Assembly (NCBI RefSeq): GCF_001428895.1
Contig: NZ_LMJA01000006.1
Span: forward strand, 1 to 64,000
Length of the DNA: 64,000 bases
Source: Mycobacterium sp. Root265
Lineage (GTDB): Bacteria; Actinomycetota; Actinomycetes; Mycobacteriales; Mycobacteriaceae
Direction: 5' to 3'
The notes under the pieces are model-generated. The model ran no database searches and had not been told where the DNA came from. It saw only the letters and a program-made list of their open reading frames with translations. Below, in pieces: positions 1-64,000 of the stretch (position 1 is the first letter of the stretch; each line of letters opens with the position of its first letter). The translations under genes were made by a program, and so were the position numbers.

Positions 1-1
1 A

Positions 2-118
2 CTCAGTTGGCAGCTCAAAGGCCAAGCCACCGGCCGCCAAGTCGAAAACGCCACCGTCGGCGTCACCGCCAACCAAGGCCTCTTCGGCCACGGATCCTCA
101 GTCATCGTCGCCAGATAG
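2..118 (+). CDS. thiolase / lipid-transfer-type acetyl-CoA acetyltransferase, C-terminal end (partial)
   Basis: Only the last 38 codons lie in the window; the reading frame is open at its left edge and ends with TAG at 116-118. The translated end (GQATGR followed by NQGLFGHGSSVIVAR) is typical of the C-terminus of SCP2-type thiolases, where the conserved glycine-rich loop closes the active site. Such enzymes make or cleave 3-ketoacyl-CoA in lipid or sterol metabolism. In M. tuberculosis a thiolase (Rv1627c) converges with pdtaR (Rv1626). Here the same convergent orientation is kept but about 9 kb of other genes separate them. The family call is fairly safe; substrate and exact subfamily cannot be told from this fragment. 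Confidence 0.7.
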   Translation, partial: LSWQLKGQATGRQVENATVGVTANQGLFGHGSSVIVAR

Positions 119-123
119 CCGCG

Positions 124-765
124 TCAGGCGTCGATGCGCTTTCGGAACTCGAACAGCCGGGTGTCCGGCTCGAAAGGTGCTGTCTCGCCGTCGAACCGCT
201 GGGACCCGACGCTGAAGTCCGTGCCGTCTTCGTAGTCGAAACCGATTTCGCTGAACCCGGCCTCGGTGAACCAGGTGCGGATGGTCGGTGTCAGGTCGGG
301 TTCCCGGCGCGAGCGGGTCCACAGCACGGTCGCGCCCGGCTTGGCGAGCTGCCGCAGCCCGATGATCGTGCGCTGGATGTACTCGTCGACGACGTTGCCG
401 AAAATGCCGCAGGCCAGCACGATGTCGGCCGGCGTCAGCCCGGCGTAGGCGGAGACCGCTGCGGCGTCGCCGGTGACCACCTCTACCCCGGTCAGCCCGG
501 CGTGCTCGGCGGCGGCCCGCGCCGTGGCCGCGATACCCGGGTCGAGTTCGACCAGTCGCGCGGTCACGTCGTCGCGGCGGGGATGCGTCGGGAGCACCCC
601 GATCACGTCGCGTCCCTCGCCCGCGCAGAGGCTGATCAGCCGAATCGGACCGGCCGGCGCATTGTCCAGACCGTCGGCGAGGCGGCGCTGAACATGACGC
701 AACCTGCGGGAGATATCGGATTCGGGGTCGTCGTACTCCTGGTGCCAGGTAGCCCATTTCGTCAT
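124..765 (-). CDS. class I SAM-dependent methyltransferase
   Basis: A 213-residue protein with a Rossmann-type methyltransferase core. Motif I reads LISLCAGEGRDVIGVL at about residues 40-55, followed by an acidic residue at the end of strand 2 (LVELD), the usual SAM-ribose contact, and a GDAAAVSAY stretch that fits the adenine-binding region. No membrane segment or signal peptide is visible. I chose the ATG at 765 (MTKWATW) because the protein reads naturally from there; a GTG eight codons upstream (789) is possible. It converges with the thiolase end, five bases away. The substrate is unknown and nothing nearby indicates it. Confidence 0.75.
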   Translation of the reverse strand: MTKWATWHQEYDDPESDISRRLRHVQRRLADGLDNAPAGPIRLISLCAGEGRDVIGVLPTHPRRDDVTARLVELDPGIAATARAAAEHAGLTGVEVVTGDAAAVSAYAGLTPADIVLACGIFGNVVDEYIQRTIIGLRQLAKPGATVLWTRSRREPDLTPTIRTWFTEAGFSEIGFDYEDGTDFSVGSQRFDGETAPFEPDTRLFEFRKRIDA

Positions 766-1029
766 CTGCCCGAGGTTACGGCGCTCCACGCGGGGATCGG
801 GAGCGCCGGTGGGCGGGCCGAGACGAATCCCCCGTCAGATCGCCGCGGCGGATAAATTCACGTCGAGATAAACGCCAAACCCGCTGCAGCTTCCCACTTT
901 CTGCCTGCGTAACCGCCGCAGGTGGTGCGCACCCTGCCCACACCCGGTGGTCAACTGGACGGACCCGGGAATGAACGGAGGCACGGTGTCGTTGCGCACG
1001 ACACCGACCGGAACCGAGGGAGTTCGACC

Positions 1030-1788
1030 ATGCCCGCTATTGACACCGTGACGTTCGAGGCCGCTTGGCAGCAGTGGCACCAGGAGCGGGAAAGCTACTT
1101 CGCCGACCCGCTCGGCTGGGTCAGCCTGACCGGTTTGCACTGGCTGACAGATGAATTCGAGGCCGTTGCCGATCTGCCCGGCCGCTGGCGCGCGGACCCC
1201 GAGGCCGTCTACATCGAAGGGGTGCCGGGCACGGAACGGCTGGAACCGGTGGAGGGTGCGCCGGGACTGCTCGTCGAGGACGGGCCGCGGCGCATCGAGG
1301 TGATCCGGCGGACCGGGTCGGTGGCGTTGCGGGTGCACGATCCGAAGTCGCCGCACCTGGCGAGCTACCGGGGCATCCCGACGTATCCACCGAGTGAGCA
1401 GTGGGTGGTGCCCGGAACGTTCACGGCCTACCCGCAGCACAAGGCCGTCACCACCGGCGCCGTCGTGGACGGTCTGCAGCACCACCACACCGCTGTCGGT
1501 GTCGTCGCCTTCGAGATCGACGGTGTGACACAACAGCTGGTCGTCTTCGGCAAGCCCGGCGGCGCGCTGACAGCGCTGTTCACCGACGCCACCAGCGGCG
1601 TGACGACCTACCCGGGCGTCCGTTCCGTGGCGGTACCCGCCCCGGGACCCGACGGCGCGGTGCACCTCGACTTCAACCGGTCCGCGAACCTGCCGTGCGC
1701 GTTCACCGACTACGCCACCTGCCCGGTGGCCCCGGCCGAGAACCGGCTGCCGATCGCGGTGACCGCCGGTGAGAAGAACCCTCGCTGA
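1030..1788 (+). CDS. DUF1684 family protein
   Basis: A 252-residue soluble protein. It starts with a Trp-rich helix, then carries the family's SLTGLHWL segment (residues about 30-37). Near the end is the hallmark DFNRSANLPCAFTDYATCP followed by a PAENRLP motif, with two conserved cysteines. These features identify DUF1684, a widespread family of unknown biochemical role. The ATG at 1030 is preceded by a GAGGGAG ribosome-binding sequence, which favours it over upstream in-frame codons. The gene is followed 65 bp downstream by a monooxygenase on the same strand, but the spacing does not prove an operon. Function unknown. Confidence 0.8.
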   Translation: MPAIDTVTFEAAWQQWHQERESYFADPLGWVSLTGLHWLTDEFEAVADLPGRWRADPEAVYIEGVPGTERLEPVEGAPGLLVEDGPRRIEVIRRTGSVALRVHDPKSPHLASYRGIPTYPPSEQWVVPGTFTAYPQHKAVTTGAVVDGLQHHHTAVGVVAFEIDGVTQQLVVFGKPGGALTALFTDATSGVTTYPGVRSVAVPAPGPDGAVHLDFNRSANLPCAFTDYATCPVAPAENRLPIAVTAGEKNPR

Positions 1789-1853
1789 CCGGCGGTTCAC
1801 CAGAATCAGCCTGACCGCAACCGCTTTCACCGATACCGGTTCCGTTTAGGGTC

Positions 1854-2921
1854 GTGCGGGTGACCACTCCCGCAGCCCGATTCGGCGTCTGGGCCCTGGT
1901 GTACGGCACCTGGGGCGCCAAACAGCATCCACAGGAGCCGGTCGATGCGTCGTGGGCGCGCAACCGCGCGCAGATCGTCGAAGCCGACCGGCTGGGTTTC
2001 GACGCCACGCTGATCGCCCAGCACGAGGTCAACCCGTCCGGTGATCACTACGATCAACTCGAGGCCTGGACCGCCAGTGCGGCACTGGCCGCGGTGACCG
2101 AGAACATCGAGATCATCACGGCCATCAAGCCGGCGCTGTACCACCCGGTGGTCCTGGCCAAGCAGGCCCTGCAGATCGAGGAGATCAGCGGCGGGCGCTT
2201 CGGTGTGAACGTGGTCAACGCCTGGTTCCAGCCGGAGATCGCCCGTGCCGGACTGCCGTTCCTGGAGCACGACGAGCGCTACGCCTACGGCCGTGAATGG
2301 CTGACCGTCGTGGACTCACTGATCCGCGGTGAGCGAACCACGTTTCACGGCAGGTATTTCGACGTGGACGACTATCAGCTGCGGCCCGCCGGCAGGCACC
2401 GCACCCGCCCCGCGATCTACGTCGGCGGTGAGTCCGAACCGGCACGGGCGCTGGCCGCCGACTTCGCCGACGTGTGGTTCATCAACGGGCAACCCCGCGA
2501 CGATGTCCGAGGGCTGATCGCCGATGTGGCGCGTCGGCCCAGGACCGGGTCGCCGGCCCGGTACGGCCTGGCGGCCTTCGTCATCGCCCGCGACAGCGAC
2601 GGTGCGGCGCGCGATGAGCTGGCCTACGCGTTCGATCTCGCCGGCCACGACACCGCCGAAACCCACTCGGTGCTGTCCAACGCCGACCCGCACGCGCAGA
2701 TGTTCAAGACGTTCGCCAGGAATCCGCACGTCGGGACCAACGGCGGCACCGCGGCAGGACTGGTCGGCAGCTACGACACGGTCGCGGAACGTATCGTGGC
2801 GTTCAGCCGCCTCGGTATCGATCTGTTCATGCTGCAGTTCCAGCCGTTCGAGCGGGAGATGCGCCGGTTCGCCGAACACGTCATCCCCCGGGTCCGGCGG
2901 CTGGAAAGGAAGGCCGCATGA
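1854..2921 (+). CDS. LLM-class flavin-dependent monooxygenase, SfnG/SsuD-like
   Basis: This 355-residue protein is a bacterial luciferase-like (TIM-barrel) monooxygenase that uses reduced flavin and oxygen. Supporting stretches are the early FGVWALVYGTWG, the ISGGRFGVNVVNAWF block near residue 110, the HDERY pair and the IYVGGESEPAR flavin-phosphate region. The pattern is closest to the alkanesulfonate/dimethylsulfone monooxygenases (SsuD, SfnG), so release of sulfur from organosulfur compounds is a reasonable guess. No sulfonate transporter or flavin reductase is adjacent, however. The start is GTG at 1854; a second GTG lies two codons on. The stop overlaps the next gene's start (ATGA), indicating translational coupling. 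Confidence 0.8.
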   Translation: MRVTTPAARFGVWALVYGTWGAKQHPQEPVDASWARNRAQIVEADRLGFDATLIAQHEVNPSGDHYDQLEAWTASAALAAVTENIEIITAIKPALYHPVVLAKQALQIEEISGGRFGVNVVNAWFQPEIARAGLPFLEHDERYAYGREWLTVVDSLIRGERTTFHGRYFDVDDYQLRPAGRHRTRPAIYVGGESEPARALAADFADVWFINGQPRDDVRGLIADVARRPRTGSPARYGLAAFVIARDSDGAARDELAYAFDLAGHDTAETHSVLSNADPHAQMFKTFARNPHVGTNGGTAAGLVGSYDTVAERIVAFSRLGIDLFMLQFQPFEREMRRFAEHVIPRVRRLERKAA

Positions 2922-3838
2922 GCGCGCAGCCGCTCAAAGTACTCGTTCCCGACGACCTCGGGGTCAAGGCGCTGAGCGCGTCACCCGGCGTCGAGGCCAT
3001 TCGCTACGTGCCCGGCGATCCGTGGCCGTCCGGCCATACCGATGCCACCGTGGTGGTCGTCGGCCATGAGGGCGCCGCCGCGGTGGGCGCCCGGTTCACC
3101 GAACTGCCCCGGCTCCGGTTGGTGCAGACGCTCAACGCCGGGTACGAGCAGTGGCTGCCGCTGCTGCCCGACGGCGTGGTGCTGTCCAACGGGCGTGGGG
3201 CGCACGGTGGTTCGACGGCCGAGTGGGTGGTCGGCGCGCTGCTGGCGATCTACCGGGATTTCGCGCGCTACGGCGCGGACCAGCGCGCCGGAGTGTGGCG
3301 GCCGGAGTTCACCGACACGTTGATCGGGAAGCGCATCGTGGTGCTGGGCGCCGGTGACCTGGGCGAGAACCTGGCGGCCCGGCTGGCGCCGTTCGAGACC
3401 GAGGTGACGCTGATCGGGCGACTGGCACGACCGGGTGTGCAGACGATCGCGGATCTGCCCGGGCTGCTTCCCATCGCCGATGCGGTGGTGTCGGTGCTGC
3501 CCGCCACGCAGTCCACGTATCGCATCATCGACGCCGATTTCCTGGCCCAACTACCCGACGGCGCGGTGGTAGTCAACGCCGGCCGCGGCGGCGCGGTGGA
3601 CACCGATGCCCTGGTGCAGGAACTGGAGAGCGGCCGGCTGCGGGCGGCCCTCGATGTCACCGATCCCGAACCGCTGCCCGCCGGTCACCCGCTGTGGTCG
3701 GCGCCCGGGCTGTTGCTCACCCCGCATGTCGCGGGCAGCACGACGGGGTCCGAGGAACGCGCCTGGGCGGTCGCGGCCCGTCAGATCGACAGCTACGCCG
3801 CCGGTGAGATGCCGTCGAATGTGGTGGCAGGCGGCTAA
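2918..3838 (+). CDS. D-isomer-specific 2-hydroxyacid dehydrogenase family protein
   Basis: A 306-residue NAD(P)-dependent dehydrogenase of the phosphoglycerate/glyoxylate dehydrogenase superfamily. The nucleotide-binding loop reads VLGAGDLGENLA at about residues 144-155. The catalytic Arg lies in NAGRGGAVDTDAL, the Glu in DVTDPEPLPAGHP and the His in LTPHVAGST, so the active site is intact. It overlaps the upstream monooxygenase by four bases and probably acts on a product in the same pathway. Its stop lies four bases past the convergent livF stop. Reaction class is secure, substrate unknown. Confidence 0.85.
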   Translation: MSAQPLKVLVPDDLGVKALSASPGVEAIRYVPGDPWPSGHTDATVVVVGHEGAAAVGARFTELPRLRLVQTLNAGYEQWLPLLPDGVVLSNGRGAHGGSTAEWVVGALLAIYRDFARYGADQRAGVWRPEFTDTLIGKRIVVLGAGDLGENLAARLAPFETEVTLIGRLARPGVQTIADLPGLLPIADAVVSVLPATQSTYRIIDADFLAQLPDGAVVVNAGRGGAVDTDALVQELESGRLRAALDVTDPEPLPAGHPLWSAPGLLLTPHVAGSTTGSEERAWAVAARQIDSYAAGEMPSNVVAGG

Positions 3839-4584
3839 GCCACGCCGAGGTAGGCGGCCCGGATGCTGTCGTCCTTCAACAGTTCACCGGCCACCCCGGT
3901 GCGGGTCACCTCGCCGGTCTCCAGGATGTATGCCCGGTCCGATCGGCTGAGGGCCTGCTGCGCATTCTGTTCCACCAGCAGCACCGTGGTGCCCTGGCTG
4001 TTGATCTCCGAGATGATGCGGAAGATCTGCGAGATCACCATGGGCGCCAAGCCCATCGAAGGTTCGTCGAGCAGCAGCACCTTCGGCCGCGCCATCAGCG
4101 CCCGGCCGATCGCCAGCATCTGCTGTTCGCCGCCGGACAAGGTGCCACCGACCTGGTTGCGTCGCTCGGCCAGCCGCGGGAAGGTCGTCAGCACCCAGTC
4201 GAGTTTCTCGTCGTGCTCGGCCTTGGTCGGGAACTTCCGCCCGTAGCAACCCATTTCGAGATTCTCGATGATGGTCATACCGGGAAAGACGCCGCGTCCC
4301 TCGGGAGCCTGGATCAGCCCGTCGGTTACCCGCCGGTGAGCCTTGACCTTGCCGATGTCCTTGCCGTCGAACCACACCGAGCCCGATGTGAGCGGGAGCA
4401 GTCCGGAGATGGCCCGCATCATGGTGGTCTTGCCGGCGCCGTTGGACCCGAGCAGTGTGACCAGTTCACCTTCGTGCACCACCAGCGACACACCGTGCAG
4501 GGCACGGATCCTGCCGTAGTGCACCACGATGTCACGCACCTCCAGCAGCACCGGACGGGTATCGGCCTCAGGCGAGTTCGTCAT
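3835..4584 (-). CDS. livF: branched-chain amino-acid ABC transporter ATP-binding protein LivF
   Basis: A 249-residue cytoplasmic ATPase that powers import of leucine, isoleucine and valine together with LivG. Walker A is GSNGAGKTT (about residues 45-53), the signature is LSGGEQQML, and Walker B runs VLLLDEPSMGLAP with a following H-loop region. The length and the IQAPEGRGVFPGMT stretch are characteristic of LivF. It is the last gene of the minus-strand livK-H-M-G-F operon. Its ATG overlaps the livG end by 17 bases, so the two ATPases are translationally coupled. Amino-acid specificity is inferred from family membership and operon order. Confidence 0.93.
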   Translation of the reverse strand: MTNSPEADTRPVLLEVRDIVVHYGRIRALHGVSLVVHEGELVTLLGSNGAGKTTMMRAISGLLPLTSGSVWFDGKDIGKVKAHRRVTDGLIQAPEGRGVFPGMTIIENLEMGCYGRKFPTKAEHDEKLDWVLTTFPRLAERRNQVGGTLSGGEQQMLAIGRALMARPKVLLLDEPSMGLAPMVISQIFRIISEINSQGTTVLLVEQNAQQALSRSDRAYILETGEVTRTGVAGELLKDDSIRAAYLGVA

Positions 4585-5416
4585 CGGGGACCCCCAGGTA
4601 AGCGGCGATGACCTTGGGGTCCTCGCGGATTTCGGCCGGCAGACCGTCGGCGATCTTGCGGCCGAACTCCAGCACCACGATCCGGTCGGTCACCCCCATC
4701 ACCAGCCGCATGTCGTGTTCGATGAGCAGCACGGTGTAGCCGTCATCGCGGATCTTGCGGATCAGATCGATCAGCGCCGACTTCTCACTCGGGTTGAACC
4801 CGGCCGCGGGTTCGTCCAGGCACAGCAGCTTGGGCTCGGTGGCCAGCGCCCGTGCGATCTCCAGGCGGCGCTGGTCACCGTAGGGCAGGTTCTTGGCCTT
4901 CTCCTCGCCCCGGTGCGCGATACCCACAAAATGCAGTAGCGCAGCCGACCTCTCGATGGCCGACCTCTCTTCACGGCGGTGCCGCGGCGACCGGAACAAT
5001 GCGCCCGGCACCGAGGTGTGGTGCCGCGCGTCGGTGCCGACCATGACGTTCTCCAGGGCTGTCATCTCACCGAACAGCCGGATGTTCTGGAAGGTCCGCG
5101 CGATGCCCAGCCGGGTGATCTGGTGTCGCTTGATGCGCCCGATCGTTGATCCGTCGAACGTGACGGAGCCCGAACTGGGCCGGTACACGCCGGTGATCGC
5201 GTTGAAGCAGGTGGTCTTGCCCGCCCCGTTGGGGCCGATCAGCCCGAGGATCTCCCCGCGCTTGATGTTGAACGTCACCGCATCCAGAGCCGTCAGACCG
5301 CCAAACTGCACGGTCAGATCGTTGGTCTGCAGCAGGACTTCGCCCTCATCGACCTTGATCTCGCGGTGCACACTGGCGATCTCCGCGACGTTCTCGAAGC
5401 TCTCGGCGTCGGTCAT
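4568..5416 (-). CDS. livG: branched-chain amino-acid ABC transporter ATP-binding protein LivG
   Basis: A 282-residue ATPase, partner of LivF. It carries Walker A GPNGAGKTT, a Q-loop at ARTFQNIRLF and Walker B LLCLDEPAAGFNP. The signature position reads LPYGDQRRLEIARAL rather than LSGGQ, which is normal for LivG. The start chosen is ATG at 5416, which overlaps the livM stop as ATGA; the open frame further upstream is only antisense/out-of-frame extension through livM. About 28 residues precede the usual LivG start and look like a disordered acidic leader. It couples ATP hydrolysis to transport through LivH and LivM. Confidence 0.93.
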   Translation of the reverse strand: MTDAESFENVAEIASVHREIKVDEGEVLLQTNDLTVQFGGLTALDAVTFNIKRGEILGLIGPNGAGKTTCFNAITGVYRPSSGSVTFDGSTIGRIKRHQITRLGIARTFQNIRLFGEMTALENVMVGTDARHHTSVPGALFRSPRHRREERSAIERSAALLHFVGIAHRGEEKAKNLPYGDQRRLEIARALATEPKLLCLDEPAAGFNPSEKSALIDLIRKIRDDGYTVLLIEHDMRLVMGVTDRIVVLEFGRKIADGLPAEIREDPKVIAAYLGVPDDELA

Positions 5417-6591
5417 TTCACCGGCTCCGTGTCCACCGGCTTGCTGCGCAACAGATCTCGTGCGGCCTTGGCATAGGTGAGCAGATGCTGACGGGCCGGG
5501 AACAGGCCCTGCGGCCGGAAGATCATCAGCACCACCAAGGCGAGCCCGAAGAACAGGTACTTCAAATTGCCCATGTCGATACCGGCGAAGTGCACGCCGA
5601 GCAGCCGGTTGGGCAGGTACACGATGATGAACGCGCCGAGGATCACGCCGAGCTTGTTGCCCTGACCGCCGAGCACCACCGCGCACAGGAACAGCATCGA
5701 GTTGATGATGTTGAACGTCGGCGGCGCGACGTACTGCACCTGGCCGGCATACAGTGCGCCGGACAGACCCCCGATGGCAGCGCCGATGGTGAACGCCCAC
5801 AGCTTGAACTTGAACGCGTTGACGCCCATCACTTCTGCGGCGTCCTCGTCCTCACGGACCGCGATCCAGGCGCGCCCCACCCGGCTACGCTCCAGGTTTC
5901 CCACCAGCAGCAGGATGCCGATGATCAGGACGAGACCCAGCCAGAACCACCAGGTGCCGTAGTTGGCGTCACCGCCGGAGTTGGACACCGAGAACACACC
6001 CTCGGGGTGCTGCTCGCTCTCCAGGAAGTGCGGGAAGGCAACCTCATTGAGCCCGCGCGGGCCGTTGGTGACATCGGCCAGGTTGTCGGCCAGCAGCCGG
6101 ATGATCTCGCCGAAGCCCAGTGTGACGATGGCCAGATAGTCCCCGCGCAGGCGCAGCGTCGGGGTACCCAGGATCAGCCCGCTCAGTGCGGTCACCGCCA
6201 TCGCGATCGGCACACAGGACAGCCATGCCCACGGGGTGCTGAAGAACCCCGATGCGCCCATCTGATTCCATGGGCTTTCCGGGCTGGTCAGCAACGCCAC
6301 CGTGTAGGCGCCGACGGCGTAGAAGCCGACATAGCCCAAGTCGAGCAGACCGGCTTGCCCGACAACGACATTGAGTCCGATCGCGATGATGGCCACCATC
6401 GCGAACTGGGCCATGGTGCCGCCGAAGCTGATTCCCGGGGTGTCCAGGAACGCCGGCGTGAACAGCGGTGAGAGCGCGATCCCGGCGAACAGCACGATGC
6501 CGAACACCCATTTCTGGGCTCGGGTGAGGCCGTCCCACCAGTCCATGATCTTCGCCCAGCGGGTGCTCGGGCCGGTTGTGGAAGTACTCAT
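5413..6591 (-). CDS. livM: branched-chain amino-acid ABC transporter permease LivM
   Basis: A 392-residue integral membrane protein with about ten hydrophobic segments. It shows the LivM fingerprint NVVVGQAGLLDLGYVGFYAVGAY (key part GQAGLLDLGYVGF near residue 75) and the cytoplasmic coupling loop REDEDAAEVMGVNAFKFKL that contacts the ATPase. With LivH it forms the channel for branched-chain amino acids. It overlaps livH by four bases at its start and livG by four at its end, consistent with one polycistronic message. Nothing looks truncated. Confidence 0.93.
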   Translation of the reverse strand: MSTSTTGPSTRWAKIMDWWDGLTRAQKWVFGIVLFAGIALSPLFTPAFLDTPGISFGGTMAQFAMVAIIAIGLNVVVGQAGLLDLGYVGFYAVGAYTVALLTSPESPWNQMGASGFFSTPWAWLSCVPIAMAVTALSGLILGTPTLRLRGDYLAIVTLGFGEIIRLLADNLADVTNGPRGLNEVAFPHFLESEQHPEGVFSVSNSGGDANYGTWWFWLGLVLIIGILLLVGNLERSRVGRAWIAVREDEDAAEVMGVNAFKFKLWAFTIGAAIGGLSGALYAGQVQYVAPPTFNIINSMLFLCAVVLGGQGNKLGVILGAFIIVYLPNRLLGVHFAGIDMGNLKYLFFGLALVVLMIFRPQGLFPARQHLLTYAKAARDLLRSKPVDTEPVK

Positions 6592-7598
6592 ACTCGCGCC
6601 TTCCCGAGGCTTTCGCCCAAAATGCCGGTCGGTCTGATCAACAGCACCAGGACCAGCAGGACGAACGCGACGACGTCACGCCATTGGGTACCGAAGACCG
6701 CCTGACCGTAGTTCTCCATGACGCCGAGCAACAGGCCACCGAGCAGCGCACCACGCAGGTTGCCGATACCGCCGAGCACCGCAGCCGAGAACGCCTTGAT
6801 CCCCAACAGGAATCCGCCGGAGTAGATGATGCCCTGCGGCACCTTCAGCGTGTAGAGCAGTGCCGCCGCACCGGCGAGCAGGCCGCCGATGAGGAACGTC
6901 GTCATGATGACGCGTTCGCGCGAAACCCCCATCAGCGTGGCGGTGTTCGCGTCCTGGGCGACGGCGCGGACGCCGCGGCCGAGTTTGGTGCGGTTGAGCG
7001 CCACGTCGGTGAGCAGGGCCAGCACCAGCGCTGACCCGATGATCACGATCGTGGTGTTGGAGATGGCGACACCGAACAGTTCGAACTGGGTCTTCGGCTG
7101 CACCAGCACGACGGGCTGCTGCGCATTCGGACCGCCGTAGCCGGGTATCAGTTTGGGCAGGATGAACAGCACGAACTGCTGCAGCACGAACGACATGCCG
7201 ATGGCGGTGATCAGGAAGGTCAGCGCCTTGGCGTTGCGCTTACGCAGCGGCCGGTAGGCGATGAACTCCAGGCCCACCGCGGCGCCCCCGGAGACGAGCA
7301 TCGCGAACAGCATGGCGACACCGAGATACAGAATGGTCAGCGCCACGCCCTTGTTGTAGGCGTTTCCGCTCGGGGTGAAGCCCAGCAGGATGTCGAGCGC
7401 GAAGTAGGCGCCGAACATGCCGAGCATGAAGATCTCGGAGTGCGCGAAGTTGATCAACCGCAGCACGCCGAAGACAAGGGTGTAACCGACGGCGACCAGG
7501 GCGTAGATCGCGCCCCACGACAGGCCGTCGATCGTCAACTGCCAGAAGCTGTCGAACAACGCTCCGACATTGAAGTTGATGTTGGCGGCCAAGTTCAT
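6588..7598 (-). CDS. livH: branched-chain amino-acid ABC transporter permease LivH
   Basis: A 336-residue permease with eight or so membrane segments. Diagnostic stretches are GLSWGAIYALVAVGYTLVFG near residue 28 and the coupling loop RAVAQDANTATLMGVSRERV near residue 210, followed by GGIGNLRGALLGG. It is the second gene of the liv operon, separated from livK by 106 bp that contain a strong hairpin. A GAGGAG ribosome-binding sequence lies about ten bases before the ATG. The gap plus hairpin suggests livHMGF are expressed at a lower level than the binding-protein gene. Confidence 0.93.
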   Translation of the reverse strand: MNLAANINFNVGALFDSFWQLTIDGLSWGAIYALVAVGYTLVFGVLRLINFAHSEIFMLGMFGAYFALDILLGFTPSGNAYNKGVALTILYLGVAMLFAMLVSGGAAVGLEFIAYRPLRKRNAKALTFLITAIGMSFVLQQFVLFILPKLIPGYGGPNAQQPVVLVQPKTQFELFGVAISNTTIVIIGSALVLALLTDVALNRTKLGRGVRAVAQDANTATLMGVSRERVIMTTFLIGGLLAGAAALLYTLKVPQGIIYSGGFLLGIKAFSAAVLGGIGNLRGALLGGLLLGVMENYGQAVFGTQWRDVVAFVLLVLVLLIRPTGILGESLGKARV

Positions 7599-7654
7599 CC
7601 GGTGGTGAGCTCCTCAGCGTGTGCTGGACGTACGCGGTGCGGGGGGTGTGAAGA

Positions 7655-7695
7655 CGAAAGCGCGTCCGAGGCATGCGCTCCCGGACGCGCTTTCG
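7655..7695 (-). terminator. perfect 14-bp hairpin between livK and livH (attenuator or partial terminator)
   Basis: The sequence CGAAAGCGCGTCCG at 7655-7668 is followed by a 13-nt loop and its exact reverse complement at 7682-7695. Read on the minus strand it starts ten bases after the livK stop and is followed by a short pyrimidine-rich run (TCTTC) rather than a long U-tract. This placement, after the solute-binding gene and before the permease genes, is a usual way to give more binding protein than membrane components. It could also act as an mRNA-stabilising 3' structure. Confidence 0.7.
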
Positions 7696-7704
7696 CTTCA
7701 GTGG

Positions 7705-8916
7705 TTACTTGACCTCGTAGATCCAGATGAGGGTCGAGGTGAGCTCACCCTCGGGGGTCCACTGGTATTCGCGAGCCACACCCTGGCCCTTGTAGTTGCG
7801 GACGAAGTCCAGCAGCGCCGGACGGGTGATCGCGCCGGAGTCGATGCCCTTGAGCAGGATGGTGCCCAGGTCATAGCCCTCGGTGCTGTAGGTGCCGGGT
7901 TCGGTGTTGAACTTCGCCGTGTACTCCTCGGCGAAGGTGCCCGTCGCCGGGCCGCACGGGCAGGCCAGCAGTGCGCCCGCGGACGATTCCCCGGCCTGCT
8001 TGACGAACTCGTTGTCCTTGCTGCCGTCGGCGCTGACGAAGGTGCCTTCGAAGCCACCGTCCTTGAGCTGCTGCACCAGCGGGGCGGCCTCGGCGTAGTA
8101 GCCGCCGAAGAAGACCGACTCCGGAGCGGCGCTGTTGATCTGGGTGACCGCGGCGGAGAAGTCCTTGTCGCCCTTCTTCACCGAGATGTTGCACGCCGGA
8201 TCCGCGACCGGGCCCAGCGTGTCGCGCACCGCGGTCGACAGGCCCAGACCGTAGTCGGTGCTGTCGTCGACGACGCAGATCTTCTTGTGCCCCAACGTGT
8301 TCTTCAGGTAGTTGGCGACCGACGGACCCTGCACACCATCGTTGGCCAGCCCGCGGAAGAAGGTCTTCCAGCCGTTCTCCGACAGCGTCACGTTGGTCGC
8401 CGACGCGGTGGTGGACACCAGGCCGGCCTGATCGAAGACGCCACCGGTGGCCTTGGTCTCGCCGGAGAAGGCGGGACCGACCAGACCGATCGTGTACTGG
8501 TCCTCGACGATCCGCGGGGCGATGTTGGACGCCTTCTGCGGATCACCCTCGGTGTCGAACGGCTTGAGCTGCACCTGGCAGCCCGGGTTGGCGGCATTGT
8601 GCTGGTCGATGGCCAGCTGCACACCGTTCTTGATGTTGATGCCGAGCGCGGCGTCGGGTCCGTTGAGGGCACCGGCCATCGCGATGGACACCGGCGGGCA
8701 GGTCGCCTTGCCGTCACCGGCGGGATTGGCGGGTGCAGCGCCCTCGGCGGCCTTGACCTCGGCGCCGTTCTCGTCGATCTGCACCTTCTCCACGATCTTG
8801 AGGTTCGTCTGGGACGCCTCTTCTTCGGGCGTGCTCTGATTGCAGCCGGCAATAGCCAGGGCCATCAGGCCCGCGCTTCCGAGAGCAAATGCCTTGCGTG
8901 CCACGTGACCGCGCAC
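7705..8916 (-). CDS. livK: branched-chain amino-acid-binding lipoprotein LivK
   Basis: A 403-residue periplasmic-binding-protein-type I receptor. The N-terminus has Arg/Lys, a hydrophobic run and the lipobox LAIAGC with Cys25, so it is exported and lipid-anchored. The mature part shows ligand-fold stretches such as VSIAMAGALNGPDAALG, RIVEDQYTIGLVGPAFSGET and a Cys pair in LACPCGP. It starts the liv operon. The start is GTG at 8916, decided by an excellent Shine-Dalgarno GGAGGTGA three bases before it. Binding of Leu/Ile/Val is inferred from its operon; related receptors also take amides or other amino acids. Confidence 0.9.
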   Translation of the reverse strand: MRGHVARKAFALGSAGLMALAIAGCNQSTPEEEASQTNLKIVEKVQIDENGAEVKAAEGAAPANPAGDGKATCPPVSIAMAGALNGPDAALGINIKNGVQLAIDQHNAANPGCQVQLKPFDTEGDPQKASNIAPRIVEDQYTIGLVGPAFSGETKATGGVFDQAGLVSTTASATNVTLSENGWKTFFRGLANDGVQGPSVANYLKNTLGHKKICVVDDSTDYGLGLSTAVRDTLGPVADPACNISVKKGDKDFSAAVTQINSAAPESVFFGGYYAEAAPLVQQLKDGGFEGTFVSADGSKDNEFVKQAGESSAGALLACPCGPATGTFAEEYTAKFNTEPGTYSTEGYDLGTILLKGIDSGAITRPALLDFVRNYKGQGVAREYQWTPEGELTSTLIWIYEVK

Positions 8917-9118
8917 GTCTCACCTCCGGTTCCATGTTCAGGTCGGCACCTTCGTTCCGGTCGGGACGACCGGGGCGGGGATGCTTCGCCGAAAACCATA
9001 ACCATTCCGTCGCCCCGTCGCGTGATGTTGGACGACGCGTTGCGCAGATCAGCCCGGTTAGCCGGTCAAACGAAGGAACCGGAAACGCAGTCTTAACCGG
9101 CAGGGTCGGTCAGGAGGG

Positions 9119-9736
9119 TCATTTCTCGGCGCCGGAGGCATCCTCGGTCGGCGCGTCGAGGGTCTCGAGCACCACTTCGGCGACCCGCTTCATCGTGGTA
9201 CGACGGTCCATCGCCGCCCGCTGGATCCACTTGAACGCCTCCGGCTCGGTCATCCCCTGGTTCGCCTGTAGCAAACCTTTCGCCCGCTCGACCAGCTTGC
9301 GCGTCTCCAGGCGATCCGACAGGTTCGCCACCTCGTCCTCCAGGGCGGCGATCTCACCGAACCGGCTGACCGCGACCTCGATGGCCGGGATCAGGTCGGT
9401 GATGGAGAACGGCTTGACCAGGTAGGCCATTGCGCCCGCGTCGCGGGCCCGCTCGACCAGTTCGCGCTGGCTGAAGGCGGTGAGAATGACGATCGGCGCG
9501 ATGCGCTTGGTCGCGATCTCGGATGCCGCGTCGATGCCGTCACGGCGCGGCATCTTGACGTCCATGATCACCAGATCCGGCTTCAGGCTCTCGGCGAGAT
9601 CGACCGCCTCCTGGCCGTCTCCGGCCTGCCCGACGACCTCATAGCCTTCCTCACCCAGCATCTCGGCCAGGTCCATACGGATGAGCGCCTCATCTTCGGC
9701 GATGAGCACGCGGCGGGGTGCGGGAGCGTCGGTCAT
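9119..9736 (-). CDS. pdtaR: ANTAR-domain response regulator PdtaR
   Basis: A 205-residue protein with an N-terminal receiver and a C-terminal RNA-binding ANTAR domain. Phospho-acceptor Asp59 lies in LVIMDVKMPRRDG, acidic residues in LIAEDEALIR, the conserved Lys in YLVKPFS, and ANTAR helices in RKLVERAKGLLQ through MDRRTTMKRVAEVVLETL. It matches the remembered sequence of M. tuberculosis Rv1626 almost end to end, which also sets the start at ATG 9736 (MTDAPAP). The partner kinase PdtaS is not in this window; in mycobacteria it is encoded elsewhere. Phosphorylated PdtaR binds transcript hairpins and causes antitermination; in M. tuberculosis it acts in copper/nitric-oxide responses. Confidence 0.95.
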   Translation of the reverse strand: MTDAPAPRRVLIAEDEALIRMDLAEMLGEEGYEVVGQAGDGQEAVDLAESLKPDLVIMDVKMPRRDGIDAASEIATKRIAPIVILTAFSQRELVERARDAGAMAYLVKPFSITDLIPAIEVAVSRFGEIAALEDEVANLSDRLETRKLVERAKGLLQANQGMTEPEAFKWIQRAAMDRRTTMKRVAEVVLETLDAPTEDASGAEK

Positions 9737-9836
9737 GACGCACATTGTCGCGCCTTTGTGGTCCCGGGGCGAGCTTGGGGTTAACAGTGCCTGCCGGGAA
9801 GGATGACTGTGCGCATCCATTAAGGTGGTAGCTCGC

Positions 9837-9913
9837 GCCCTCGTATCCCAACTGGCAGAGGAAACGGATTCAAAACCCGTGCAGTGTGAGTTCGAATCTC
9901 ACCGAGGGCACCA
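9837..9913 (+). tRNA. tRNA with anticodon CAA (Leu, UUG) but a short variable loop
   Basis: A perfect seven-base acceptor stem (GCCCTCG with CGAGGGC), discriminator A and encoded CCA, and a perfect T-arm (GTGAG, loop TTCGAAT, CTCAC). The anticodon loop TTCAAAA presents CAA at 9871-9873. The D-arm contains the invariant GG. A Leu tRNA normally has a long class II variable arm; here only five bases (GCAGT) lie between the anticodon stem and T-stem. The anticodon stem has an A-C mismatch at its loop end and the D-stem is imperfect. It is a real tRNA-like gene, but amino-acid identity and activity are less certain. A possible -10 (TAAGGT) lies at 9821-9826. Confidence 0.8.
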
Positions 9914-10033
9914 TCAGGACGCGGTGGGTGAAAACCGGCTGCACTCGCACACGTCGTCGGTGATGCCATCGACGAGGCGACAGCCGTCCGTGTCATCCCA
10001 GTGACACATCGCGCTGTGTCCGCACCGGCACAT
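9914..10033 (-). CDS. 39-residue Cys-rich mini-protein (putative)
   Basis: A small ORF ending one base after the tRNA CCA. It encodes 39 residues with cysteines arranged CxCGH, then C, C and CxC, plus one His: a likely metal-binding knuckle. Supporting a real gene are a Shine-Dalgarno GGAGGTGA about ten bases before ATG 10033 and the dense, ordered Cys pattern. Against it are its size and the existence of a longer frame upstream (to 10159) with non-protein-like composition. I do not recognise a named family. It is convergent with the tRNA and has no obvious operon partner. Confidence 0.45.
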   Translation of the reverse strand: MCRCGHSAMCHWDDTDGCRLVDGITDDVCECSRFSPTAS

Positions 10034-10222
10034 CGGCGACAGCTCACCTCCGGACCTGCGCCGTAGCGCGGACCAGACGTTAATGGGACACCTAGGCACA
10101 CCCTTCCGGCCCGGGCGTGCGGTCAGACCCGGATCGCGTCGTACAGCCTGTGCCGCCAAACGTACGCCCGATCCCCGACCCGTGCGGGCGCTACTGGATT
10201 GGCATGCGTGATTGGTGCAGGC

Positions 10223-11257
10223 TCAGTCATTCGGCGTGATGACCGCGCGACCTTTGATCTGCCCGTGGTGCAGCAGGTCGTAGGCGCGCGCCGCCTCATC
10301 CAGTGCGAAATGTTCGACCAGCATGCTGATCTTTCCGCTCTGCGCCAGGGCGATGACGTCGATCAATTCGGGGATCGATCCCCAGAACGGTGCAGCGACC
10401 GAGCATTCGTGGGGCGGGCTGTGGAAGTTGACCGGCAGCGCCGCCGAACCGACCCCGACGATGGTCAGGTGGCCCAGCACGCGTGCGACGCGCGCAGCCA
10501 TGCCGAGCGTCGCGTCGACACCGACGAAGTCCAGCACCAGCTCCGCGCCCAGGCCTCGGGTGATGTCCTTGATGGTCGCGATGGCGCCGTCGCCGGAGAC
10601 CAACGCCTCGTCGGCGCCGAGTGTCCGCGCGATCTTGAGCTTGTCCTCGGAGGTGTCCACCGCGACGACGGTTGCCGCACCGGCCAGCGCGCGGAGCAGC
10701 TGGATCGCCATCTGGCCCAGGCCCCCGGCTCCGATCACCACCGCGGTGGATCCCGGCCCGAGCAGATGCAAGGAGCGTTTGATGGCGTGATAGCTCGTCA
10801 GCCCCGCGTCCGACAGCGGTGCCGCGTCTCGCGGGTCGAGATCGCCGAGCGGAATCAGGTAGCGGGTAGCGGGAACCAGCAGGTACTCCGCCATGCCGCC
10901 GTCGGCGCCGCCGAGCCCTCCGGGGCTGGGCTTTCCGGGAGCCTGGCAGTAGTTCTCCAGCCCCTGGCGACAGTTCACACACAGGCCGCAGCCCCAGGGG
11001 CCGTAGACGATCACCGCGTCTCCGGGTGCGAAACCCGTTGCGCCGGGCCCCATCGTCTCGACCCAGCCGGCATTCTCGTGGCCGAGGGTGAACGGCAACG
11101 CGAACGCCTGAGCGGGCGCCTCCAGCAGGTGCAGATCGGAATGGCAGGCGCCAGCGCCACCGACCTTCACCAGCACCTCCCCCGGCCCTGGCACCGGCAC
11201 CGGAACCTCCCGAAGTTGGCCCGGCCGTTGCCATTCGACGAACTGGAAGGCCTTCAC
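10223..11257 (-). CDS. zinc-dependent alcohol dehydrogenase
   Basis: A 344-residue medium-chain dehydrogenase. Catalytic zinc ligands appear in GACHSDLH (Cys) and TLGHENAGWVE (His). The structural zinc site has four cysteines in PWGCGLCVNCRQGLENYC, and the NAD-binding loop is VIGAGGLGQMAIQL near residue 175. The start is GTG at 11257, two bases after the P450 stop, so it is co-transcribed with the P450 as last gene of the ferredoxin/reductase/P450 operon. The likely job is oxidation of an alcohol made by the P450, or of the parent substrate. Substrate unknown; secondary alcohols or terpenols are possibilities only. Confidence 0.88.
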   Translation of the reverse strand: MKAFQFVEWQRPGQLREVPVPVPGPGEVLVKVGGAGACHSDLHLLEAPAQAFALPFTLGHENAGWVETMGPGATGFAPGDAVIVYGPWGCGLCVNCRQGLENYCQAPGKPSPGGLGGADGGMAEYLLVPATRYLIPLGDLDPRDAAPLSDAGLTSYHAIKRSLHLLGPGSTAVVIGAGGLGQMAIQLLRALAGAATVVAVDTSEDKLKIARTLGADEALVSGDGAIATIKDITRGLGAELVLDFVGVDATLGMAARVARVLGHLTIVGVGSAALPVNFHSPPHECSVAAPFWGSIPELIDVIALAQSGKISMLVEHFALDEAARAYDLLHHGQIKGRAVITPND

Positions 11258-11259
11258 CG

Positions 11260-12525
11260 CTATGGGTTCGTGATTCGGTCGAACTCGACTTCGAGGTGCA
11301 GTGGACCGCGGAATATCTGGTTCTGTCGATACGGCGGTGGGTCCACCACCAAACGCGGATTCTCCACACGCCGCAGGAAGGTCTCCAAGGCGATGTTGAC
11401 CTCCAGGCGTGCGAGCGGACCACCGACGCAACTGTGCACGCCACGCCCCCAGCCCACATGCTGATTGTCCGGACGCTGGATATCGAACTTCTCCGGATCG
11501 GGGAAACGCTCGGGATCGCGGTTGGCCGCGCCGTAGAGCAGGTGGACCGCCGAACCCGCCGGGATCGTGGTGCCTCCCACTTCGATATCAGCGGTCACGC
11601 TACGGCTGGGAAAGAACTGCACCGCCGACTGCAGTCGCAGCACCTCTTCGATCGCCTTGGGGATCAATTCCGGCTTCGCGCGCAGCAATTCGATCGACTC
11701 GGGGTTACGCAACAGCAGCAGCACACAGTGCGCGATGGTGTTCACCGTGGAGTCGTGCCCGGCGATCAACAACAGCATCGCGTTGGCGGCAGCTTCCTTC
11801 GGTGTCATCGGCCCATCCGGACCGTCCGTGTCGTTCACCAGCTTCGACAGCACGCAGTCCTGCGGCTCGGTCAGAAAACCCTGAATCAGGTCCGCCATGT
11901 AGGCCGTGAGCGCTGCGGTGCTCTCCTGCCCTTTCTGCTTGCGGGCCCGCCCTTCTGCGGTCGCAGCATCGGGCCCCATGTCGGCGCCGGCCATGAAGTC
12001 GAAAATCCAGCCGTGAAAGGTCGGCTCATCTTTGATGGGCACACCCAGAATCTGACAGATCACCGCGACCGGCACCGGATAGGCGTAGTCGTCGACCACA
12101 TCGAATGTTCTGCTGCCCTTGGCTTCTACCCGGTTCAGCGAATCATCGCAGAGTGCCTGAATGCCTGCGGCCATGTTCGGGATCACGTGCGGCGAGTGCG
12201 GCGGTGCAAAGTGCCGCATCACCTGGCGGCGTTGCCGGTCATGCTTGGCCGGATCGGACACGATCAGGCTGGGTTCGCGTCCGTACGCCTGCATGTGTTC
12301 GGCGCCGACGTCGGGACGTGCCGAGATCGGGCTTTTCGAGATATCGGAACTGACATGCGGGTCGTGCGCGAGTTGCAGCAGCTCGCGGTAGCCGGTGACG
12401 ACGTAGACGTTGTCCGCCACCTGGACGACCGGGGTCTTGCGCAACTCGTCGAAGAACCGGTAGGGATCGTGCCGGTTCTCGTAGCGCATCGCCTCGGTCC
12501 AGGCGCTGGCAGCAGCGGTGGTCAT
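11260..12525 (-). CDS. cytochrome P450
   Basis: A 421-residue soluble bacterial P450. The I-helix oxygen-binding motif is LLIAGHDSTVNT, the K-helix ExxR is EEVLRLQS, and the heme-binding loop reads WGRGVHSCVGG with the axial cysteine. The start is ATG 12525, preceded by GGGAG; longer upstream codons are not protein-like. It receives electrons from the ferredoxin and reductase encoded immediately upstream (13-bp gap) and is followed two bases later by an alcohol dehydrogenase. The CYP family number cannot be assigned here. A substrate such as a terpenoid, fatty acid or sterol fragment is possible but unsupported. Confidence 0.92.
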   Translation of the reverse strand: MTTAAASAWTEAMRYENRHDPYRFFDELRKTPVVQVADNVYVVTGYRELLQLAHDPHVSSDISKSPISARPDVGAEHMQAYGREPSLIVSDPAKHDRQRRQVMRHFAPPHSPHVIPNMAAGIQALCDDSLNRVEAKGSRTFDVVDDYAYPVPVAVICQILGVPIKDEPTFHGWIFDFMAGADMGPDAATAEGRARKQKGQESTAALTAYMADLIQGFLTEPQDCVLSKLVNDTDGPDGPMTPKEAAANAMLLLIAGHDSTVNTIAHCVLLLLRNPESIELLRAKPELIPKAIEEVLRLQSAVQFFPSRSVTADIEVGGTTIPAGSAVHLLYGAANRDPERFPDPEKFDIQRPDNQHVGWGRGVHSCVGGPLARLEVNIALETFLRRVENPRLVVDPPPYRQNQIFRGPLHLEVEFDRITNP

Positions 12526-12538
12526 TGGGCTCCCATTT

Positions 12539-13939
12539 CTAGCGGCGGGCTTTGGGGCGGAATTCGGCACCCCGCGATGTCGGGTCGTGGCCGGTGAGCA
12601 CGACATCGGGAATCCCGGTCGGCTCGCGTGGATCCGGGAATCGGGCCGACATCGGCTCCGCATTCGCCGGCACGTCATATCCTGGCGGCGGGGGCGGAAA
12701 CGGCGCCGATTGTTCGATCAGACGTGCGTAGTACTCCAGCCACTTGCCGTGGTTGAAGGTGATGGCGCCGACGATGCGGCCGTTCTTACCGAATGCCGCG
12801 GCGAAACGCAGATCCTCGACCGAACCCTGGGTGAACACGATCTCATCACCGAACGAGCACACGCCGACGCCCTTGATGTTCACCCCGAACTGGCCGGACC
12901 AGAACTGCGGCAACGGCAGGTGCGGGCGGCGGGCCCTCTCGAGGTTGACCATGTTGTGCGCCGCGGTCCTCGCGCCGAGCACCGCGGCGTCCACATGTTC
13001 GATGGCCATGAACTGGTACTCGTAGAGCACGTGTGGCGCCCGTGCGATATCGCCGGCGACGAAGATGTTGTCGGTCACCACCCCGTTGATGTCGAACGCC
13101 CGACACCCCGCATCGCAGGCCACACCCCAGAATCCGCTGGCGAGCTCGGCGCCCTCCAACCATTCGACATTGCGGATCGATCCCAGCGACGCCACCACCA
13201 CGTCGACGTCGAGCAGGGTGCCATCCGAGAGCTGAGCCTGCCGCACGTGACCATCCGCGTCGCCTTTGAGCGCCTCGACGGCCACCCCGGTCCGTAGGTC
13301 CACTCCGGCATCGCGTTGCATTTTGGCGGCGATGTCTCCGATCACCCCACCGAGTGGGCCGACCAGCGGCGCGCTGGACCGTTCCGCGACCGTCACCTCG
13401 AGTCCGAGTTCCCGGCACACCGAGGCGATCTCGGAGCCGATGAAGCCGGCGCCGACGATCAGCACCCGTTTGGGCCCCGCCTGTAGCGCCTGCTGCAACT
13501 CGGCGGCGTCGCCGCTGGTACGCAGTGTGAACAGACCTTTGAGTTTCGCTTCCTCGGGGTTGAACCAGGCCCGCGACCGGACACCGGTGGCGATGAGCAG
13601 CCGGTCATAGGGCACCGTGTCGCCGTTGGCCAGCAACACCACCCGGTTGTCGCGGTCCAGTCCGGTGGCCGCGACGCCCAGCCGCCAGTCGGCGTCGACG
13701 GCACGCAGCCGAGGGAGTTTGGTGTTGCCGGCCGGCACCCAGCCCTTGAGCACCTGCTTGGACAGCGGCGGACGGTCGTAGGGCTCGTGCACCTCGTCAC
13801 CGATGATGGTCAGTGATCCGGTGAATCCTTCGTCTCGCAGGGCTTCTGCGGCGCGCAAGCCCGTCAGCGATGCCCCGACGATGACGATCCGGCCCTCGGC
13901 TTTGAATGTCCGGACCAGGTCGTCGATCAGCGACCTCAC
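12539..13939 (-). CDS. NAD(P)H-ferredoxin reductase (FAD), P450 partner
   Basis: A 466-residue flavoprotein of the rubredoxin/putidaredoxin-reductase family. The FAD loop is IVIVGASLTGLRAAEAL near residue 18, the NAD(P) loop is VLIVGAGFIGSEIASV near residue 160, and the FAD-binding Asp lies in NIFVAGDIARAP. It is longer than typical members (about 400) because of a Pro-rich C-terminal extension of some 60 residues (PFPPPPPGYDVP onward). Its ATG overlaps the ferredoxin stop by four bases, and the P450 follows after 13 bp. Together these make an NAD(P)H to FAD to iron-sulfur to heme chain. Confidence 0.9.
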   Translation of the reverse strand: MRSLIDDLVRTFKAEGRIVIVGASLTGLRAAEALRDEGFTGSLTIIGDEVHEPYDRPPLSKQVLKGWVPAGNTKLPRLRAVDADWRLGVAATGLDRDNRVVLLANGDTVPYDRLLIATGVRSRAWFNPEEAKLKGLFTLRTSGDAAELQQALQAGPKRVLIVGAGFIGSEIASVCRELGLEVTVAERSSAPLVGPLGGVIGDIAAKMQRDAGVDLRTGVAVEALKGDADGHVRQAQLSDGTLLDVDVVVASLGSIRNVEWLEGAELASGFWGVACDAGCRAFDINGVVTDNIFVAGDIARAPHVLYEYQFMAIEHVDAAVLGARTAAHNMVNLERARRPHLPLPQFWSGQFGVNIKGVGVCSFGDEIVFTQGSVEDLRFAAAFGKNGRIVGAITFNHGKWLEYYARLIEQSAPFPPPPPGYDVPANAEPMSARFPDPREPTGIPDVVLTGHDPTSRGAEFRPKARR

Positions 13940-14151
13940 AGCGTCACCCGATCCGTGGGGGGATCCATCTCGGCGATGATCGCCTGCACCGGGCAGGAAG
14001 CCACCGCCCGCGCGACCTGTTGACGTTGAGACTCATCGGGATTCGGGTCGTAGGTCAACGCTTCCTCGCCGCTGAGCTGAAGTACCTCAGGTGCCAGGGG
14101 CACGCATTGCGCGTATCCGAGGCACCGATTCAAATCCACCACAATACGCAC
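13936..14151 (-). CDS. P450-type ferredoxin, probably [3Fe-4S]
   Basis: A 71-residue ferredoxin. Cysteines occur as C10-LGYAQ-C16 and a later SCP, i.e. CxxYxxC...CP. The position occupied by Tyr replaces the second cysteine of a [4Fe-4S] ferredoxin, as in the mycobacterial ferredoxins encoded beside P450s that bind [3Fe-4S]. It is the first gene of the P450 operon and overlaps the reductase by four bases. Upstream lies a 332-bp divergent region holding a dyad (14174-14191). Cluster type is inferred from the spacing of cysteines. Confidence 0.9.
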   Translation of the reverse strand: MRIVVDLNRCLGYAQCVPLAPEVLQLSGEEALTYDPNPDESQRQQVARAVASCPVQAIIAEMDPPTDRVTL

Positions 14152-14483
14152 GACCGACTCCTATGAAAATGGCGTCGAGGGGCTGCTCGACACCGGCTCC
14201 CTCAACAGTTTTCGTTGGCAAGGAACTCACTCCCGACCGCCAGAACACTCCAGGGAGGGCTGACGCTACTCCACGCGCGTCCAGATCGCGCAGCATTGGT
14301 CCAGAAGTGCAACCAGTGGCCGAACATGTTGACCCCGAGTCGATCCGAACGGCCGAAACGCGGCGTAGCGCCGGGGTGAAGTCTGTGAATCGTGCGAGGA
14401 AACGCGTCATCGAGGCCGGCGCCTGTTCCCCTCCCGCACCACCGCTCGCATCCTGAACTGGACACCACGACCAGGGGGTCCAG
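14152..14483. promoter_or_regulatory. divergent intergenic region between the P450 operon and the hotdog/GPP34 pair
   Basis: No convincing coding sequence in 332 bp; short open frames on both strands have no recognisable protein pattern. The region should hold both promoters. The one clear structure is a 6-6-6 dyad (GTCGAG, six bases, CTCGAC) at 14174-14191, 23-40 bp before the ferredoxin ATG, where a repressor could sit. A GGGGGT sequence precedes the hotdog gene's ATG. No regulator gene is adjacent. Confidence 0.5.
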
Positions 14484-15416
14484 ATGACGCATTCACCTCA
14501 CACCGTATGGCGTGTGCAGCCCACCCATGTGGATGCCGACGGCCACCTCGGCGCGGGCACTCTGCTGGAGTGGGTCGAGTCGGCCGCCCGTGGGGCAGCC
14601 GCCCGGTGGCATGACGGCGTGAGCGTCCTCGCCTCCGTCGGCACCTTCCATCTGGATCACCCCGTCGTCGTCGGAACGATCGTCGCGCTGCACGCCGATC
14701 TGGTCTACACCGGTCGCACCAGCATGCACATCCTGGTCACCATCCGTGCCGGTACCCCGATTCAAAGCGTCCAGTGCCCAATGGTTTTCGTGGCACTCGA
14801 CGGCCAGGGCAACCCGGCCACCGTCCCGGCGTGGGCACCGGTGACGATGCTGGATTTGCAGCGCCACCGGCAGGCCAGGGTTCGGGCCGGGACGCGCACA
14901 CGCATCGAGACCCTGATCGCCGCTACGCGTTTCCCGGACAGCGACACACCACGCACCGCCATGCGCTTTCGTACGGGCCGCGCAGACGTCGACCCGGACG
15001 GCACCGTCCGCGGGGGTCGGGTGCTGCGATGGATCGACGAGGTCGCCTATGCGTGCGGTGCCGGGTGGACGGATTCGGACGTCAAAGTCGGCTACCTGGC
15101 AGGTATCCGGTGCACCGCACCGATCGGCGTCGATGAGCCCGTCGATGTCACCGCGCGGATCATCCACACCGGGCCGCGCAGCGTGCACTGCGTTGTCCGT
15201 TGCACGAGCGCCGATGACAGCGGAACCCGGCTTCTGGCAGAAGGACTGGTGGTTCTCGTCGCTCTCGACGCGCACGGCAGCACCCGGCCCGTCCGGCAGT
15301 GGCAGCCGCAATCCGAACCGGACCGTCTGCTCGATCGGCAGGCCCGGGATCTGATCGCGATACGCCAGTACCTCGAACCCTTCCCCACGGTCGCCGAACA
15401 CCGCAGGGGTGCCTGA
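14484..15416 (+). CDS. double-hotdog acyl-CoA thioesterase (ACOT-like)
   Basis: A 310-residue protein made of two similar halves. The first opens with HVDADGHLGAGTLLEWVESAA (residues about 15-36), the second with ADVDPDGTVRGGRVLRWIDEVA near residue 170. This 'D-x-G-x-x-x-G-x-x-x-x-W-x-D/E' helix is the catalytic region of acyl-CoA hydrolases of the cytosolic ACOT7/YciA kind. It should hydrolyse acyl-CoA to free acid and CoA. It overlaps the GPP34 gene by one base (TGATG), so the two are translationally coupled. In half one the acidic residue is Glu, in half two Asp, so activity may reside mainly in one half. Confidence 0.7.
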   Translation: MTHSPHTVWRVQPTHVDADGHLGAGTLLEWVESAARGAAARWHDGVSVLASVGTFHLDHPVVVGTIVALHADLVYTGRTSMHILVTIRAGTPIQSVQCPMVFVALDGQGNPATVPAWAPVTMLDLQRHRQARVRAGTRTRIETLIAATRFPDSDTPRTAMRFRTGRADVDPDGTVRGGRVLRWIDEVAYACGAGWTDSDVKVGYLAGIRCTAPIGVDEPVDVTARIIHTGPRSVHCVVRCTSADDSGTRLLAEGLVVLVALDAHGSTRPVRQWQPQSEPDRLLDRQARDLIAIRQYLEPFPTVAEHRRGA

Positions 15417-16144
15417 TGAGCGTGATCGAACTGCACGGCGGCCCGGTGACGCTACCGCTCGCGCTGCACGGGCGGACCTACCTACTCGCCCACGACCGCC
15501 GCGCCCGCCGGCTGGACCACGAAAAACAATGGCTCCTGGGCTTTTCCCTGCGCGCGGCCATGTTGACCGACCTGTACCTGACCGGCCACCTGCGCGATGT
15601 CGAGGGTACGGCGCAGCTCTGCCGCAGTGCGCGTCACGGCGATCCGGTACTGAACGAGGTACTCAGAATGGTCGAGGTCAACGTGCCGAAGACCTGGGCA
15701 TGGCTGATCGCCGCCGAACAGGACAACGCACCGGCCCTGGTGTGCCATCAGCTCACCGGCCACGGGTGGTTGCGGCTTGAGCGGTACCGGAAGCTGGGGA
15801 TGTTCCCGGCCACCCGGCTATGGCTGACCGATGAGCATCTGGTCTCCCAGTTGGCCGCCCGCGTCGAGGCCGCGCTGGCCACTGCCAGCGACGGCCGGCG
15901 ATCGGATCCACAACTGCTGGCGCTCGGGCTGATCGGTGAGATGTCGACCGCGTTCCCGACCGGGGACCGGGCACGGCACGTCGAGCGACTGCGGGCGCTG
16001 ACCGACGAGGCGATCCCGCCCATCAAGGGTCTGCGCGCGTCGATCGAATCCGTCTACGAGGAGCTGGACATCAGGTCCCGCGACGGCGTCACGACCGGCG
16101 CCGGGTGCGGCGGATGCGGTGGCTGTGGCGGCTGCGGTGGATAG
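15416..16144 (+). CDS. GPP34-family (Golgi phosphoprotein 3-like) protein with Cys-Gly-Gly tail
   Basis: A 242-residue mostly helical protein. The LLAHD stretch, the RAAMLTDLYLTGHL helix near residue 45 and the later lysine/arginine-rich FPATRLWLTDE segment fit the GPP34 fold, which in eukaryotes binds phosphatidylinositol-4-phosphate. Bacterial members are common in actinobacteria and mostly uncharacterised. The remarkable part is the end: four CGG triplets following GAG, coded by different synonymous codons. Coupled to the thioesterase gene by a one-base overlap, which hints at a lipid-related role. No membrane segment. Function unknown. Confidence 0.75.
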   Translation: MSVIELHGGPVTLPLALHGRTYLLAHDRRARRLDHEKQWLLGFSLRAAMLTDLYLTGHLRDVEGTAQLCRSARHGDPVLNEVLRMVEVNVPKTWAWLIAAEQDNAPALVCHQLTGHGWLRLERYRKLGMFPATRLWLTDEHLVSQLAARVEAALATASDGRRSDPQLLALGLIGEMSTAFPTGDRARHVERLRALTDEAIPPIKGLRASIESVYEELDIRSRDGVTTGAGCGGCGGCGGCGG

Positions 16145-16435
16145 CTGATCACCGGGTAACCACGACGTTGGCGATCTAAAACACGTTTGCTACGCAATGC
16201 TCTCGCTTCACACGGGCCCAGCCGCGGAATCCGCAAGGCACCACCGACCGATGGTTCGCTTGCTCGTGAAAATCCCATTCCGCTGGAGATATGCGTGAAT
16301 GTCGCTCGTTCGGATGACCTTTCCTGCTCCAGTTTTGCAGACCACGAGCATGTGATAGGAATCCTGACGGGGGCGTCAATAGTTCGCCATTCGGGTCACG
16401 GCGAACTCTGGCCAGTATCGGAGACCACACTGCCC

Positions 16436-17773
16436 ATGGGCGCCCATCACCGTCGAAGTCATGCCCGCATCCGTTCCGCGCAGCAGGGCTCCGGGCGCCA
16501 TCGCGCAGCGCCCGAGCGCCCGAACGCGCCCCAGCACTGGCTGGGTCCGGTGGCGGCCGCGGCGATGTCGCTGTCCCTGGTGGCCCCCGTCTCGGCTCAG
16601 GCCAGCACGTTGATCTCCATCGGTGCGACCGGATCCTGGGACAACGCTCCGGTGACCGCGCTGCGGCAATGGCCGGCCACGCACGCCTTCGCCGACGACC
16701 CGGTGACCGACACCGTGGTGGTGCAGTACCCGGCGTCGCTGGGTTTCATCGGTATGCCCATGGGGGAATCGGTCGCCGAAGGTGCCGCCGGCCTGCTCCG
16801 CGCGATCGAGTCGATCTCCGGAAGAAAGATCATCGCCTGCGAAAGTCAGGGCTGCCTCTCGGTCACCCAACTGCTCGCGCAGTTCATCGCCGACGCCACC
16901 ACCGCGCCCGCCGCCGAGGACCTGATCATCGTGATGATCGGCAATCCCGCCACCGCGGGCGGTGGCGCCTCGGCGCAGAACCCGGGTGGCTACGAACCGT
17001 TCTTCCGCATCACCTTCGCCGGAGCCACACCCGAAAGTCAGTACGAGACAGTCAATGTCACTCGCGAATACGACTTCTTCGCCGATCGTCCGGTGAATGA
17101 CCCGAATGCCCTGGCCGTGTGGAACAACCTGGTGGCCTTCCTCGTCGTTCACCCGATCTACGGAGACGTCGACATGGACGATCCGGACAACCTGGTCAAG
17201 GTGGTGGGTAACACCACCTATGTGCTGGTTCCGACGAAACAGCTGCCGATGCTGCAATCCCTCTACGACACGGCCGAAGCATGGCGGCTGCTCACCGGTC
17301 AGGCCGACCTGCTGCAGCAGGTCGAGGCGCTCGACGCCCGGCTTCGTGCCATCATCGATCAGGATTACGACCGCAGCGGCTTCCTGCCCAAGGGCTCGCC
17401 GGGGCAGACCGACACCGACGATGGCCCGGCCGACACCGATCCGCCGCCCGAACCGGAACCGGTGAACGCCGGCAATGATTCCGAAGGCACTGCCGCAGAG
17501 CGGGATAGGGACGATAGTCACGACACCACCGACAGCGATCGGGACAGCGGCAACGAGGCGGCACCCGACTCCCCCGCACCCGAAGAAGAGGACGGACCCG
17601 AGCGGCCGGTGGGCATGGCCGATGTCGACACCGACGAGGACGACCCGCACGAACCGGCGGATGATCGGTCCCCGACGGAGGATTCCGACGCGACGGCGGA
17701 TCCGGGTGACTCGCCGTCGTCATCGGCGACGGATGCCGGCTCCGCACCGGATTCCGGGAGCGATTCAATCTGA
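16436..17773 (+). CDS. secreted PE-PPE-domain serine hydrolase with acidic C-terminal tail
   Basis: A 445-residue exported protein. After a basic N-terminus comes a hydrophobic stretch ending VSAQA (about residues 40-56), a probable Sec signal. Residues about 75-320 match the PE-PPE domain, an alpha/beta hydrolase: the elbow reads CESQGC with probable nucleophile Ser137, preceded by VVVQYPASLGF. It lacks the PE or PPE N-terminal module. The last 120 residues are an Asp/Glu/Ser/Pro-rich disordered tail. Family enzymes act as esterases or trehalose-lipid-processing transferases. The 291 bp upstream show no other gene. The start ATG 16436 is the best fit to a signal peptide. Confidence 0.82.
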   Translation: MGAHHRRSHARIRSAQQGSGRHRAAPERPNAPQHWLGPVAAAAMSLSLVAPVSAQASTLISIGATGSWDNAPVTALRQWPATHAFADDPVTDTVVVQYPASLGFIGMPMGESVAEGAAGLLRAIESISGRKIIACESQGCLSVTQLLAQFIADATTAPAAEDLIIVMIGNPATAGGGASAQNPGGYEPFFRITFAGATPESQYETVNVTREYDFFADRPVNDPNALAVWNNLVAFLVVHPIYGDVDMDDPDNLVKVVGNTTYVLVPTKQLPMLQSLYDTAEAWRLLTGQADLLQQVEALDARLRAIIDQDYDRSGFLPKGSPGQTDTDDGPADTDPPPEPEPVNAGNDSEGTAAERDRDDSHDTTDSDRDSGNEAAPDSPAPEEEDGPERPVGMADVDTDEDDPHEPADDRSPTEDSDATADPGDSPSSSATDAGSAPDSGSDSI

Positions 17774-17872
17774 GGATCGTGCAAGAAACAGACTGAAACG
17801 CGGAGCCGCCTCTTCCGCTTGTCGTGGTGTGGGTCACATGATTGACCCAACACAGACGGGCAGGTTGGAGCC

Positions 17873-18415
17873 ATGCGATCACCACATCCGCGACGATGGT
17901 TGCCGCGTCGCCGTTCACGGGACGCCGATTTCGCCCGGTCGCGCGCCGCGGTGGCCGAACTCGAACTTCCGCCCGCGGTGTACAAGACCTGCCCGTGGCA
18001 GCCGCGGGAGCTCGTCGAGCTCGGCCTGCGTCAGTGGTTGCGTTGCTGCGCAGCAGCTTTGCGCGACAACGAGCATATCGGGATGCCGTCGCATGCGGTC
18101 GACGAGGCCTGGCACGGCCTGATTCTGTGCACGGCCCGGTATCAGGTGTTCTGCTACGAGGCCTACGGGCAGTTCATGCATCACCATCCGGCCGGTGGTG
18201 CGCCCGCGGGCAGTACGGCGGCGACCGAGCCGATGGATGAACAACTGCGGCGCACCGTGATCGCCTGGGAATTGGTCGCCGACCCCGGTGAGCGATGCGT
18301 GCTCTGGGATCTGGACACCCAGGTCGGCGTCGCCGAGCCCTGGGGTATCGCGGCCGACAGGGTCGAATACATCAAGACCGCTGCGGCCGGACTGCACCGC
18401 CATCCCCCGCGATAG
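17873..18415 (+). CDS. conserved hypothetical protein with DEAWH...FC...HHxP motif
   Basis: A 180-residue protein, basic at the start. The centre has VDEAWHGLILCTARYQVFCYEAYGQ then FMHHHP (key residues Asp, Trp-His, Phe-Cys and His-His-Pro around positions 77-106). That pattern recurs in proteins related to the glycine-rich-domain (GRDP-like) family; the His and Cys residues could hold a metal. No signal peptide or membrane segment is evident. It is followed 29 bp later by a response-regulator gene on the same strand, but a leaderless promoter in between suggests separate transcription. Function unknown. Confidence 0.7.
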   Translation: MRSPHPRRWLPRRRSRDADFARSRAAVAELELPPAVYKTCPWQPRELVELGLRQWLRCCAAALRDNEHIGMPSHAVDEAWHGLILCTARYQVFCYEAYGQFMHHHPAGGAPAGSTAATEPMDEQLRRTVIAWELVADPGERCVLWDLDTQVGVAEPWGIAADRVEYIKTAAAGLHRHPPR

Positions 18416-18431
18416 CGACCGGGAGGGGTCC

Positions 18432-18437
18432 TACCAT
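18432..18437 (+). promoter_or_regulatory. candidate -10 element (TACCAT) for a leaderless response-regulator transcript
   Basis: TACCAT fits the mycobacterial TANNNT -10 and lies seven bases before the ATG at 18445, the spacing that would place transcription start on the A of the start codon. No Shine-Dalgarno sequence is needed in that case. The -35 region is not recognisable. Inference from spacing only. Confidence 0.45.
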
Positions 18438-18444
18438 CAGCTCC

Positions 18445-19110
18445 ATGAAAGTCCTGCTCGTCGAAGACGACGAGGGCGTTGCGTCGGCACTGACCGAGCT
18501 TCTCGGCCAGACCGGCGCCGACGTGACGTGTGCCGGCCGGGGCTCCGACGCACTGCACCGGGTGAAGGACTGCGATCTGGTCCTGCTCGATCTCGGTCTG
18601 CCCGATATGGACGGTCTGGACGTGTTGCGCACCCTGCGACGCGCGTCCTCGGTCCCGGTCATCATCATGACGGCCAGGGACAGTGACGGCGCCGTGGTGC
18701 TGGGATTGCGTGCGGGCGCCGACGACTATCTGGTCAAGCCGGTGCGCAAGGCGGTGCTGTTGGCGCGGATCGACGCGGTCATGCGCCGGATGCGCCGTGG
18801 CGTGGGCGAAACCGCGACACCGGCCGGCCCGGTGCTGGCCGGACCGGTCAGCATCGACAGGGAACGCCGCGAGGTCACGTTGAACAGCATTCCGCAGACC
18901 CTCACCCGAACCGAGTTCCAACTGCTGAGCACCCTGGCCAACCGGCAGGGTGAGGCCGTCAGCCGCGAGGAGCTCATGCTCGAGGTGTGGGGCACGGCCG
19001 TCGTCGGACGGTCGCGTTCGCTGGATTTCTTCGTCGGGCAGATCAGAGCGAAGCTCACCGGTCTCCCCCTGCAGACGGTGCGCGGATTCGGTTTTCGGCT
19101 GGATCCCTGA
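18445..19110 (+). CDS. OmpR-family DNA-binding response regulator
   Basis: A 221-residue two-domain regulator. The receiver has acidic EDD near residue 8, phospho-acceptor Asp49 in LVLLDLGLPDMDG, a conserved Thr in IIMTARDSDG, and the Lys in DDYLVKPVRK. The C-terminal half is a winged helix-turn-helix (LTRTEFQLLSTLANRQGEAV, then the VRGFGFRL wing). Its stop overlaps the kinase start (TGATG), so regulator and kinase are coupled. Third in the unit is a TAXI-type binding lipoprotein, which suggests the pair senses or controls use of a small extracellular solute. The specific ligand is not known. Confidence 0.93.
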   Translation: MKVLLVEDDEGVASALTELLGQTGADVTCAGRGSDALHRVKDCDLVLLDLGLPDMDGLDVLRTLRRASSVPVIIMTARDSDGAVVLGLRAGADDYLVKPVRKAVLLARIDAVMRRMRRGVGETATPAGPVLAGPVSIDRERREVTLNSIPQTLTRTEFQLLSTLANRQGEAVSREELMLEVWGTAVVGRSRSLDFFVGQIRAKLTGLPLQTVRGFGFRLDP

Positions 19111-20522
19111 TGGGGCCTCGGGTTCGCGCCGTGCTGGTGGTGCTGTTGCTGATGGTGATCGCGGCGCTCGCGATCCCGTTGGCGCTGACGCTGGCGGATC
19201 GCCGCACCGATGGGCTGGCGACCGAACGCCATCGCCAGTTGGCAGCGCTGGCGGAGGCCGCCGCCGCTCCGGAAGCCCCGTTGCAGGCCCTGGTCCAGCG
19301 GTATCGACAGGTCTACGGCGAGAGCTTGCTAGTCACCGACTCCGATGGCCGGACGCTGGCCGCCGACGGCCTCGACCCAGCCGATCCGGACGTCGCGACG
19401 GCGGCCGGCCGTGCCCTCGTCGATGCCCCGGCATTGCGCTGGAACGCCCTCCGGCCCTGGGACGAACACCGGCTGCTGGCCACCGCGGCAATCCGGCGCG
19501 ACGGCGAAGTGGTCGGCGCCGTCGTGCTCGGGGTGGACTCGTCCGAGGCGGTCCGCGATATCGCGGCGGGCTGGGTATGGCTGGCCGCGGGCGGGCTGGC
19601 CATTCTTGCCGCGGCGGTGGTGGCCGCCCGGATGCTCACCCGCTGGGTGTTACGTCCGATCACCGGTTTGGAGCGGGCGGTGGCCGAGATGACAGCGGAT
19701 GTTTCCGGTCCGTCCTGGGCGAGCGAAGCGACCGGATCCAAGCCGGCCGATGTGACCGGACCACCGGAATTGCGGCACTTCACCGCGGCTTTCAACGCGA
19801 TGGCACAGGTCGTGCGGGCCTCGCTGGACCGGCAACGGCGGCTGGTCGCCGATGCCTCGCACCAGTTGCGCAATCCGCTGGCCGCCGTCCGGTTGCGCGC
19901 GGACACCCTGGAAACCTATGTGGCCGAGGAGGGGCTGACCACCTACAACTCGCTGACCGCCCAACTCGACCGGTTCGAGAATCTGTTGCAGCAGCTGATG
20001 CGGTTGGCCCGCGCCGAGCAGGTCAGCGGGAGCCGACAGGTGGGTCTGGCCAGCACGGCCGAGGAACGCACCGATCTCGACGACGTGATCGCCGAACGCC
20101 GCGCGTTCTGGGAGCCGGTCGCGGCACGACACGGGCAGCAGTTGCGTTCAGAACCAGTGAGTTCCGTTGCGCAGGTGCAGGTTTCCCGCCACGAGGTCGA
20201 GCAGCTTCTCGATGTCGCTGTGGACAATGCGCTGCGTTATGCCGGCGACGGCGCCATCGTCACCGTGTCCACCGCTTCCGCCGAGGACGCCGTCGACCTG
20301 ATCATCAGCGATGACGGCTGCGGGCTGCCCGAGGAGGATCGCGCGCGGGCCTCCGCCCGTTTCTGGCGCGGCCGTGACGACAGCGCGGGTACCGGGCTGG
20401 GACTGGCGATCGCCGCCGAAATCGCTGCGGGCCACGGCGGCACCATCTCGGTGGAGCAGGCCCCGGAGGGCGGACTGCTCATCCGGTTCCGCCTGCCTTC
20501 GGCGGGAGCCCCGTCGTGCTGA
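19110..20522 (+). CDS. two-component sensor histidine kinase
   Basis: A 470-residue membrane kinase. One membrane segment is near residues 6-28 and a second near 155-175, enclosing an extracytoplasmic sensor loop of about 125 residues. A HAMP-like region follows, then the H-box DASHQLRNPLAAVRL with phospho-accepting His251. The ATPase has N-box VDNALRYAGDG, G1 DDGCGLPEEDRA and G2 GTGLGLAIAAEI, all intact. It overlaps the response regulator by one base and the downstream TAXI lipoprotein gene by seven. The sensor loop might interact with that binding protein, as in other kinase/binding-protein pairs (inference). Confidence 0.92.
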   Translation: MGPRVRAVLVVLLLMVIAALAIPLALTLADRRTDGLATERHRQLAALAEAAAAPEAPLQALVQRYRQVYGESLLVTDSDGRTLAADGLDPADPDVATAAGRALVDAPALRWNALRPWDEHRLLATAAIRRDGEVVGAVVLGVDSSEAVRDIAAGWVWLAAGGLAILAAAVVAARMLTRWVLRPITGLERAVAEMTADVSGPSWASEATGSKPADVTGPPELRHFTAAFNAMAQVVRASLDRQRRLVADASHQLRNPLAAVRLRADTLETYVAEEGLTTYNSLTAQLDRFENLLQQLMRLARAEQVSGSRQVGLASTAEERTDLDDVIAERRAFWEPVAARHGQQLRSEPVSSVAQVQVSRHEVEQLLDVAVDNALRYAGDGAIVTVSTASAEDAVDLIISDDGCGLPEEDRARASARFWRGRDDSAGTGLGLAIAAEIAAGHGGTISVEQAPEGGLLIRFRLPSAGAPSC

Positions 20523-21442
20523 GTCGTCGCGCCTTCCTTCTCGCCGCAACGGCAACCGTTGCCGCGTGCAGTTTCCGGGGCGCACCGCACGGGCACCTGC
20601 GCCTGGCCGCCGGCGATCCGGGCGGAATGTATCTGGCCTTCGCCGAGTTGCTCGCCACCCGGGTGCAAGCCCGGTTCCCGGATGTCGAGGTCGAGGTCGT
20701 ACCCACCGAGGGCACCGTGGAGAACCTGGCGCTGTTGCGCTCGGGAGACGTCGATGCCGGCCTGGCGCTGGCCGATGTCGCCGAACGGGACCGGGTCACC
20801 GGCCCGACCGACTCGGAACCCGTCGCCGTCGCCCGGGTGTACGAGAACTACCTGCAGGTCATCGTGCGGGATTCGGTCGGTGTGCACCACGTGTCAGAGC
20901 TGCGCGGACGGCGTGTCTCGTTCGGTGCGGCCCGTTCCGGTGGCGCGGCGACCAGCGCGGTGCTGTTCGACGCGGCCGGTCTGGCCGGCGACGTCCAGAT
21001 CTCCTGGCTCCGGTTGCGGGAGGCGCTGTCGCAGCTGGCCGGCGACGGCATCGAGGCCCTGGTGTGGTCGGGCGGGGTACCCACGCCGGCGGTCGCGGAG
21101 CTCAATACCCGACTGCGGCTGCGGGTTCTGGACATCGGCGCGCTGGCCGCACCGATGAGCCGGATCTCGTCCTACCCGTATGCGGTCCGGCGGGTGCCCG
21201 CCGGAGGCTATGTGCCACCGGGCATTCGCTCCATCGGCGTGCCCAACCTGCTGCTGTGCCGCAGGCAGATCGCCGAGGACCTGGTGGCCGCGATGGTGAA
21301 CGTCATCGCGACCGAATCGCCGCACCTGGTGCCGCCGTATGTGCGCGGGTTGCAGTACCTCGACGCGCCCTCGATGATCCAGACCGGCGCGATACCACTG
21401 CATCCCGGTGCCGTCGGCGCTTACCGCGACCTGCACGGGTGA
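20516..21442 (+). CDS. TAXI-family (TRAP-type) solute-binding lipoprotein
   Basis: A 308-residue exported binding protein. The N-terminus SRRAFLLAATATVAAC carries a twin-arginine motif and a lipobox with Cys18, so it is probably Tat-exported and lipid-anchored. The mature part shows TAXI features: AAGDPGGMYLAFAELLATR and PTEGTVENLALLRSGDVDAGLAL, the usual ligand-pocket regions. TAXI proteins usually serve TRAP importers, but no TRAP membrane subunit occurs in the window. The GTG start overlaps the kinase stop by seven bases. I therefore read it as the ligand receptor of the adjoining two-component system; import through a distant permease is the alternative. Confidence 0.82.
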   Translation: MLSRRAFLLAATATVAACSFRGAPHGHLRLAAGDPGGMYLAFAELLATRVQARFPDVEVEVVPTEGTVENLALLRSGDVDAGLALADVAERDRVTGPTDSEPVAVARVYENYLQVIVRDSVGVHHVSELRGRRVSFGAARSGGAATSAVLFDAAGLAGDVQISWLRLREALSQLAGDGIEALVWSGGVPTPAVAELNTRLRLRVLDIGALAAPMSRISSYPYAVRRVPAGGYVPPGIRSIGVPNLLLCRRQIAEDLVAAMVNVIATESPHLVPPYVRGLQYLDAPSMIQTGAIPLHPGAVGAYRDLHG

Positions 21443-21460
21443 TCGGCCCCAGACGCGGAT

Positions 21461-21498
21461 CTGCCGCTGTGGGAATGTCCGAGTTCCCACAGCGGCAG
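21461..21498. terminator. perfect 15-bp hairpin between convergent genes (bidirectional terminator)
   Basis: CTGCCGCTGTGGGAA at 21461-21475 is followed by an 8-nt loop (TGTCCGAG) and its exact reverse complement at 21484-21498. It lies 19 bp after the TAXI gene stop and 21 bp before the glycoside-hydrolase stop on the other strand. There is no U-tract on either side, which is common for mycobacterial terminators. Confidence 0.75.
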
Positions 21499-21519
21499 TT
21501 CCTCGCCCCCTCGCGAGTC

Positions 21520-23535
21520 TCAGTTGTCGCCACCCGAGGCCGACGTGGCCCCCGAGCTCTGACCTGCAGGCGACGCCGAACCCTGCCCGCTTTCGCGGTT
21601 CGCCCGCACCGCATTTCGCGGTCCCCGCGGGGCACGCAGCTCGTGGCGTGCCTTCAGGTTGGGCGCCACCGTCTGCCGCACTTCGTGCTCGCCACTCTCG
21701 TCAGAATCCGTGGCCGCGAGGTCGTGCTTGCCGGTGAGCGACGTGGTGGCGTTCTTCTCTGGTGCCGCCGTGTCGGCTGCCTCGGACTCGTCGATGACCT
21801 TGTCGTTCACGGTCTCGGTGGACTCGGTGGTCTCCTCGGCCGGCTCGGTCGCGGTCTCTTCGGTCTCGGTCGCCTCGTCATCCGGGACTTCCTCGGTGAC
21901 CTCCTCGTTGACAGGTGCCTCCACGGTCTCCTCTTCTGTGACCGGCAGCTCCGCGACGGGCAGTTCCTCGGTGACCACTGCCTCGGCGGGAGACTCCCCA
22001 ACCTGCTGCACAGACTTCGCTTCCTGCACGGAATGCTCTGCACCGGAAACGGTTTCGATACCCTGACCGGAGTCGACCTCGACTGCTTCCAGCCCGTCAG
22101 CACCCGCGGCCGGGTCCTCCTGCAGCCCGTCCACGCCGGCACTGGCGGTCCTCGCGCTCAGCGCGGTGGTCTTCGCCGACGAAGGGTTCATTCCGAACAG
22201 TCCACCGAGCAGGTTGGAGAAGATTGCTCCAATGGCAGTGAACAGATTGGGAAAGACGTTGAACATTCCGGATATGGCCTGCGAGATCGCTTGCAGGAAG
22301 GCCGCCAACGGGTTCGCAGGGGGCGCTTCCGCCCCCGGTCCCTGACCGGGCCCCGTACCGGGATTGGTGGGCGGCTTGGTCAAGAAGGCGATCAGCTCCT
22401 TGATGACCTCCCCGACCGGCTTCATGGTGCCGTCCGGACGGAAGATGCCGAGGTTGGCTTCATCGTTGTCCGCGGGTGGATTGAGCCAGTCCTTGATGGT
22501 GTATAGGAAGATCGGCCCGGCCCCCTGCATGGTCTGCCAGAACTCGATCAGGTCTCGGACGAAGGCGGCCTGGGTGGCATCGGACACTTTGTTCGTCGGC
22601 AGACCATACTCGGTGATCCAGATCTTGATTTGCTCCTGCCCCTCTTCGAGGAAGGAGTCCATGAGTTCGCGGATCTGATTCAGCTGGAAGAGCGGCATGC
22701 CCTCTTTCCAGGGCAGGTTTTCCCCGACCGAGAACTTCCATTCGAAGTTGTAGGGGTGGAAGGACAGCGCGTCGAAGAAACCGTGTGCGCCCGCTTCGTA
22801 CATTTTACGGACGAAATCGACGGGGTTCATGGTGAGTCCCGGCCACGTCTTGCCTGCGCCAACGACACCACCGATCACCGTGATGTCCGTGCCGAGTTGC
22901 GCGGCAGCTTGCTTCAGCGCGGTGTAGGTCTTCTTCAGCATGTTGGCGTAGGCGACCGGGTCCAAGGTGTTCCAGAACTGGATCGAGTTGGGCTCGTTCC
23001 ACACCTCGTAGGCCGAGATCTTGTCGCCGTAGCGGAGCGCCACGGACTTCGCGAAGGCCGCAAACCGGTCGAAATCATTGGGTTGACCATTGATGGGGGT
23101 GCTGCCCGTCGCCCACATGGGGGTCGAGTTGAGCACCCCGAGGATGCCCATCCCGCGGGCGGCGGCGGCGTTGACCACCATGTCGAGCTGGTCCCACCGG
23201 GGGGCGCCGAGGCCGAACGGGGTGTCCGGGTGCAGCGGCTGCACGCCGGCCCACGGCACCATGATCCGGACATTCGTCACGCCGAGTGACTGCATGAGGT
23301 CCAACCTGGCGTTTATCTCCGCCAGAGACGTCGACAGGTACAGCTCCGAGTCGGCGATGCCAATGGTGGACGGGGACTCGTCGATCTGCGCGACCTGCAT
23401 CACGTTGTAGGACCGTTGTTTGGTCAGTGGCAAGACATGCTGAGTTGCCGTGGCCGCGAAAAGTGCCGCAGCTATCAAAGCGATCATTCCTCTGACGGCA
23501 ACGTGCCGGATGGGTTTCCGCATCTGGTCCCACAT
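21520..23535 (-). CDS. secreted glycoside hydrolase (GH39/GH5-like clan A) with acidic C-terminal extension
   Basis: A 671-residue exported protein. A Sec-type signal covers residues about 12-36. The (beta/alpha)8 domain spans about 50-385: acid/base Glu181 lies in YEVWNEPN and nucleophile Glu309 in WITEYGLPT, the two hallmarks of retaining clan GH-A enzymes. After a Gly/Pro linker comes a hydrophobic segment (about 411-455), then a Glu/Thr/Val-rich acidic tail of more than 120 residues, then a basic end. ATG 23535 has a GGGGAG site six bases upstream. The substrate is probably an extracellular polysaccharide or glycolipid; the family number is uncertain. Confidence 0.85.
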   Translation of the reverse strand: MWDQMRKPIRHVAVRGMIALIAAALFAATATQHVLPLTKQRSYNVMQVAQIDESPSTIGIADSELYLSTSLAEINARLDLMQSLGVTNVRIMVPWAGVQPLHPDTPFGLGAPRWDQLDMVVNAAAARGMGILGVLNSTPMWATGSTPINGQPNDFDRFAAFAKSVALRYGDKISAYEVWNEPNSIQFWNTLDPVAYANMLKKTYTALKQAAAQLGTDITVIGGVVGAGKTWPGLTMNPVDFVRKMYEAGAHGFFDALSFHPYNFEWKFSVGENLPWKEGMPLFQLNQIRELMDSFLEEGQEQIKIWITEYGLPTNKVSDATQAAFVRDLIEFWQTMQGAGPIFLYTIKDWLNPPADNDEANLGIFRPDGTMKPVGEVIKELIAFLTKPPTNPGTGPGQGPGAEAPPANPLAAFLQAISQAISGMFNVFPNLFTAIGAIFSNLLGGLFGMNPSSAKTTALSARTASAGVDGLQEDPAAGADGLEAVEVDSGQGIETVSGAEHSVQEAKSVQQVGESPAEAVVTEELPVAELPVTEEETVEAPVNEEVTEEVPDDEATETEETATEPAEETTESTETVNDKVIDESEAADTAAPEKNATTSLTGKHDLAATDSDESGEHEVRQTVAPNLKARHELRAPRGPRNAVRANRESGQGSASPAGQSSGATSASGGDN

Positions 23536-23776
23536 GGTGACTCCCCTTCTGACATGCGACGTTCGGACATTGACCTCGCACTCCGCATGAAATTAACCCA
23601 TGTGACAGCAAATTGCGAACCTTACTCGAAAGTACAGTTCGGACCCATTTTGTTACGCACCATTAGCCATTTCTAGCAAACTCGTGTCAGGGACTGTTGC
23701 ATTCGGATTGAGACGGTTCAATGCGGAACTGGCAAAGAAAACCCGGAACAAGATCGAGATCGGGCCGAGACCGCCT

Positions 23777-23792
23777 TGTGACATGAGTCACA
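23777..23792. promoter_or_regulatory. cAMP receptor protein (CRP) binding site, exact consensus
   Basis: TGTGA-CATGAG-TCACA is an exact match to the TGTGA-N6-TCACA consensus bound by mycobacterial CRP (Rv3676 type). It lies 161 bp before the cyclase start codon, about 105 bp before its possible start site, and 242 bp before the glycoside-hydrolase start on the other strand. Control of a cAMP-making enzyme by the cAMP-responsive regulator would be direct feedback. Binding itself is inferred. Confidence 0.75.
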
Positions 23793-23900
23793 GCAGTTTG
23801 CTGGCGAGAGCACGGATTTCGCTGTGTCGGTTCAAGATCACGACACGCCGAGACTTCGGTTAGCGAATATTGACGTAAACGTTAGCTAATATGCGGGCCT

Positions 23901-23918
23901 GTCCACCGAACGGTGGAC
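23901..23918. repeat. 8-2-8 inverted repeat in the cyclase 5' leader
   Basis: GTCCACCG-AA-CGGTGGAC is a perfect palindrome starting nine bases after the possible -10 TAATAT and ending 19 bases before the annotated cyclase start. It could be an operator at the transcription start or an RNA hairpin near the ribosome-binding region. Confidence 0.55.
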
Positions 23919-23937
23919 ATGACGCATCCGTCAATTT

Positions 23938-25290
23938 TTGGACAAGCACTGCCCGTCGCGCGCGCAGATCCGCCAAATCGGGCCCTTCGTCGCGGGGGTC
24001 CGGGAGTACGCTCCGTTGGTGGCTGTCACGGGGCCCCGCGGGTGCCTTCCCGACCTTCCGGAAGGCCGTCGGGACTACTCGGATGCGGCCAGCAGGCGAC
24101 GGGCGACGCTGACCATCAGCACCCGGATTGCGGCGGGAATCGTGGCTATCTACGGCATCGCCGAGCTGATCCTGATACCGGAAGTACCGCATATCGGGGT
24201 GATAAATCTCGTCAGCGCAGCGGTTTTCATGGCCACTCCGCTGCTCTACAGATTCGGCCCACTGGTTGCCGCGACGGCATTCGTCATCGCCGCGTACACC
24301 TTCACCGTCTATGTCTGCAGCCAGCTCGGCACCGACAGCGGTCTGCAGTTCTACTTCTTCGTGGGCGCGGCGCTGATCATCCTGGTGATAGGCAGCGACC
24401 ACATGGTCATCGCATCGGTATTGGCCGCATCCGGAGCGATCCTGGCGGTGGCGCTGGAATGGCTCGTCCCGCGCAACACCGGGGTGTATTCGGAGTCGGC
24501 GATGCGGATCAGCTTCGGCATCACGGTGGTCGCAGCAAGCCTGATGATGATCATCGTGGTGGGGTCGGCGATGCGCCGGATCGACCACGCGGAAAGTGCG
24601 CTGAAGCTGGAATTCGCCAAGTCCGAGGCGCTGCTGGCCAACATCCTCCCCGACAGCATTGCCACCCGGCTGAAGGATCGGGATGACTCGATCATCGCCG
24701 ACGGGTACGCGGACGCCTCGATCCTGTTCGCCGACATCGCCGGCTACACCAAGCGCGCCAGCGATACCGACCCCGCCGACCTGGTGTTCTTCCTCAATCA
24801 GCTCTACACCGACTTCGACAGGCTGGTCGACCGGCACGGCCTGGAGAAGATCAAGACCAGCGGCGACTCCTACATGGTGGTCAGCGGGGTACCTCATCCC
24901 CGCGTGGACCACCTGGAGTCCTTGGCCTGCCTGGCACTCGACATGGCCCACGCCGTCGCCGGACTGCGCGATCAACAGGGCCGCGAGGTGCCGCTGCGGA
25001 TCGGCATCGCCGCCGGACCCGTCGTGGCCGGCGTGGTCGGCTCACGCAAGTTCTTCTACGACGTCTGGGGTGATGCGGTCAATGTGGCCTCCCGGATGGA
25101 GAGCACGGACGTGGAGGGGCGCATTCAGGTGCCCCAGAACGTCTATGACCGCATCAACAGCAGTTATCTGTTCGAGGAGCGCGGCGAGGTCGAGGTGAAG
25201 GGCAAGGGACCCATGCACACCTGGTACCTCGTCGGCCGCAAGCCTGCCGAGCTCGCCGCGGGCATCACACCTTGTAGTTCTCCGAACTGA
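23938..25290 (+). CDS. cya: class III adenylate cyclase, six-helix membrane type (Rv1625c-like)
   Basis: Makes cAMP from ATP. The protein (450 residues) has about six membrane segments between residues 60 and 210, then one cyclase catalytic domain. All catalytic residues are present: metal-binding Asp266 (LFADIAGYT) and Asp310 (KTSGDSYMV), ATP-specifying Lys306 and Asp375, transition-state Asn382 and Arg386 (VWGDAVNVASRM). These align ten positions after those of Rv1625c. As one catalytic domain it must dimerise. The start is uncertain: TTG 23938 has no ribosome site, whereas TTG/GTG at 24016/24019 follows a GGGAG. The end overlaps the convergent dps gene by 26 bases. Confidence 0.93.
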   Translation: MDKHCPSRAQIRQIGPFVAGVREYAPLVAVTGPRGCLPDLPEGRRDYSDAASRRRATLTISTRIAAGIVAIYGIAELILIPEVPHIGVINLVSAAVFMATPLLYRFGPLVAATAFVIAAYTFTVYVCSQLGTDSGLQFYFFVGAALIILVIGSDHMVIASVLAASGAILAVALEWLVPRNTGVYSESAMRISFGITVVAASLMMIIVVGSAMRRIDHAESALKLEFAKSEALLANILPDSIATRLKDRDDSIIADGYADASILFADIAGYTKRASDTDPADLVFFLNQLYTDFDRLVDRHGLEKIKTSGDSYMVVSGVPHPRVDHLESLACLALDMAHAVAGLRDQQGREVPLRIGIAAGPVVAGVVGSRKFFYDVWGDAVNVASRMESTDVEGRIQVPQNVYDRINSSYLFEERGEVEVKGKGPMHTWYLVGRKPAELAAGITPCSSPN

Positions 25291-25768
25291 TCAGCCAGGC
25301 CAGCTTCTCCAGCCCGTCGATCAGCTGGTGCAGGATGTCGGCGGTGGTGGGATCTTCGGCGTCCACCGCGTCGTGCACCCCGCGCAGCGTGTCGACGGCC
25401 GCGTAGACACGGGTGGAGATCAGCTCCACCACATCGGCGGTGCTGTGCTCGTACGGCGGGAACTGGGGCAGCGTGGTGCCGGCCGCCACGATGTCGGTGC
25501 GGCCGTCGGCCGTGGCGTGCAGGGCACGCATCCGTTCGGCGATGGTGTCGCTGGCCTCGCGGGCGAAGTCGACCAGTTCGTCGAGCTGCAGGTGCAGATC
25601 ACGGAAGTTGGTGCCGACGACGTTCCAATGCGCCTGCTTGCCTTGCAGGTGTAGTTCGATCATGTCGACGAGGACCTGCTGCAGACTCGCCCGCAGTTCC
25701 GCCGAGGCGTGAAAGCCCTGGATATCGGTATCGGTGCGACGCTTTCCGGTGGTGATTGAGGTAGTCAT
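25265..25768 (-). CDS. dps: Dps-family DNA-protecting ferritin-like protein
   Basis: A 167-residue dodecamer-forming protein that oxidises and stores iron and shields DNA in starvation or peroxide stress. Intersubunit ferroxidase residues correspond one to one with E. coli Dps: His47 (AHWNVVG), His59, Asp63, Asp74 and Glu78. The N-terminal tail (KRR) is basic and may bind DNA. It lies 39 bp downstream of the DUF2339 gene stop, with a 19-bp palindrome in the gap. Gene neighbours recall the M. smegmatis locus of the second Dps (Dps2), from memory. The stop overlaps the cyclase tail-to-tail. Confidence 0.95.
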   Translation of the reverse strand: MTTSITTGKRRTDTDIQGFHASAELRASLQQVLVDMIELHLQGKQAHWNVVGTNFRDLHLQLDELVDFAREASDTIAERMRALHATADGRTDIVAAGTTLPQFPPYEHSTADVVELISTRVYAAVDTLRGVHDAVDAEDPTTADILHQLIDGLEKLAWLISSENYKV

Positions 25769-25788
25769 GACTATTCCAACCAGAGCTT

Positions 25789-25807
25789 TTCTGGAATCAT
25801 TCCAGAA
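25789..25807. promoter_or_regulatory. 19-bp palindrome upstream of dps (candidate Fur/PerR-type operator)
   Basis: TTCTGGAAT-C-ATTCCAGAA is a perfect 9-1-9 palindrome 20 bp before the dps ATG and directly after the DUF2339 stop. A third partial half (CTGGTTGGAAT on the minus strand) follows towards dps. Odd-centred 9-1-9 symmetry is that of Fur-family boxes, and the target being an iron/peroxide-stress gene agrees. As RNA it would be a 7-bp hairpin without U-tract, a poor terminator. The binding protein is inferred, not known. Confidence 0.6.
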
Positions 25808-27712
25808 TTATGGCTCTTTTCGCTGCTGATCCTGCTGGGTGAGCAGGCGGGCGTATCCCGCACCCATGCCCAGCAGCACCAGCCCGACGACGATGAACAC
25901 CGCGACCCGGAAGATGCCGTCCAGGGTGCCGAGGTCGAAGAGGAAGAGCTTGGCCACCGCCGCGGTCACCAACGCCATACCGCCGCCGATGGGCAGGGAT
26001 CGGTCTGCCCGGTCGATCCTGGCGGCGTATCCGAACAGCCCGGCCGCCAACACGATCCAGCAGATCGTCGCGGTCATGTGCCCGGCCAGGAACCCACCGC
26101 CGGTGCCACCGATCAGCACTCCCGCGGTCACCGTGAAGACGGTCACCGCGTAGGCGATCACCACGGCGGCAACAGCCATCAGCACGCGCCCGGTATCGGC
26201 ATCGCGACCGCGGCTCAGCGACCAGGTCTGCGCCAGTGCGTACACGGTCAGCAGCAGACTGGACACCAGCACCGAGACCGCTTCGGTGGTGGCCATCACC
26301 GAAGCGTCGGTCAGGGTCTCGGGCCCGGCCAGCGCCAGGAAGTAGATGCTGCCGATGGCGCCGAAGCCCAGCGCTGCGCACTGCGCCGCCACACTGTGCC
26401 GACCGGCGACGGCCACCACCACCGCCAGTGCCAGCAGCACCGGTCCGGCCACTTCACCGTCGAAGGCGACGGCGACGGCCACCAGGACGGCGACTGCGGC
26501 CAGCGCCGCCCACACCTGGCGCACAGCCGGTGTCATGCCGGGCCAGTTCTCGCCGAGCAGCACCACCGCCAGCAGTGCCGCCGCGACGGCCACGATGATG
26601 AGCGCGGCCGGCACCCGGTCGACCGCCGCCGAGACCCCGAGCACGGGTACCGCGCCGGCCGCGGCGAGCAACGCCAGACCGGTCCGATGTGTGCTGTGCG
26701 GCAGCAGGATCAGCGCCGAACCGACGGCCAGCAGCGCCGCGATGGCGGCGGCGCCGGCCAACCACGGCTGCTGGCTGGTGCCGAAGCTGGCGCCGACGAG
26801 CGCGAGCAGCACCCATCCACTGCCCGCGGCGGTGCGCGCGGCGTACATCCAGGTCCAGTCCTTGCCCAACTGAACCGGCAGCGTCGCCGCCGAGAGTGCC
26901 AGCATGAAACCGATGAGCAGCAGCGTGATGTCGCCGACGACCACCGGTGCCAGCACCGCCAGCGGTATCAGCACCAAAAGGCCGAGATGTTCGGAATCCC
27001 ATCGGCGGGCCAGAGTCAGACCGCCGCCGGCGATGATTGCCGAGATCACCAGTCCGGCCACCGCGGGCAGCCATTGATAGATGGTGGTGACGGCGATGAC
27101 GTCGATATAGGCGCCTCCGATGCCGGTGGCCGCCAACGCGATTGCGCCGACCCGCCCGCCGGGACGGGCATACAGCCAGAGTGCGCCCGCGACGAGGCCA
27201 CCGGCGAGCACGGCCCCGGCGGCCACCCGGACGGGCGGGGCCAACAGACCGGCCTGAGCGGCGAGCACCACCAGCAGCACGACACCGATCAGTGTCACCG
27301 CCACACCGGCCGCGGCCAGCGCCTTACCGATCCAGTTCTGCGAGGGCTGCTTCGGGGCCTCGGCATCCGGGGTAGCCCCGGGGACCGGCGTACCGGCCGC
27401 CGACGGCTGGGGCGCCGGGGCATGCTGCGGGTACTGGGGATACTGCGGGTATTGAGCGTGCGCATACGGGCTCTGCGGGTACTGGGACTGCGGATATTGG
27501 GCCTGCGGATATTGGGCGTAGTACTGCTGGTACTGCGCATAGGTCCACGGCACCGGCTGCGCCGGGGGCTGGGCGGCTGCGGGTGCGGACGCACCGAGCG
27601 TCCCGGCCAGCTGAGTCAGTTCGGCCGAGGCGCGGGTCAGCTGCTGCGACATCGTCACGAAGTCGGCGGACAGCCGCGCGAGCACCTGCTGGGGTTCGGT
27701 CATGCCTGACAT
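25808..27712 (-). CDS. DUF2339 multi-spanning membrane protein
   Basis: A 634-residue protein. Residues 10-45 form a heptad-like helix; residues 58-96 are QYPQ-type tandem repeats; from about 125 to the end there are some 18-20 hydrophobic segments, nearly the whole remainder. This layout (helix, low-complexity linker, very many membrane helices with FLFDLGTLDGIFRVAVF near the end) is DUF2339, a family of unknown function. A MacR-like box lies 28-43 bp before its start, so it is a probable target of the two-component system encoded just upstream. Dps follows 39 bp downstream. Confidence 0.85.
   Translation of the reverse strand: MSGMTEPQQVLARLSADFVTMSQQLTRASAELTQLAGTLGASAPAAAQPPAQPVPWTYAQYQQYYAQYPQAQYPQSQYPQSPYAHAQYPQYPQYPQHAPAPQPSAAGTPVPGATPDAEAPKQPSQNWIGKALAAAGVAVTLIGVVLLVVLAAQAGLLAPPVRVAAGAVLAGGLVAGALWLYARPGGRVGAIALAATGIGGAYIDVIAVTTIYQWLPAVAGLVISAIIAGGGLTLARRWDSEHLGLLVLIPLAVLAPVVVGDITLLLIGFMLALSAATLPVQLGKDWTWMYAARTAAGSGWVLLALVGASFGTSQQPWLAGAAAIAALLAVGSALILLPHSTHRTGLALLAAAGAVPVLGVSAAVDRVPAALIIVAVAAALLAVVLLGENWPGMTPAVRQVWAALAAVAVLVAVAVAFDGEVAGPVLLALAVVVAVAGRHSVAAQCAALGFGAIGSIYFLALAGPETLTDASVMATTEAVSVLVSSLLLTVYALAQTWSLSRGRDADTGRVLMAVAAVVIAYAVTVFTVTAGVLIGGTGGGFLAGHMTATICWIVLAAGLFGYAARIDRADRSLPIGGGMALVTAAVAKLFLFDLGTLDGIFRVAVFIVVGLVLLGMGAGYARLLTQQDQQRKEP
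27425..27541 (-). repeat. in-frame QYPQ coding repeats in the DUF2339 gene
   Basis: Imperfect 12-15 bp units (GCGGATATTGGG and variants) encode repeated Gln-Tyr-Pro-Gln at residues 58-96 of the membrane protein. The units are imperfect at DNA level but conserved in sense. They form a cytoplasmic or surface linker between the N-terminal helix and the membrane domain and could vary in number between strains. Confidence 0.8.
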
Positions 27713-27739
27713 CGTCGCCCATGAGAGGCGCGGAACAGA

Positions 27740-27755
27740 TGAGTAGGACTACTCG
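27740..27755. promoter_or_regulatory. MacR-like box
   Basis: TGAGTAG-GA-CTACTCG resembles the MacR operator TGAGTAC-NN-GTACTCA that I remember from Streptomyces coelicolor: 11 of 14 specified positions match and the 6-2-6 core GAGTAG/CTACTC is a perfect dyad. It lies between the end of the regulator gene and the DUF2339 start, 28 bp before that ATG. In Streptomyces MacR controls membrane-protein genes, which agrees with the neighbour here. Confidence 0.6.
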
Positions 27756-27784
27756 GCTGTGCTGTGTCCTCTATACACGGAGCG

Positions 27785-28447
27785 CTACTGGTCGAGGCCG
27801 TGCTCGATCGCATAGCGGGTGGCCTCCACCCGGTTGGCGACCTGGAGCTTGCGAAAGGTGGCCTGCACGTGGTTTTCCACGGTGCGATGACTCAGCGACA
27901 GTCGCTCGGCGATCTGCTTGGCCGTCAGGCCCTTTGCCACGTGGCGCAGGATCTCGGTCTCCCGTTCGGTCAGACTCGGCAACGGAACGCCGGCCTGGAC
28001 CGTGTCGGGCTGCTGGGCGATGCGCCGGTACTCCCCCAGCACCAGCCCGGCCAGCCCCGGGGTGAAAACCGCCCGGCCGGCCGCGGTCGCCCGAACCGCT
28101 TCGGCCAGTTCGGTTTTCGATGCACTCTTGACCAGATACCCCGTCGCCCCCGCCTTCACCGCCTCCAGCACGTCGGCACGCTCATCCGAGGCCGACAGCA
28201 CCAGGATCCGCGAGGACGGTGACACCGTCAGCACCTCGACGGTGGCCTGCGCGCCGGTGCCGTCGGGCAACTGCATGTCCATGACCACCACGCCCGGTTG
28301 CACCACCTCGGCCCGCCGGCGCGCCGAGGCGACACCGTCCGCCGTTGCCACCACGTCGAAGCCCGCCTCGGCGAGATCGCGGGCCACCGCATCGCGCCAG
28401 ATGGGATGGTCGTCGACCACCATCACCGTCGTCACCGCGTCGCTCAT
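27785..28447 (-). CDS. macR: LuxR/NarL-family response regulator, MacR-like
   Basis: A 220-residue regulator. The receiver has VVDDHPIWRD, phospho-acceptor Asp57 in VVVMDMQLPDGTG, and the switch Lys in GYLVKSASKTEL. The output is a LuxR helix-turn-helix (LTERETEILRHVAKGLTAKQIAE then HRTVENHV). ATG 28447 overlaps the kinase stop by four bases. A matching palindromic box lies 38-30 bp beyond its own end, before the DUF2339 gene. The macR name rests on the type of partner kinase and on that box, so it is an inference; the family call is firm. Confidence 0.88.
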   Translation of the reverse strand: MSDAVTTVMVVDDHPIWRDAVARDLAEAGFDVVATADGVASARRRAEVVQPGVVVMDMQLPDGTGAQATVEVLTVSPSSRILVLSASDERADVLEAVKAGATGYLVKSASKTELAEAVRATAAGRAVFTPGLAGLVLGEYRRIAQQPDTVQAGVPLPSLTERETEILRHVAKGLTAKQIAERLSLSHRTVENHVQATFRKLQVANRVEATRYAIEHGLDQ

Positions 28448-29577
28448 CGCGGCACCGTGAACTCCCACTCGGTTCCCCCACCGGCCGGAGCGGTCAGTTC
28501 CGCGCGCCCGCCCAGCGCCGCCAGCCGCCCCTGAATAGATTTGCTCACACCCACCCGTCCCTCGCCGATTGCGGCCTCGAGTCTGCCCGCCGGTATCCCC
28601 GGCCCGTCGTCGCGGATGCTGACCACCACCTCGTCGCCGAGATCCTCCAGCAGCACATAGGCACGGGCCACGGGGCCGGCATGGCGCGCGACATTGGTCA
28701 GCGCGTTGATGGTCGCGGCCTCCACTTCGGCGGCCACCTGCGGATCGAGGTAGACCGCGGCCGCGGGCACGCTCACCGATACCCGATCGCTGGCGTGTCT
28801 GCGCAACAGCAGTCCGAGGTCACCGTCGGCTGCCGCCGCCGCTTCGGGTTCGATGTCCACAGCGCTGAGCAGACGACGCAGCGCACGCTCCTGCTCGCCA
28901 GCTGCTTCGGCCAATTGTGCTGTCTCACCGCCTATTTCGCGGCCACGCCGGGCGACCATCGCCAGCACCTGCATCACCCCGTCGTGGACATGGCGGGACA
29001 GCCGTTCGCGCTCGGCCAGCGCTGCGCTGAGCCGTGCTACCTTCTCCACCTCGGCGTGGGCGCGTCGTGCGGTGTTCGCGGCCATCCCGATCGCCAGTCC
29101 GACGCTGAGTTCGATGAGAATGGTCGGGCTGCGCACCAGATCCACCGCGATGGCGCCCTTGAGCGCGGCGGCAGTGGCCATCACCGCCAGGCCCATACCC
29201 ATCCCGGCGACCGGGCCTGCCAGGATCGCCGCAGACACCACCGCATTCGTCGCCCACAGCGTGGTCGGCCACGACTGGTTGGCCAGCGTCCAGTGCTCCG
29301 AGGCGACGAGCACCGTGCTGGCCATCAGCCCGACCACCACCACGGCCTCGGCCAGCACCCAGGACCGGCGCCTGCCGAATCCGCGCAGGTAGGCGATCCC
29401 GCAGGCCACGCTCCACGCGGTCAGGACGCCGAAGAGCACCCAGCCGAGCGCGGAACGCTCGAACTCGGCGTTCTTGGACACCTGGAAGTAGAGCGCATAG
29501 GTCCAACTGAGCAGCCGGAACACCTGCGCGGCCCGCCACAGCGGGGCGGCCGGGTCGACCTGCTGGTGCGCGGGCAC
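28444..29577 (-). CDS. macS: MacS-family sensor histidine kinase (DUF5931 sensor)
   Basis: A 377-residue membrane kinase. The N-terminal half has about six hydrophobic segments starting with VDPAAPLWRAAQVFRLLSW, the fingerprint of the DUF5931 sensor domain in MacS kinases. The HisKA_3 box reads RHVHDGVMQVLAM with the phospho-His, and the ATPase shows TNVARHAG and DDGPGIP. The GTG start is three bases after the stop of the amino-acid ABC ATPase, so it appears to be part of that operon, and it overlaps macR by four bases. In Streptomyces MacRS controls morphogenic membrane-protein genes; the stimulus is unknown. Confidence 0.85.
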   Translation of the reverse strand: MPAHQQVDPAAPLWRAAQVFRLLSWTYALYFQVSKNAEFERSALGWVLFGVLTAWSVACGIAYLRGFGRRRSWVLAEAVVVVGLMASTVLVASEHWTLANQSWPTTLWATNAVVSAAILAGPVAGMGMGLAVMATAAALKGAIAVDLVRSPTILIELSVGLAIGMAANTARRAHAEVEKVARLSAALAERERLSRHVHDGVMQVLAMVARRGREIGGETAQLAEAAGEQERALRRLLSAVDIEPEAAAAADGDLGLLLRRHASDRVSVSVPAAAVYLDPQVAAEVEAATINALTNVARHAGPVARAYVLLEDLGDEVVVSIRDDGPGIPAGRLEAAIGEGRVGVSKSIQGRLAALGGRAELTAPAGGGTEWEFTVPR

Positions 29578-29580
29578 GGC

Positions 29581-30363
29581 CTACATGACCTTGGACAGAA
29601 AGGCCTTCGTCCGCTCGTGTTGCGGGTTGCGCATCAACTCGACGGGCTCACCGCGTTCGACGACCACGCCACCGTCCATGAACACCAGTTCGTCTGCGAC
29701 CTCACGCGCGAAGCCCATCTCGTGGGTCACCACGATCATGGTCATGCCCTCGGAGGCAAGCTTCTTCATCACCGCCAGCACCTCGCCCACCAGTTCGGGA
29801 TCCAGCGCGGACGTCGGCTCGTCGAACAGCATCAGCTTGGGGCTCATGGCCAGCGCCCGTGCGATCGCCACCCGCTGCTGCTGCCCGCCGGACAGCTGGG
29901 CGGGGTAGGCGGTCGCCTTGTCGGCCAGTCCGACCTGATCGAGCAGATCCATGCCTCGTTCGATCATCTGCTTCTTGTTGAGTCGCTTGACCTGGGTCGG
30001 CGCTTCGACGACGTTGCCCAGTGCGGTTCGGTGCGGGAACAGGTTGAAGTGCTGGAACACCATGCCGACGTCGCGTCGTTGTTTGGCGACCTCGCGCGGC
30101 TTCATCTCGTGCAGTTTGCCGCCGCGCTCGTGATACCCGACCAGTGCCCCGTCGACGTAGAGTCGGCCGGCACTGACGGTCTCCAGGTGGTTGATGCAGC
30201 GCAGGAATGTCGACTTGCCGGAACCCGACGGCCCGACGAGCACCAGCACCTGCCCCTTCTGTACTTCCAGGGTGATGCCCTTGAGCACCTTGAGTGCGCC
30301 GAAGTCTTTGCAGACCAGTTCGGCCTTCACCATGGGGTGAGCGGCCTGCTCCGGTGTCGTCAC
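29581..30363 (-). CDS. polar amino-acid (glutamine/glutamate-type) ABC transporter ATP-binding protein
   Basis: A 260-residue ATPase. Walker A is GPSGSGKST, the Q-loop [13 protein letters not shown], the signature [15 protein letters not shown] and Walker [20 protein letters not shown]: the classic GlnQ/HisP pattern of the polar-amino-acid subfamily. The GTG at 30363 overlaps the permease stop (GTGA); ATG 30333 ten codons later is the alternative start and lacks a ribosome site. It energises uptake through the permease just upstream. Specificity (glutamine, glutamate or others) cannot be decided from the ATPase. Confidence 0.92.
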
Positions 30364-31286
30364 GGCAAGGTACCCATCTGCGCCTTGGCCAGCGCCTCGA
30401 GTTGCTTGGTGGTCAGCTTGCGCGACGCGCCCCGGGAGAAGTAGCGCTCCAGGTAGAACTGGCCGACCATCAGCACGCTGGTGATCACCAGGTACCAGGT
30501 TGCCGCCACCAGGAGCAGCGGTACCGGTTCGAAGATGCGGGCGGCGATCTCCCGGGTGGCGATGCCGTAGACGTCCAGTGCGTAGGGTACCGCGGTGACC
30601 AGCGACGTCGTCTTGAGCAGGCTGATCAGCTCGTTGCCGGTGGGCGGGATGATGACGCGCATCGCCTGCGGCAGCACGGTGCGGCGCATCGCCAGACCCC
30701 ACGACATGCCCAGTGCGGTCGAGGCTTCCAGCTGTCCCTCCGGCACCGACATGATGCCGGCCCGCACGATCTCGGCCATGTAGGCCGCCTCGTTGAGCGC
30801 CAGACCGATGACGGCCAGCGCGAACGGGAACGACAGGCTCTGCAGGTCGAACTCGAAGAACGACGGGCCGAACGGCACGCCCAGCTGGATCTTCTGGTAG
30901 ATCGTCGGCATCAGCCCCCAGAACACCAGCTGCACGTACACCGGGGTGCCGCGGAAGATCCACAGGAACACCCAGGCCACCGCGCTGAGCACCGGGTTCG
31001 CCGACAGCCGCATCACCGTGAGGATCACGCCCAGCACGACGCCGATCACCATCGCGTAGATGGTCAGCTGCAGGGTGTTGAACACGCCGAGCAGAATCCG
31101 CTCGTTGAACAGGTACTCGGCGAAGGTGGACCAGCCGTAGGCCGGATTGGTGGCGGCCCCGTAGAGGAAGAGGCCGACCACGACGATGATGACGGTCGCC
31201 GCCACCCACCTCCAGGGATGGCGCAGCGGTACCGCGTCGATGGCTTGCGCTGTGTCGGACGGTGGCGGCGAACCGGCATCACTCAT
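30360..31286 (-). CDS. polar amino-acid ABC transporter permease
   Basis: A 308-residue membrane protein of the HisM/GlnP type. After a 25-residue cytoplasmic start and a membrane segment near 28-45, the core has [25 protein letters not shown] and the coupling loop [25 protein letters not shown] (key EAA-loop residues E-A-S-x-A-L-G). A single permease gene implies a homodimer. It lies 15 bp after the binding-protein gene and overlaps the ATPase gene. A charged C-terminal tail ([15 protein letters not shown]) is longer than usual. Confidence 0.92.
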
Positions 31287-31301
31287 AGGTGTCGCGTGCT
31301 C

Positions 31302-32216
31302 CTAGGAAACCGCGCCGTTGATCACCGGCTTGTCGATCATGCCCTCTTCCAGGCCCCAGTTCGCGGCGATCTCCTTGTACTTGCCGGACTCGATCAGGTG
31401 CTCGAGCGCCTGCAGCAGCGACTGCGCCAGCGGCGATTCCTTCTCCACCGGCCAGCCGTAGGGCGCGGAGTCGAAGGTCTCACCGGCCTGCTCGAGCTTG
31501 CCGTTGGTCTGCTTGATCGCGTACAGCGTCACCGGGGAGTCGGCCGACATCGCGTCGGCCTGCCCGAGCACGACGGCGTTGGTGGCCGCGTCCTGGCTGT
31601 CGAACGGAATGATCTCGATGGGCGGCTGCCCGGCGTCGGTGCACTTCGTGTTGCGCGCGGGAAGCTCTTCGGTTTCCTGCACCGTGGTCGCCTGCACCGC
31701 GACCTTCTTCCCGCAGGCGTTCTCCGGGTCGATGGCGTCGCCCGCCGGCTGCGCCCACAAGGTGCCTGCGGAGAAGTAGGTGACGAAGTCGACCTGCTGC
31801 TCGCGCTCCTTGCTGTCGGTGAACGACGACATGCCGACGTTGAAGGTTCCGCCCTGGATGGACGGAATGATCTTCGCGAAATCGGACTCACGGTATTCCG
31901 GGGTCAGCCCGAGTGTGCCGGCGACGGCGTTCATCAGGTCGACGTCGAACCCGACGATCTTGCCGGCCTCGTCCTTGAACTCGTTGGGCGCGTACGGGAT
32001 GTTCACCCCGACGATCAGTTTGCCCGAAGCCTTGATCGCTTCCGGGACGGTGTTCGCGATCTCCTCCACCTTGTCGGCCGGCGCGGCCGCGGTCGGCGAC
32101 TCTTCACCACCGCTCGGCTCCGAGCTCGAACAGCCCGACAGCGCCAGGGCGCCGGTCGCGGCGAAGACGGCCGCGATGCGCCAGAGCTTGTTCCGGTCCT
32201 GGATTCCACCAAACAC
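31302..32216 (-). CDS. polar amino-acid-binding lipoprotein
   Basis: A 304-residue extracytoplasmic binding protein. The signal ends in lipobox LALSGC (Cys29), so it is lipid-anchored. The mature domain has GKLIVGVNIPYAPNEF, GFDVDLMNAVAGTLG, SDFAKIIPSIQGGTFNVGMSSFT (binding-pocket residues) and two internal cysteines that may form a disulfide. It is a type II binding protein of the glutamine/glutamate family. The GTG start at 32216 is supported by AGAGGGA upstream. First gene of the importer-macSR operon; a possible GlnR half-site pair lies about 110 bp upstream. Confidence 0.9.
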   Translation of the reverse strand: MFGGIQDRNKLWRIAAVFAATGALALSGCSSSEPSGGEESPTAAAPADKVEEIANTVPEAIKASGKLIVGVNIPYAPNEFKDEAGKIVGFDVDLMNAVAGTLGLTPEYRESDFAKIIPSIQGGTFNVGMSSFTDSKEREQQVDFVTYFSAGTLWAQPAGDAIDPENACGKKVAVQATTVQETEELPARNTKCTDAGQPPIEIIPFDSQDAATNAVVLGQADAMSADSPVTLYAIKQTNGKLEQAGETFDSAPYGWPVEKESPLAQSLLQALEHLIESGKYKEIAANWGLEEGMIDKPVINGAVS

Positions 32217-32537
32217 GGTATCCCTCTACTTTCTTGTATGAGTTGTCACAGTCTCGTCTGTCGACATCTCCAGCCAAGGACGTTAACGACCGATGGCCCA
32301 GCGCGCAGCGCCGGTAACGGAACAGTAGTGGAGCCGTAACGTCGAAGCAGGAGAACGCGGCAGTCCTCATCAAATTGCAGCGACTCCGGCATACCCTTCG
32401 GGCCTGCGGAATCAGTACCACGGGCTTGGACATGGCTACTGTCGCGGGCGGTTTCGCGCCATGGGCGGGTTTGCCCGGCTACCCGCAGCGAGCGGGAATC
32501 CGGACCGCCCGGCCCCAGCCTGTGCGACACTCACCGC
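32217..32537. promoter_or_regulatory. divergent intergenic region, amino-acid importer versus HdeD gene
   Basis: 321 bp without a credible gene. It must contain the importer operon promoter and that of the HdeD-family gene. The only notable element is a cluster of GTAAC/GTTAC words; 32325-32340, read on the minus strand, is GTTAC-N6-ACTAC. This has the AC-N9-AC spacing reported for mycobacterial GlnR sites. The match is weak and there is no clear dyad. Confidence 0.35.
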
Positions 32538-33167
32538 ATGCAAACCGCTGCTCCCCCAACCTTGTTGCCGCAACTGTGGAAGTCGACCCTGATCTCGGGT
32601 GTGCTGGCAGTGGGACTCGGCGTCGCCGTCGTCGCGTGGCCGGGTATCTCCATCCTGGTGGCCGCCATCTTCTTCGGCGCCTACCTGCTCGTGACCGGCA
32701 TTGCACAGGTGGTGTTCGCCTTCAGCCTGCACGTGTCGGCCGGCGGCCGGGTGTTGCTGTTCATCAGCGGTGCCGCATCGGTGATCCTTGCGGTGCTGTC
32801 GTTCCGGCACCTGTTCGACGCGGTACTGCTGCTGGCCATCTGGATCGGCATCGGCTTCATCTTCCGCGGCGTCGCGACGGCGGTGTCGGCGATCAGCGAC
32901 CCGACGCTGCCGGGCCGCGGCTGGAACATCTTCGTCGGCGTGATCAGCCTGATCGCCGGCATCGTGGTGCTGGCCTCGCCCTTCGAGTCCATCGGCACAC
33001 TGGCGCTGGTCACCGGGATCTGGCTGATCGTCATCGGTGTCATGGAGGTCATCACCGCCTTCGGTATCCGGTCCGCAGGCAAGAAACTCTCCCCGACCAC
33101 ACCCACCACACCGGCGGAGCCGCCCGCCGAGCCGCCGGCACCCGCGGTGGCGGCACCGACCAGCTGA
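32538..33167 (+). CDS. HdeD-family (DUF308) membrane protein
   Basis: A 209-residue protein with six hydrophobic segments between residues 15 and 175, arranged as three similar helical pairs. Characteristic stretches are GVLAVGLGVAVVAWPGIS and the later WNIFVGVISLIAGIVVLASP. These mark the HdeD/DUF308 family, first named for acid resistance in E. coli but of unclear activity in actinobacteria. The tail is Thr/Pro/Ala-rich and disordered. It is upstream of cydA on the same strand, with a 101-bp gap holding a palindromic operator, so co-transcription with cyd is unlikely to be complete. Confidence 0.82.
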   Translation: MQTAAPPTLLPQLWKSTLISGVLAVGLGVAVVAWPGISILVAAIFFGAYLLVTGIAQVVFAFSLHVSAGGRVLLFISGAASVILAVLSFRHLFDAVLLLAIWIGIGFIFRGVATAVSAISDPTLPGRGWNIFVGVISLIAGIVVLASPFESIGTLALVTGIWLIVIGVMEVITAFGIRSAGKKLSPTTPTTPAEPPAEPPAPAVAAPTS

Positions 33168-33205
33168 GTAATCCGCGCCACGATTACTGGGCATGTGGAC
33201 AGGGG

Positions 33206-33228
33206 GACTACTACACTCTGTCGTAGTC
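33206..33228. promoter_or_regulatory. 10-3-10 palindrome before cydA (BlaI/CopY-type operator candidate)
   Basis: GACTACTACA-CTC-TGTCGTAGTC is a 10-3-10 inverted repeat with one mismatch. The inner ACA/TGT arms with outer TACT/AGTC resemble operators of winged-helix BlaI/MecI/CopY repressors (TACTACA facing TGTAGTA). It ends 40 bp before the cydA ATG, where it would overlap the promoter. In M. tuberculosis BlaI is reported to control respiratory-chain genes as well as blaC (from memory). The repressor gene is not in this window. Confidence 0.6.
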
Positions 33229-33268
33229 GAGCAATGGAGCTCGATCCGCAGCCGAGAAGTTGGTGCAC

Positions 33269-34717
33269 ATGGAAGCGCTCGACGTCGCACGGTGGCAGTT
33301 CGGAATCACCACCGTCTACCACTTCATCTTCGTGCCGCTCACGATCGGCCTGGCACCGCTCATCGCGGTGTTCCAGACGTTGTGGGTCATCACCGACAAC
33401 ACCGCCTGGTACCGGCTGACCCGGTTCTTCGGCAAGCTCTTCCTGATCAACTTCGCGCTCGGCGTGGCCACCGGCATCGTTCAGGAATTCCAGTTCGGGA
33501 TGAACTGGAGCGAGTACTCACGATTCGTCGGTGACGTCTTCGGCGCACCGCTGGCCATGGAGGGCCTGGTCGCCTTCTTCTTCGAGTCGACCTTCCTGGG
33601 CCTGTGGATCTTCGGCTGGACCCGGCTCCCCAAGCTGGTCCATCTGGGGTGTATCTGGATCGTCGCGTTCGCCGTCAACGCCTCGGCGTTCTTCATCATC
33701 GCCGCGAACTCCTTCATGCAGCACCCGGTCGGTGCGCGGTACAACCCTGAGACCGGACGCGCGGAACTGACCAGCATCGTCGAACTGTTCACCAACAACA
33801 CTGCGCTGGCGGCGTTCCCGCATGCGGTGGCCGGCGCATTCCTGGTGGCCGGGACCTTCGTCGCCGGCGTCTGTGCGTGGTGGATGGTGCGCGACCCGGA
33901 CAACCCCGACGCCCGCACCATGCACCGGCCCGCCGCGATCCTGGGCTGTCTCGTCGCCTTCGTCGCCGCGGCCGGGCTGGCCTACACCGGCGACGTCCAG
34001 GGCAAGTTGATGTTCCAGCAGCAGCCGATGAAGATGGCCTCGGCCGAATCGTTGTGCCACACCGAGGTCGACCCCGACTTCTCCATCCTCACCGTCGGCA
34101 CGCACAACAACTGCGACAGCGTGACCCACCTCATCGAGGTGCCCTACGTGCTGCCGTTCCTGGCCGAGGGCAAGTTCAATGGCGTCGAATTGCAGGGCGT
34201 ACAGGACCTGCAGGCCGAATACGAGCAGAAGTTCGGCCCCGGCGACTACCGGCCCAACCTGTTCGTCACCTATTGGTCGTTCCGCGCCATGATCGGCTTC
34301 CTGGCGGTACCAATGCTTTTCGCGATGACCGCGCTGTGGCTCACCCGCGGCGGCCGGATACCCCGGCAGCGGTGGTTCGCATGGTTCGCACTCGCGACGC
34401 TGCCGACACCGTTCCTGGCCAACAGCGCCGGCTGGGTGTTCACCGAGATGGGCCGCCAGCCATGGGTGGTCGCGCCCAACCCGACCGGCGATCCGGTGCT
34501 GCGACTCACTGTCTCCCAGGGTGTGTCGCACCATTCCGCGGGCATGGTGCTGACCTCACTGATCATCTTCACTGCGATCTATGCCGTGCTGGCGGTGATC
34601 TGGTTCTGGCTGATCCGGCGCTATGTCGTCGAGGGCCCGCTGGAGCACGACACCGAACCCATCCCACCGACCCCGCCCGGCGAGGACGAGGTCGCACCAC
34701 TCTCGTTCGCGTATTAG
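33269..34717 (+). CDS. cydA: cytochrome bd ubiquinol/menaquinol oxidase subunit I
   Basis: Subunit I (482 residues) of the high-affinity terminal oxidase that reduces oxygen to water with menaquinol and holds hemes b558, b595 and d. Nine membrane helices can be traced. Heme ligand His18 is in VYHFIFVPLTIG, the second His in the NNTALAAFPHAVAG helix, and GRQPW near residue 395 marks the conserved quinol/heme region. The Q-loop is short, as in actinobacteria. It aligns end to end with the remembered M. tuberculosis CydA, which fixes ATG 33269 over the TTG nine bases earlier. First gene of cydABDC. Confidence 0.97.
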   Translation: MEALDVARWQFGITTVYHFIFVPLTIGLAPLIAVFQTLWVITDNTAWYRLTRFFGKLFLINFALGVATGIVQEFQFGMNWSEYSRFVGDVFGAPLAMEGLVAFFFESTFLGLWIFGWTRLPKLVHLGCIWIVAFAVNASAFFIIAANSFMQHPVGARYNPETGRAELTSIVELFTNNTALAAFPHAVAGAFLVAGTFVAGVCAWWMVRDPDNPDARTMHRPAAILGCLVAFVAAAGLAYTGDVQGKLMFQQQPMKMASAESLCHTEVDPDFSILTVGTHNNCDSVTHLIEVPYVLPFLAEGKFNGVELQGVQDLQAEYEQKFGPGDYRPNLFVTYWSFRAMIGFLAVPMLFAMTALWLTRGGRIPRQRWFAWFALATLPTPFLANSAGWVFTEMGRQPWVVAPNPTGDPVLRLTVSQGVSHHSAGMVLTSLIIFTAIYAVLAVIWFWLIRRYVVEGPLEHDTEPIPPTPPGEDEVAPLSFAY

Positions 34718-34727
34718 GAGGCGCACC

Positions 34728-35777
34728 ATGAATCTTCAGATTTTCTGGTTCGTCACGCTGGCGGTGCTGTTCGTCGGCTTCCTGGTGCTGGAGGGTTTCG
34801 ACTTCGGTGTCGGCATGCTGATGGCCGTCTTCGGCCGCAGCGCCGCAAAGGATTCCAGGGACCCGGAGAAGCACCGCCGCGCCGTACTCAACACCATCGG
34901 ACCGGTCTGGGATGGCAACGAGGTTTGGCTGATCACCGCAGGCGGTGCCATGTTCGCGGCGTTCCCCGGCATGTACGCCACCATGTTCTCCGGCCTCTAC
35001 CTACCGCTGCTGGCCATTCTGGTCGCGATGATCGTCCGGGTCTGCGCCATCGAATGGCGCGGCAAGGTCGACGATCCGACCTGGCGCCGCCGGGCCGATA
35101 TCGCCATCGCGGTCGGGTCCTGGGTGCCCGCGGTGCTGTGGGGCGTCACCTTCGCCGCGCTGCTGCGCGGCCTGCCCGTGGACGCCGACCACCAGATCGC
35201 GCTGGGCTTCGGCGACGTGCTCAACCCATACACGATCCTGGGCGGGCTCTCGACGTGCGGGCTGTTCCTGCTGCACGGCTCGGTGTTCGTGACGCTGAAA
35301 ACCGAAGGCGCAGTGCACACCGACGCCCGTCGCTACTCCCGCCGGCTGGCGCTGCCGGTGACCGCGGTACTGCTGGTCTTCGGGCTGTGGACACAACTGT
35401 CCTACGGCACCCACTGGACCTGGCTGGTGCTCGGTTTCGCGGTGGTGTGCCAGCTGAGCGTGATCATGCTGGTTTTCACCGACGGTGGTGACGGGCTGGC
35501 GTTCAGTTGCACCGCCGCCGTGGTGATCGCCGTGGTGGTGCTGATCTTCGGCAGCCTGTATCCCAACCTCATCCCGTCGTCGCTGGATCCGGCCTGGAGC
35601 CTGACCATCTACAACGCGTCATCCTCGGCGTACACGCTGAAGATCATGACCTGGGCGGCGGTCCTGGTCACCCCGCTGGTGCTCGTCTACCAGGGCTGGA
35701 CCTACTGGGTGTTCCGGCAACGCATCTCGGCCGAACGGATACCGGACCCCGCGGGCCTGTCCCCGCGGATACCGTGA
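34728..35777 (+). CDS. cydB: cytochrome bd oxidase subunit II
   Basis: A 349-residue partner of CydA with eight to nine membrane helices. Hallmarks are LVLEGFDFGVGM near residue 20, the VWDGNEVWLITAGGAMFAAFP segment near residue 57, and a late TIYNASSSAYTLKIM. The first two line the proton path and stabilise the heme arrangement. A GGAGG ribosome-binding site precedes ATG 34728, ten bases after the cydA stop. Its end overlaps the cydD start (GTGA), tying oxidase and assembly-transporter genes into one operon. Confidence 0.97.
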   Translation: MNLQIFWFVTLAVLFVGFLVLEGFDFGVGMLMAVFGRSAAKDSRDPEKHRRAVLNTIGPVWDGNEVWLITAGGAMFAAFPGMYATMFSGLYLPLLAILVAMIVRVCAIEWRGKVDDPTWRRRADIAIAVGSWVPAVLWGVTFAALLRGLPVDADHQIALGFGDVLNPYTILGGLSTCGLFLLHGSVFVTLKTEGAVHTDARRYSRRLALPVTAVLLVFGLWTQLSYGTHWTWLVLGFAVVCQLSVIMLVFTDGGDGLAFSCTAAVVIAVVVLIFGSLYPNLIPSSLDPAWSLTIYNASSSAYTLKIMTWAAVLVTPLVLVYQGWTYWVFRQRISAERIPDPAGLSPRIP

Positions 35778-37399
35778 CGCTCGGCAGCACCCCGGGACTG
35801 CGCCGCTACCTCGCCGCGGCGGTACTGTACGGCGCGGTGATCGCGGCCGCCACCGTGGCCGGGGCCTGTGTGCTGGCCCGGGTGGTCGCCGGGATCATCA
35901 CCGACCCGGCAACCCGCACGCTCGGGCACTGGACCGCCGAGCTGACGATGCTGGCCGGCGTGTGGGCGGCACGGGTGGTCGCCCAACGCCTTCAGGCCGG
36001 ACTGAGCCAGCGAGCGGCGACCGCGGTGATCGGCGAGCTGTCCGCGAACGTCCTGCGGACGGTGACCGCGCTGCCTCCGCAACGCTTGCAGGCGGTGCGC
36101 GACGAGGCCACCGTGGTGATCACCCGGGGACTGGACGGGCTGCGGCCCTACTTCACCGGCTACCTGCCCGCGGTCATCTCGGCCGGAATCCTGACCCCGG
36201 CAACGGTGGTGGTGCTCGCCGCGACAGATCTGCAGGCCGCTGCCGTGGTGGCGGTGGCGCTACCGCTCATCCCGTTGTTCATGGTGCTCATCGGACGGCT
36301 GACCGCCGACCGGTCCGCCGCGGCGCTCACCGCCATGACGACCCTGCAGTCGCGGTTGCTCGATCTCGTCGCCGGGATACCGACCCTGCGCGCGCTGGGA
36401 CGGGCATCGGGTCCCGCCCACCGCATCTCGGAATTGAGTGCTGCACATCGCCGTTCGGCAATGGAGACACTGCGCATCGCCTTTCTGTCGGCGGCCGTGC
36501 TCGAGCTGATCGCCACCCTGGGCGTCGCGCTGGTCGCGGTGAACGTCGGCCTGCGACTGGTGTTCGGGGAGATGCCGCTCGTCGCGGCTCTGACGGCGCT
36601 GCTGCTGGCACCGGAGGTGTTCTGGCCGTTGCGCAGGGTCGGCGTGCAGTTCCACGCCGCCCAGGACGGCAAGGCCGCCGCCGACGCCGCGCTGGCACTG
36701 ATCGACGACGAACCTCGGCGGCCCGCCGGAACCCGGGCGCCGGCCGACTCACGGATCGGGATCGAGCTCCAGGAGCTGTCGGTCGCCGGGCGGGATGGCC
36801 TGGCGCCCGACGGCCTCAGCGCCGCCATCGGGCCGGGCCGCGTCACCGTGCTCACCGGGCCCAACGGCAGCGGGAAGACCACGGCGTTGACAGCCATTCT
36901 CGGGTTGACCGCGCCCACCGCGGGCCGGGTCCTGATCGACGGTGTGGACATCGCCGACATCGACCTGGCGCAGTGGTGGAGCCGCATCTCCTGGCTGCCG
37001 CAGCGCCCCGCGCTGCTGCCCGGCACGGTACGCAGCAACCTGGAGCTGTTCGGCCCCCTGCCCGATATCGACGGTGCCTGCCGCGCCGCGGGATTCGACG
37101 AGGTGCTGGCCACCCTGCCCGCCGGCCTCGACGAGGTGATCGGGCGCGGCGGCACCGGGTTGTCGCTGGGGCAGCGTCAACGCCTCGGGCTGGCGCGGGC
37201 GCTGGGATCGACCGCGCCGGTGCTGCTGCTCGACGAGCCGACCGCCCACCTCGACGGCGAGGCGGAATCGCGCGTGCTGTCCGCGATCTCGGCCCGGGCC
37301 GCAGCCGGAACGACCGTGTTGGTGGTCGGCCACCGCGGACCGGTGCTGTCCGTCGGCGATGATGTCGTACAACTCGGTGGTGCCCATGTCCACCCGTGA
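35774..37399 (+). CDS. cydD: thiol/heme ABC transporter CydD (cytochrome bd assembly)
   Basis: A 541-residue fused ABC exporter half. Six membrane helices span about residues 10-310, then the ATPase: Walker A TGPNGSGKTT, Q-loop SWLPQRPALLPGTV, signature LSLGQRQRLGLARAL, Walker B VLLLDEPTAHLD. With CydC it forms the heterodimer that exports cysteine/glutathione-like thiols (and binds heme) and is needed for cytochrome bd maturation. GTG 35774 overlaps cydB by four bases; the end overlaps cydC by 14. No defect is seen. Confidence 0.93.
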   Translation: MTLGSTPGLRRYLAAAVLYGAVIAAATVAGACVLARVVAGIITDPATRTLGHWTAELTMLAGVWAARVVAQRLQAGLSQRAATAVIGELSANVLRTVTALPPQRLQAVRDEATVVITRGLDGLRPYFTGYLPAVISAGILTPATVVVLAATDLQAAAVVAVALPLIPLFMVLIGRLTADRSAAALTAMTTLQSRLLDLVAGIPTLRALGRASGPAHRISELSAAHRRSAMETLRIAFLSAAVLELIATLGVALVAVNVGLRLVFGEMPLVAALTALLLAPEVFWPLRRVGVQFHAAQDGKAAADAALALIDDEPRRPAGTRAPADSRIGIELQELSVAGRDGLAPDGLSAAIGPGRVTVLTGPNGSGKTTALTAILGLTAPTAGRVLIDGVDIADIDLAQWWSRISWLPQRPALLPGTVRSNLELFGPLPDIDGACRAAGFDEVLATLPAGLDEVIGRGGTGLSLGQRQRLGLARALGSTAPVLLLDEPTAHLDGEAESRVLSAISARAAAGTTVLVVGHRGPVLSVGDDVVQLGGAHVHP

Positions 37400-38882
37400 T
37401 GTGTGGCGCCTCCTTGAACCCCGGCTCCCCCGGCTGCTCCTCGCGGTGTTGTTCGGCACCCTGGCGCTCGGCAGCGCCCTGGCCCTGGCCACCGTCGCGG
37501 CCTGGCTGATCACCCGCGCCTGGCAGATGCCGCCGGTGCTCGACCTGACGGTGGCCGTCGTGGCGGTGCGGGCACTCGGCATATCCCGCGGGGTGTTCAG
37601 TTACTGCGAACGACTTGCCATTCACGACACCGCTTTACGCGCCGCGGGCAACACCCGGGTCGGCCTGTACCGCAGGCTGGTCGACGTGCCGCCGGAGACC
37701 GCGCTGCGGTTGCACAGCGGTGATCTGGTGGCCCGGGTCGGCGCCTCGGTCGATGACCTCGCCGATGTACTGGTGCGCGCCATCCTGCCGATCTGCGTGG
37801 CCGCGGTGCTCTCCGGCGCCGCGGTCATCATCATCGCGCTGATCTCGCCGGTGGCCGCGGCGGTCCTCGCGGCCTGCCTGCTGGTGGCCGGCGTGGCCGC
37901 GCCCTGGCTGTCGGGGCGCGCCGCCGTCGCCACCGAAGCACTTGCGGCCGAGCATCACAGCGCCCGCGATACCGCGACCCTGCTGGCGCTGGAACACGCG
38001 GCCGAACTGCGGGTGGCGGGCCGTCTCGATCGGGTGATCGCCGAATCTGTGCGCGAGCACCACGATCTGGGCCGAGCCCAGGACCGGGCAGCGGCACCCG
38101 CCGCAGCCGCGGGTGCGGTATCCACGGCCGCGGTGGGCATTTCGGTGCTCGGAGCCGTCATCGTCGGGATCATGATCGCCGGACACACCAGCCCGATGTC
38201 ACTGGCCATCCTGATGCTGGTGCCGCTGTCGGCTTTCGAGGCCACCGCCGCGCTACCCGCCGCTGCCGCCCAGCTGGTGCGCTCCAGGATCGCCGCCCAC
38301 CGGCTCACCGACCTCACGGCAACACCGGCGTCCACCCGGTCGCGACCCGAAACCGGCCGGGTCAGCCTGTCCCCCGGCGACAGGCTTGCCGTCCTGGGCC
38401 CGAGCGGATGCGGGAAGACCACCATGCTGATGTCCATCGCCGCCGGCTACCCCGAGACCCCGCTCACCGCAGCGTTCTTCGCCGAGGACGCCCACCTGTT
38501 CGACACCACCGTGCGGGACAACCTGCTGGTGGGCCGCGGAGACGCCACCGACGATCAGCTGACCGCGGCACTGCACGACGTCGGGCTGGGCGACTGGCTG
38601 GCCGGGCTGCCCGACGGTCTGTCGACCATGCTGGCAGGCGGGGCGGCCGCCGTCTCGGCCGGGCAACGTCGCCGTCTGCTGCTGGCCAGAGCGCTCATCT
38701 CCGACTTCCCCATCCTGCTGCTCGACGAGCCGACCGAGCATCTCGACGCCGCCGACAGTGATCGCCTGCTCACCGAGTTGCTCACCCCGGGCGGTCTGCT
38801 CGCCGCCGACCGGACCGTCGTCGTCGCCACCCATCATCTGCCCGCCGAACTGCATTGCCCGGCCATCCGGCTGGGCCGGTAG
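37386..38882 (+). CDS. cydC: thiol/heme ABC transporter CydC (cytochrome bd assembly)
   Basis: A 498-residue partner of CydD. Six helices lie in the first 310 residues (GALALGSALALATVAAWLITRA-like opening, then RALGISRGVFSYCERLAIHD). The nucleotide domain is compact: Walker A GPSGCGKTT, signature VSAGQRRRLLLARAL, Walker B ILLLDEPTEHLD. It is about 80 residues shorter than E. coli CydC, mostly between the membrane part and Walker A and after Walker B. ATG 37386 lies within the cydD end. Last of the cydABDC unit; ten bases later a small membrane-protein gene starts. Confidence 0.93.
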   Translation: MSTRDVWRLLEPRLPRLLLAVLFGTLALGSALALATVAAWLITRAWQMPPVLDLTVAVVAVRALGISRGVFSYCERLAIHDTALRAAGNTRVGLYRRLVDVPPETALRLHSGDLVARVGASVDDLADVLVRAILPICVAAVLSGAAVIIIALISPVAAAVLAACLLVAGVAAPWLSGRAAVATEALAAEHHSARDTATLLALEHAAELRVAGRLDRVIAESVREHHDLGRAQDRAAAPAAAAGAVSTAAVGISVLGAVIVGIMIAGHTSPMSLAILMLVPLSAFEATAALPAAAAQLVRSRIAAHRLTDLTATPASTRSRPETGRVSLSPGDRLAVLGPSGCGKTTMLMSIAAGYPETPLTAAFFAEDAHLFDTTVRDNLLVGRGDATDDQLTAALHDVGLGDWLAGLPDGLSTMLAGGAAAVSAGQRRRLLLARALISDFPILLLDEPTEHLDAADSDRLLTELLTPGGLLAADRTVVVATHHLPAELHCPAIRLGR

Positions 38883-38891
38883 CCTCACGCT

Positions 38892-39332
38892 ATGAGCTCC
38901 CCCGGGCCGTATCCCGCGCCGCACGCGCCCTACCCCGCGCACTATCCGCCGCCACCGATGCGGCCCCGCAACGAGCTGGGTACCTGGGCGCTGGTGCTGG
39001 CCATGCTGGCGCTGCTGTTCTCGTGGAGCATCATCGGTGGTGTCATCGGCGGGCTGATCGCCGTGGTGCTGGGATTCGCCGGGCGCGGCAGGGCTGCGCG
39101 CGGTGAGGCAGATAACGGTCCGATCGCGAACGCCGGGATCGGTTTGGGCGCACTGGCCGTCATCGTGGGCGTCGCATTCGTCCCGATCTGGATCGGATTC
39201 TTCACCGAGGCCGGCATGGGCGACTACGTCAGATGCATGGAGCAGGCGGGCACCGACCGCACCGCGCACACGCAGTGCGAGAACACTTTCCGCGAGCGGG
39301 TCGAGCGGGACTACGGCTTCTCCCCCGGCTGA
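38892..39332 (+). CDS. DUF4190 small membrane protein
   Basis: A 146-residue protein with a Pro/Tyr-rich N-terminus (SSPGPYPAPHAPYPAHYPPP), two membrane segments near residues 35-60 and 78-105, and a C-terminal extracytoplasmic part with two cysteines. The NELGTWALVLAMLALLFSW opening of the first helix fits DUF4190. It corresponds in position to Rv1619 of M. tuberculosis, between cydC and tesB. It starts ten bases after cydC and probably belongs to that transcript, and it overlaps the convergent tesB gene by 22 bases. Function unknown. Confidence 0.8.
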   Translation: MSSPGPYPAPHAPYPAHYPPPPMRPRNELGTWALVLAMLALLFSWSIIGGVIGGLIAVVLGFAGRGRAARGEADNGPIANAGIGLGALAVIVGVAFVPIWIGFFTEAGMGDYVRCMEQAGTDRTAHTQCENTFRERVERDYGFSPG

Positions 39333-40192
39333 CGGGCCGGGAAGTACTTGACGATCCCTTCCTGCATCACCGTCGCCAGCGCCTCACCGCGCTCATTGAA
39401 GAAATGTCCGCCGCCCAGGCCGCGGGAAGCGGCGGCCACCGGCGACGACGTCGAGTACAGCACCCACTCGTCGAAGCGGATCGGCCGGTGAAACCACACC
39501 GAATGGTTCATGGTCACCGCGAAAATCCGGTCGAAACCCCAGGACAGGCCGTGCGTGGTGATGATCGAATCGAGCACCGTGGTGTCCGAGGAATAGACCA
39601 GGGCGCCCGCGTGCAGCACCGGATCGTCGGGCATCGGACCGTCGGCGGTCAGCCACACCCGGTTGTGATCGAGTTGACCGCCCTTGTCCCGCATCACCCA
39701 GGCCGGGTCATTGGTGTAGCGCCACTGGATGGGCCGCAGCGCACTGACGAAATGCGGCACCGTCTCCTCGTAGCCCACCAGCAATTCGTCGATGGTGGGC
39801 AGCGAGTGCGGGGCGGGGACCTGCGGGGCGGTGATGTTGTGCTCGAGCCCACGGCCGCCGGCCAGATGCGAGACCAGGGCGGTGCCCAGCAGCGCACCGT
39901 CCTGGGTGACGTCCACCCGGCGGTTGGCGAACCGACGTTCGTCGCGCAGCCGGACCACCTGGAATTCCAGGTCTTTCTCCGGATCGCCGCCGGCGATGAA
40001 ATGCATCGACAGGGTGCTCGGCGGCAGGTTCTCGGGCACCGTGCGGCTCGCGGCGACGAAGGCCTGCGCCATCATCTGCCCGCCGAAGGTACGCACCGGG
40101 TTTCGGCTCGGATGCGTTCCGGTGAACGCATCCTCGCCGACCCGGGTGAGATCGAGAACCGTCAGCAGTTCCTGAAGATGCTCCGCTGACAA
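39311..40192 (-). CDS. tesB: acyl-CoA thioesterase II
   Basis: A 293-residue double-hotdog enzyme that hydrolyses medium- and long-chain acyl-CoAs. The family pattern is seen at FGGQMMAQAFVAASRTVP (residues about 34-51), HFIAGGDPEKDLEFQV, and, in the second half, DTTVLDSII and NHSVWFHRPIRFDEWVLY. The catalytic Asp/Thr/Gln triad regions are present. The start is TTG at 40192, supported by GGAGA; no ATG fits. Order tesB-pykA matches Rv1618-Rv1617. It may be the last gene of a gltB-gltD-pykA-tesB run. Confidence 0.93.
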   Translation of the reverse strand: MSAEHLQELLTVLDLTRVGEDAFTGTHPSRNPVRTFGGQMMAQAFVAASRTVPENLPPSTLSMHFIAGGDPEKDLEFQVVRLRDERRFANRRVDVTQDGALLGTALVSHLAGGRGLEHNITAPQVPAPHSLPTIDELLVGYEETVPHFVSALRPIQWRYTNDPAWVMRDKGGQLDHNRVWLTADGPMPDDPVLHAGALVYSSDTTVLDSIITTHGLSWGFDRIFAVTMNHSVWFHRPIRFDEWVLYSTSSPVAAASRGLGGGHFFNERGEALATVMQEGIVKYFPARQPGEKP

Positions 40193-40223
40193 GGTTCTCT
40201 CCTGGGGTCCGCCCCGTTGCGGG

Positions 40224-41642
40224 CTAGTGGTCGTCCTCGCCGATCCGGTGCACGTGGATCAGGTTTGTCGAGCCTACTGTGCCAGGCGGCGCGCCCGCGA
40301 CGATGACCACCAGGTCACCGCGCTTGTAGCGGCCCAGGTCCAGCAACGACTTGTCGACCTGCCGGATCATGCCGTCGGTGGTGTCGATGTGCGGCACGAT
40401 GAAGGTCTCGGTGCCCCACGTCAGTGCCAGCTGGCTGCGCACCTCGGGCAACGCGGTGAACGCCAGCAGCGGCAGCGGGGTGTGCAGCCGGGCCAGCCGG
40501 CGCACGGTGTCGCCGGACTGGGTGAACGCGACCAGCGCCTTGGCCTCCAACCGCTCGCCGATATCGCGGGCGGCGTAGGAGATGACGCCGCGCTTGGTGC
40601 GCGGTACGTGGGTCAGCGGCGGCGCCTCGGTGGAGTTCGCCTCGACGGCGGTCAGGATGCGACCCATGGTCCGCACGGCCTCCAGCGCGAACTTGCCCAC
40701 CGACGTCTCGCCGGACAGCATCACCGCGTCGGCGCCGTCGAGCACCGCGTTGGCCACATCGGAAGCCTCGGCACGGGTGGGCCGCGAGTTCTCGATCATC
40801 GATTCCAGCATCTGGGTGGCGACGATCACCGGCTTGGCGTTCTCGCGCGCCATCTGGATGGCGCGCTTCTGCACCAGGGGCACCTCTTCGAGCGGCAGCT
40901 CCACGCCCAGGTCACCGCGGGCCACCATGATGGCGTCGAAGGCCAGCACGATCGCCTCAAGATTCTCGATCGCCTCGGGCTTCTCCATCTTGGCGATCAC
41001 CGGGACCCGGCGTCCCACCCGGTCCATGACCTCGTGGACCAGCTCGACATCGGCAGGCGAGCGCACGAACGAGAGAGCCACCAGGTCCACGCCGAGCCGC
41101 AGCGCGAACTCGAGATCTTCGATGTCCTTCTCCGACAGCGCGGGTGCCGAGACGTTCATCCCGGGCAGCGACATGCCCTTGTTGTTGCTGACCTTGCCGC
41201 CCTCGGTGACGGTGCACACAACATCCTCGCCGTCGATGTGTTCGACGACGAGCCCGACGTTGCCGTCGTCGACCAGGACCCGGTCCCCGGGCGTGGCATC
41301 CTGGGCCAGCCGCTTGTAGGTGGTGCTCACCCGGTCGTGGGTGCCCGCGACGTCCTCGACGGTGATCCGGACGGTCTCGCCGTTCTTCCACACCGTCGGG
41401 CCGTCGGCGAAGCGCCCCAGCCGGATTTTGGGTCCCTGCAGGTCAGCGAGGATGCCGACGGCACGACCAGTGGAATCGGAGGCCGCACGGACCCGCCGGT
41501 AGGACTCCTCGTGGTCGGCGTAGTCGCCGTGGCTGAAGTTCAGTCGTGCTACGTCCATCCCGGCCTCGACCAGGGCACGCACCGACTCGTCGGTGGAGGT
41601 TGCCGGTCCGAGGGTACAGACGATCTTTCCGCGTCTATTCAC
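40224..41642 (-). CDS. pykA: pyruvate kinase
   Basis: A 472-residue glycolytic enzyme converting phosphoenolpyruvate and ADP to pyruvate and ATP; the same length as I remember for M. tuberculosis PykA. The N-terminal KIVCTLGPATST, active-site Lys in VIAKMEKPEAIENL, metal/PEP region MVARGDLGVELP and the SGETSVGKFALEAV segment are all intact. The C-terminal regulatory domain ends in NLIHVHRIGEDDH. It lies 27 bp downstream of gltD on the same strand, so carbon and nitrogen genes may be co-expressed. Confidence 0.97.
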   Translation of the reverse strand: MNRRGKIVCTLGPATSTDESVRALVEAGMDVARLNFSHGDYADHEESYRRVRAASDSTGRAVGILADLQGPKIRLGRFADGPTVWKNGETVRITVEDVAGTHDRVSTTYKRLAQDATPGDRVLVDDGNVGLVVEHIDGEDVVCTVTEGGKVSNNKGMSLPGMNVSAPALSEKDIEDLEFALRLGVDLVALSFVRSPADVELVHEVMDRVGRRVPVIAKMEKPEAIENLEAIVLAFDAIMVARGDLGVELPLEEVPLVQKRAIQMARENAKPVIVATQMLESMIENSRPTRAEASDVANAVLDGADAVMLSGETSVGKFALEAVRTMGRILTAVEANSTEAPPLTHVPRTKRGVISYAARDIGERLEAKALVAFTQSGDTVRRLARLHTPLPLLAFTALPEVRSQLALTWGTETFIVPHIDTTDGMIRQVDKSLLDLGRYKRGDLVVIVAGAPPGTVGSTNLIHVHRIGEDDH

Positions 41643-41669
41643 GACTCCGAAGCTTAGCGGTTAATCGAT

Positions 41670-43172
41670 TCAGATGACGGCCAGAGGTAGGGCACCGGGC
41701 CGCACGGGGGCCGGCAGGTCCGAGTCACCCATGAGGTATGCATCCACCGCGTGGGCGGCGCTGCGCCCCTCGGCGATGGCCCAGACGATCAGCGATGCGC
41801 CGCGGTGTGCGTCGCCGCACACGAAGACGCCGGGCTCCTCGGTCTGCCAGTCCGATCCGCAGGACAGGGTGCCGCGGCCGTTCAGTCGCAGCCCGAGACC
41901 GTCCAGCAGCGCCATCTCCTCGACGCCCTCGAATCCGATGGCCAGCAGCGCCAGATCGCACGGCAGCTCGATGGGCTCGCCCACCGGGGTGATGACGCGA
42001 CGGCCGTCGGCGTCGCGTTCGACCTTCACCTCGGCGATCTGCATCGCCCGCACATTGCCCTGGTCATCGCCGACGAACCGCTGCACGGCCACCTCGAAGC
42101 GCCGGGCGCCGCCCTCGGCGTGCGCCGGTGAGGTGCGCAGCAGCAGCGGCCAGGTGGGCCACGGGGAGCGTTCGTCGTCGCGGGCCTCCGGCGGCGCCGG
42201 GTTGTAGTCCAGCTGGGTCACCGAGATGGCGCCCTGCCGGTGCGCGGTGCCCAGGCAGTCCGCGCCGGTGTCGCCGCCGCCGATGATGACGACGTGCTTG
42301 CCGGCGGCGGTCAGCTCGGCCGGACCGTCACCCTCGCACTCCTTGTTGGCCGGCACCAGATGTTCCATCGCCAGGTGCACGCCGTTGAGTTCGCGGCCCT
42401 CGACCTGGTTGTCCCTGCCGCGCAGCGCACCGACGGCCAGCACGATGGCATCGTGCTGGGCTCGCAGCGCCTCGATCGACAGGTCGACGCCGACCTCGCA
42501 TTCGGTGACGAACCGTGTTCCCTCGGCCCGCATCTGGGACAGCCGTTGGTTGAGCGTCGCCTTCTCCAGCTTGTACTCCGGGATGCCGTAGCGCATCAGC
42601 CCGCCGATGCGGTTGTCGCGTTCGTAGACGGTGACGTGATGTCCGGCCCGGGTGAGCTGCTGGGCGGCGGCCAGCCCGGCCGGACCCGAACCCACCACAG
42701 CCACACTGCGTCCCGAGGCGATGGCCGGCGGCTGCGGTTCCACCGAGCCCGTCATCCAGGCGTGGTCGACGATGGACTGCTCGATCCGTTTGATGGTGAC
42801 GCTGCCGCCGGTGGTCTCCTCGGCGATGGACAGCACACAGGCCGCCTCGCACGGAGCCGGGCACAGCCTGCCGGTGAACTCCGGGAAGTTGTTGGTCGCG
42901 TGCAGCCGGTCGCTGGCCGCATCCCAGCGCCCGCGGCGCACCAGGTCGTTCCACTCCGGGATCAGGTTGCCCAGCGGGCAGCCCGCGGTTCCCGAGTGGC
43001 AGAACGGGATTCCGCAGTCCATGCAGCGCCGCGCCTGCTGGGAGACCTCGCCGGCACGTTCGTTCGGATCCTGGCTCTCGTAGACTTCGTGCCAGTCGCC
43101 CACCCGCTCGTCGACCGGCCGCTTGGCCGCGTCCAGTTTGCGGACCCTCAAGAATCCGTTCGGATCAGCCAC
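41670..43172 (-). CDS. gltD: glutamate synthase small subunit
   Basis: A 500-residue flavoprotein passing electrons from NADPH to the large subunit. N-terminal cysteine clusters for two [4Fe-4S] centres are seen ([20 protein letters not shown] and [12 protein letters not shown]). The FAD loop is [17 protein letters not shown], the NADPH loop [14 protein letters not shown], and the C-terminal FAD contact [13 protein letters not shown]. The start is GTG at 43172, overlapping the gltB end by eight bases; the frame further upstream is only a shadow of gltB. GltBD assimilates ammonia by making two glutamates from glutamine and 2-oxoglutarate. Confidence 0.96.
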
Positions 43173-46100
43173 GGCTGGCCTCCATGATCGCGGTGTCCAC
43201 GTCTCGCCCTTCGGCTTTCGCCATCCGGGTGGCACGCAGCACCCGCTCGTAGTCGGTCGGCATGATCTTGGTGAACTGGGCGCTGCGGCGCGGCCAGTCC
43301 GCCAGCAGGGAGGTCGCAACGGTGCTACCGGTGGCCTGCGCGTGCTGCGCCACCACATCGTGCAGCCAGCTCAGGTCCTCGGGATCGAGGCGCTGCAGGT
43401 CCACCATCTCGGTGTTCACCTTGGCCGGATCGAGACCCAGCACGAACGCGATACCGCCCGACATCCCGGCCGCCATGTTGCGTCCGGTCTCGCCGAGCAC
43501 CACCACCCGCCCGCCGGTCATGTACTCGCACGCGTGGTCGCCGCAACCCTCGACGACGGCGAGCGCACCGGAGTTGCGGGCGCAGAAGCGTTCCCCGACC
43601 CGTCCGCGCAGGAACACCTCACCGGAGGTGGCCCCGAACAACAGGGTGTTGCCCGCGATCACATTGTCCTCGGGTAGGAACAGCACGTCATCGGGTGGCC
43701 GGACGATCACCCGTCCACCCGAAAGGCCCTTGCCCACATAATCGTTGGCGTCACCGATCAGGTCGATGGTGACACCCGGCGGCAGGAAGGCGCCCAGCGA
43801 CTGCCCCGCCGATCCGGTCAGCGTGACATGGATGGTGTCATCGGGAAGCCCGGCGGCCCCGTAGCGGCGGGTGACCTCCGAGCCCAGCAGCGTGCCCACC
43901 GTGCGGTTGACGTTGCGCACCGGCAGTTCCAGCCGGACCGGGTGCGCGTCCTCCAGTGCGCCTTCCGAGAGCGCCACCAGGGTCTGGTCGAGTGCCTGAG
44001 CCAGCCCGTGATCCTGATCGCGCAGCCGGCGGCGCTGAGTGAGCTTGGCGCCGTGGGCATCCGTCGGGACCGCGAAGATGGGAGACAGATCCAGCCCGTG
44101 GCTCTTCCAGTGCGCGACACCTTCGGCGGTGTCCAGCAACTCGACCCGGCCGATCGCCTCGTCGAGGCTGCGGAAACCGAGTTCGGCGAGCATCTGCCGA
44201 ATGTCCTCGGCGATGAACTGGAAGAAGTTCTCCACGAACTCGGGCTTGCCGTTGAACCGCGCGCGCAGTTCCGGGTTCTGGGTGGCGACCCCGACCGGGC
44301 AGGTGTCGAGGTGACACACCCGCATCATGATGCAGCCCGCGACCACCAGCGGCGCGGTGGCGAACCCGTATTCCTCGGCGCCCAGCAGTGCGGCGACCAT
44401 GACATCGCGGGCCGTGCGCATACCGCCGTCGCACTGCACGGTGATGCGGTCCCGTAGTCCGTTGAGCACCAGTGTCTGCTGGGTGTCGGCCAGGCCGATC
44501 TCCCAGGGGGCGCCGGCATGTTTGAGCGAGGTCAGCGGCGCCGCGCCGGTACCACCGTCATAGCCGGAGATCAGGACGACGTCGGCGTGCGCCTTGGAGA
44601 CGCCCGCGGCGACCGTCCCGACGCCGACCGAGCTGACCAGCTTGACGTGGATACGCGCCTGGTCGTTGGCGTTCTTCAGATCGTGGATCAGCTGCGCCAG
44701 ATCCTCGATCGAGTAGATGTCGTGGTGCGGCGGCGGCGAGATCAGACCCACGCCGGGCGTGGAATGCCGGGTCTTGGCGATGTTGGGATACACCTTGTAG
44801 CCCGGAAGCTGTCCGCCCTCACCGGGTTTGGCGCCCTGGGCCATCTTGATCTGGATGTCGGTGGCGTTCACCAGGTAGTCGCTGGTCACCCCGAACCGTC
44901 CGGATGCCACCTGTTTGACGGCGCTGCGCCGCTGGGGGTCGTACAACCGGTCGGCGTCCTCGCCGCCCTCACCGGAGTTGGACCGTCCGCCGAGGTTGTT
45001 CATGGCGACGGCCATCGTCTCGTGCGCCTCGGCGGAGATGGACCCGTAGCTCATCGCGCCGGTGTTGAACCGTGTCACGATCGCTTCCACCGATTCCACT
45101 TCGTCCAGCGGGACCGGTGGCCGCATGCCGGTCTTGAAACCGAACAGACCGCGCAATGCGCCGCCCTCGCGGGAGAGCCGGTTCACCTCCTCGGAGTACT
45201 GGGCGAAGATGTCCTGGCGTCCCGTCCGCGTCGCATGTTGTAGCAGGAACACCACTTCCGGGGTGAAGAGGTGCAACTCGCCATCCCGGCGGAACTGGTA
45301 CTCACCGCCCACCGACAACCGCCGGTACGCCCGCTCGGTGGGGTTTTCCGGATAGGCCCGGCGGTGCCGGAACCTGACCTCTTTGGCCAGCACGTCCAAT
45401 CCGACACCACCGAGTTGCATGGGTGTGCCGGTGAAGTACTCGTCGATGACGGCGCGGTCCAGCCCGATCGCCTCGAAGGCCTGGGCGCCGGTGTAGGAGG
45501 ACACCGTGGAGATGCCCATCTTGCTCATCACCTTCATCACGCCCTTGCCGAGCGCGGTGAGATAGTTGCGCACCGCGGTGGCCGGTTCGATCCCGGTGAG
45601 CTCCCCCTCGCGGATCAGGTCCTCGATCGATTCGAAGGCCAGGTACGGGTTGACGGCTGCGGCACCGAAACCGATCAGCATCGCGATGTGATGCACCTCG
45701 CGGGCATCACCGCTTTCCACCACCAGCGCGACGCTGGTGCGTTCCTTGGTGTGCACCAGGTGGTGGTGTACCGCCGAGACCGCCAGCAGCGACGGGATCG
45801 GCGCCCTGGTGTGATCGGAATCGCGATCCGAGATCACCAGGGTACGAGCGCCTTTCGCAATCGCCTCGCACGCGCGGATGCGCAGCTCCTCCAGCGCTTC
45901 GGCCAGGCCTTCCCCGCCGCGTTCCACGTCGTAGAGGGCGCGCAGCACCGCGGTGCGCAGACCGGGCTGCTCGCCGTCATCATTGATGTGCACGATCTTG
46001 TTGAGATCGTCGTTGTCCAGCACGGGCCAGCCCAGCCGGATCTGGCGGCACGATGCGGCCGTCGGCTCCAGCAGGTTCTCCTCGGGACCCATCACCCGGC

Positions 46101-47709
46101 TCATCGAGGTGACCACGGCCTCGCGGATGGCGTCCAGCGGCGGGTTGGTGACCTGGGCGAACAGTTCGACGAAGTAGTCGTAGAGCAGCCGGGACCGTTG
46201 CGACATCACCGCGATCGGGGTGTCGGTGCCCATCGATCCCAGCGGCTCCGCCCCGGCGGCGGCCATCGGCGTCAGCAACACCCGCAGTTCTTCCTCGGTG
46301 TAGCCGAAGGACACCTGCCTGCGCACCACGGATTCGTGATTGGGTTGCACCCGAACGCGATCGGGCAGCGTCTTGAGATCGAGCAGTCCGGCATGCAGCC
46401 ATTCGCCGTAGGCGTGCGCGCCGGCGAGTTCGTCCTTGATCTCGTCATCGGAGACGATGCGGCCCGCCGCCGTGTCGATCAGGAACATCTTGCCGGGCTC
46501 CAGGCGGCCCTTGGCCACCACCTCGGCGCTGGGCACGTCGAGTACGCCGCTCTCACTGGCCAGGATGATGCGGTTGTCGATGGTGCGCCACCAACGCCCG
46601 GGCCGTAACCCGTTGCGGTCCAGTACAGCTCCGACCACGGTGCCGTCGGTGAAGGTGACGCAGGCCGGGCCGTCCCACGGCTCCATCAGCGAGGCATGGA
46701 ACTGCCAGAACGCGCGGCGCGCGGGATCCATGGTGGTGTTGTTCTCCCAGGCCTCCGGGATCATCATCAACACCGCGTGCGGCAGGCTGCGCCCGCCCAG
46801 GTGCAGCAGCTCCAGCACCTGATCGAATGATGCGGAGTCCGAACCGTCTTTCGGGCAGATCGGCGAGAGCCGGCTCAGGTCACCGGGAATCAAGGTGCTG
46901 CCCAGCTTGGCCTCGCGGGCATGCATCCGGTTGCGGTTGCCGCGGACGGTGTTGATCTCTCCGTTGTGGGCGACGAAGCGGAACGGGTGGGCCAGCGGCC
47001 AGGACGGGAAGGTGTTGGTGGAGAAGCGGCTGTGCACGATGGCGATGGCGCTCAGGCAGCGGTCATCCCGCAGATCCGGGAAGAACTGCGGCAGCTGCAT
47101 GGTGGTGAGCATGCCCTTGTAGGCGATGGTCCGGCTGGACAGTGACGGGAAGTAGACCGCTTCCTGTTCGGCCCGCTTGCGCAGCGGATACACCCGGCGG
47201 TCCAACTCGATACCTCCGCAGCCGTCGGGGGCGGCGACGAAAAGCTGTGCCATATAAGGCATACAGCTCACCGCCGTCGCTCCGACCTCGGCGCCGTCGG
47301 GGTCGACCGGCAGCGCGCGCCAGCCGAGGACCAGCAGACCCTCCTCCGCGGCGATGTCCTCGACGCGGGCGTACGCGGCGGCCCGGGCGACCGGATCCTG
47401 CGGCAGGAAGCAGATCCCGGCGGCGAAGGTGTTGGCGCCCTCGGCGTTCGGCTGCGGCAGATCGAAATCGACCGCCGCGGCGAACAGCTCCACCGGCAGC
47501 TGGATCAGGATCCCGGCGCCGTCACCGCTGTTCGGCTCGGCCCCGGCGGCACCGCGATGCTCGAGGTGCTCCAGCGCGGTGAGTCCGTCCGAGACGATGC
47601 CGTGTGACCGTCGGCCCCCGATATCGGCGATCATCGCGACGCCGCAGGAATCGGACTCGTTGTCCGGGTCGTATAAACCTTGGGCCTTGGGAAGTGCCGA
47701 GAACAGCAA
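43165..47709 (-). CDS. gltB: glutamate synthase large subunit
   Basis: A 1514-residue enzyme. The mature N-terminal nucleophile is Cys22 in SDSCGVAM after a short propeptide (class II glutamine amidotransferase). The central and FMN-binding synthase domains include [32 protein letters not shown] and [11 protein letters not shown]. The [3Fe-4S] ligands are in [16 protein letters not shown], and a C-terminal Gly-rich beta-helix ends the chain. The unusual start is TTG at 47709, decided by a GGAGGT site nine bases before it. No truncation. A 6-8-6 dyad lies about 70-90 bp upstream. Confidence 0.97.
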
Positions 47710-47778
47710 GCGAATCTACCTCCGCAGTCTCCGTCATGATGGGAGGGACTGCATCGGCCCGAAGTTGCAGTGTATCAG

Positions 47779-47798
47779 CGAGAACGTGCTACTTCTCG
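47779..47798. promoter_or_regulatory. 6-8-6 dyad upstream of gltB
   Basis: CGAGAA-N8-TTCTCG lies between gltB and the DUF2752 gene, 70-89 bp before the gltB start and just upstream of a possible -10 (TACACT, minus strand). It could bind a regulator. Weak evidence. Confidence 0.3.
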
Positions 47799-47805
47799 GC
47801 GATAT

Positions 47806-48207
47806 TCAGCCGGTGAGAACCGTGGGGACCAGCGGGAACCCCGGCCAGTTGCGCATCACGGTCCACGCAACGGCGGCCACGACGACGGTGACGGTGGCCG
47901 CCGTCGGCATGAGTGCCAGGCCGCGACGCCAGCGCACCACCAGCCACACCGCCAGCGCCGGCAATGCCACCAGCAGGAAGGCGTTGTCCACCACGGCGGC
48001 CGCCAGGTCCCCGTTCAGCAGATCGTGGGTCATCCGCAGCCCACCGCACGCCGGGCAGTCCAGACCGGTGAGGGCCTTGAAGGGGCAGGCCGGGAAGAGG
48101 AAGCCGGGCCGGTGCGGGTCGGCCAGACCGATATAGGCCAGGGCGCCGGCGAGTGCCACCCCGGTACCGATCAGGCCGGCTCGGGCGGTCGCGCCCTCAG
48201 GTGCCAT
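47806..48207 (-). CDS. DUF2752 membrane protein
   Basis: A 133-residue protein with three membrane segments. It carries the family signature CPFKALTGLDCPACGGLRMTHDLLNGD (key CPxxxxTGLxCPxCGGxR, residues about 41-58), where the paired cysteines may bind metal or form disulfides. DUF2752 proteins are frequent in actinobacteria next to TM2-domain genes, as here: the upstream TM2 gene overlaps it by 11 bases. Function unknown. Confidence 0.85.
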   Translation of the reverse strand: MAPEGATARAGLIGTGVALAGALAYIGLADPHRPGFLFPACPFKALTGLDCPACGGLRMTHDLLNGDLAAAVVDNAFLLVALPALAVWLVVRWRRGLALMPTAATVTVVVAAVAWTVMRNWPGFPLVPTVLTG

Positions 48208-48613
48208 CGCGCAGCGGACGGCCCTGCGGGTCGCGCACCTTGTCGGTCAGCAGCAGGATGGCGTCGATGATGCCCCAGATGACCGCGCCGATGCCGCAGG
48301 TCAGCAGACCCACCAGCAGCTGTGCCACACCCAGTCCGGTATAGCCCAGGTAGAAACGGCCGATACCCAGGATGCCGAACAGACCCAGCAGCTGGAGCAG
48401 ACCGGCGATGACCTTGGATTTCTCCGAATAGGGCTCCCCGGTCATGGGGTGGCGGCCGTAGGGGGCCAGCGGGTCGTAATACGCGCCGGGAGGCGCCGGC
48501 GGCGGGTAGCCCGGTTGACCGGACGGCGGGAAACCGGCACCGCCGGGCGGTGGCTGGTAGCCCGGCGGTGGGTAGCTGCCCGGGTCGCCCCCGTACGACT
48601 GCGGATCGGTCAT
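48197..48613 (-). CDS. TM2-domain membrane protein
   Basis: A 138-residue protein. The first 50 residues are Pro/Gly/Tyr-rich and disordered; then SKVIAGLLQLLGLFGILGIGRFYLGY and a second hydrophobic hairpin ending IWGIIDAILLLTDKVRD form the TM2 domain (two helices with the conserved G-x-x-R-F-Y-x-G turn and a following Asp). Biochemical role unknown. It starts four bases after the mqo stop and overlaps the DUF2752 gene, so mqo, TM2 and DUF2752 genes may share a transcript. Confidence 0.88.
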   Translation of the reverse strand: MTDPQSYGGDPGSYPPPGYQPPPGGAGFPPSGQPGYPPPAPPGAYYDPLAPYGRHPMTGEPYSEKSKVIAGLLQLLGLFGILGIGRFYLGYTGLGVAQLLVGLLTCGIGAVIWGIIDAILLLTDKVRDPQGRPLRDGT

Positions 48614-48617
48614 GACC

Positions 48618-49973
48618 TCAGGATGCCAGAAGGTCGATGTCCACGCGGTGACCCCAGCGCTGCAGCAGATCGATCATGATCGGCACCGCCGTCGATGCTC
48701 CCGGCGAGGCGCCGAGCAGACCGGCGATCGAGCCGTCTGCCGACACCACCAGTTCGGTGCCCGAGCGCAGCACTCCCCGGCCCCGGGCGTCCGGCGAGAC
48801 CAGTTGGGCGCGCTGCCCCGCGGTGATCAGCTCCCACTGGGCCGGATCCGCAGTCGGGTAGTACCGGGCCAGGTAGGCGTGTTTCTGCCGGCGGCCGGCG
48901 ACCAGCTGGCCGATCAGATAGCGCACCAGCGCCAGATTCGCCCACATCGCCGTCGCGAGCACGGCCACGTTGTGCCAGCGCAGCGTGGTGAAGAAGTCGG
49001 TGAGGCGTCCGTGCTTGAGCAGCTTGGTGCTGAAGGTGGCGTACGGACCGAACATCAGGTGCCCGGCGCCGCCGACAACCCGCTTGTCCAGGTGCGGCAC
49101 CGACATCGGTGGCGCCCCGATCGGCGCCTGCCCGTACACCTTGGCGTCATGCCGGGCGACGACCTGCGGGTCCGAACACCGCAAGAAGGCCGCCCCCACC
49201 GGCAGCACCCCGTAGCCGCGGACCTCAGGGATTTTCGCGCGCTGTAACAGGCGCAGCGCATTGCCACCGGCGCCGACGAAGACCCTCGGTGCCCGCAGGT
49301 CGAAACTGCCCTCGGCGTTGCGGCCGGCGACCCGCCAGGACCCGTCGGCCTCGCGCACCACGGCGCGCACGTCGTGGCCGAGCAGCAGCCGGCCGCCCCG
49401 GTCGGTGACGATCCGCACCAGAGCGGTTGTCAGCGCGCCGAAGTCGATATCGGTGCCGCCGGGATGCCGGGTCGCGGCGACCCGTTCCTGCACTGCGCGG
49501 CCCTCCATCACCAGCGGCGCCCACCGCGCGATGGTGGCCCGGTCCTCGCTGTACTCCAGGCGAGCGAACAGCGGATGGGCGCGCAGCGTCTCGAATCGCC
49601 GGCGAAGATAGTCGATGTCGCGCTCGCCGAACACCACGTCCATGTGCGGCGCAGCGTGCAGGAAGGTCCCCGGGTCCAGTAGCCCCTTCTCGACCAGCTG
49701 GTCCCACCACCACCGGGACAGCTGGAACTGTTCGGCGATCCCGATCGCCGCCGTCCCGTCGGCGGGGTCGGGCATGTAGTTGAGCTCGCAGAAGCCGGAG
49801 TGGCCGGTGCCCGCGTTGTTCCAGGCCTGGCTGCTCTCGGTGGCCACGGCGGCCGCGCGTTCGACGATGACGATCCGCCGCTGGGGCTCCTGCACCGCAA
49901 GCATGGCGCCCAGGGTGGCGGACATGATGCCGCCGCCGATGAGGACGATATCGGCTGTGTCTCGGTCGGTCAT
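48618..49973 (-). CDS. mqo: malate:quinone oxidoreductase
   Basis: A 451-residue membrane-associated FAD enzyme oxidising malate to oxaloacetate and reducing menaquinone. The FAD loop is VLIGGGIMSATLGAML near residue 9, with the family's SSQAWNNAGTGHSGFCELNY (key N-N-A-G-T-G-H) and a late YYPTADPAQWELITAGQRAQ. These are distinctive for Mqo. I chose ATG 49973 (MTDRDTADI); an in-frame start 12 codons upstream (50009) would leave almost no promoter before the divergent LysR gene. The LysR product is the obvious candidate regulator. Confidence 0.93.
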   Translation of the reverse strand: MTDRDTADIVLIGGGIMSATLGAMLAVQEPQRRIVIVERAAAVATESSQAWNNAGTGHSGFCELNYMPDPADGTAAIGIAEQFQLSRWWWDQLVEKGLLDPGTFLHAAPHMDVVFGERDIDYLRRRFETLRAHPLFARLEYSEDRATIARWAPLVMEGRAVQERVAATRHPGGTDIDFGALTTALVRIVTDRGGRLLLGHDVRAVVREADGSWRVAGRNAEGSFDLRAPRVFVGAGGNALRLLQRAKIPEVRGYGVLPVGAAFLRCSDPQVVARHDAKVYGQAPIGAPPMSVPHLDKRVVGGAGHLMFGPYATFSTKLLKHGRLTDFFTTLRWHNVAVLATAMWANLALVRYLIGQLVAGRRQKHAYLARYYPTADPAQWELITAGQRAQLVSPDARGRGVLRSGTELVVSADGSIAGLLGASPGASTAVPIMIDLLQRWGHRVDIDLLAS

Positions 49974-50025
49974 GAATCCACCATGACCCTGCGGCTTTGA
50001 TCCGTCCAATGAATGTTCGGTCGAT

Positions 50026-50031
50026 TATCAT
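50026..50031 (+). promoter_or_regulatory. -10 element (TATCAT) for a leaderless lysR transcript
   Basis: TATCAT fits TANNNT and ends six bases before ATG 50038, placing transcription start on or beside the start codon. It lies inside a loose ATGA-N15-TCAT dyad (50009-50031) that could be the LysR operator shared with mqo. Inference from spacing. Confidence 0.45.
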
Positions 50032-50037
50032 CCGGAT

Positions 50038-50919
50038 ATGGATCGATGGATGGGTGAGCTCGCACCGCAGCTGCGCGCTCTGGAGGAGTTGGCGGCGCGC
50101 GGCGGGCACATGACGCGGGCCGCCGACAGCCTCGGTATCCCGCAGTCCTCGATGAGCAGGCGTATCCACGCGCTGGAAAAAACGCTGGGGCTTGCCCTGC
50201 TCGTCCAGGACGGCCGCACCGTGCGGCTGACGCCGGCCGCCGTCCGGCTCGCCGACCGGGCCCGAGATCCGCTGCACGCCCTGGAAGCCGCGGTCGAGGC
50301 CGTCGCCGGAGAGGCCGACGCCCATCACGGCATCGTGCGACTCGGATTCCCGCTGACCATGGGCTCGGGGCGGTTGCCGACCCTGATCGCGGAGTTCCAT
50401 CGTCGTGCGCCGAATATCCGGTTACAGATCAAGCAGGCGCACGGGTCGCAGCTGAGGGCCGACCTGAAATCCGGCGAGTTGGATGTCGCGGTGATGATTC
50501 CGGCGTCGGACGAGGTGCGCCACCACGTCATCGGGGTGCAGACGATCCTCGCCGTGCTGCCGGCGAAGCACCGTCTCGCGGGGCGCAAGAGGTTGCGCCT
50601 CAATGAGCTGCGCGACGAACCCTTCATCGCGAACCCGGTGAGCTACAACCTGCGCCAGTTGACCGAGACGTGGTGCGCAGCGGCGGGTTTCACCCCGCAG
50701 ATCGCCGTCGAGATCACCGAGTTCGCCACCATGCACGAGTTGATCGGCCGCGGCCTGGGCATCGCGCTGCTCCCCCATGACGAACGCAGCGCACCGAATA
50801 CCGTCGAGGTCGCGCTGACCCCCAACACCTACCATCGCGAGATCGCGCTGGCCTGGTCACCCACCGCCGTCACACCGGCGAGCCGGCGACTGCTCGCCTT
50901 CCTCCGCGAACAGTTCTGA
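50038..50919 (+). CDS. LysR-family transcriptional regulator
   Basis: A 293-residue regulator. The winged helix-turn-helix spans residues about 5-65 (ALEELAARGGHMTRAADSLG, then IPQSSMSRRIHALEKTLG), followed by the effector-binding domain with GIVRLGFPLTMGSGRLPTL and a late GRGLGIALLPHDE. It is divergent from mqo with 64 bp between start codons, the typical arrangement for a LysR protein controlling its neighbour. Its stop is three bases from the end of the exporter permease gene. Effector unknown; a C4-dicarboxylate would be logical for an mqo regulator. Confidence 0.92.
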   Translation: MDRWMGELAPQLRALEELAARGGHMTRAADSLGIPQSSMSRRIHALEKTLGLALLVQDGRTVRLTPAAVRLADRARDPLHALEAAVEAVAGEADAHHGIVRLGFPLTMGSGRLPTLIAEFHRRAPNIRLQIKQAHGSQLRADLKSGELDVAVMIPASDEVRHHVIGVQTILAVLPAKHRLAGRKRLRLNELRDEPFIANPVSYNLRQLTETWCAAAGFTPQIAVEITEFATMHELIGRGLGIALLPHDERSAPNTVEVALTPNTYHREIALAWSPTAVTPASRRLLAFLREQF

Positions 50920-50922
50920 GGA

Positions 50923-51747
50923 TCAGCGCGTCTCCGACCAACGGAAGACGGTGAGGCAGCCGATCAACCCCCCGATACTCCACGCCGCAAGCACGAAGAA
51001 AATCCGCCAGTGTTCCCAACTGCCTGCGGGTTCGATGGCGGCCATTTCGGGCGGCAGCAGCACCGACCTGAATCCCTGGGCCATCCACTTGACCGGGAAC
51101 AGCGAGCCGATCACCAGCATCCACGTGGGGAGCACCATGATCGGGACGTACGTGCCGGACACGAACTGCAGTCCCACCGCGGGACCATTCGTCAGGGCGG
51201 CGGCCGACACCGCACTGCTGGCGACGTTGCTGATGAGTACCCCGAGCAACGAACAGCTGATGACGCCCAGCAGGAACACCCAGGTCAGGGTGAACCAGCC
51301 GAAAACGTCGGTGGGCAGGCGGAGACCGAACGCGAGCACACCGACCACCAGCAGCAGCACGGCCTCGGCCAGACTGACCACGAGCACCAGCATGATCTTG
51401 CCGATGAAGTAGGACGTCGCCGTCGTGGGAGTTCCGTGCAGGCGGCGCAGGGCCCCGGTCTCCCGATCGGCCGCGATACTGATGCCCAGATTCACGAAGG
51501 ACGTCGACAGGATTCCGTAGGCGAGCATGCTGGCCGCGATCACCGCTCCGGTGCTGACGTTGCCGTAGGGCAGTTTCGCGGAGAAGATCGAGCCCAGAAG
51601 CAGACAGATCACCGCCGGCATCGAGAAGGTCAGTACCACCTGCTCGGGCCTGCGGTAGAACATCTTCAGTTCCGGGATGACCCGCGAGAATCCGATCCGC
51701 GCCACCGACGGGATCGGTGCCCGGGTGTGCTGGCCTACGGTACTCAC
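50923..51747 (-). CDS. ABC-2 type exporter permease (DrrB-like)
   Basis: A 274-residue membrane protein with six hydrophobic segments. The cytoplasmic amphipathic start (SRVIPELKMFYRRPEQVVLTF) and the ETGALRRLHGTPTTATSYFIGK elbow are typical of ABC-2 permeases such as DrrB. The GTG at 51747 overlaps the ATPase stop (GTGA). It is the last of six minus-strand genes that include a polyketide synthase, so export of that product is its likely role. Alternative: a general drug efflux pump. Confidence 0.88.
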   Translation of the reverse strand: MSTVGQHTRAPIPSVARIGFSRVIPELKMFYRRPEQVVLTFSMPAVICLLLGSIFSAKLPYGNVSTGAVIAASMLAYGILSTSFVNLGISIAADRETGALRRLHGTPTTATSYFIGKIMLVLVVSLAEAVLLLVVGVLAFGLRLPTDVFGWFTLTWVFLLGVISCSLLGVLISNVASSAVSAAALTNGPAVGLQFVSGTYVPIMVLPTWMLVIGSLFPVKWMAQGFRSVLLPPEMAAIEPAGSWEHWRIFFVLAAWSIGGLIGCLTVFRWSETR

Positions 51748-52595
51748 GAATGGCCGATCAGCTGGAGATAGGCATCTTCGAGGGTCGGGCGGGTCACCGT
51801 CAGGCGGTCGAGTTCGGCGTGACCACTGCTGAGCTGCCGGATCAGTTCGGTGGGCGTCGCCGTCCGTTCCACCCGTTCCCGGCCGTCCTCCATCCACCGG
51901 ACAGTCGCCGCGGTGTCGACGTGCTCGATCAGCCTGGCGGGCGAGTCCACGGCGACGACCGTCCCGGCTGCCACGACGGCGACACGGTCCGCCAGCGCGG
52001 CCGCCTCCTCCAGGTAGTGCGTCGTCATCACGATGGTGGTGCCGTCCGCTGCCAGCAATCTGATGAGTTCCCAGAACTGTTGCCGGGCTTCGGGATCGAA
52101 TCCGGTGGTCGGCTCGTCGAGGAACAGCAGCTCGGGCCGGCCGACGATGCCGAGGGCGACATCGAGGCGGCGGCGCTGACCGCCCGACAGCGTCCTGACC
52201 CTCGCCGCGGCGACAGATGCGAGGCCGACGAGATCCAGCACCTCTGCCGGGTCTCTGGCGCCGCCGTAGCAACTGCCGAACATCTGCACGGTTTCGCCGA
52301 CGGTGAGCATCCCGGCGTCGCTGACCTCCTGAAGAACGATGCCGACCCGTGCGCGCCAATGTCTGTCCGCGGTTCCCGGGTCCGCGCCGAGCACGCTCAC
52401 CTGGCCGGCATCACGCCTGCGGTTTCCCTCCAGGATCTCGACCGTCGTCGACTTGCCCGCGCCATTGGGGCCGAGGATCGCGAAGATCTCCCCGTATTCG
52501 ACATCGAGGTCGAGGTTCGCTACCGCCCGGAGGGTTCCGTAGGACTTGGACAAGCCGCGCACCTGTACCGCCCGGGACTGGGCCGCACCGCTCAC
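51744..52595 (-). CDS. ABC exporter ATP-binding protein (DrrA-like)
   Basis: A 283-residue ATPase: Walker A GPNGAGKST (residues about 43-51), signature LSGGQRRRLDVALGIV, Walker B LLFLDEPTTGFDP, and the H-loop MTTHYLEEA. This is the drug/lipid exporter type, with a C-terminal regulatory stretch (TVTRPTLEDAYLQL). ATG 52595 overlaps the polyketide synthase stop by four bases, so synthase and exporter are translationally coupled. Together with the permease it should form the pump for the polyketide product (inference from coupling). Confidence 0.92.
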   Translation of the reverse strand: MSGAAQSRAVQVRGLSKSYGTLRAVANLDLDVEYGEIFAILGPNGAGKSTTVEILEGNRRRDAGQVSVLGADPGTADRHWRARVGIVLQEVSDAGMLTVGETVQMFGSCYGGARDPAEVLDLVGLASVAAARVRTLSGGQRRRLDVALGIVGRPELLFLDEPTTGFDPEARQQFWELIRLLAADGTTIVMTTHYLEEAAALADRVAVVAAGTVVAVDSPARLIEHVDTAATVRWMEDGRERVERTATPTELIRQLSSGHAELDRLTVTRPTLEDAYLQLIGHS

Positions 52596-55500
52596 GGCTG
52601 CACCCTGCCGGCCTCCGGTTGGGTGTCCTCGGCCTCGATCTCCGCCAACAGCGCCCGCAATTCGGCCTCGGACAGATCGTCCAGCAGGGCGTCGACATCG
52701 TCATGCTCCACACCGGTCTCGTCGTCGGTCGCGTCCTCGACCACGACGGGCGCATCGCCGTGTATGGCGTGCAACTCGGTGAGTATCCGGTCGGACAGCG
52801 AGTTCACGCTGACGCCGCGCAAGATCTCCAGCACGGGCACGTCGATCGAGAAGGTCGCGTTGATGCGCACCCGGAACTCCATGGCCATCATCGAGTCCAG
52901 ACCGATATCGTCGAGCATCGCTGCGGGCTCGATATCGGTGGCGCTGCAATCGAACACATCGGCCACGACCTGTTGGACACGCTCGGAGATGAGGGCGGCC
53001 CGCCCGCCCTCCGGGGTCGCGGCCAGTAGGTCGAGAATCGAGGATCCCGAGGCGTCCGGTGCCGTGGCCGCATCGACGGATTCGAGCTCGCCGAACATCG
53101 CCGGTAGCGGTCCACCCATTCCTGCCTGGCGGGCCCGGTTCCAGTCGACGGTGATCGCCACGACAGTGGGCACCGTCTGCTTGATGAGCCTGTCGAGGAT
53201 CCGGGCCCCCACGGCGGGGGTGATGAGCTCGATTCCCCGCTGCGCGTAGACCTTCTCCAACTTGAGCTCCTCGACCATTCCCACCGACCACGGCCCCCAG
53301 CCGATGGTGAGGGCCGGCAGTCCCTGCCCGCGACGGTGGTGGGCAAAGGCGTCCAGGAACGCATTGGCCGCGGCGTAATTTCCCTGCCCCGGCGCGGCGA
53401 TCGTCGAACCGGCGGAACCGAACATGACGAAGAAGTCCAGGTTCTGACCCTCGAAGGCGTGGTGCAGCACCCTGGTGCCGATGATCTTCGGCGCGGTCAC
53501 CTTTGCGTAGTCGTCCTCGCTCATGTTGACCAACAGTTGATCACGCACCGAGCCTGCGGCATGGACGATGCCGCGCACGGGCCGGCCGCCGCGGGACAGA
53601 TGGTCGGCCAGCCAGCCGGTCACGTCGTCGGCGCTCGTGACATCGACACTGGCCGTGTCGATATGGGCGCCGAGCCGTTCGATCATCTGTAGTGCAGTGA
53701 CGGTCTCGAAGTGCGGATCTCCCTTGGTCAGCCCGGCCCACTGGGCTCTTGCCGGGATGGGAGTCCGCCCGAGCAGGGTGATGTGGCGGGCGCCGCGCTC
53801 CGCCAGATAGGTGGCCACGACCCGGCCCAGCGCACCCGCCCCGCCGGTGACCACGTACGTCGCATCGGCGGAGAGCTTCGTCGGGAAAGGATATGTCAGT
53901 TCCTTGCACAGCCGCAGGCGAGGAACGAACGTCTTCGCACCGCGGATCGCGATCTGATCCTCGCTCCCGCCACCGAGCACATGGTCGCTGATCCGCGTGG
54001 CGATCTCCGGGTGGCCATCGGCGTCGTCGATATCGACGAGCCCGCCCCAGTACCCGGAGAACTCCTGGTGTCCGATGACGCGGCCCAGGCCCCACATCGA
54101 GGCCTGATCCACACCGGTGAGGGGGGTGCCGGGCGTCGGCTGCGAATTGGCGGTCACCAGAAAGAGTCTGGGTGTGACGGTGTGCAGCTCGGCCAGCGTC
54201 TTCACCAGCCGAAGAACGGTGAAAGGACCGATCTCGTCGGAGTCGGCGCCGTCCGCCGACATGTCCAGCGGCCAGCAATCGATGATGCCGGCGAGGCCGC
54301 CGTCACCGGTGGTGTGCCTGTCGATCAGCGCACGCCAGTCGACGCCCCCGGCCGCGTGCCGCACGGTGTCGACGAGGTGACCGCGGGACCGCAACTCGTC
54401 GGCGAGTGCCTCCCCGACGCCGGACTCGTCGGCCAACACCAGCCAGCCTGCCGCTGCGGAGTCCGGCACGGCGACGGGATCCGCTGCGGTGTCCTCGATT
54501 TCGAACCACTGCAGTTCGTACAGCCCCTTGTCGATGTGCTCGACGGACATCCGGGAGGACGACGTCAACGATTGCACGGTGAACCCGTCGAAGACGGCGA
54601 GCACACCACCCTCCTGGTCGGTGATCGAGATATCGCACTCGACGGCGTCCCGGGTCGCCGACACCACGCGCACCTGCACCCGCATGTTTGGGGTGGGAGA
54701 TCCAAAGACCGCGCAGTGCCGGATACGGGTGGGCAGATACGGGTCTTCGTTCTCTTCCTGGCCGGAGAACGGTGCTCCGAAGAGCGTCTGGAAGGCTCCG
54801 TCGATGAGCGCCGGGTGGAACCGATATTCGCCGGCCTGGTCCGCGATGTCGGCGGGCATCGTCAACTCGGCGATCGCCCAGTCGTGACCGGCCGTCACCC
54901 CGGACACCGACCGGAAGGCCCGGCCGTAGTCGAACCCGAGGTCACTCGTCCGGCGGTAGAACTCGTCGCCATCCATCTCGGTCTGGGGCCCCTCCGCGGG
55001 GTTGCCGGCATCGGGCGGCACCGCCGCCAGGGTGCCGAGTTCGGCGGTCGCCGTGATCGCCCATTTCAGGTCACCGTCCGAGGTGGCCGTGAAGGAGGAG
55101 AATTCCAGCGTGCCGTCGTCCTTGTTGAGAGTGGTCCTGATGATCGGATCACAGGTGTCGTCCAGGATGACGGCACGGTGCAGCACGAGATTGTCGACGC
55201 TGTGGTCGGATCCGTAGGTTTCCCGTCCGGCGGCCATCGCCATCTCGACGTACACCGCGCCCGGCACCACCACGCTGCCCTGTATACGGTGATCGGCGAG
55301 GAATTGGTGGGTGGCGGTGCTGATCTCGGCCTCCCAGGTGGGATGCACGCCGCGAACCGGCTGACCGAGCAACGGATGCACCGGTCGGTAGAACAGGGCT
55401 TCGTCGATTTCGTGATTGTCGTGCCAGTAACGTTTGGTCTGCCACGGATAGCCGGGAATCTTCAGCAGGCGCGCATCGCCGCGGGGGTACAGGCGATCCC

Positions 55501-58093
55501 AGGCGATGTCGTGGCCGGTGTTGTGCAAGACCCCCAGGCAGTTCAGCAGCGTGCGCACGTCGTCGTCCTCACGACGCTGCGCCGCGGTCACCGAAACACG
55601 CTGGGTGCCGGCTATTTCCAGGATGGAAGCCGCCAGCACGGGGTGGGGCCCGAGCTCGATGAAGTGGGTGAAATCGTCGTCGAGCATCCGGCGCAGTGCC
55701 GGTTCGAAGAGAACGGTGGCACGGGTGTTCTGCCACCAGTAGGCCGCCCCCGCGTCATAACCGGTCAACAGTTCACCGGTGACCGTCGAATAGAGCGGCA
55801 ACTGTGCGGACTTCGACGACAGACCCGACAGCGCACCGTAGAGCTCATCCTTGATGGCGTCCATGTAGTGGGTGTGGTAGGGCACCTTGACGGCCAGGTA
55901 ACGGTTGAAGACCTGCGCCTCGTCCAGTTGGCGGGCAATGTCTTCCAGGACGTCGCCGTCGCCCGCGACGGTGACCGCGGAGGGACTGTTGATGGCGGCG
56001 ATCGACACCCGGCGACCGAATTCGTCGATCATCTTCTCGTCGAGCGTGCGTATGAGGGTGTCGGCGTCCAGGCCGACAGCCAGCATGCGACCCTGCCCGC
56101 TGGTGCGCTGTTGCAGGCGGCTGCGATGATGGATCACCTCGACGGCCTGCTCGAACGACAGCAGACCGGCCAGGTGGTGTGCTGCGACTTCGCCTGCGCT
56201 GTGGCCGATCACGGCGTCCGGAGTGATACCGAAGTGGGCGAGCTGCTCAGCGAGGGCCACCTGAATCGCGAAGTTGGCGGGCTGAGCGAACTCTGTTTCG
56301 TCCATCCGGGAACATGATTCGTCGCGTCGCAGCTCCTCGATCAGCGACCAGTCCGCGTACCTGGACAATTCCCGGGAGCTGCGCATGATGCTCTCGGTGA
56401 AGACAGGGAACACATCGAGCAATCCCCGGCACATCTTCCACCACTGCGGACCCATGCCGGTGCAGACGAAGGCGACCTTGGGCGGAGCGGAAGGGGTTCG
56501 GCCGGTTGTGATCTCACCGCCGTTGCCGACGGCCCGCAATTGTTCGCGCGCATCGACGGTGTCTTCGGCGATCAATGTGTGCCGGTGGCTGAGGTGCGCG
56601 CGCCGCTGGGCGAGGGTATAGCCGAGGTCGGACAACGCGATGTCGGGATGGCGGTCCAGGTGGTCGGCCAACCGAGCGGCCGCCGCCACCAGAGCCTGTT
56701 CGCTGCGCCCCGATATCGGCAGCACGGTCAGCGGCAGTGTTGCGCTGCCCCCAACGGGGTCCTGCCGCGCAGAGGGAGGTTCGGCAAGCACCACGTGGGC
56801 GTTGGTACCCCCGAAGCCGAACGAGTTGACCCCTGCCACCCGGCGCTCGGTGTCGGGGAACGGCCTTCCCGCGGACGGGATGTCGAGTTTGAGTTCGGTG
56901 ACCGAGACGTGCCTGGTGGGGTTCTTCAGATGCAGGTTGGCCGGCACGTACCCGTGCTTGACAACGAGCGCCGCCTTGATCAGCCCGGCCACTCCCGCCC
57001 CGGCTTCCAGATGACCGATGTTGGTTTTGACGGACCCGATCAACAGCGGTTGCGTCGCCGGTCGGTCGGAGGTGAGCGCTTGGGCCAGGGCCCGCATCTC
57101 GATGGGATCACCGACCGGCGTGCCGGTACCGTGCGCTTCCACGTACCCGATCTCGGCCGGCCCGACGCCGGCGCGATCCAGTGCCGTTCTGATCGCCGCT
57201 TCCTGCGCTTCTTCGCGGGGCACGGTGATGCCGTCGGTGTGCCCGTCCTGCGAGACGGCGGTACCGAGGATCTGTGCGTAGACATCGTCCCCGTCGGCCA
57301 GCGCCTGCGCCAACGGTTTGATGACGACGACGGCACCGCCCTCGCCCCGCGCGTAACCGTCCGCGGACTCGTCGAAGGCCTTGCTCCGCCCCTCGGGGCT
57401 GAGGAATCCGCTGCGCGATTCCGCGATGGCGGTATTGGGACCGAGCATCAGGTTGACACCACCGGCGAGTGCCACAGCGCATTCGCCGTTCCAGATGCTC
57501 TGCGCGGCAAGGTGCACAGCGACCAGCGAGCTCGAGCATGCCGTGTCGATCGTCATGCTCGGACCGCGGAAGTCGAACGCATGCGAGATGCGGTTCGCCA
57601 GCATCGTCATCATCATCCCGGTGGCCGAATGGGCCTTGAACTGATACCGGCTGCTGCGACCCTGGTTCTGCAGGAGCTGATAGTCGAGGGTGAAACCTCC
57701 GATGAACACACCGACGTCGGTACCCGCCAGTCGATCCACGGGTATCCCCCCGTCTTCGAACGCCTCCCAGGTCACCTCCAGCAGCAGACGTTGCTGGGGG
57801 TCGAGAGAGTGGGCCTCGCGCGGCGAGATACCGAAGAACTGGGGATCGAACTGATCGACCTCGGGCAGGAATCCGCCCCGCCGAGTGGCGACCTTGCCCA
57901 TTTTCGCCGGGTTGGGGTCGTGGTAGCGCGCGGCATCCCACCGTGACGCGGGAACCTCACCGGTCGCATCGACCTCATCGCACAGCAAGCGCCAAAAGGC
58001 CTCTGCCGAGTCGGCACCACCGGGGAATCTGCATCCGACTCCGACTATCGCGAGCGGTTCACGGTTACTGGGCAGTGGATCGGTCACAGTCAT
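52592..58093 (-). CDS. type I polyketide synthase, single module KS-AT-DH-KR-ACP
   Basis: An 1833-residue synthase (1835 from the alternative GTG 58099, used for numbering). Ketosynthase, residues 14-440: Cys188 in DTACSSS, His323, His363. Acyltransferase, 540-845: Ser634 in GHSAGEV; the selectivity segment reads PYHTH, neither the malonyl HAFH nor the methylmalonyl YASH form. Dehydratase, 905-1180: HxxxGxxxxP from His937 and DxxxQ from Asp1100. Ketoreductase, about 1200-1660: GGAGALG, Ser1562, Tyr1575, Asn1579. Carrier, 1700-1775: Ser1736. No enoylreductase or thioesterase. The C-terminus carries a DLSEAELRALLAEIE helix. Every active site is intact. One module alone suggests iterative use, in the style of 6-methylsalicylate synthases. 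Confidence 0.95.
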   Translation of the reverse strand: MTVTDPLPSNREPLAIVGVGCRFPGGADSAEAFWRLLCDEVDATGEVPASRWDAARYHDPNPAKMGKVATRRGGFLPEVDQFDPQFFGISPREAHSLDPQQRLLLEVTWEAFEDGGIPVDRLAGTDVGVFIGGFTLDYQLLQNQGRSSRYQFKAHSATGMMMTMLANRISHAFDFRGPSMTIDTACSSSLVAVHLAAQSIWNGECAVALAGGVNLMLGPNTAIAESRSGFLSPEGRSKAFDESADGYARGEGGAVVVIKPLAQALADGDDVYAQILGTAVSQDGHTDGITVPREEAQEAAIRTALDRAGVGPAEIGYVEAHGTGTPVGDPIEMRALAQALTSDRPATQPLLIGSVKTNIGHLEAGAGVAGLIKAALVVKHGYVPANLHLKNPTRHVSVTELKLDIPSAGRPFPDTERRVAGVNSFGFGGTNAHVVLAEPPSARQDPVGGSATLPLTVLPISGRSEQALVAAAARLADHLDRHPDIALSDLGYTLAQRRAHLSHRHTLIAEDTVDAREQLRAVGNGGEITTGRTPSAPPKVAFVCTGMGPQWWKMCRGLLDVFPVFTESIMRSSRELSRYADWSLIEELRRDESCSRMDETEFAQPANFAIQVALAEQLAHFGITPDAVIGHSAGEVAAHHLAGLLSFEQAVEVIHHRSRLQQRTSGQGRMLAVGLDADTLIRTLDEKMIDEFGRRVSIAAINSPSAVTVAGDGDVLEDIARQLDEAQVFNRYLAVKVPYHTHYMDAIKDELYGALSGLSSKSAQLPLYSTVTGELLTGYDAGAAYWWQNTRATVLFEPALRRMLDDDFTHFIELGPHPVLAASILEIAGTQRVSVTAAQRREDDDVRTLLNCLGVLHNTGHDIAWDRLYPRGDARLLKIPGYPWQTKRYWHDNHEIDEALFYRPVHPLLGQPVRGVHPTWEAEISTATHQFLADHRIQGSVVVPGAVYVEMAMAAGRETYGSDHSVDNLVLHRAVILDDTCDPIIRTTLNKDDGTLEFSSFTATSDGDLKWAITATAELGTLAAVPPDAGNPAEGPQTEMDGDEFYRRTSDLGFDYGRAFRSVSGVTAGHDWAIAELTMPADIADQAGEYRFHPALIDGAFQTLFGAPFSGQEENEDPYLPTRIRHCAVFGSPTPNMRVQVRVVSATRDAVECDISITDQEGGVLAVFDGFTVQSLTSSSRMSVEHIDKGLYELQWFEIEDTAADPVAVPDSAAAGWLVLADESGVGEALADELRSRGHLVDTVRHAAGGVDWRALIDRHTTGDGGLAGIIDCWPLDMSADGADSDEIGPFTVLRLVKTLAELHTVTPRLFLVTANSQPTPGTPLTGVDQASMWGLGRVIGHQEFSGYWGGLVDIDDADGHPEIATRISDHVLGGGSEDQIAIRGAKTFVPRLRLCKELTYPFPTKLSADATYVVTGGAGALGRVVATYLAERGARHITLLGRTPIPARAQWAGLTKGDPHFETVTALQMIERLGAHIDTASVDVTSADDVTGWLADHLSRGGRPVRGIVHAAGSVRDQLLVNMSEDDYAKVTAPKIIGTRVLHHAFEGQNLDFFVMFGSAGSTIAAPGQGNYAAANAFLDAFAHHRRGQGLPALTIGWGPWSVGMVEELKLEKVYAQRGIELITPAVGARILDRLIKQTVPTVVAITVDWNRARQAGMGGPLPAMFGELESVDAATAPDASGSSILDLLAATPEGGRAALISERVQQVVADVFDCSATDIEPAAMLDDIGLDSMMAMEFRVRINATFSIDVPVLEILRGVSVNSLSDRILTELHAIHGDAPVVVEDATDDETGVEHDDVDALLDDLSEAELRALLAEIEAEDTQPEAGRVQP

Positions 58094-58194
58094 CGGCACT
58101 TTCTCGTCGCGCTACACACTTCCCGAGGTATTCGTAGCCGCGGTCGCGACGGATGGGGTCCCGGACGGATGAATTTCGGCCAATGTTCGCGGGC

Positions 58195-59985
58195 TCAGCT
58201 CGGCTGCAAGACCGGCGATCCGGTGACGATCCAGTCGGAGCTGATCGGGTCGGCCTCCTGATCCCTGCGGTACGCCGCCCGCAACTCGCGCAACAGCGGA
58301 TCGCGCTGCCAGGCCTGGACCTGATGCATGGCCTCGTCGTCCTCGAACATCGTGGACTTCGCCGCGAGCACCGTCTCGACGAGCTGACCTGCAATCTGGT
58401 GCAGCAACCGAGCATTGGCGTCGAACTGGGCATCGAAGTTCGGACTGGGCTCCACCATCGCGGTGTGCAGCGACACCATGAAGTTCAACGGCGCGTACAA
58501 GTCCATGAACGGTACCGTCGCCAACTCGTTCGCGGGTCCACTGCCCTCCAACGCAGCCCACTCCCGGAAGAAACGCTGAATACGGTTGCTGAGCGCGATG
58601 AGACCTTCGAGCTGGGGGACGAACTCCGGGTCGTCGGTGATGCGGACGAACCGGTCGTTCATGTAGAGCAGGCCGATGAATCCCCAGTAGAAGGCGATGT
58701 CCCAGACGACCTTCGCCGACATCACCGCCGGGGTTCCCATCAGCACGTACTGGTCCTGGTACACGGCCAGCCACATCTCGGTGAGCGACCGGAACAGCGT
58801 GTCACTGACCTGCGCGCGGGCCACCACGTGCTCGCCGTTCAGGTCGCGGACGACCATGTCGGTGATCAGGCCGTTGCCGATCGCGACGAGGTCCAACCCG
58901 GATGAGTACAGCGGATCCAGGAACACACCGGCGTCACCGGTGAGGCACCAGCGGTCAGCACCGTCGAAGATCTTGCTGGCGCCATGGCTGTACTTCTTCA
59001 TGACCCGGAAGTCCTTGATCTGGTGCTCATGTTCGGCCAGCACCGCGTCGCACTGCGGTTCGTGTTCACCCAGCCACGCCCTGGCCTTGGGCAGCGTGTT
59101 GAACCCCTCGAACGGATGCAGAGCGGGGTCTGCGACGATACCCACGCTGGTGGCTCCGGAGCCCAGTCGGATCAGCCAGACCCAGTAGCCCTCCCCCATC
59201 AGATGGTTCGTCGACATGGCCCGATTGCCCTCCACGAGACGGCTGTGAAAGTCGGGGTCGTCGCTCCACCCATTGACATCGATCTCAGTGGCCACACGCA
59301 GCCATGCCGCATTGCAGTGATGCTCGTTGGGCTGTTTGAGGTTGAGTTGTCGGGGCAACACCCGGTTACGGCCAGACGCGTCGACCACCCACCTGACCGT
59401 GGTGTCCGCGCGGTGTTGATCGGTCTGAATGGACACCGTGTGGGAGCTGTCGTCACCGCCGAGGGCGACGGAGGCGACGCGACCGCGCCGGATGTCGACA
59501 CCCGCTGCCAGACAACGGGTGTGCAACTCGTTCTCCAGTCGTCCCCGATCGATCTGATAGGTGACCAGGGGGACGAACGACGAACCGCCGAGCTCCATCC
59601 GGGACGCGATGTCGCTGTTGCGCCCGTGCGAGAAGAACATCCGCAGACCCATCTTGCGGATGTGGGCGGTGCTCAGGTGTTCGCCCAAGCCCAGCCGGTC
59701 ACGCAGGTAGTGCGCGGACACCTCGACCGTCGATTCACCGACGGTGTGGGTGATCTCCGGCACCGGATGGGTGTTCGGCTCGATGATCAGGATGCGGGTG
59801 TGCGGACGCGCGTTCCTGATTTCCAGCGCCAGGGCCATGGCGGCGATGCCACCACCGGCGATCGCGACATCGTGATCGGTCGACGGGGCATCGGCGGTGG
59901 GCAGCTGGCTTCTGATCTTTCGTGCGAGGGCCGCCCGGGCCTGCGCATCGAGTCGCGAGAGTTGGGGCCGCATGCATTTCAACAT
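58195..59985 (-). CDS. FAD-dependent halogenase-like monooxygenase
   Basis: A 596-residue flavoenzyme related to flavin-dependent halogenases. FAD loop AIAGGGIAAMALALEI near residue 43; VGESTVEVS near 83 (the halogenase GES/T region); VVDASGRNRVLP near 202; and GDAGVFLDPLYSSGLDL, the FxDPxxSxG motif. The halogenase fingerprint WxWxIP appears as WVWLIR near 270, with Arg in place of Pro. It may therefore be a halogenase variant, a hydroxylase or a dehydrogenase. It lies 100 bp upstream of the polyketide synthase in the same direction. Start ATG 59985 is chosen; GTG 59991 and ATG 59973 are alternatives. Confidence 0.8.
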   Translation of the reverse strand: MLKCMRPQLSRLDAQARAALARKIRSQLPTADAPSTDHDVAIAGGGIAAMALALEIRNARPHTRILIIEPNTHPVPEITHTVGESTVEVSAHYLRDRLGLGEHLSTAHIRKMGLRMFFSHGRNSDIASRMELGGSSFVPLVTYQIDRGRLENELHTRCLAAGVDIRRGRVASVALGGDDSSHTVSIQTDQHRADTTVRWVVDASGRNRVLPRQLNLKQPNEHHCNAAWLRVATEIDVNGWSDDPDFHSRLVEGNRAMSTNHLMGEGYWVWLIRLGSGATSVGIVADPALHPFEGFNTLPKARAWLGEHEPQCDAVLAEHEHQIKDFRVMKKYSHGASKIFDGADRWCLTGDAGVFLDPLYSSGLDLVAIGNGLITDMVVRDLNGEHVVARAQVSDTLFRSLTEMWLAVYQDQYVLMGTPAVMSAKVVWDIAFYWGFIGLLYMNDRFVRITDDPEFVPQLEGLIALSNRIQRFFREWAALEGSGPANELATVPFMDLYAPLNFMVSLHTAMVEPSPNFDAQFDANARLLHQIAGQLVETVLAAKSTMFEDDEAMHQVQAWQRDPLLRELRAAYRRDQEADPISSDWIVTGSPVLQPS

Positions 59986-60035
59986 ACCCACAACGGGCGG
60001 GGTTCAGACCCTGAAACAACAGGCAACGGTCCGCG

Positions 60036-61283
60036 CTACGCGGCCTCGGAAAGCTGGCGATGTCGTCCGTAGACCCATTCGAAGATCGGTGATGTCATGA
60101 GGGTGGTGACCACGGCCACCAGCACCAGGATGGTGAACAAGGTGGGCGTGATGATCCCCGCCTCCAGACCGATGTTGAGCAGGATCAGCTCGATCAGGCC
60201 GCGCGCGTTCATCAGTGCGCCCAATGCCACCGACTCGCGCATGGGGACTTTGCTGAGCCGTGCCGCCACCGCGCATGCCACGCCCTTTCCCACGACGGCG
60301 ACGACGATCAGACCCAGCGTCACCCCCCACAGCGCCGGGGAGTTCACCAGACCGATCTGCGTGTTCAGACCCGAATAGACGAAGAACAGCGGCAGCAGCA
60401 GCTTCGTGGTGAGGGGCTCCAGCTTGTCGGTGAGATCGGTGGCGAACAATCCCGACGGCATGGCGACGCCGAGAATGAAGGCGCCGAAGATCGCGTAGAT
60501 GCCGATGACATCGGTGAACCATGCGCAGGCCATGAGCAGGATCAACACGGTGCTGAGCATCGACGGCGTTACGGCCCGGTTGTCGTCGGCCATCCGGCCC
60601 AACGAACTCAGGCCACGGCGACCGATCGTCAGCAGAACCACGGTGTAGAGCAGACCACCACCGATCGCGACGACGGCCAGCATCGGGCTGCTGCGGTGGA
60701 TGGCCAGCACGGCGGCCAGGATGCACCACGAGATGGCGTCGGCCGTCGCGCCGCACGCCAGCGCCAAGGTGCCCAAAGACGTTCCGGTCAGCTTCTTTTC
60801 GAAGATGATCCGGGCAAGCATCGGGAATGCGGTGATCGCGATCGACGCGCCGAGGAACATCATCGCCATACCGAGGTTGACGCCGTCACCGAAGAAACCA
60901 CCGGCGCCCAGCAGCGGTATTGCGGCCAGCGCGCCGACGGCCAATGGTGCGACCGTTCCGGTGATGGACACGGCGGCCGCGGTGCCGGCCCGCTGCCTGA
61001 CGTGATCGACGTCGAAATTCAATCCGATGATGAACATGTAGAGCACCAGCCCGACCTGCGCCGCGGTGTAGAGCACCAGGTTCGACGTTCCGGTCGGGAA
61101 CAGGTCGCTCTGCAGTTCGGGGGCCATCCGGCCAAGAAGGGAAGGCCCCAGCACGACGCCGGCGATCATCTCACCGACGACCTGCGGCTGACCCACCCGC
61201 TGAGCGGCCAGTCCGGCGAGCTTGCACGCCGCGAGAATGACGGTCAGCTGGAGGAAAAAGTGGATCGCGGTTTCCGCGGGCAT
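60036..61283 (-). CDS. monovalent cation/proton antiporter, CPA2 (KefB/NapA-like)
   Basis: A 415-residue membrane protein with about twelve helices and no C-terminal nucleotide-binding domain. GLAAQRVGQPQVVGEMIAGVVLGPSLLG (residues about 25-52) is the CPA2 opening, and MARGLIE-like NARGLIELILLNIG near residue 355 is the second half's hallmark. At the ion-binding helix the usual Asp-Asp reads Ala-Asp (GATADAISW), a pattern seen in electroneutral exchangers. It sits 50 bp upstream of the flavoenzyme gene in the same direction. It could supply ion homeostasis or product-linked transport; its link to the cluster is by position only. Confidence 0.85.
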   Translation of the reverse strand: MPAETAIHFFLQLTVILAACKLAGLAAQRVGQPQVVGEMIAGVVLGPSLLGRMAPELQSDLFPTGTSNLVLYTAAQVGLVLYMFIIGLNFDVDHVRQRAGTAAAVSITGTVAPLAVGALAAIPLLGAGGFFGDGVNLGMAMMFLGASIAITAFPMLARIIFEKKLTGTSLGTLALACGATADAISWCILAAVLAIHRSSPMLAVVAIGGGLLYTVVLLTIGRRGLSSLGRMADDNRAVTPSMLSTVLILLMACAWFTDVIGIYAIFGAFILGVAMPSGLFATDLTDKLEPLTTKLLLPLFFVYSGLNTQIGLVNSPALWGVTLGLIVVAVVGKGVACAVAARLSKVPMRESVALGALMNARGLIELILLNIGLEAGIITPTLFTILVLVAVVTTLMTSPIFEWVYGRHRQLSEAA

Positions 61284-61328
61284 GCGTCAGTTAACCAGTC
61301 GGTCCGGACTTCCTGCTCGAAGTGGGTG

Positions 61329-62087
61329 TCAACGCGGCACGTTCGCGGTCAGGGTGGCCAGCGCCGCCGTGGTCAGGTCCGCGAGCTCGGCCGCCTCGTC
61401 CACGTCCAGCGCGGCACTCACGAGTTCGGCCATCCGGCGGTTGGTGGCCTGCTCGATCTCGACGTAGCGGTCCTTCTTGTCCGCGCCGTCCGCGAAGGGC
61501 TGGGGCCAGCCGAACATGGCCGCGTATCGCGGGCCCTTGTTGAGCATGTGTGCCTCGATGGGGCTGACGCCCGACAGACTGAGCGCATTGAAGTGCAGTC
61601 CGGCGCGAAGCTCCCGCAGCACGAACATCACCTGCAGTGCCCGGGCGGGCGCATCGTCGGCCAGTGGCATGGTCCGCCAGCCGGCGAACAACGGCGATGC
61701 CGCAATCGGCGCCACCGCAATGAGCTTCTCCCCCAATGCCGCAATACGGTCCAGCCCGTCCGCGCCGGCCAGATACTTACGTCCGAACTCGGCGGCCTGA
61801 TCCCAATACACCTGCGATGCACCGGCGGCGCCGCGCACGGCGACGCCTTCCTCCCACATGGCCGAAAGGCCGGCGGGTTCGAAGACGGCGAACACCGCGC
61901 TGACGGTCGCACCGGTCACCTCACCGAGCACGCCACCGCGGCCGGCCACGTATCCGGCCAGGGGGTTCTGATAGCCGGCGGCGACGCTCTCGCCGTAGGT
62001 CTGTGGGTGCAGCATGAAGACTGCCACCGCCTGTTCGATGGCGCCTCCCGCAGTGGCGGTCGCTTCGACCAGATCCGTGTTGCTCAT
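61329..62087 (-). CDS. SCO6745-family protein
   Basis: A 252-residue helical protein. The pattern MLHPQTYGESVAAGYQNPLAGYVAGRGGVLGEVTG (key G-Y-x-A-x-R-x-x-x-L-G near residues 45-55) followed by FxVFEPA is that of the SCO6745 (EvbL) family: small proteins of unknown function, often near secondary-metabolism or redox genes. No membrane segment or signal peptide. It is the first gene of the six-gene minus-strand run and is divergent from the HNH gene, with 178 bp between. Function unknown; a small-molecule-binding or tailoring role is possible. Confidence 0.7.
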   Translation of the reverse strand: MSNTDLVEATATAGGAIEQAVAVFMLHPQTYGESVAAGYQNPLAGYVAGRGGVLGEVTGATVSAVFAVFEPAGLSAMWEEGVAVRGAAGASQVYWDQAAEFGRKYLAGADGLDRIAALGEKLIAVAPIAASPLFAGWRTMPLADDAPARALQVMFVLRELRAGLHFNALSLSGVSPIEAHMLNKGPRYAAMFGWPQPFADGADKKDRYVEIEQATNRRMAELVSAALDVDEAAELADLTTAALATLTANVPR

Positions 62088-62180
62088 GGACCGACCCTAG
62101 CGTCTGCCGATTGCGCCGCGGCTGCAACAGCGCGTTCGGTATGAAAGTGCCCACCTCTCAGCGACTTTCGAGCGACAGGT

Positions 62181-62235
62181 GAGTCCCAAAAATTTCTTTG
62201 GACTCATTAATCACGGCCGTCACTTTTCGTGACGG
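62181..62235. repeat. two adjacent hairpins in the polyketide-cluster/HNH divergent region
   Basis: First hairpin 62181-62205: GAGTCC(C)AAA pairs with TTTGGACTC around a 6-nt loop, with one bulged C. Second, 62217-62235: CCGTCAC pairs perfectly with GTGACGG around TTTTC. They lie 106-148 bp before the SCO6745 start on one strand and end 31 bp before the HNH start on the other. They may be operators or leader structures; the AT-rich core is unusual locally. Confidence 0.6.
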
Positions 62236-62246
62236 ATTGTCGGTGA

Positions 62247-62262
62247 TCGCACGTATGTTCGA
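62247..62262. promoter_or_regulatory. LexA (SOS) box over the HNH gene promoter
   Basis: TCGCAC-GTAT-GTTCGA matches the mycobacterial SOS box TCGAAC-N4-GTTCGA at 11 of 12 fixed positions. A -10 element TATGTT (62254-62259) lies inside it and is six bases before ATG 62266, giving a leaderless transcript. LexA bound here would block RNA polymerase directly. Several 13E12-family genes of M. tuberculosis are reported to be LexA-regulated (from memory). Confidence 0.75.
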
Positions 62263-62265
62263 CGT

Positions 62266-63783
62266 ATGAACGGTGACGTGGTCGGTGGTCGGGAGGCGGT
62301 GCAGCACGCACTCTCCGATCGCGCCGCGTCGCTCAAGGCACTGCTGGACGCCGACTTCACCGTCTTCGACACCGCGGAGTTGCTCGGACTGTTGTCCGAG
62401 CGGGAGCAGTACGCCCGCGCCGACGCAGCGGTCGATCACCGCATCCTGGCCGCCCTGATGGATCGGGCCACCCCGCACGAGATCGGCGGGAAATCCTGGA
62501 ACGACGTACTGGCCACCCGGGACGCGTTGAACGGGGAGGTGTTGGAGCCGCTGCTACCCGCATGCGCTCACGCGTTGGCGACGGGGTCCATCAACACCGC
62601 CCACATCACAGTCATCCGGTCCGCACTCAAGCAGGCCTCGCGATATCTCGACGCCGGCGAGCGAGCCCAGATGGAGGCCACCCTGGTCGCGGTCGCCGAA
62701 GCCAATACCCCCGAGACGCTGGCCGAGCTCGCCGACCAGATGGTCTACGTGCTCAACCAGAACGGCGACAGCCCGGACCTGACGCGGCACAAGGTAGGGC
62801 TCACCATCGGCAAGCCCGATGTGGATGGATTGTCGAAAGTGTCGGGGCGGGTGGATTCGGAGTTCGCGGCCTACCTGCGCACCATCCTGGACGTGTGGGC
62901 GCGGCCGGGGATTAACAACCCCGACGACGCGGAACCCCAGCACAATCCGCAACCAAATCCATTGGAAGAACGGGCCGAACCCGCGGCCGACACTGAACCA
63001 GCGCCCGATCCAACACCGGAACCCGAACCCGCACCCGAACCTGCAATTGAGCCTGCGCCCGAATCGGAGCCTGCCGAGGAGCGCCCACTTCCACGCGACT
63101 TCGGCGAGCTCGCCGACCTCGCCGACACCCTCCCACCACCGATCAAGCGCGACCTGGAACCGCCGGCCGGTGATCACCGCACCCAAGCCCAGCGCAACCA
63201 CGACGCCATCAAAGCGGTCCTGCGCGACACCCTGATGTCCAAGCGCCTCGGCCAACACAACGGGCTACCGGTCACCGTGGTGGTCTCCACCACGCTGGCC
63301 GAGTTGGAGGCCGGTGCCGGGATCGCGGTCACCGGCTCCGGAACCCGCATGCCCATGCGGGATCTGATCCGCCTCGCCGAGCACGCCCACCACTATCTGA
63401 TCGTCTACCGCCACCACACCGCCGAACCGCTCTACCTGGGCCGCACCAAACGCCTGGCCACCAAAGCCCAACGGCTACTGCTCTACAACCGCGACCGTGG
63501 CTGCACCCGCCCCGGCTGCACCAAAGGCGCCTGTCACTGCCAGGCCCATCACGCCCACCCCAGCTGGCACCACGGCGGGCTCACCGACGCCCCCGACCTC
63601 GCACTCGGCTGCGGACCGGACAACCGGCTCGCCGAACTGGGCTGGACCAACAGCATCGACCCCCGCACCGGCCGCGTGCACTGGCACCCACCACCACTCA
63701 TGGACACCGGCGGCGACACCCTCAACCACCACTTCCACCCCGAAGAACTCCTCCCACCACCCGAGGAGGACGACGATGGCTGA
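62266..63783 (+). CDS. DUF222 / 13E12-family HNH endonuclease-like protein
   Basis: A 505-residue protein. DUF222 covers about residues 20-215 (TAELLGLLSEREQYARADAAVD; later QMEATLVAVAEANTPETLAELAD). Residues about 222-268 are a Glu-Pro-rich spacer with EPAP/EPEP repeats. A second conserved part follows, then an HNH core CTRPGCTKGACHCQAHHAHP and HHGGLTDAPDLALGCGPDNRL near 410-455, with metal-binding cysteines and the HH pair. The family is a multicopy repeat of mycobacteria and may be mobile or host for insertions. It probably cuts or nicks DNA; target unknown. Its stop is one base from the convergent stress-protein gene. Confidence 0.9.
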   Translation: MNGDVVGGREAVQHALSDRAASLKALLDADFTVFDTAELLGLLSEREQYARADAAVDHRILAALMDRATPHEIGGKSWNDVLATRDALNGEVLEPLLPACAHALATGSINTAHITVIRSALKQASRYLDAGERAQMEATLVAVAEANTPETLAELADQMVYVLNQNGDSPDLTRHKVGLTIGKPDVDGLSKVSGRVDSEFAAYLRTILDVWARPGINNPDDAEPQHNPQPNPLEERAEPAADTEPAPDPTPEPEPAPEPAIEPAPESEPAEERPLPRDFGELADLADTLPPPIKRDLEPPAGDHRTQAQRNHDAIKAVLRDTLMSKRLGQHNGLPVTVVVSTTLAELEAGAGIAVTGSGTRMPMRDLIRLAEHAHHYLIVYRHHTAEPLYLGRTKRLATKAQRLLLYNRDRGCTRPGCTKGACHCQAHHAHPSWHHGGLTDAPDLALGCGPDNRLAELGWTNSIDPRTGRVHWHPPPLMDTGGDTLNHHFHPEELLPPPEEDDDG

Positions 63784-63784
63784 G

Positions 63785-64000
63785 TCAGAACTCGGAGGGC
63801 TTCACCGCCAGAACGGGTTTCGGGCATTCCAGGATCAGCTTCTGCGCGACGCTGCCGAGCAGCAGCTTGCCCACCGGGCTGCGGTGCCGGATACCGACGA
63901 CCAGCAGTTCAGCCTCCGGGCGGTCCATCGTGGTCAGCAGCTCTTCGACGGCGTCGACCCCGACCGGCTGGGCGAGCTCGAACGGCACCCCGCATTCCGC
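63785..64000 (-). CDS. universal stress protein (UspA family), C-terminal part
   Basis: The last 71 codons; the frame remains open to the right edge of the window, so the true start lies outside. The end shows the ATP-binding UspA signature: LLVVGIRHRSPVGKLLLGSVAQKLILECPKPVLAV (key G-x2-R-x-x-x-x-G-x9-G-S-x-A, with Gly, Arg and Ser in register). This predicts a nucleotide-binding stress protein. GTG 63988 is an internal in-frame codon and not necessarily the start. Confidence 0.85.
   Translation of the reverse strand, partial: AECGVPFELAQPVGVDAVEELLTTMDRPEAELLVVGIRHRSPVGKLLLGSVAQKLILECPKPVLAVKPSEF

Follow-up and report, generated by a model that had tools for sequence, protein, structure and literature searches.

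A conserved mycobacterial gene unit combining a single-module polyketide synthase, a halogenase-like flavoenzyme, an ABC exporter and a CPA2 antiporter

Introduction

Envelope lipids are the products for which mycobacterial polyketide synthases (PKSs) are most familiar, and DrrABC exports phthiocerol dimycocerosates. Polycyclic tetramate macrolactam (PTM) clusters (HSAF, ikarugamycin, frontalamide) contain a KS-AT-DH-KR-ACP module that works iteratively, and the reference PTM synthase that we checked reads KS-AT-DH-KR-ACP-C-A-PCP-TE. PTM synthases build polyene chains (PMC11724479), and a phytoene-desaturase-like 'DH1' is described as universally conserved in PTM clusters (PMC5705629).

The locus described here lies in the window, the whole 64,000-nucleotide stretch of Mycobacterium sp. 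Root265 that was analysed. It shares with PTM clusters the KS-AT-DH-KR-ACP module and the AT motif VPYH, and PTM KSs form, with moderate support, the nearest labelled class in our tree. Unlike them, it is without C-A-PCP-TE, the phytoene-desaturase-like cyclase, the ADH and the sterol desaturase, and carries instead a halogenase-like flavoenzyme, an antiporter and an ABC exporter. The exporter resembles the DrrAB and Mtu_efflux systems in being an overlapping ATPase and ABC-2 permease pair adjoining a PKS, but accompanies another PKS class and scores below the NCBIfam cut-offs (230.5 bits for the ATPase against drrA, cut-off 312.45; 43.9 bits against drrB, cut-off 223.05). A literature search found no description of the cluster or its product, consistent with the original prediction that this is not a recognised mycobacterial locus.

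Results

Six genes run along the minus strand with gaps of 45, 44 and 95 bp, followed by two 4-bp overlaps (PKS/ATPase and ATPase/permease), in agreement with the original prediction of one direction, short gaps and overlapping distal genes (Table 1). For the permease, the frame with a GTG start was preferred over a longer open frame reaching 52359, which gives a Pfam ABC2_membrane match of 77 bits. The SCO6745 protein scores 152.1 bits, above the NCBIfam cut-off of 120, and a Pfam search found no regulatory domain in the antiporter. The G+C content is 0.64-0.67 in the cluster and 0.67-0.71 on its left side and hardly points to a foreign origin. The minus strand yielded no promoter-like site, and the divergent intergenic region no consensus site; two weak terminator-like sites, one of them at the antiporter/flavoenzyme junction, compare with 4.6 expected from shuffles. 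Such sites, no more frequent than in shuffles, were set aside as a signal.

Table 1. Genes and flanking features of the locus, in window coordinates
Feature	Coordinates	Strand	Basis or remark
LysR regulator	50038..50919	+	Tail to tail with permease; boundary gene
ABC-2 type permease, exporter membrane part, 274 aa	50923..51747	-	GTG start; ATPase overlap 4 bp
ABC transporter ATPase, DrrA-like, 283 aa	51744..52595	-	PKS overlap 4 bp
Single-module type I PKS, KS-AT-DH-KR-ACP, 1835 aa	52592..58099	-	Pfam; active-site strings
Halogenase-like flavoenzyme (FAD1), 598 aa	58195..59991	-	Pfam Trp_halogenase
CPA2 cation:proton antiporter, type B, 415 aa	60036..61283	-	Pfam/NCBIfam
SCO6745-family HTH protein	61329..62087	-	NCBIfam
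Divergent intergenic region, 178 bp, SCO6745 / DUF222 gene	62088..62265	.	Candidate promoter region

A five-gene unit, composed of the antiporter, the flavoenzyme, the PKS and the two-gene ABC exporter, is widespread in mycobacteria. The flavoenzyme gene is present in 56 of 198 genus genomes, and flavoenzyme, PKS, ATPase and permease keep the same order and strand in all 67 mycobacterial loci with enough sequence. The proposal of a biosynthetic unit with an adjoining exporter, whose orthologues are neighbours in other genomes, is thereby supported. Exactly one CPA2 antiporter, of type A or B, accompanies the core in 60/60 well-flanked mycobacterial loci, which upholds its place in the unit. 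A chance arrangement is unlikely for the four-gene core and the antiporter because they are conserved across species. This does not hold for the SCO6745 gene, counted as a member in the original prediction: among 74 mycobacterial loci it is confined to the four close relatives L021-L024, and it is excluded from the cluster as a local neighbour. M. neoaurum ATCC 25795 (L023) has orthologues of the complete set of six genes, arranged in order. Beyond five widely shared families, the most frequent one reaches 12 of 73 loci and corresponds to a short ORF running antisense to the flavoenzyme. The LysR gene, with a copy of 74-86% identity in L021-L023 only, is a possible local regulator.

In mycobacteria, the antiporter is a fixed partner of the core, yet one that can be exchanged. 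Types A and B are ~43% identical, and the fewest type changes on the flavoenzyme tree number five, counted on a quick tree with weak forks that covers 69 of 74 loci, the window and two outgroup rows after removal of copies with a stop, below 550 aa or without a CPA2 hit. With five Na_H_Exchanger genes in this genome, the chance of an antiporter neighbour within 10 kb is ~1.5% (5 x 20 kb over 6.67 Mb). The partnership does not extend to the entire flavoenzyme family; 10 of 20 Nocardia loci with a related flavoenzyme and a different, HR-type PKS have no antiporter in the fetched flanks.

The synthase shows the Pfam order KS, AT, DH, KR, ACP, with no ER or TE detected by Pfam, and its active-site strings are intact (DTACSSS, EAHGTGT, KTNIGH, GHSAG, HRIQGSVVVP, HPALID, TGGAGALG, GNYAAA, GLDSM), matching the domain composition first proposed. 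By Pfam, a fused C-A-PCP-TE of the NRPS type is absent; the protein ends after the ACP, and the ABC genes come next. A single module without partner modules suggests iterative use. The AT motif is VPYHTHYM, compared with VPYHSPGM and VPYHSAAM in two PTM synthases. Acidic C-terminal tails are common in PKSs, and the final 40 residues of the cluster PKS carry a mean charge of -9.9 (n=72, including five non-mycobacterial loci, L080, L085, L114, L116 and L119, of which L080 and L116 are probably one genome). The stretch N-terminal to the FAD domain of the flavoenzyme is mostly basic, with a mean charge of +2.8 and a range down to -1 (n=62, including at least one FAD2 row, L119).

On balance, we favour a pathway in which the five-gene unit makes an iterative polyene, oxidises or halogenates it and exports it, with the antiporter protecting the producer. 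The single module would work repeatedly with malonyl-CoA, and KR and DH, acting in every round with no ER, would leave a conjugated polyenoyl thioester on the ACP. The flavoenzyme would then oxidise or halogenate the ACP-bound polyene, perhaps docked to the PKS by contact of its N-terminal stretch with the acidic tail of the synthase. Release of the chain would fall to a thioesterase or acceptor whose gene is located elsewhere, because the TE gene carried by relatives lies outside the conserved mycobacterial unit, and the DrrAB-like ABC pair would export the product. The CPA2 antiporter may serve self-protection, adjusting cytoplasmic pH or potassium against an electrophilic or ion-leaking product. 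The most likely product is a polyene that is oxidised or halogenated and exported.

The flavoenzyme matches Pfam Trp_halogenase with 41.8 bits (cut-off 21) and the NCBIfam CmlS model with 61.6 bits, far below its cut-off of 900. It resembles the halogenases CmlS, PltA and ChlB4 in sequence family, in the WxW motif and in an aligned lysine: K113, which we take to be the halogenase-type catalytic lysine, is invariant among 27 aligned flavoenzyme sequences and lines up with the KKYG of ChlB4 at its second lysine. Unlike these halogenases, it has WxWxIR in place of WxWxIP, a change seen in the window copy and shared by 92 of 93 mycobacterial rows, and the last position of GxGxxG is A in 82 of the 93, a set that includes L002-L020 and counts some species twice through genomes overlapping other loci. 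The change of WxWxIP in almost every orthologue makes halogenation doubtful, and together with the changed GxGxxG it weakens the halogenase reading. Of the possibly 'oxidised or halogenated' product originally predicted, the second option is thus in doubt, although the kept lysine and WxW speak for it. The same two changes, and a top PDB match to 3nix, a flavoprotein/dehydrogenase entry (7.5e-18), would also suit a flavoenzyme that is redox-inactive or reductive (e.g., an ER substitute), with a plain polyene or partly reduced acid as the product. We consider this unlikely, as K113 and WxW are kept even in homologues from Janthinobacterium, Gloeothece and Deltaproteobacteria-labelled sources, and paralogues within the same family retain WxWxIP.

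KS phylogeny places the cluster synthase in a clade with mycobacterial, Rhodococcus, Pseudonocardiaceae, G744 and G827 PKSs, supported at 99/96 in a careful 33-row tree reduced from a quick first tree of 56 rows. The reduction omitted seven orthologues from mycobacteria, every Janthinobacterium, Rhizobium and Azospirillum row, OWN136, OWN138 and part of the Nostoc and modular rows; the Eleftheria PKS (L102), with its KS split over two frames, was excluded. The next neighbour is a Tsukamurella PKS adjoining an NRPS and an ABC pair (94/92), followed by a group in which two PTM PKSs stand with one from Xenorhabdus (82/89), to which Nocardia HR-type PKSs are then added (95/91). PTM-type iterative polyene PKSs therefore appear, with moderate support, to be the nearest known labelled class, in a reference set without labelled aromatic (6-MSA/orsellinate) KSs. 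The resemblance to iterative synthases noted at the outset stands to this extent, the class concerned being the PTM-type polyene PKSs.

The PKS might instead be an aromatic iterative enzyme (6-MSA, orsellinate or naphthoate type), using KR and DH in some rounds only, with cyclisation of the chain and halogenation of a phenol by the flavoenzyme, as in chlorothricin-type pathways. Bacterial aromatic iterative PKSs have the same domain order as the cluster PKS, and ChlB4 and PltA, which are among the further PDB matches of the flavoenzyme (2.6e-14 and 1.2e-11), act on aromatic substrates. The altered WxWxIP speaks against phenol halogenation, and the KS lies nearer PTM than modular PKSs, albeit in a tree free of labelled aromatic KSs; we consider an aromatic product improbable.

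A cell-envelope lipid, in which the PKS would elongate a fatty acyl starter, with export of the lipid by the ABC pair as by DrrABC, would fit the mycobacterial host, the DrrAB-like exporter and mycocerosic acid synthase as the highest-scoring solved relative of the whole PKS. AU tests reject a grouping with other KSs of this genome at p 0.010 (Pks2-type), 0.026 (Pks13 and an unnamed PKS) and 7e-6 (bimodular PKS), where both mild values involve long branches, the sets were chosen after viewing the first tree, the names Pks2-type and Pks13 come from NCBIfam, and three further KSs (L136-L138) stand outside the tests. OWN137 and the enediyne rows form long branches that join each other in the 33-row tree. 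The KS stands apart from the tested PKSs, as had been proposed, and its grouping with a Pks2/Mas-type synthase or Pks13 was rejected. The module lacks an ER, the five widely shared families include no recognised ligase or acyltransferase, and a lipid product is quite unlikely. An enediyne origin was dismissed, with PKSE KSs on a branch of 2.6 changes, KR before DH in PKSE where the cluster PKS has DH before KR, and no UnbU/UnbV-type genes found by Pfam in the window unit.

Related clusters in Nocardia, Rhodococcus, Lentzea and Pseudonocardiaceae also contain a second flavoenzyme and DUF1702 (PF08012), a family that also adjoins PKSE in enediyne clusters and whose Pfam model scores in L080 and L085. 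The DUF1702 search gave no match in this genome, nor did its controls. A phytoene-desaturase-like gene is absent from the cluster genes of the window and from the widely shared neighbours.

Discussion

A broader reading, which we regard as doubtful, would make the mycobacterial unit a stripped descendant, fitted with an exporter, with a reactive polyene product and the antiporter as its immunity device. Its ancestor would be a wider actinobacterial pathway, outside PKSE clusters, in which DUF1702 proteins and two or three flavoenzymes of the halogenase-like kind receive a PTM-like polyene. The product would be a polyene derivative that is halogenated, epoxidised or dehydrogenated. The CPA2 antiporter would be dedicated to self-immunity, replaced several times and never missing in well-flanked mycobacterial loci. 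If this broader reading is true, it would add both a class of compounds and a principle of immunity that are so far unreported.

The link to DUF1702 gives a family hitherto associated with enediyne biosynthesis a second setting, and the rule of one antiporter per locus offers a direct handle on the effect of the product on cells. If the favoured pathway is true, a conserved and self-contained pathway for an exported small polyketide in 56 of the 198 sampled genus genomes would mean a secreted metabolite for these species.

A conserved unit with sharp edges

All six genes of the original prediction are present as given, the sole amendment being the permease start, a GTG that yields 274 aa and a 4-base overlap. 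The PKS domains follow the order KS, AT, DH, KR and ACP by Pfam, with active-site strings intact. A DUF222 gene lies divergent from the cluster, and similar genes occur in two other loci (L021, 68%; L023, 61%). The Root265 genome measures 6.67 Mb in 30 contigs. Listings from searches of open-licence PMC papers showed no description of the cluster; the genome of the strain behind one locus, L071, has been reported, with cluster types listed only (PMC6797536).

Coordinates of the cluster genes and the divergent neighbor
Feature	Position	Strand	Remark
ABC-2 permease	50923-51747	-	GTG start at 51747
ABC ATPase	51744-52595	-	
PKS	52592-58099	-	KS-AT-DH-KR-ACP
Halogenase-like flavoenzyme (FAD1)	58195-59991	-	
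CPA2 antiporter	60036-61283	-	
SCO6745 protein	61329-62087	-	
DUF222 gene	62266-63783	+	

In a sample of 198 genomes spread evenly over the genus, 56 have the flavoenzyme (53/185 among good-quality genomes). A species-genome scan, covering the best 80 of 129 confirmed candidates and hence lacking weaker relatives, gave 79 loci, of which 74 are of mycobacterial type after removal of L080 (Rhodococcus), L085 (Pseudonocardiaceae), L096 (Nocardia), L097 (Lentzea) and L099 (labeled Deltaproteobacteria). The closest relative fetched among these best 80 is Mycolicibacterium frederiksbergense LB 501T, with a 90% identical flavoenzyme, from a scan that may omit very near records. Two of the 74 are MAG contigs labeled Ilumatobacteraceae (L028) and Acidobacteria (L057), which carry the mycobacterial cluster with flavoenzyme identities of 74% and 69% and are probably mis-binned.

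As predicted, the orthologues are neighbors in other genomes: within the best 80 of 129, PKS, ATPase and permease directly follow the flavoenzyme on the same strand in 67/67 loci with at least 7.7 kb beyond it (67 of the 74). SCO6745, originally counted as a cluster gene, drops out, occurring in only 4 of the 74 mycobacterial-type loci from that set. Clustering of predicted genes over 73 of these loci (L098 left out) revealed five widely common families: antiporter (69), PKS (68), flavoenzyme (56), permease (47) and ATPase (45). The lower counts reflect the crude gene finder, since tblastn detects the genes in every long-enough locus. The next families are short antisense ORFs (12, 9, 8 and 8 loci) and all others reach at most 7, which therefore delimits a unit with sharp edges and neighbors that differ between loci. 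Across 72 PKS rows, EAHGTGT and KTNIGH occur in 72 and GHSxG in 71, with the exact string DTACSSS in 59 and deviations from it in 13.

KS phylogeny

In a careful 33-row KS tree, the window PKS forms a focal clade (99/96) with the mycobacterial, Rhodococcus and Pseudonocardiaceae PKSs and those of genomes G744 and G827. The nearest outside relative (94/92) is a Tsukamurella tyrosinosolvens plasmid PKS (L103), split over two frames in its record and followed by a C-A-reductase NRPS, an ABC pair and a flavin-dependent oxidoreductase. Two polycyclic tetramate macrolactam (PTM) PKSs and a Xenorhabdus PKS join next (82/89), in a tree without a labeled aromatic iterative KS, and a wider group includes the Nocardia HR-type PKSs (95/91). 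One PTM reference (L104) reads KS-AT-DH-KR-ACP-C-A-PCP-TE; the other (L128) comprises a sterol desaturase, an adenylation-bearing PKS, two FAD oxidoreductases and a P450. A quick tree built earlier, with 56 rows, yielded a similar grouping, with an extra Rhizobium row nearby and forks of 86-94.

Grouping with a mycobacterial lipid PKS, which would have spoken against the original prediction, was not seen, the AU test rejecting placement with the Pks2-type synthase of this genome (p 0.010). Also rejected are placements of the focal clade with Pks13 and one more, unnamed PKS (p 0.026) and, at 7e-6 and 2e-6, those with a bimodular PKS and with all five KSs together. All four sets were chosen after the first tree was known and exclude L136-L138. 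AT motifs have meaning for specificity; the window VPYHTHYM resembles VPYHSPGM and VPYHSAAM of two PTM ATs, unlike HAFHSPRM of the modular ATs in L127. Among bacterial iterative KSs, NaPDoS2 distinguishes aromatic, PTM, enediyne and PUFA classes, with further ones still emerging (PMC9582728).

The flavoenzyme

Profile matches of the flavoenzyme are weak, and its PDB matches are 3nix, a flavoprotein/dehydrogenase (7.5e-18), ChlB4 (2.6e-14) and PltA (1.2e-11). K113, aligned with the second lysine of ChlB4 KKYG, is invariant across 27 aligned sequences. WVWLIR stands in place of WxWxIP in 92 of the 93 mycobacterial rows, a set that counts some species twice, and recurs in FAD1 of L085, L097, L113 and L118, with WVWIIR in L080; the motif is kept in the Nocardia L096 copy (WLWLIP) and in the second and third paralogues displayed (WVWLIP). 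The protein may act as a halogenase whose tunnel has changed, or as an oxygenase. FAD1 of mycobacterial and non-mycobacterial clusters forms one clade (97/98) separate from FAD2 and FAD3, and the paralogue split is therefore older.

Over the C-terminal 40 aa, 72 PKSs average a net charge of -9.9 (range -15 to -2), and a 32-aa N-terminal stretch of 62 flavoenzymes, beginning up to 45 aa ahead of the FAD motif, averages +2.8 (-1 to 7). These opposite charges suggest, short of proof, that the flavoenzyme acts on the ACP-bound chain.

Relatives outside mycobacteria

Rhodococcus L080 carries DUF1702, FAD1, FAD2, TE and PKS, with an antiporter about 8 kb upstream. Pseudonocardiaceae L085 and G827 hold four DUF1702 matches, FAD1, FAD2, FAD3, TE, PKS, ferredoxin and an antiporter of the type termed A below; G744 resembles them, spread over two contigs, with the antiporter on the opposite strand (39%). 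Lentzea L097 and Nocardia L096 have similar content in cut loci. One to four DUF1702 matches occur in L080, L085, L096, L097, L113-L114 and L118-L119, with no PKSE seen in these clusters; beside them lie halogenase-like flavoenzymes, two or three in number, and a focal-clade KS if the contig extends far enough.

FAD1 and KS of Rhodococcus group with the mycobacterial clade (100/100), the branching inside being unresolved. This grouping suggests loss of FAD2, TE and DUF1702 in mycobacteria, together with acquisition of the ABC pair; alternatively, non-mycobacterial lineages gained FAD2, TE and DUF1702.

A related flavoenzyme adjoins a KS-AT-DH-MT-ER-KR-ACP-TE PKS in 20/20 Nocardia-genus loci (L120, L121, L150-L167; two further listed places, in G880 and G889, are left out), this content being read by Pfam on L121 and by tblastn on the others. 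These PKSs are fungal-like, highly reducing and single-module, with C-methyltransferase, ER and TE; an antiporter lies within the fetched flanks of 10 of the 20. The flavoenzyme-antiporter pairing extends to Proteobacteria: on a Janthinobacterium lividum plasmid (L100), antiporter (only about 26% identical), flavoenzyme, Asp/Asn hydroxylase, hydrolase and PKS follow one another, and a PPTase lies upstream of them.

One antiporter per mycobacterial cluster

Two antiporter types were distinguished by identity to the window protein: type B, at least 65%, and type A, below 55% (in practice about 43%). Within the best 80 of 129, 60 loci extend over more than 4.5 kb ahead of the flavoenzyme and 9 kb or more beyond it; type B occurs in 38 of them and type A in 22, and no locus has both or neither. 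All 74 loci from that set give 46 type B, 25 type A and three without a match (L081, L087 and L098), whose contigs end close by. Type B sits upstream (38 same strand, 8 opposite), and type A lies downstream in the same orientation in 25/25, directly after the permease. Judged by protein identity, type A looks ancestral and type B a replacement, because three type A proteins are 73-77% identical to antiporters of the Nocardia-genus, Lentzea and Pseudonocardiaceae clusters. A quick flavoenzyme tree (70 labeled rows) calls for a minimum of five type changes, a count that weakly supported forks could reduce.

Root265 encodes five Na_H_Exchanger genes, so by our arithmetic chance closeness within 10 kb would be about 1.5% per locus. 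The window antiporter matches the KefB/KefC models weakly and shows no regulatory domain by Pfam. CPA2 systems of KefB/C type acidify the cytoplasm and thereby protect against electrophiles. An antiporter that is exchangeable yet never lost presents the pattern expected of self-protection, which we infer to be its function in this mycobacterial unit.
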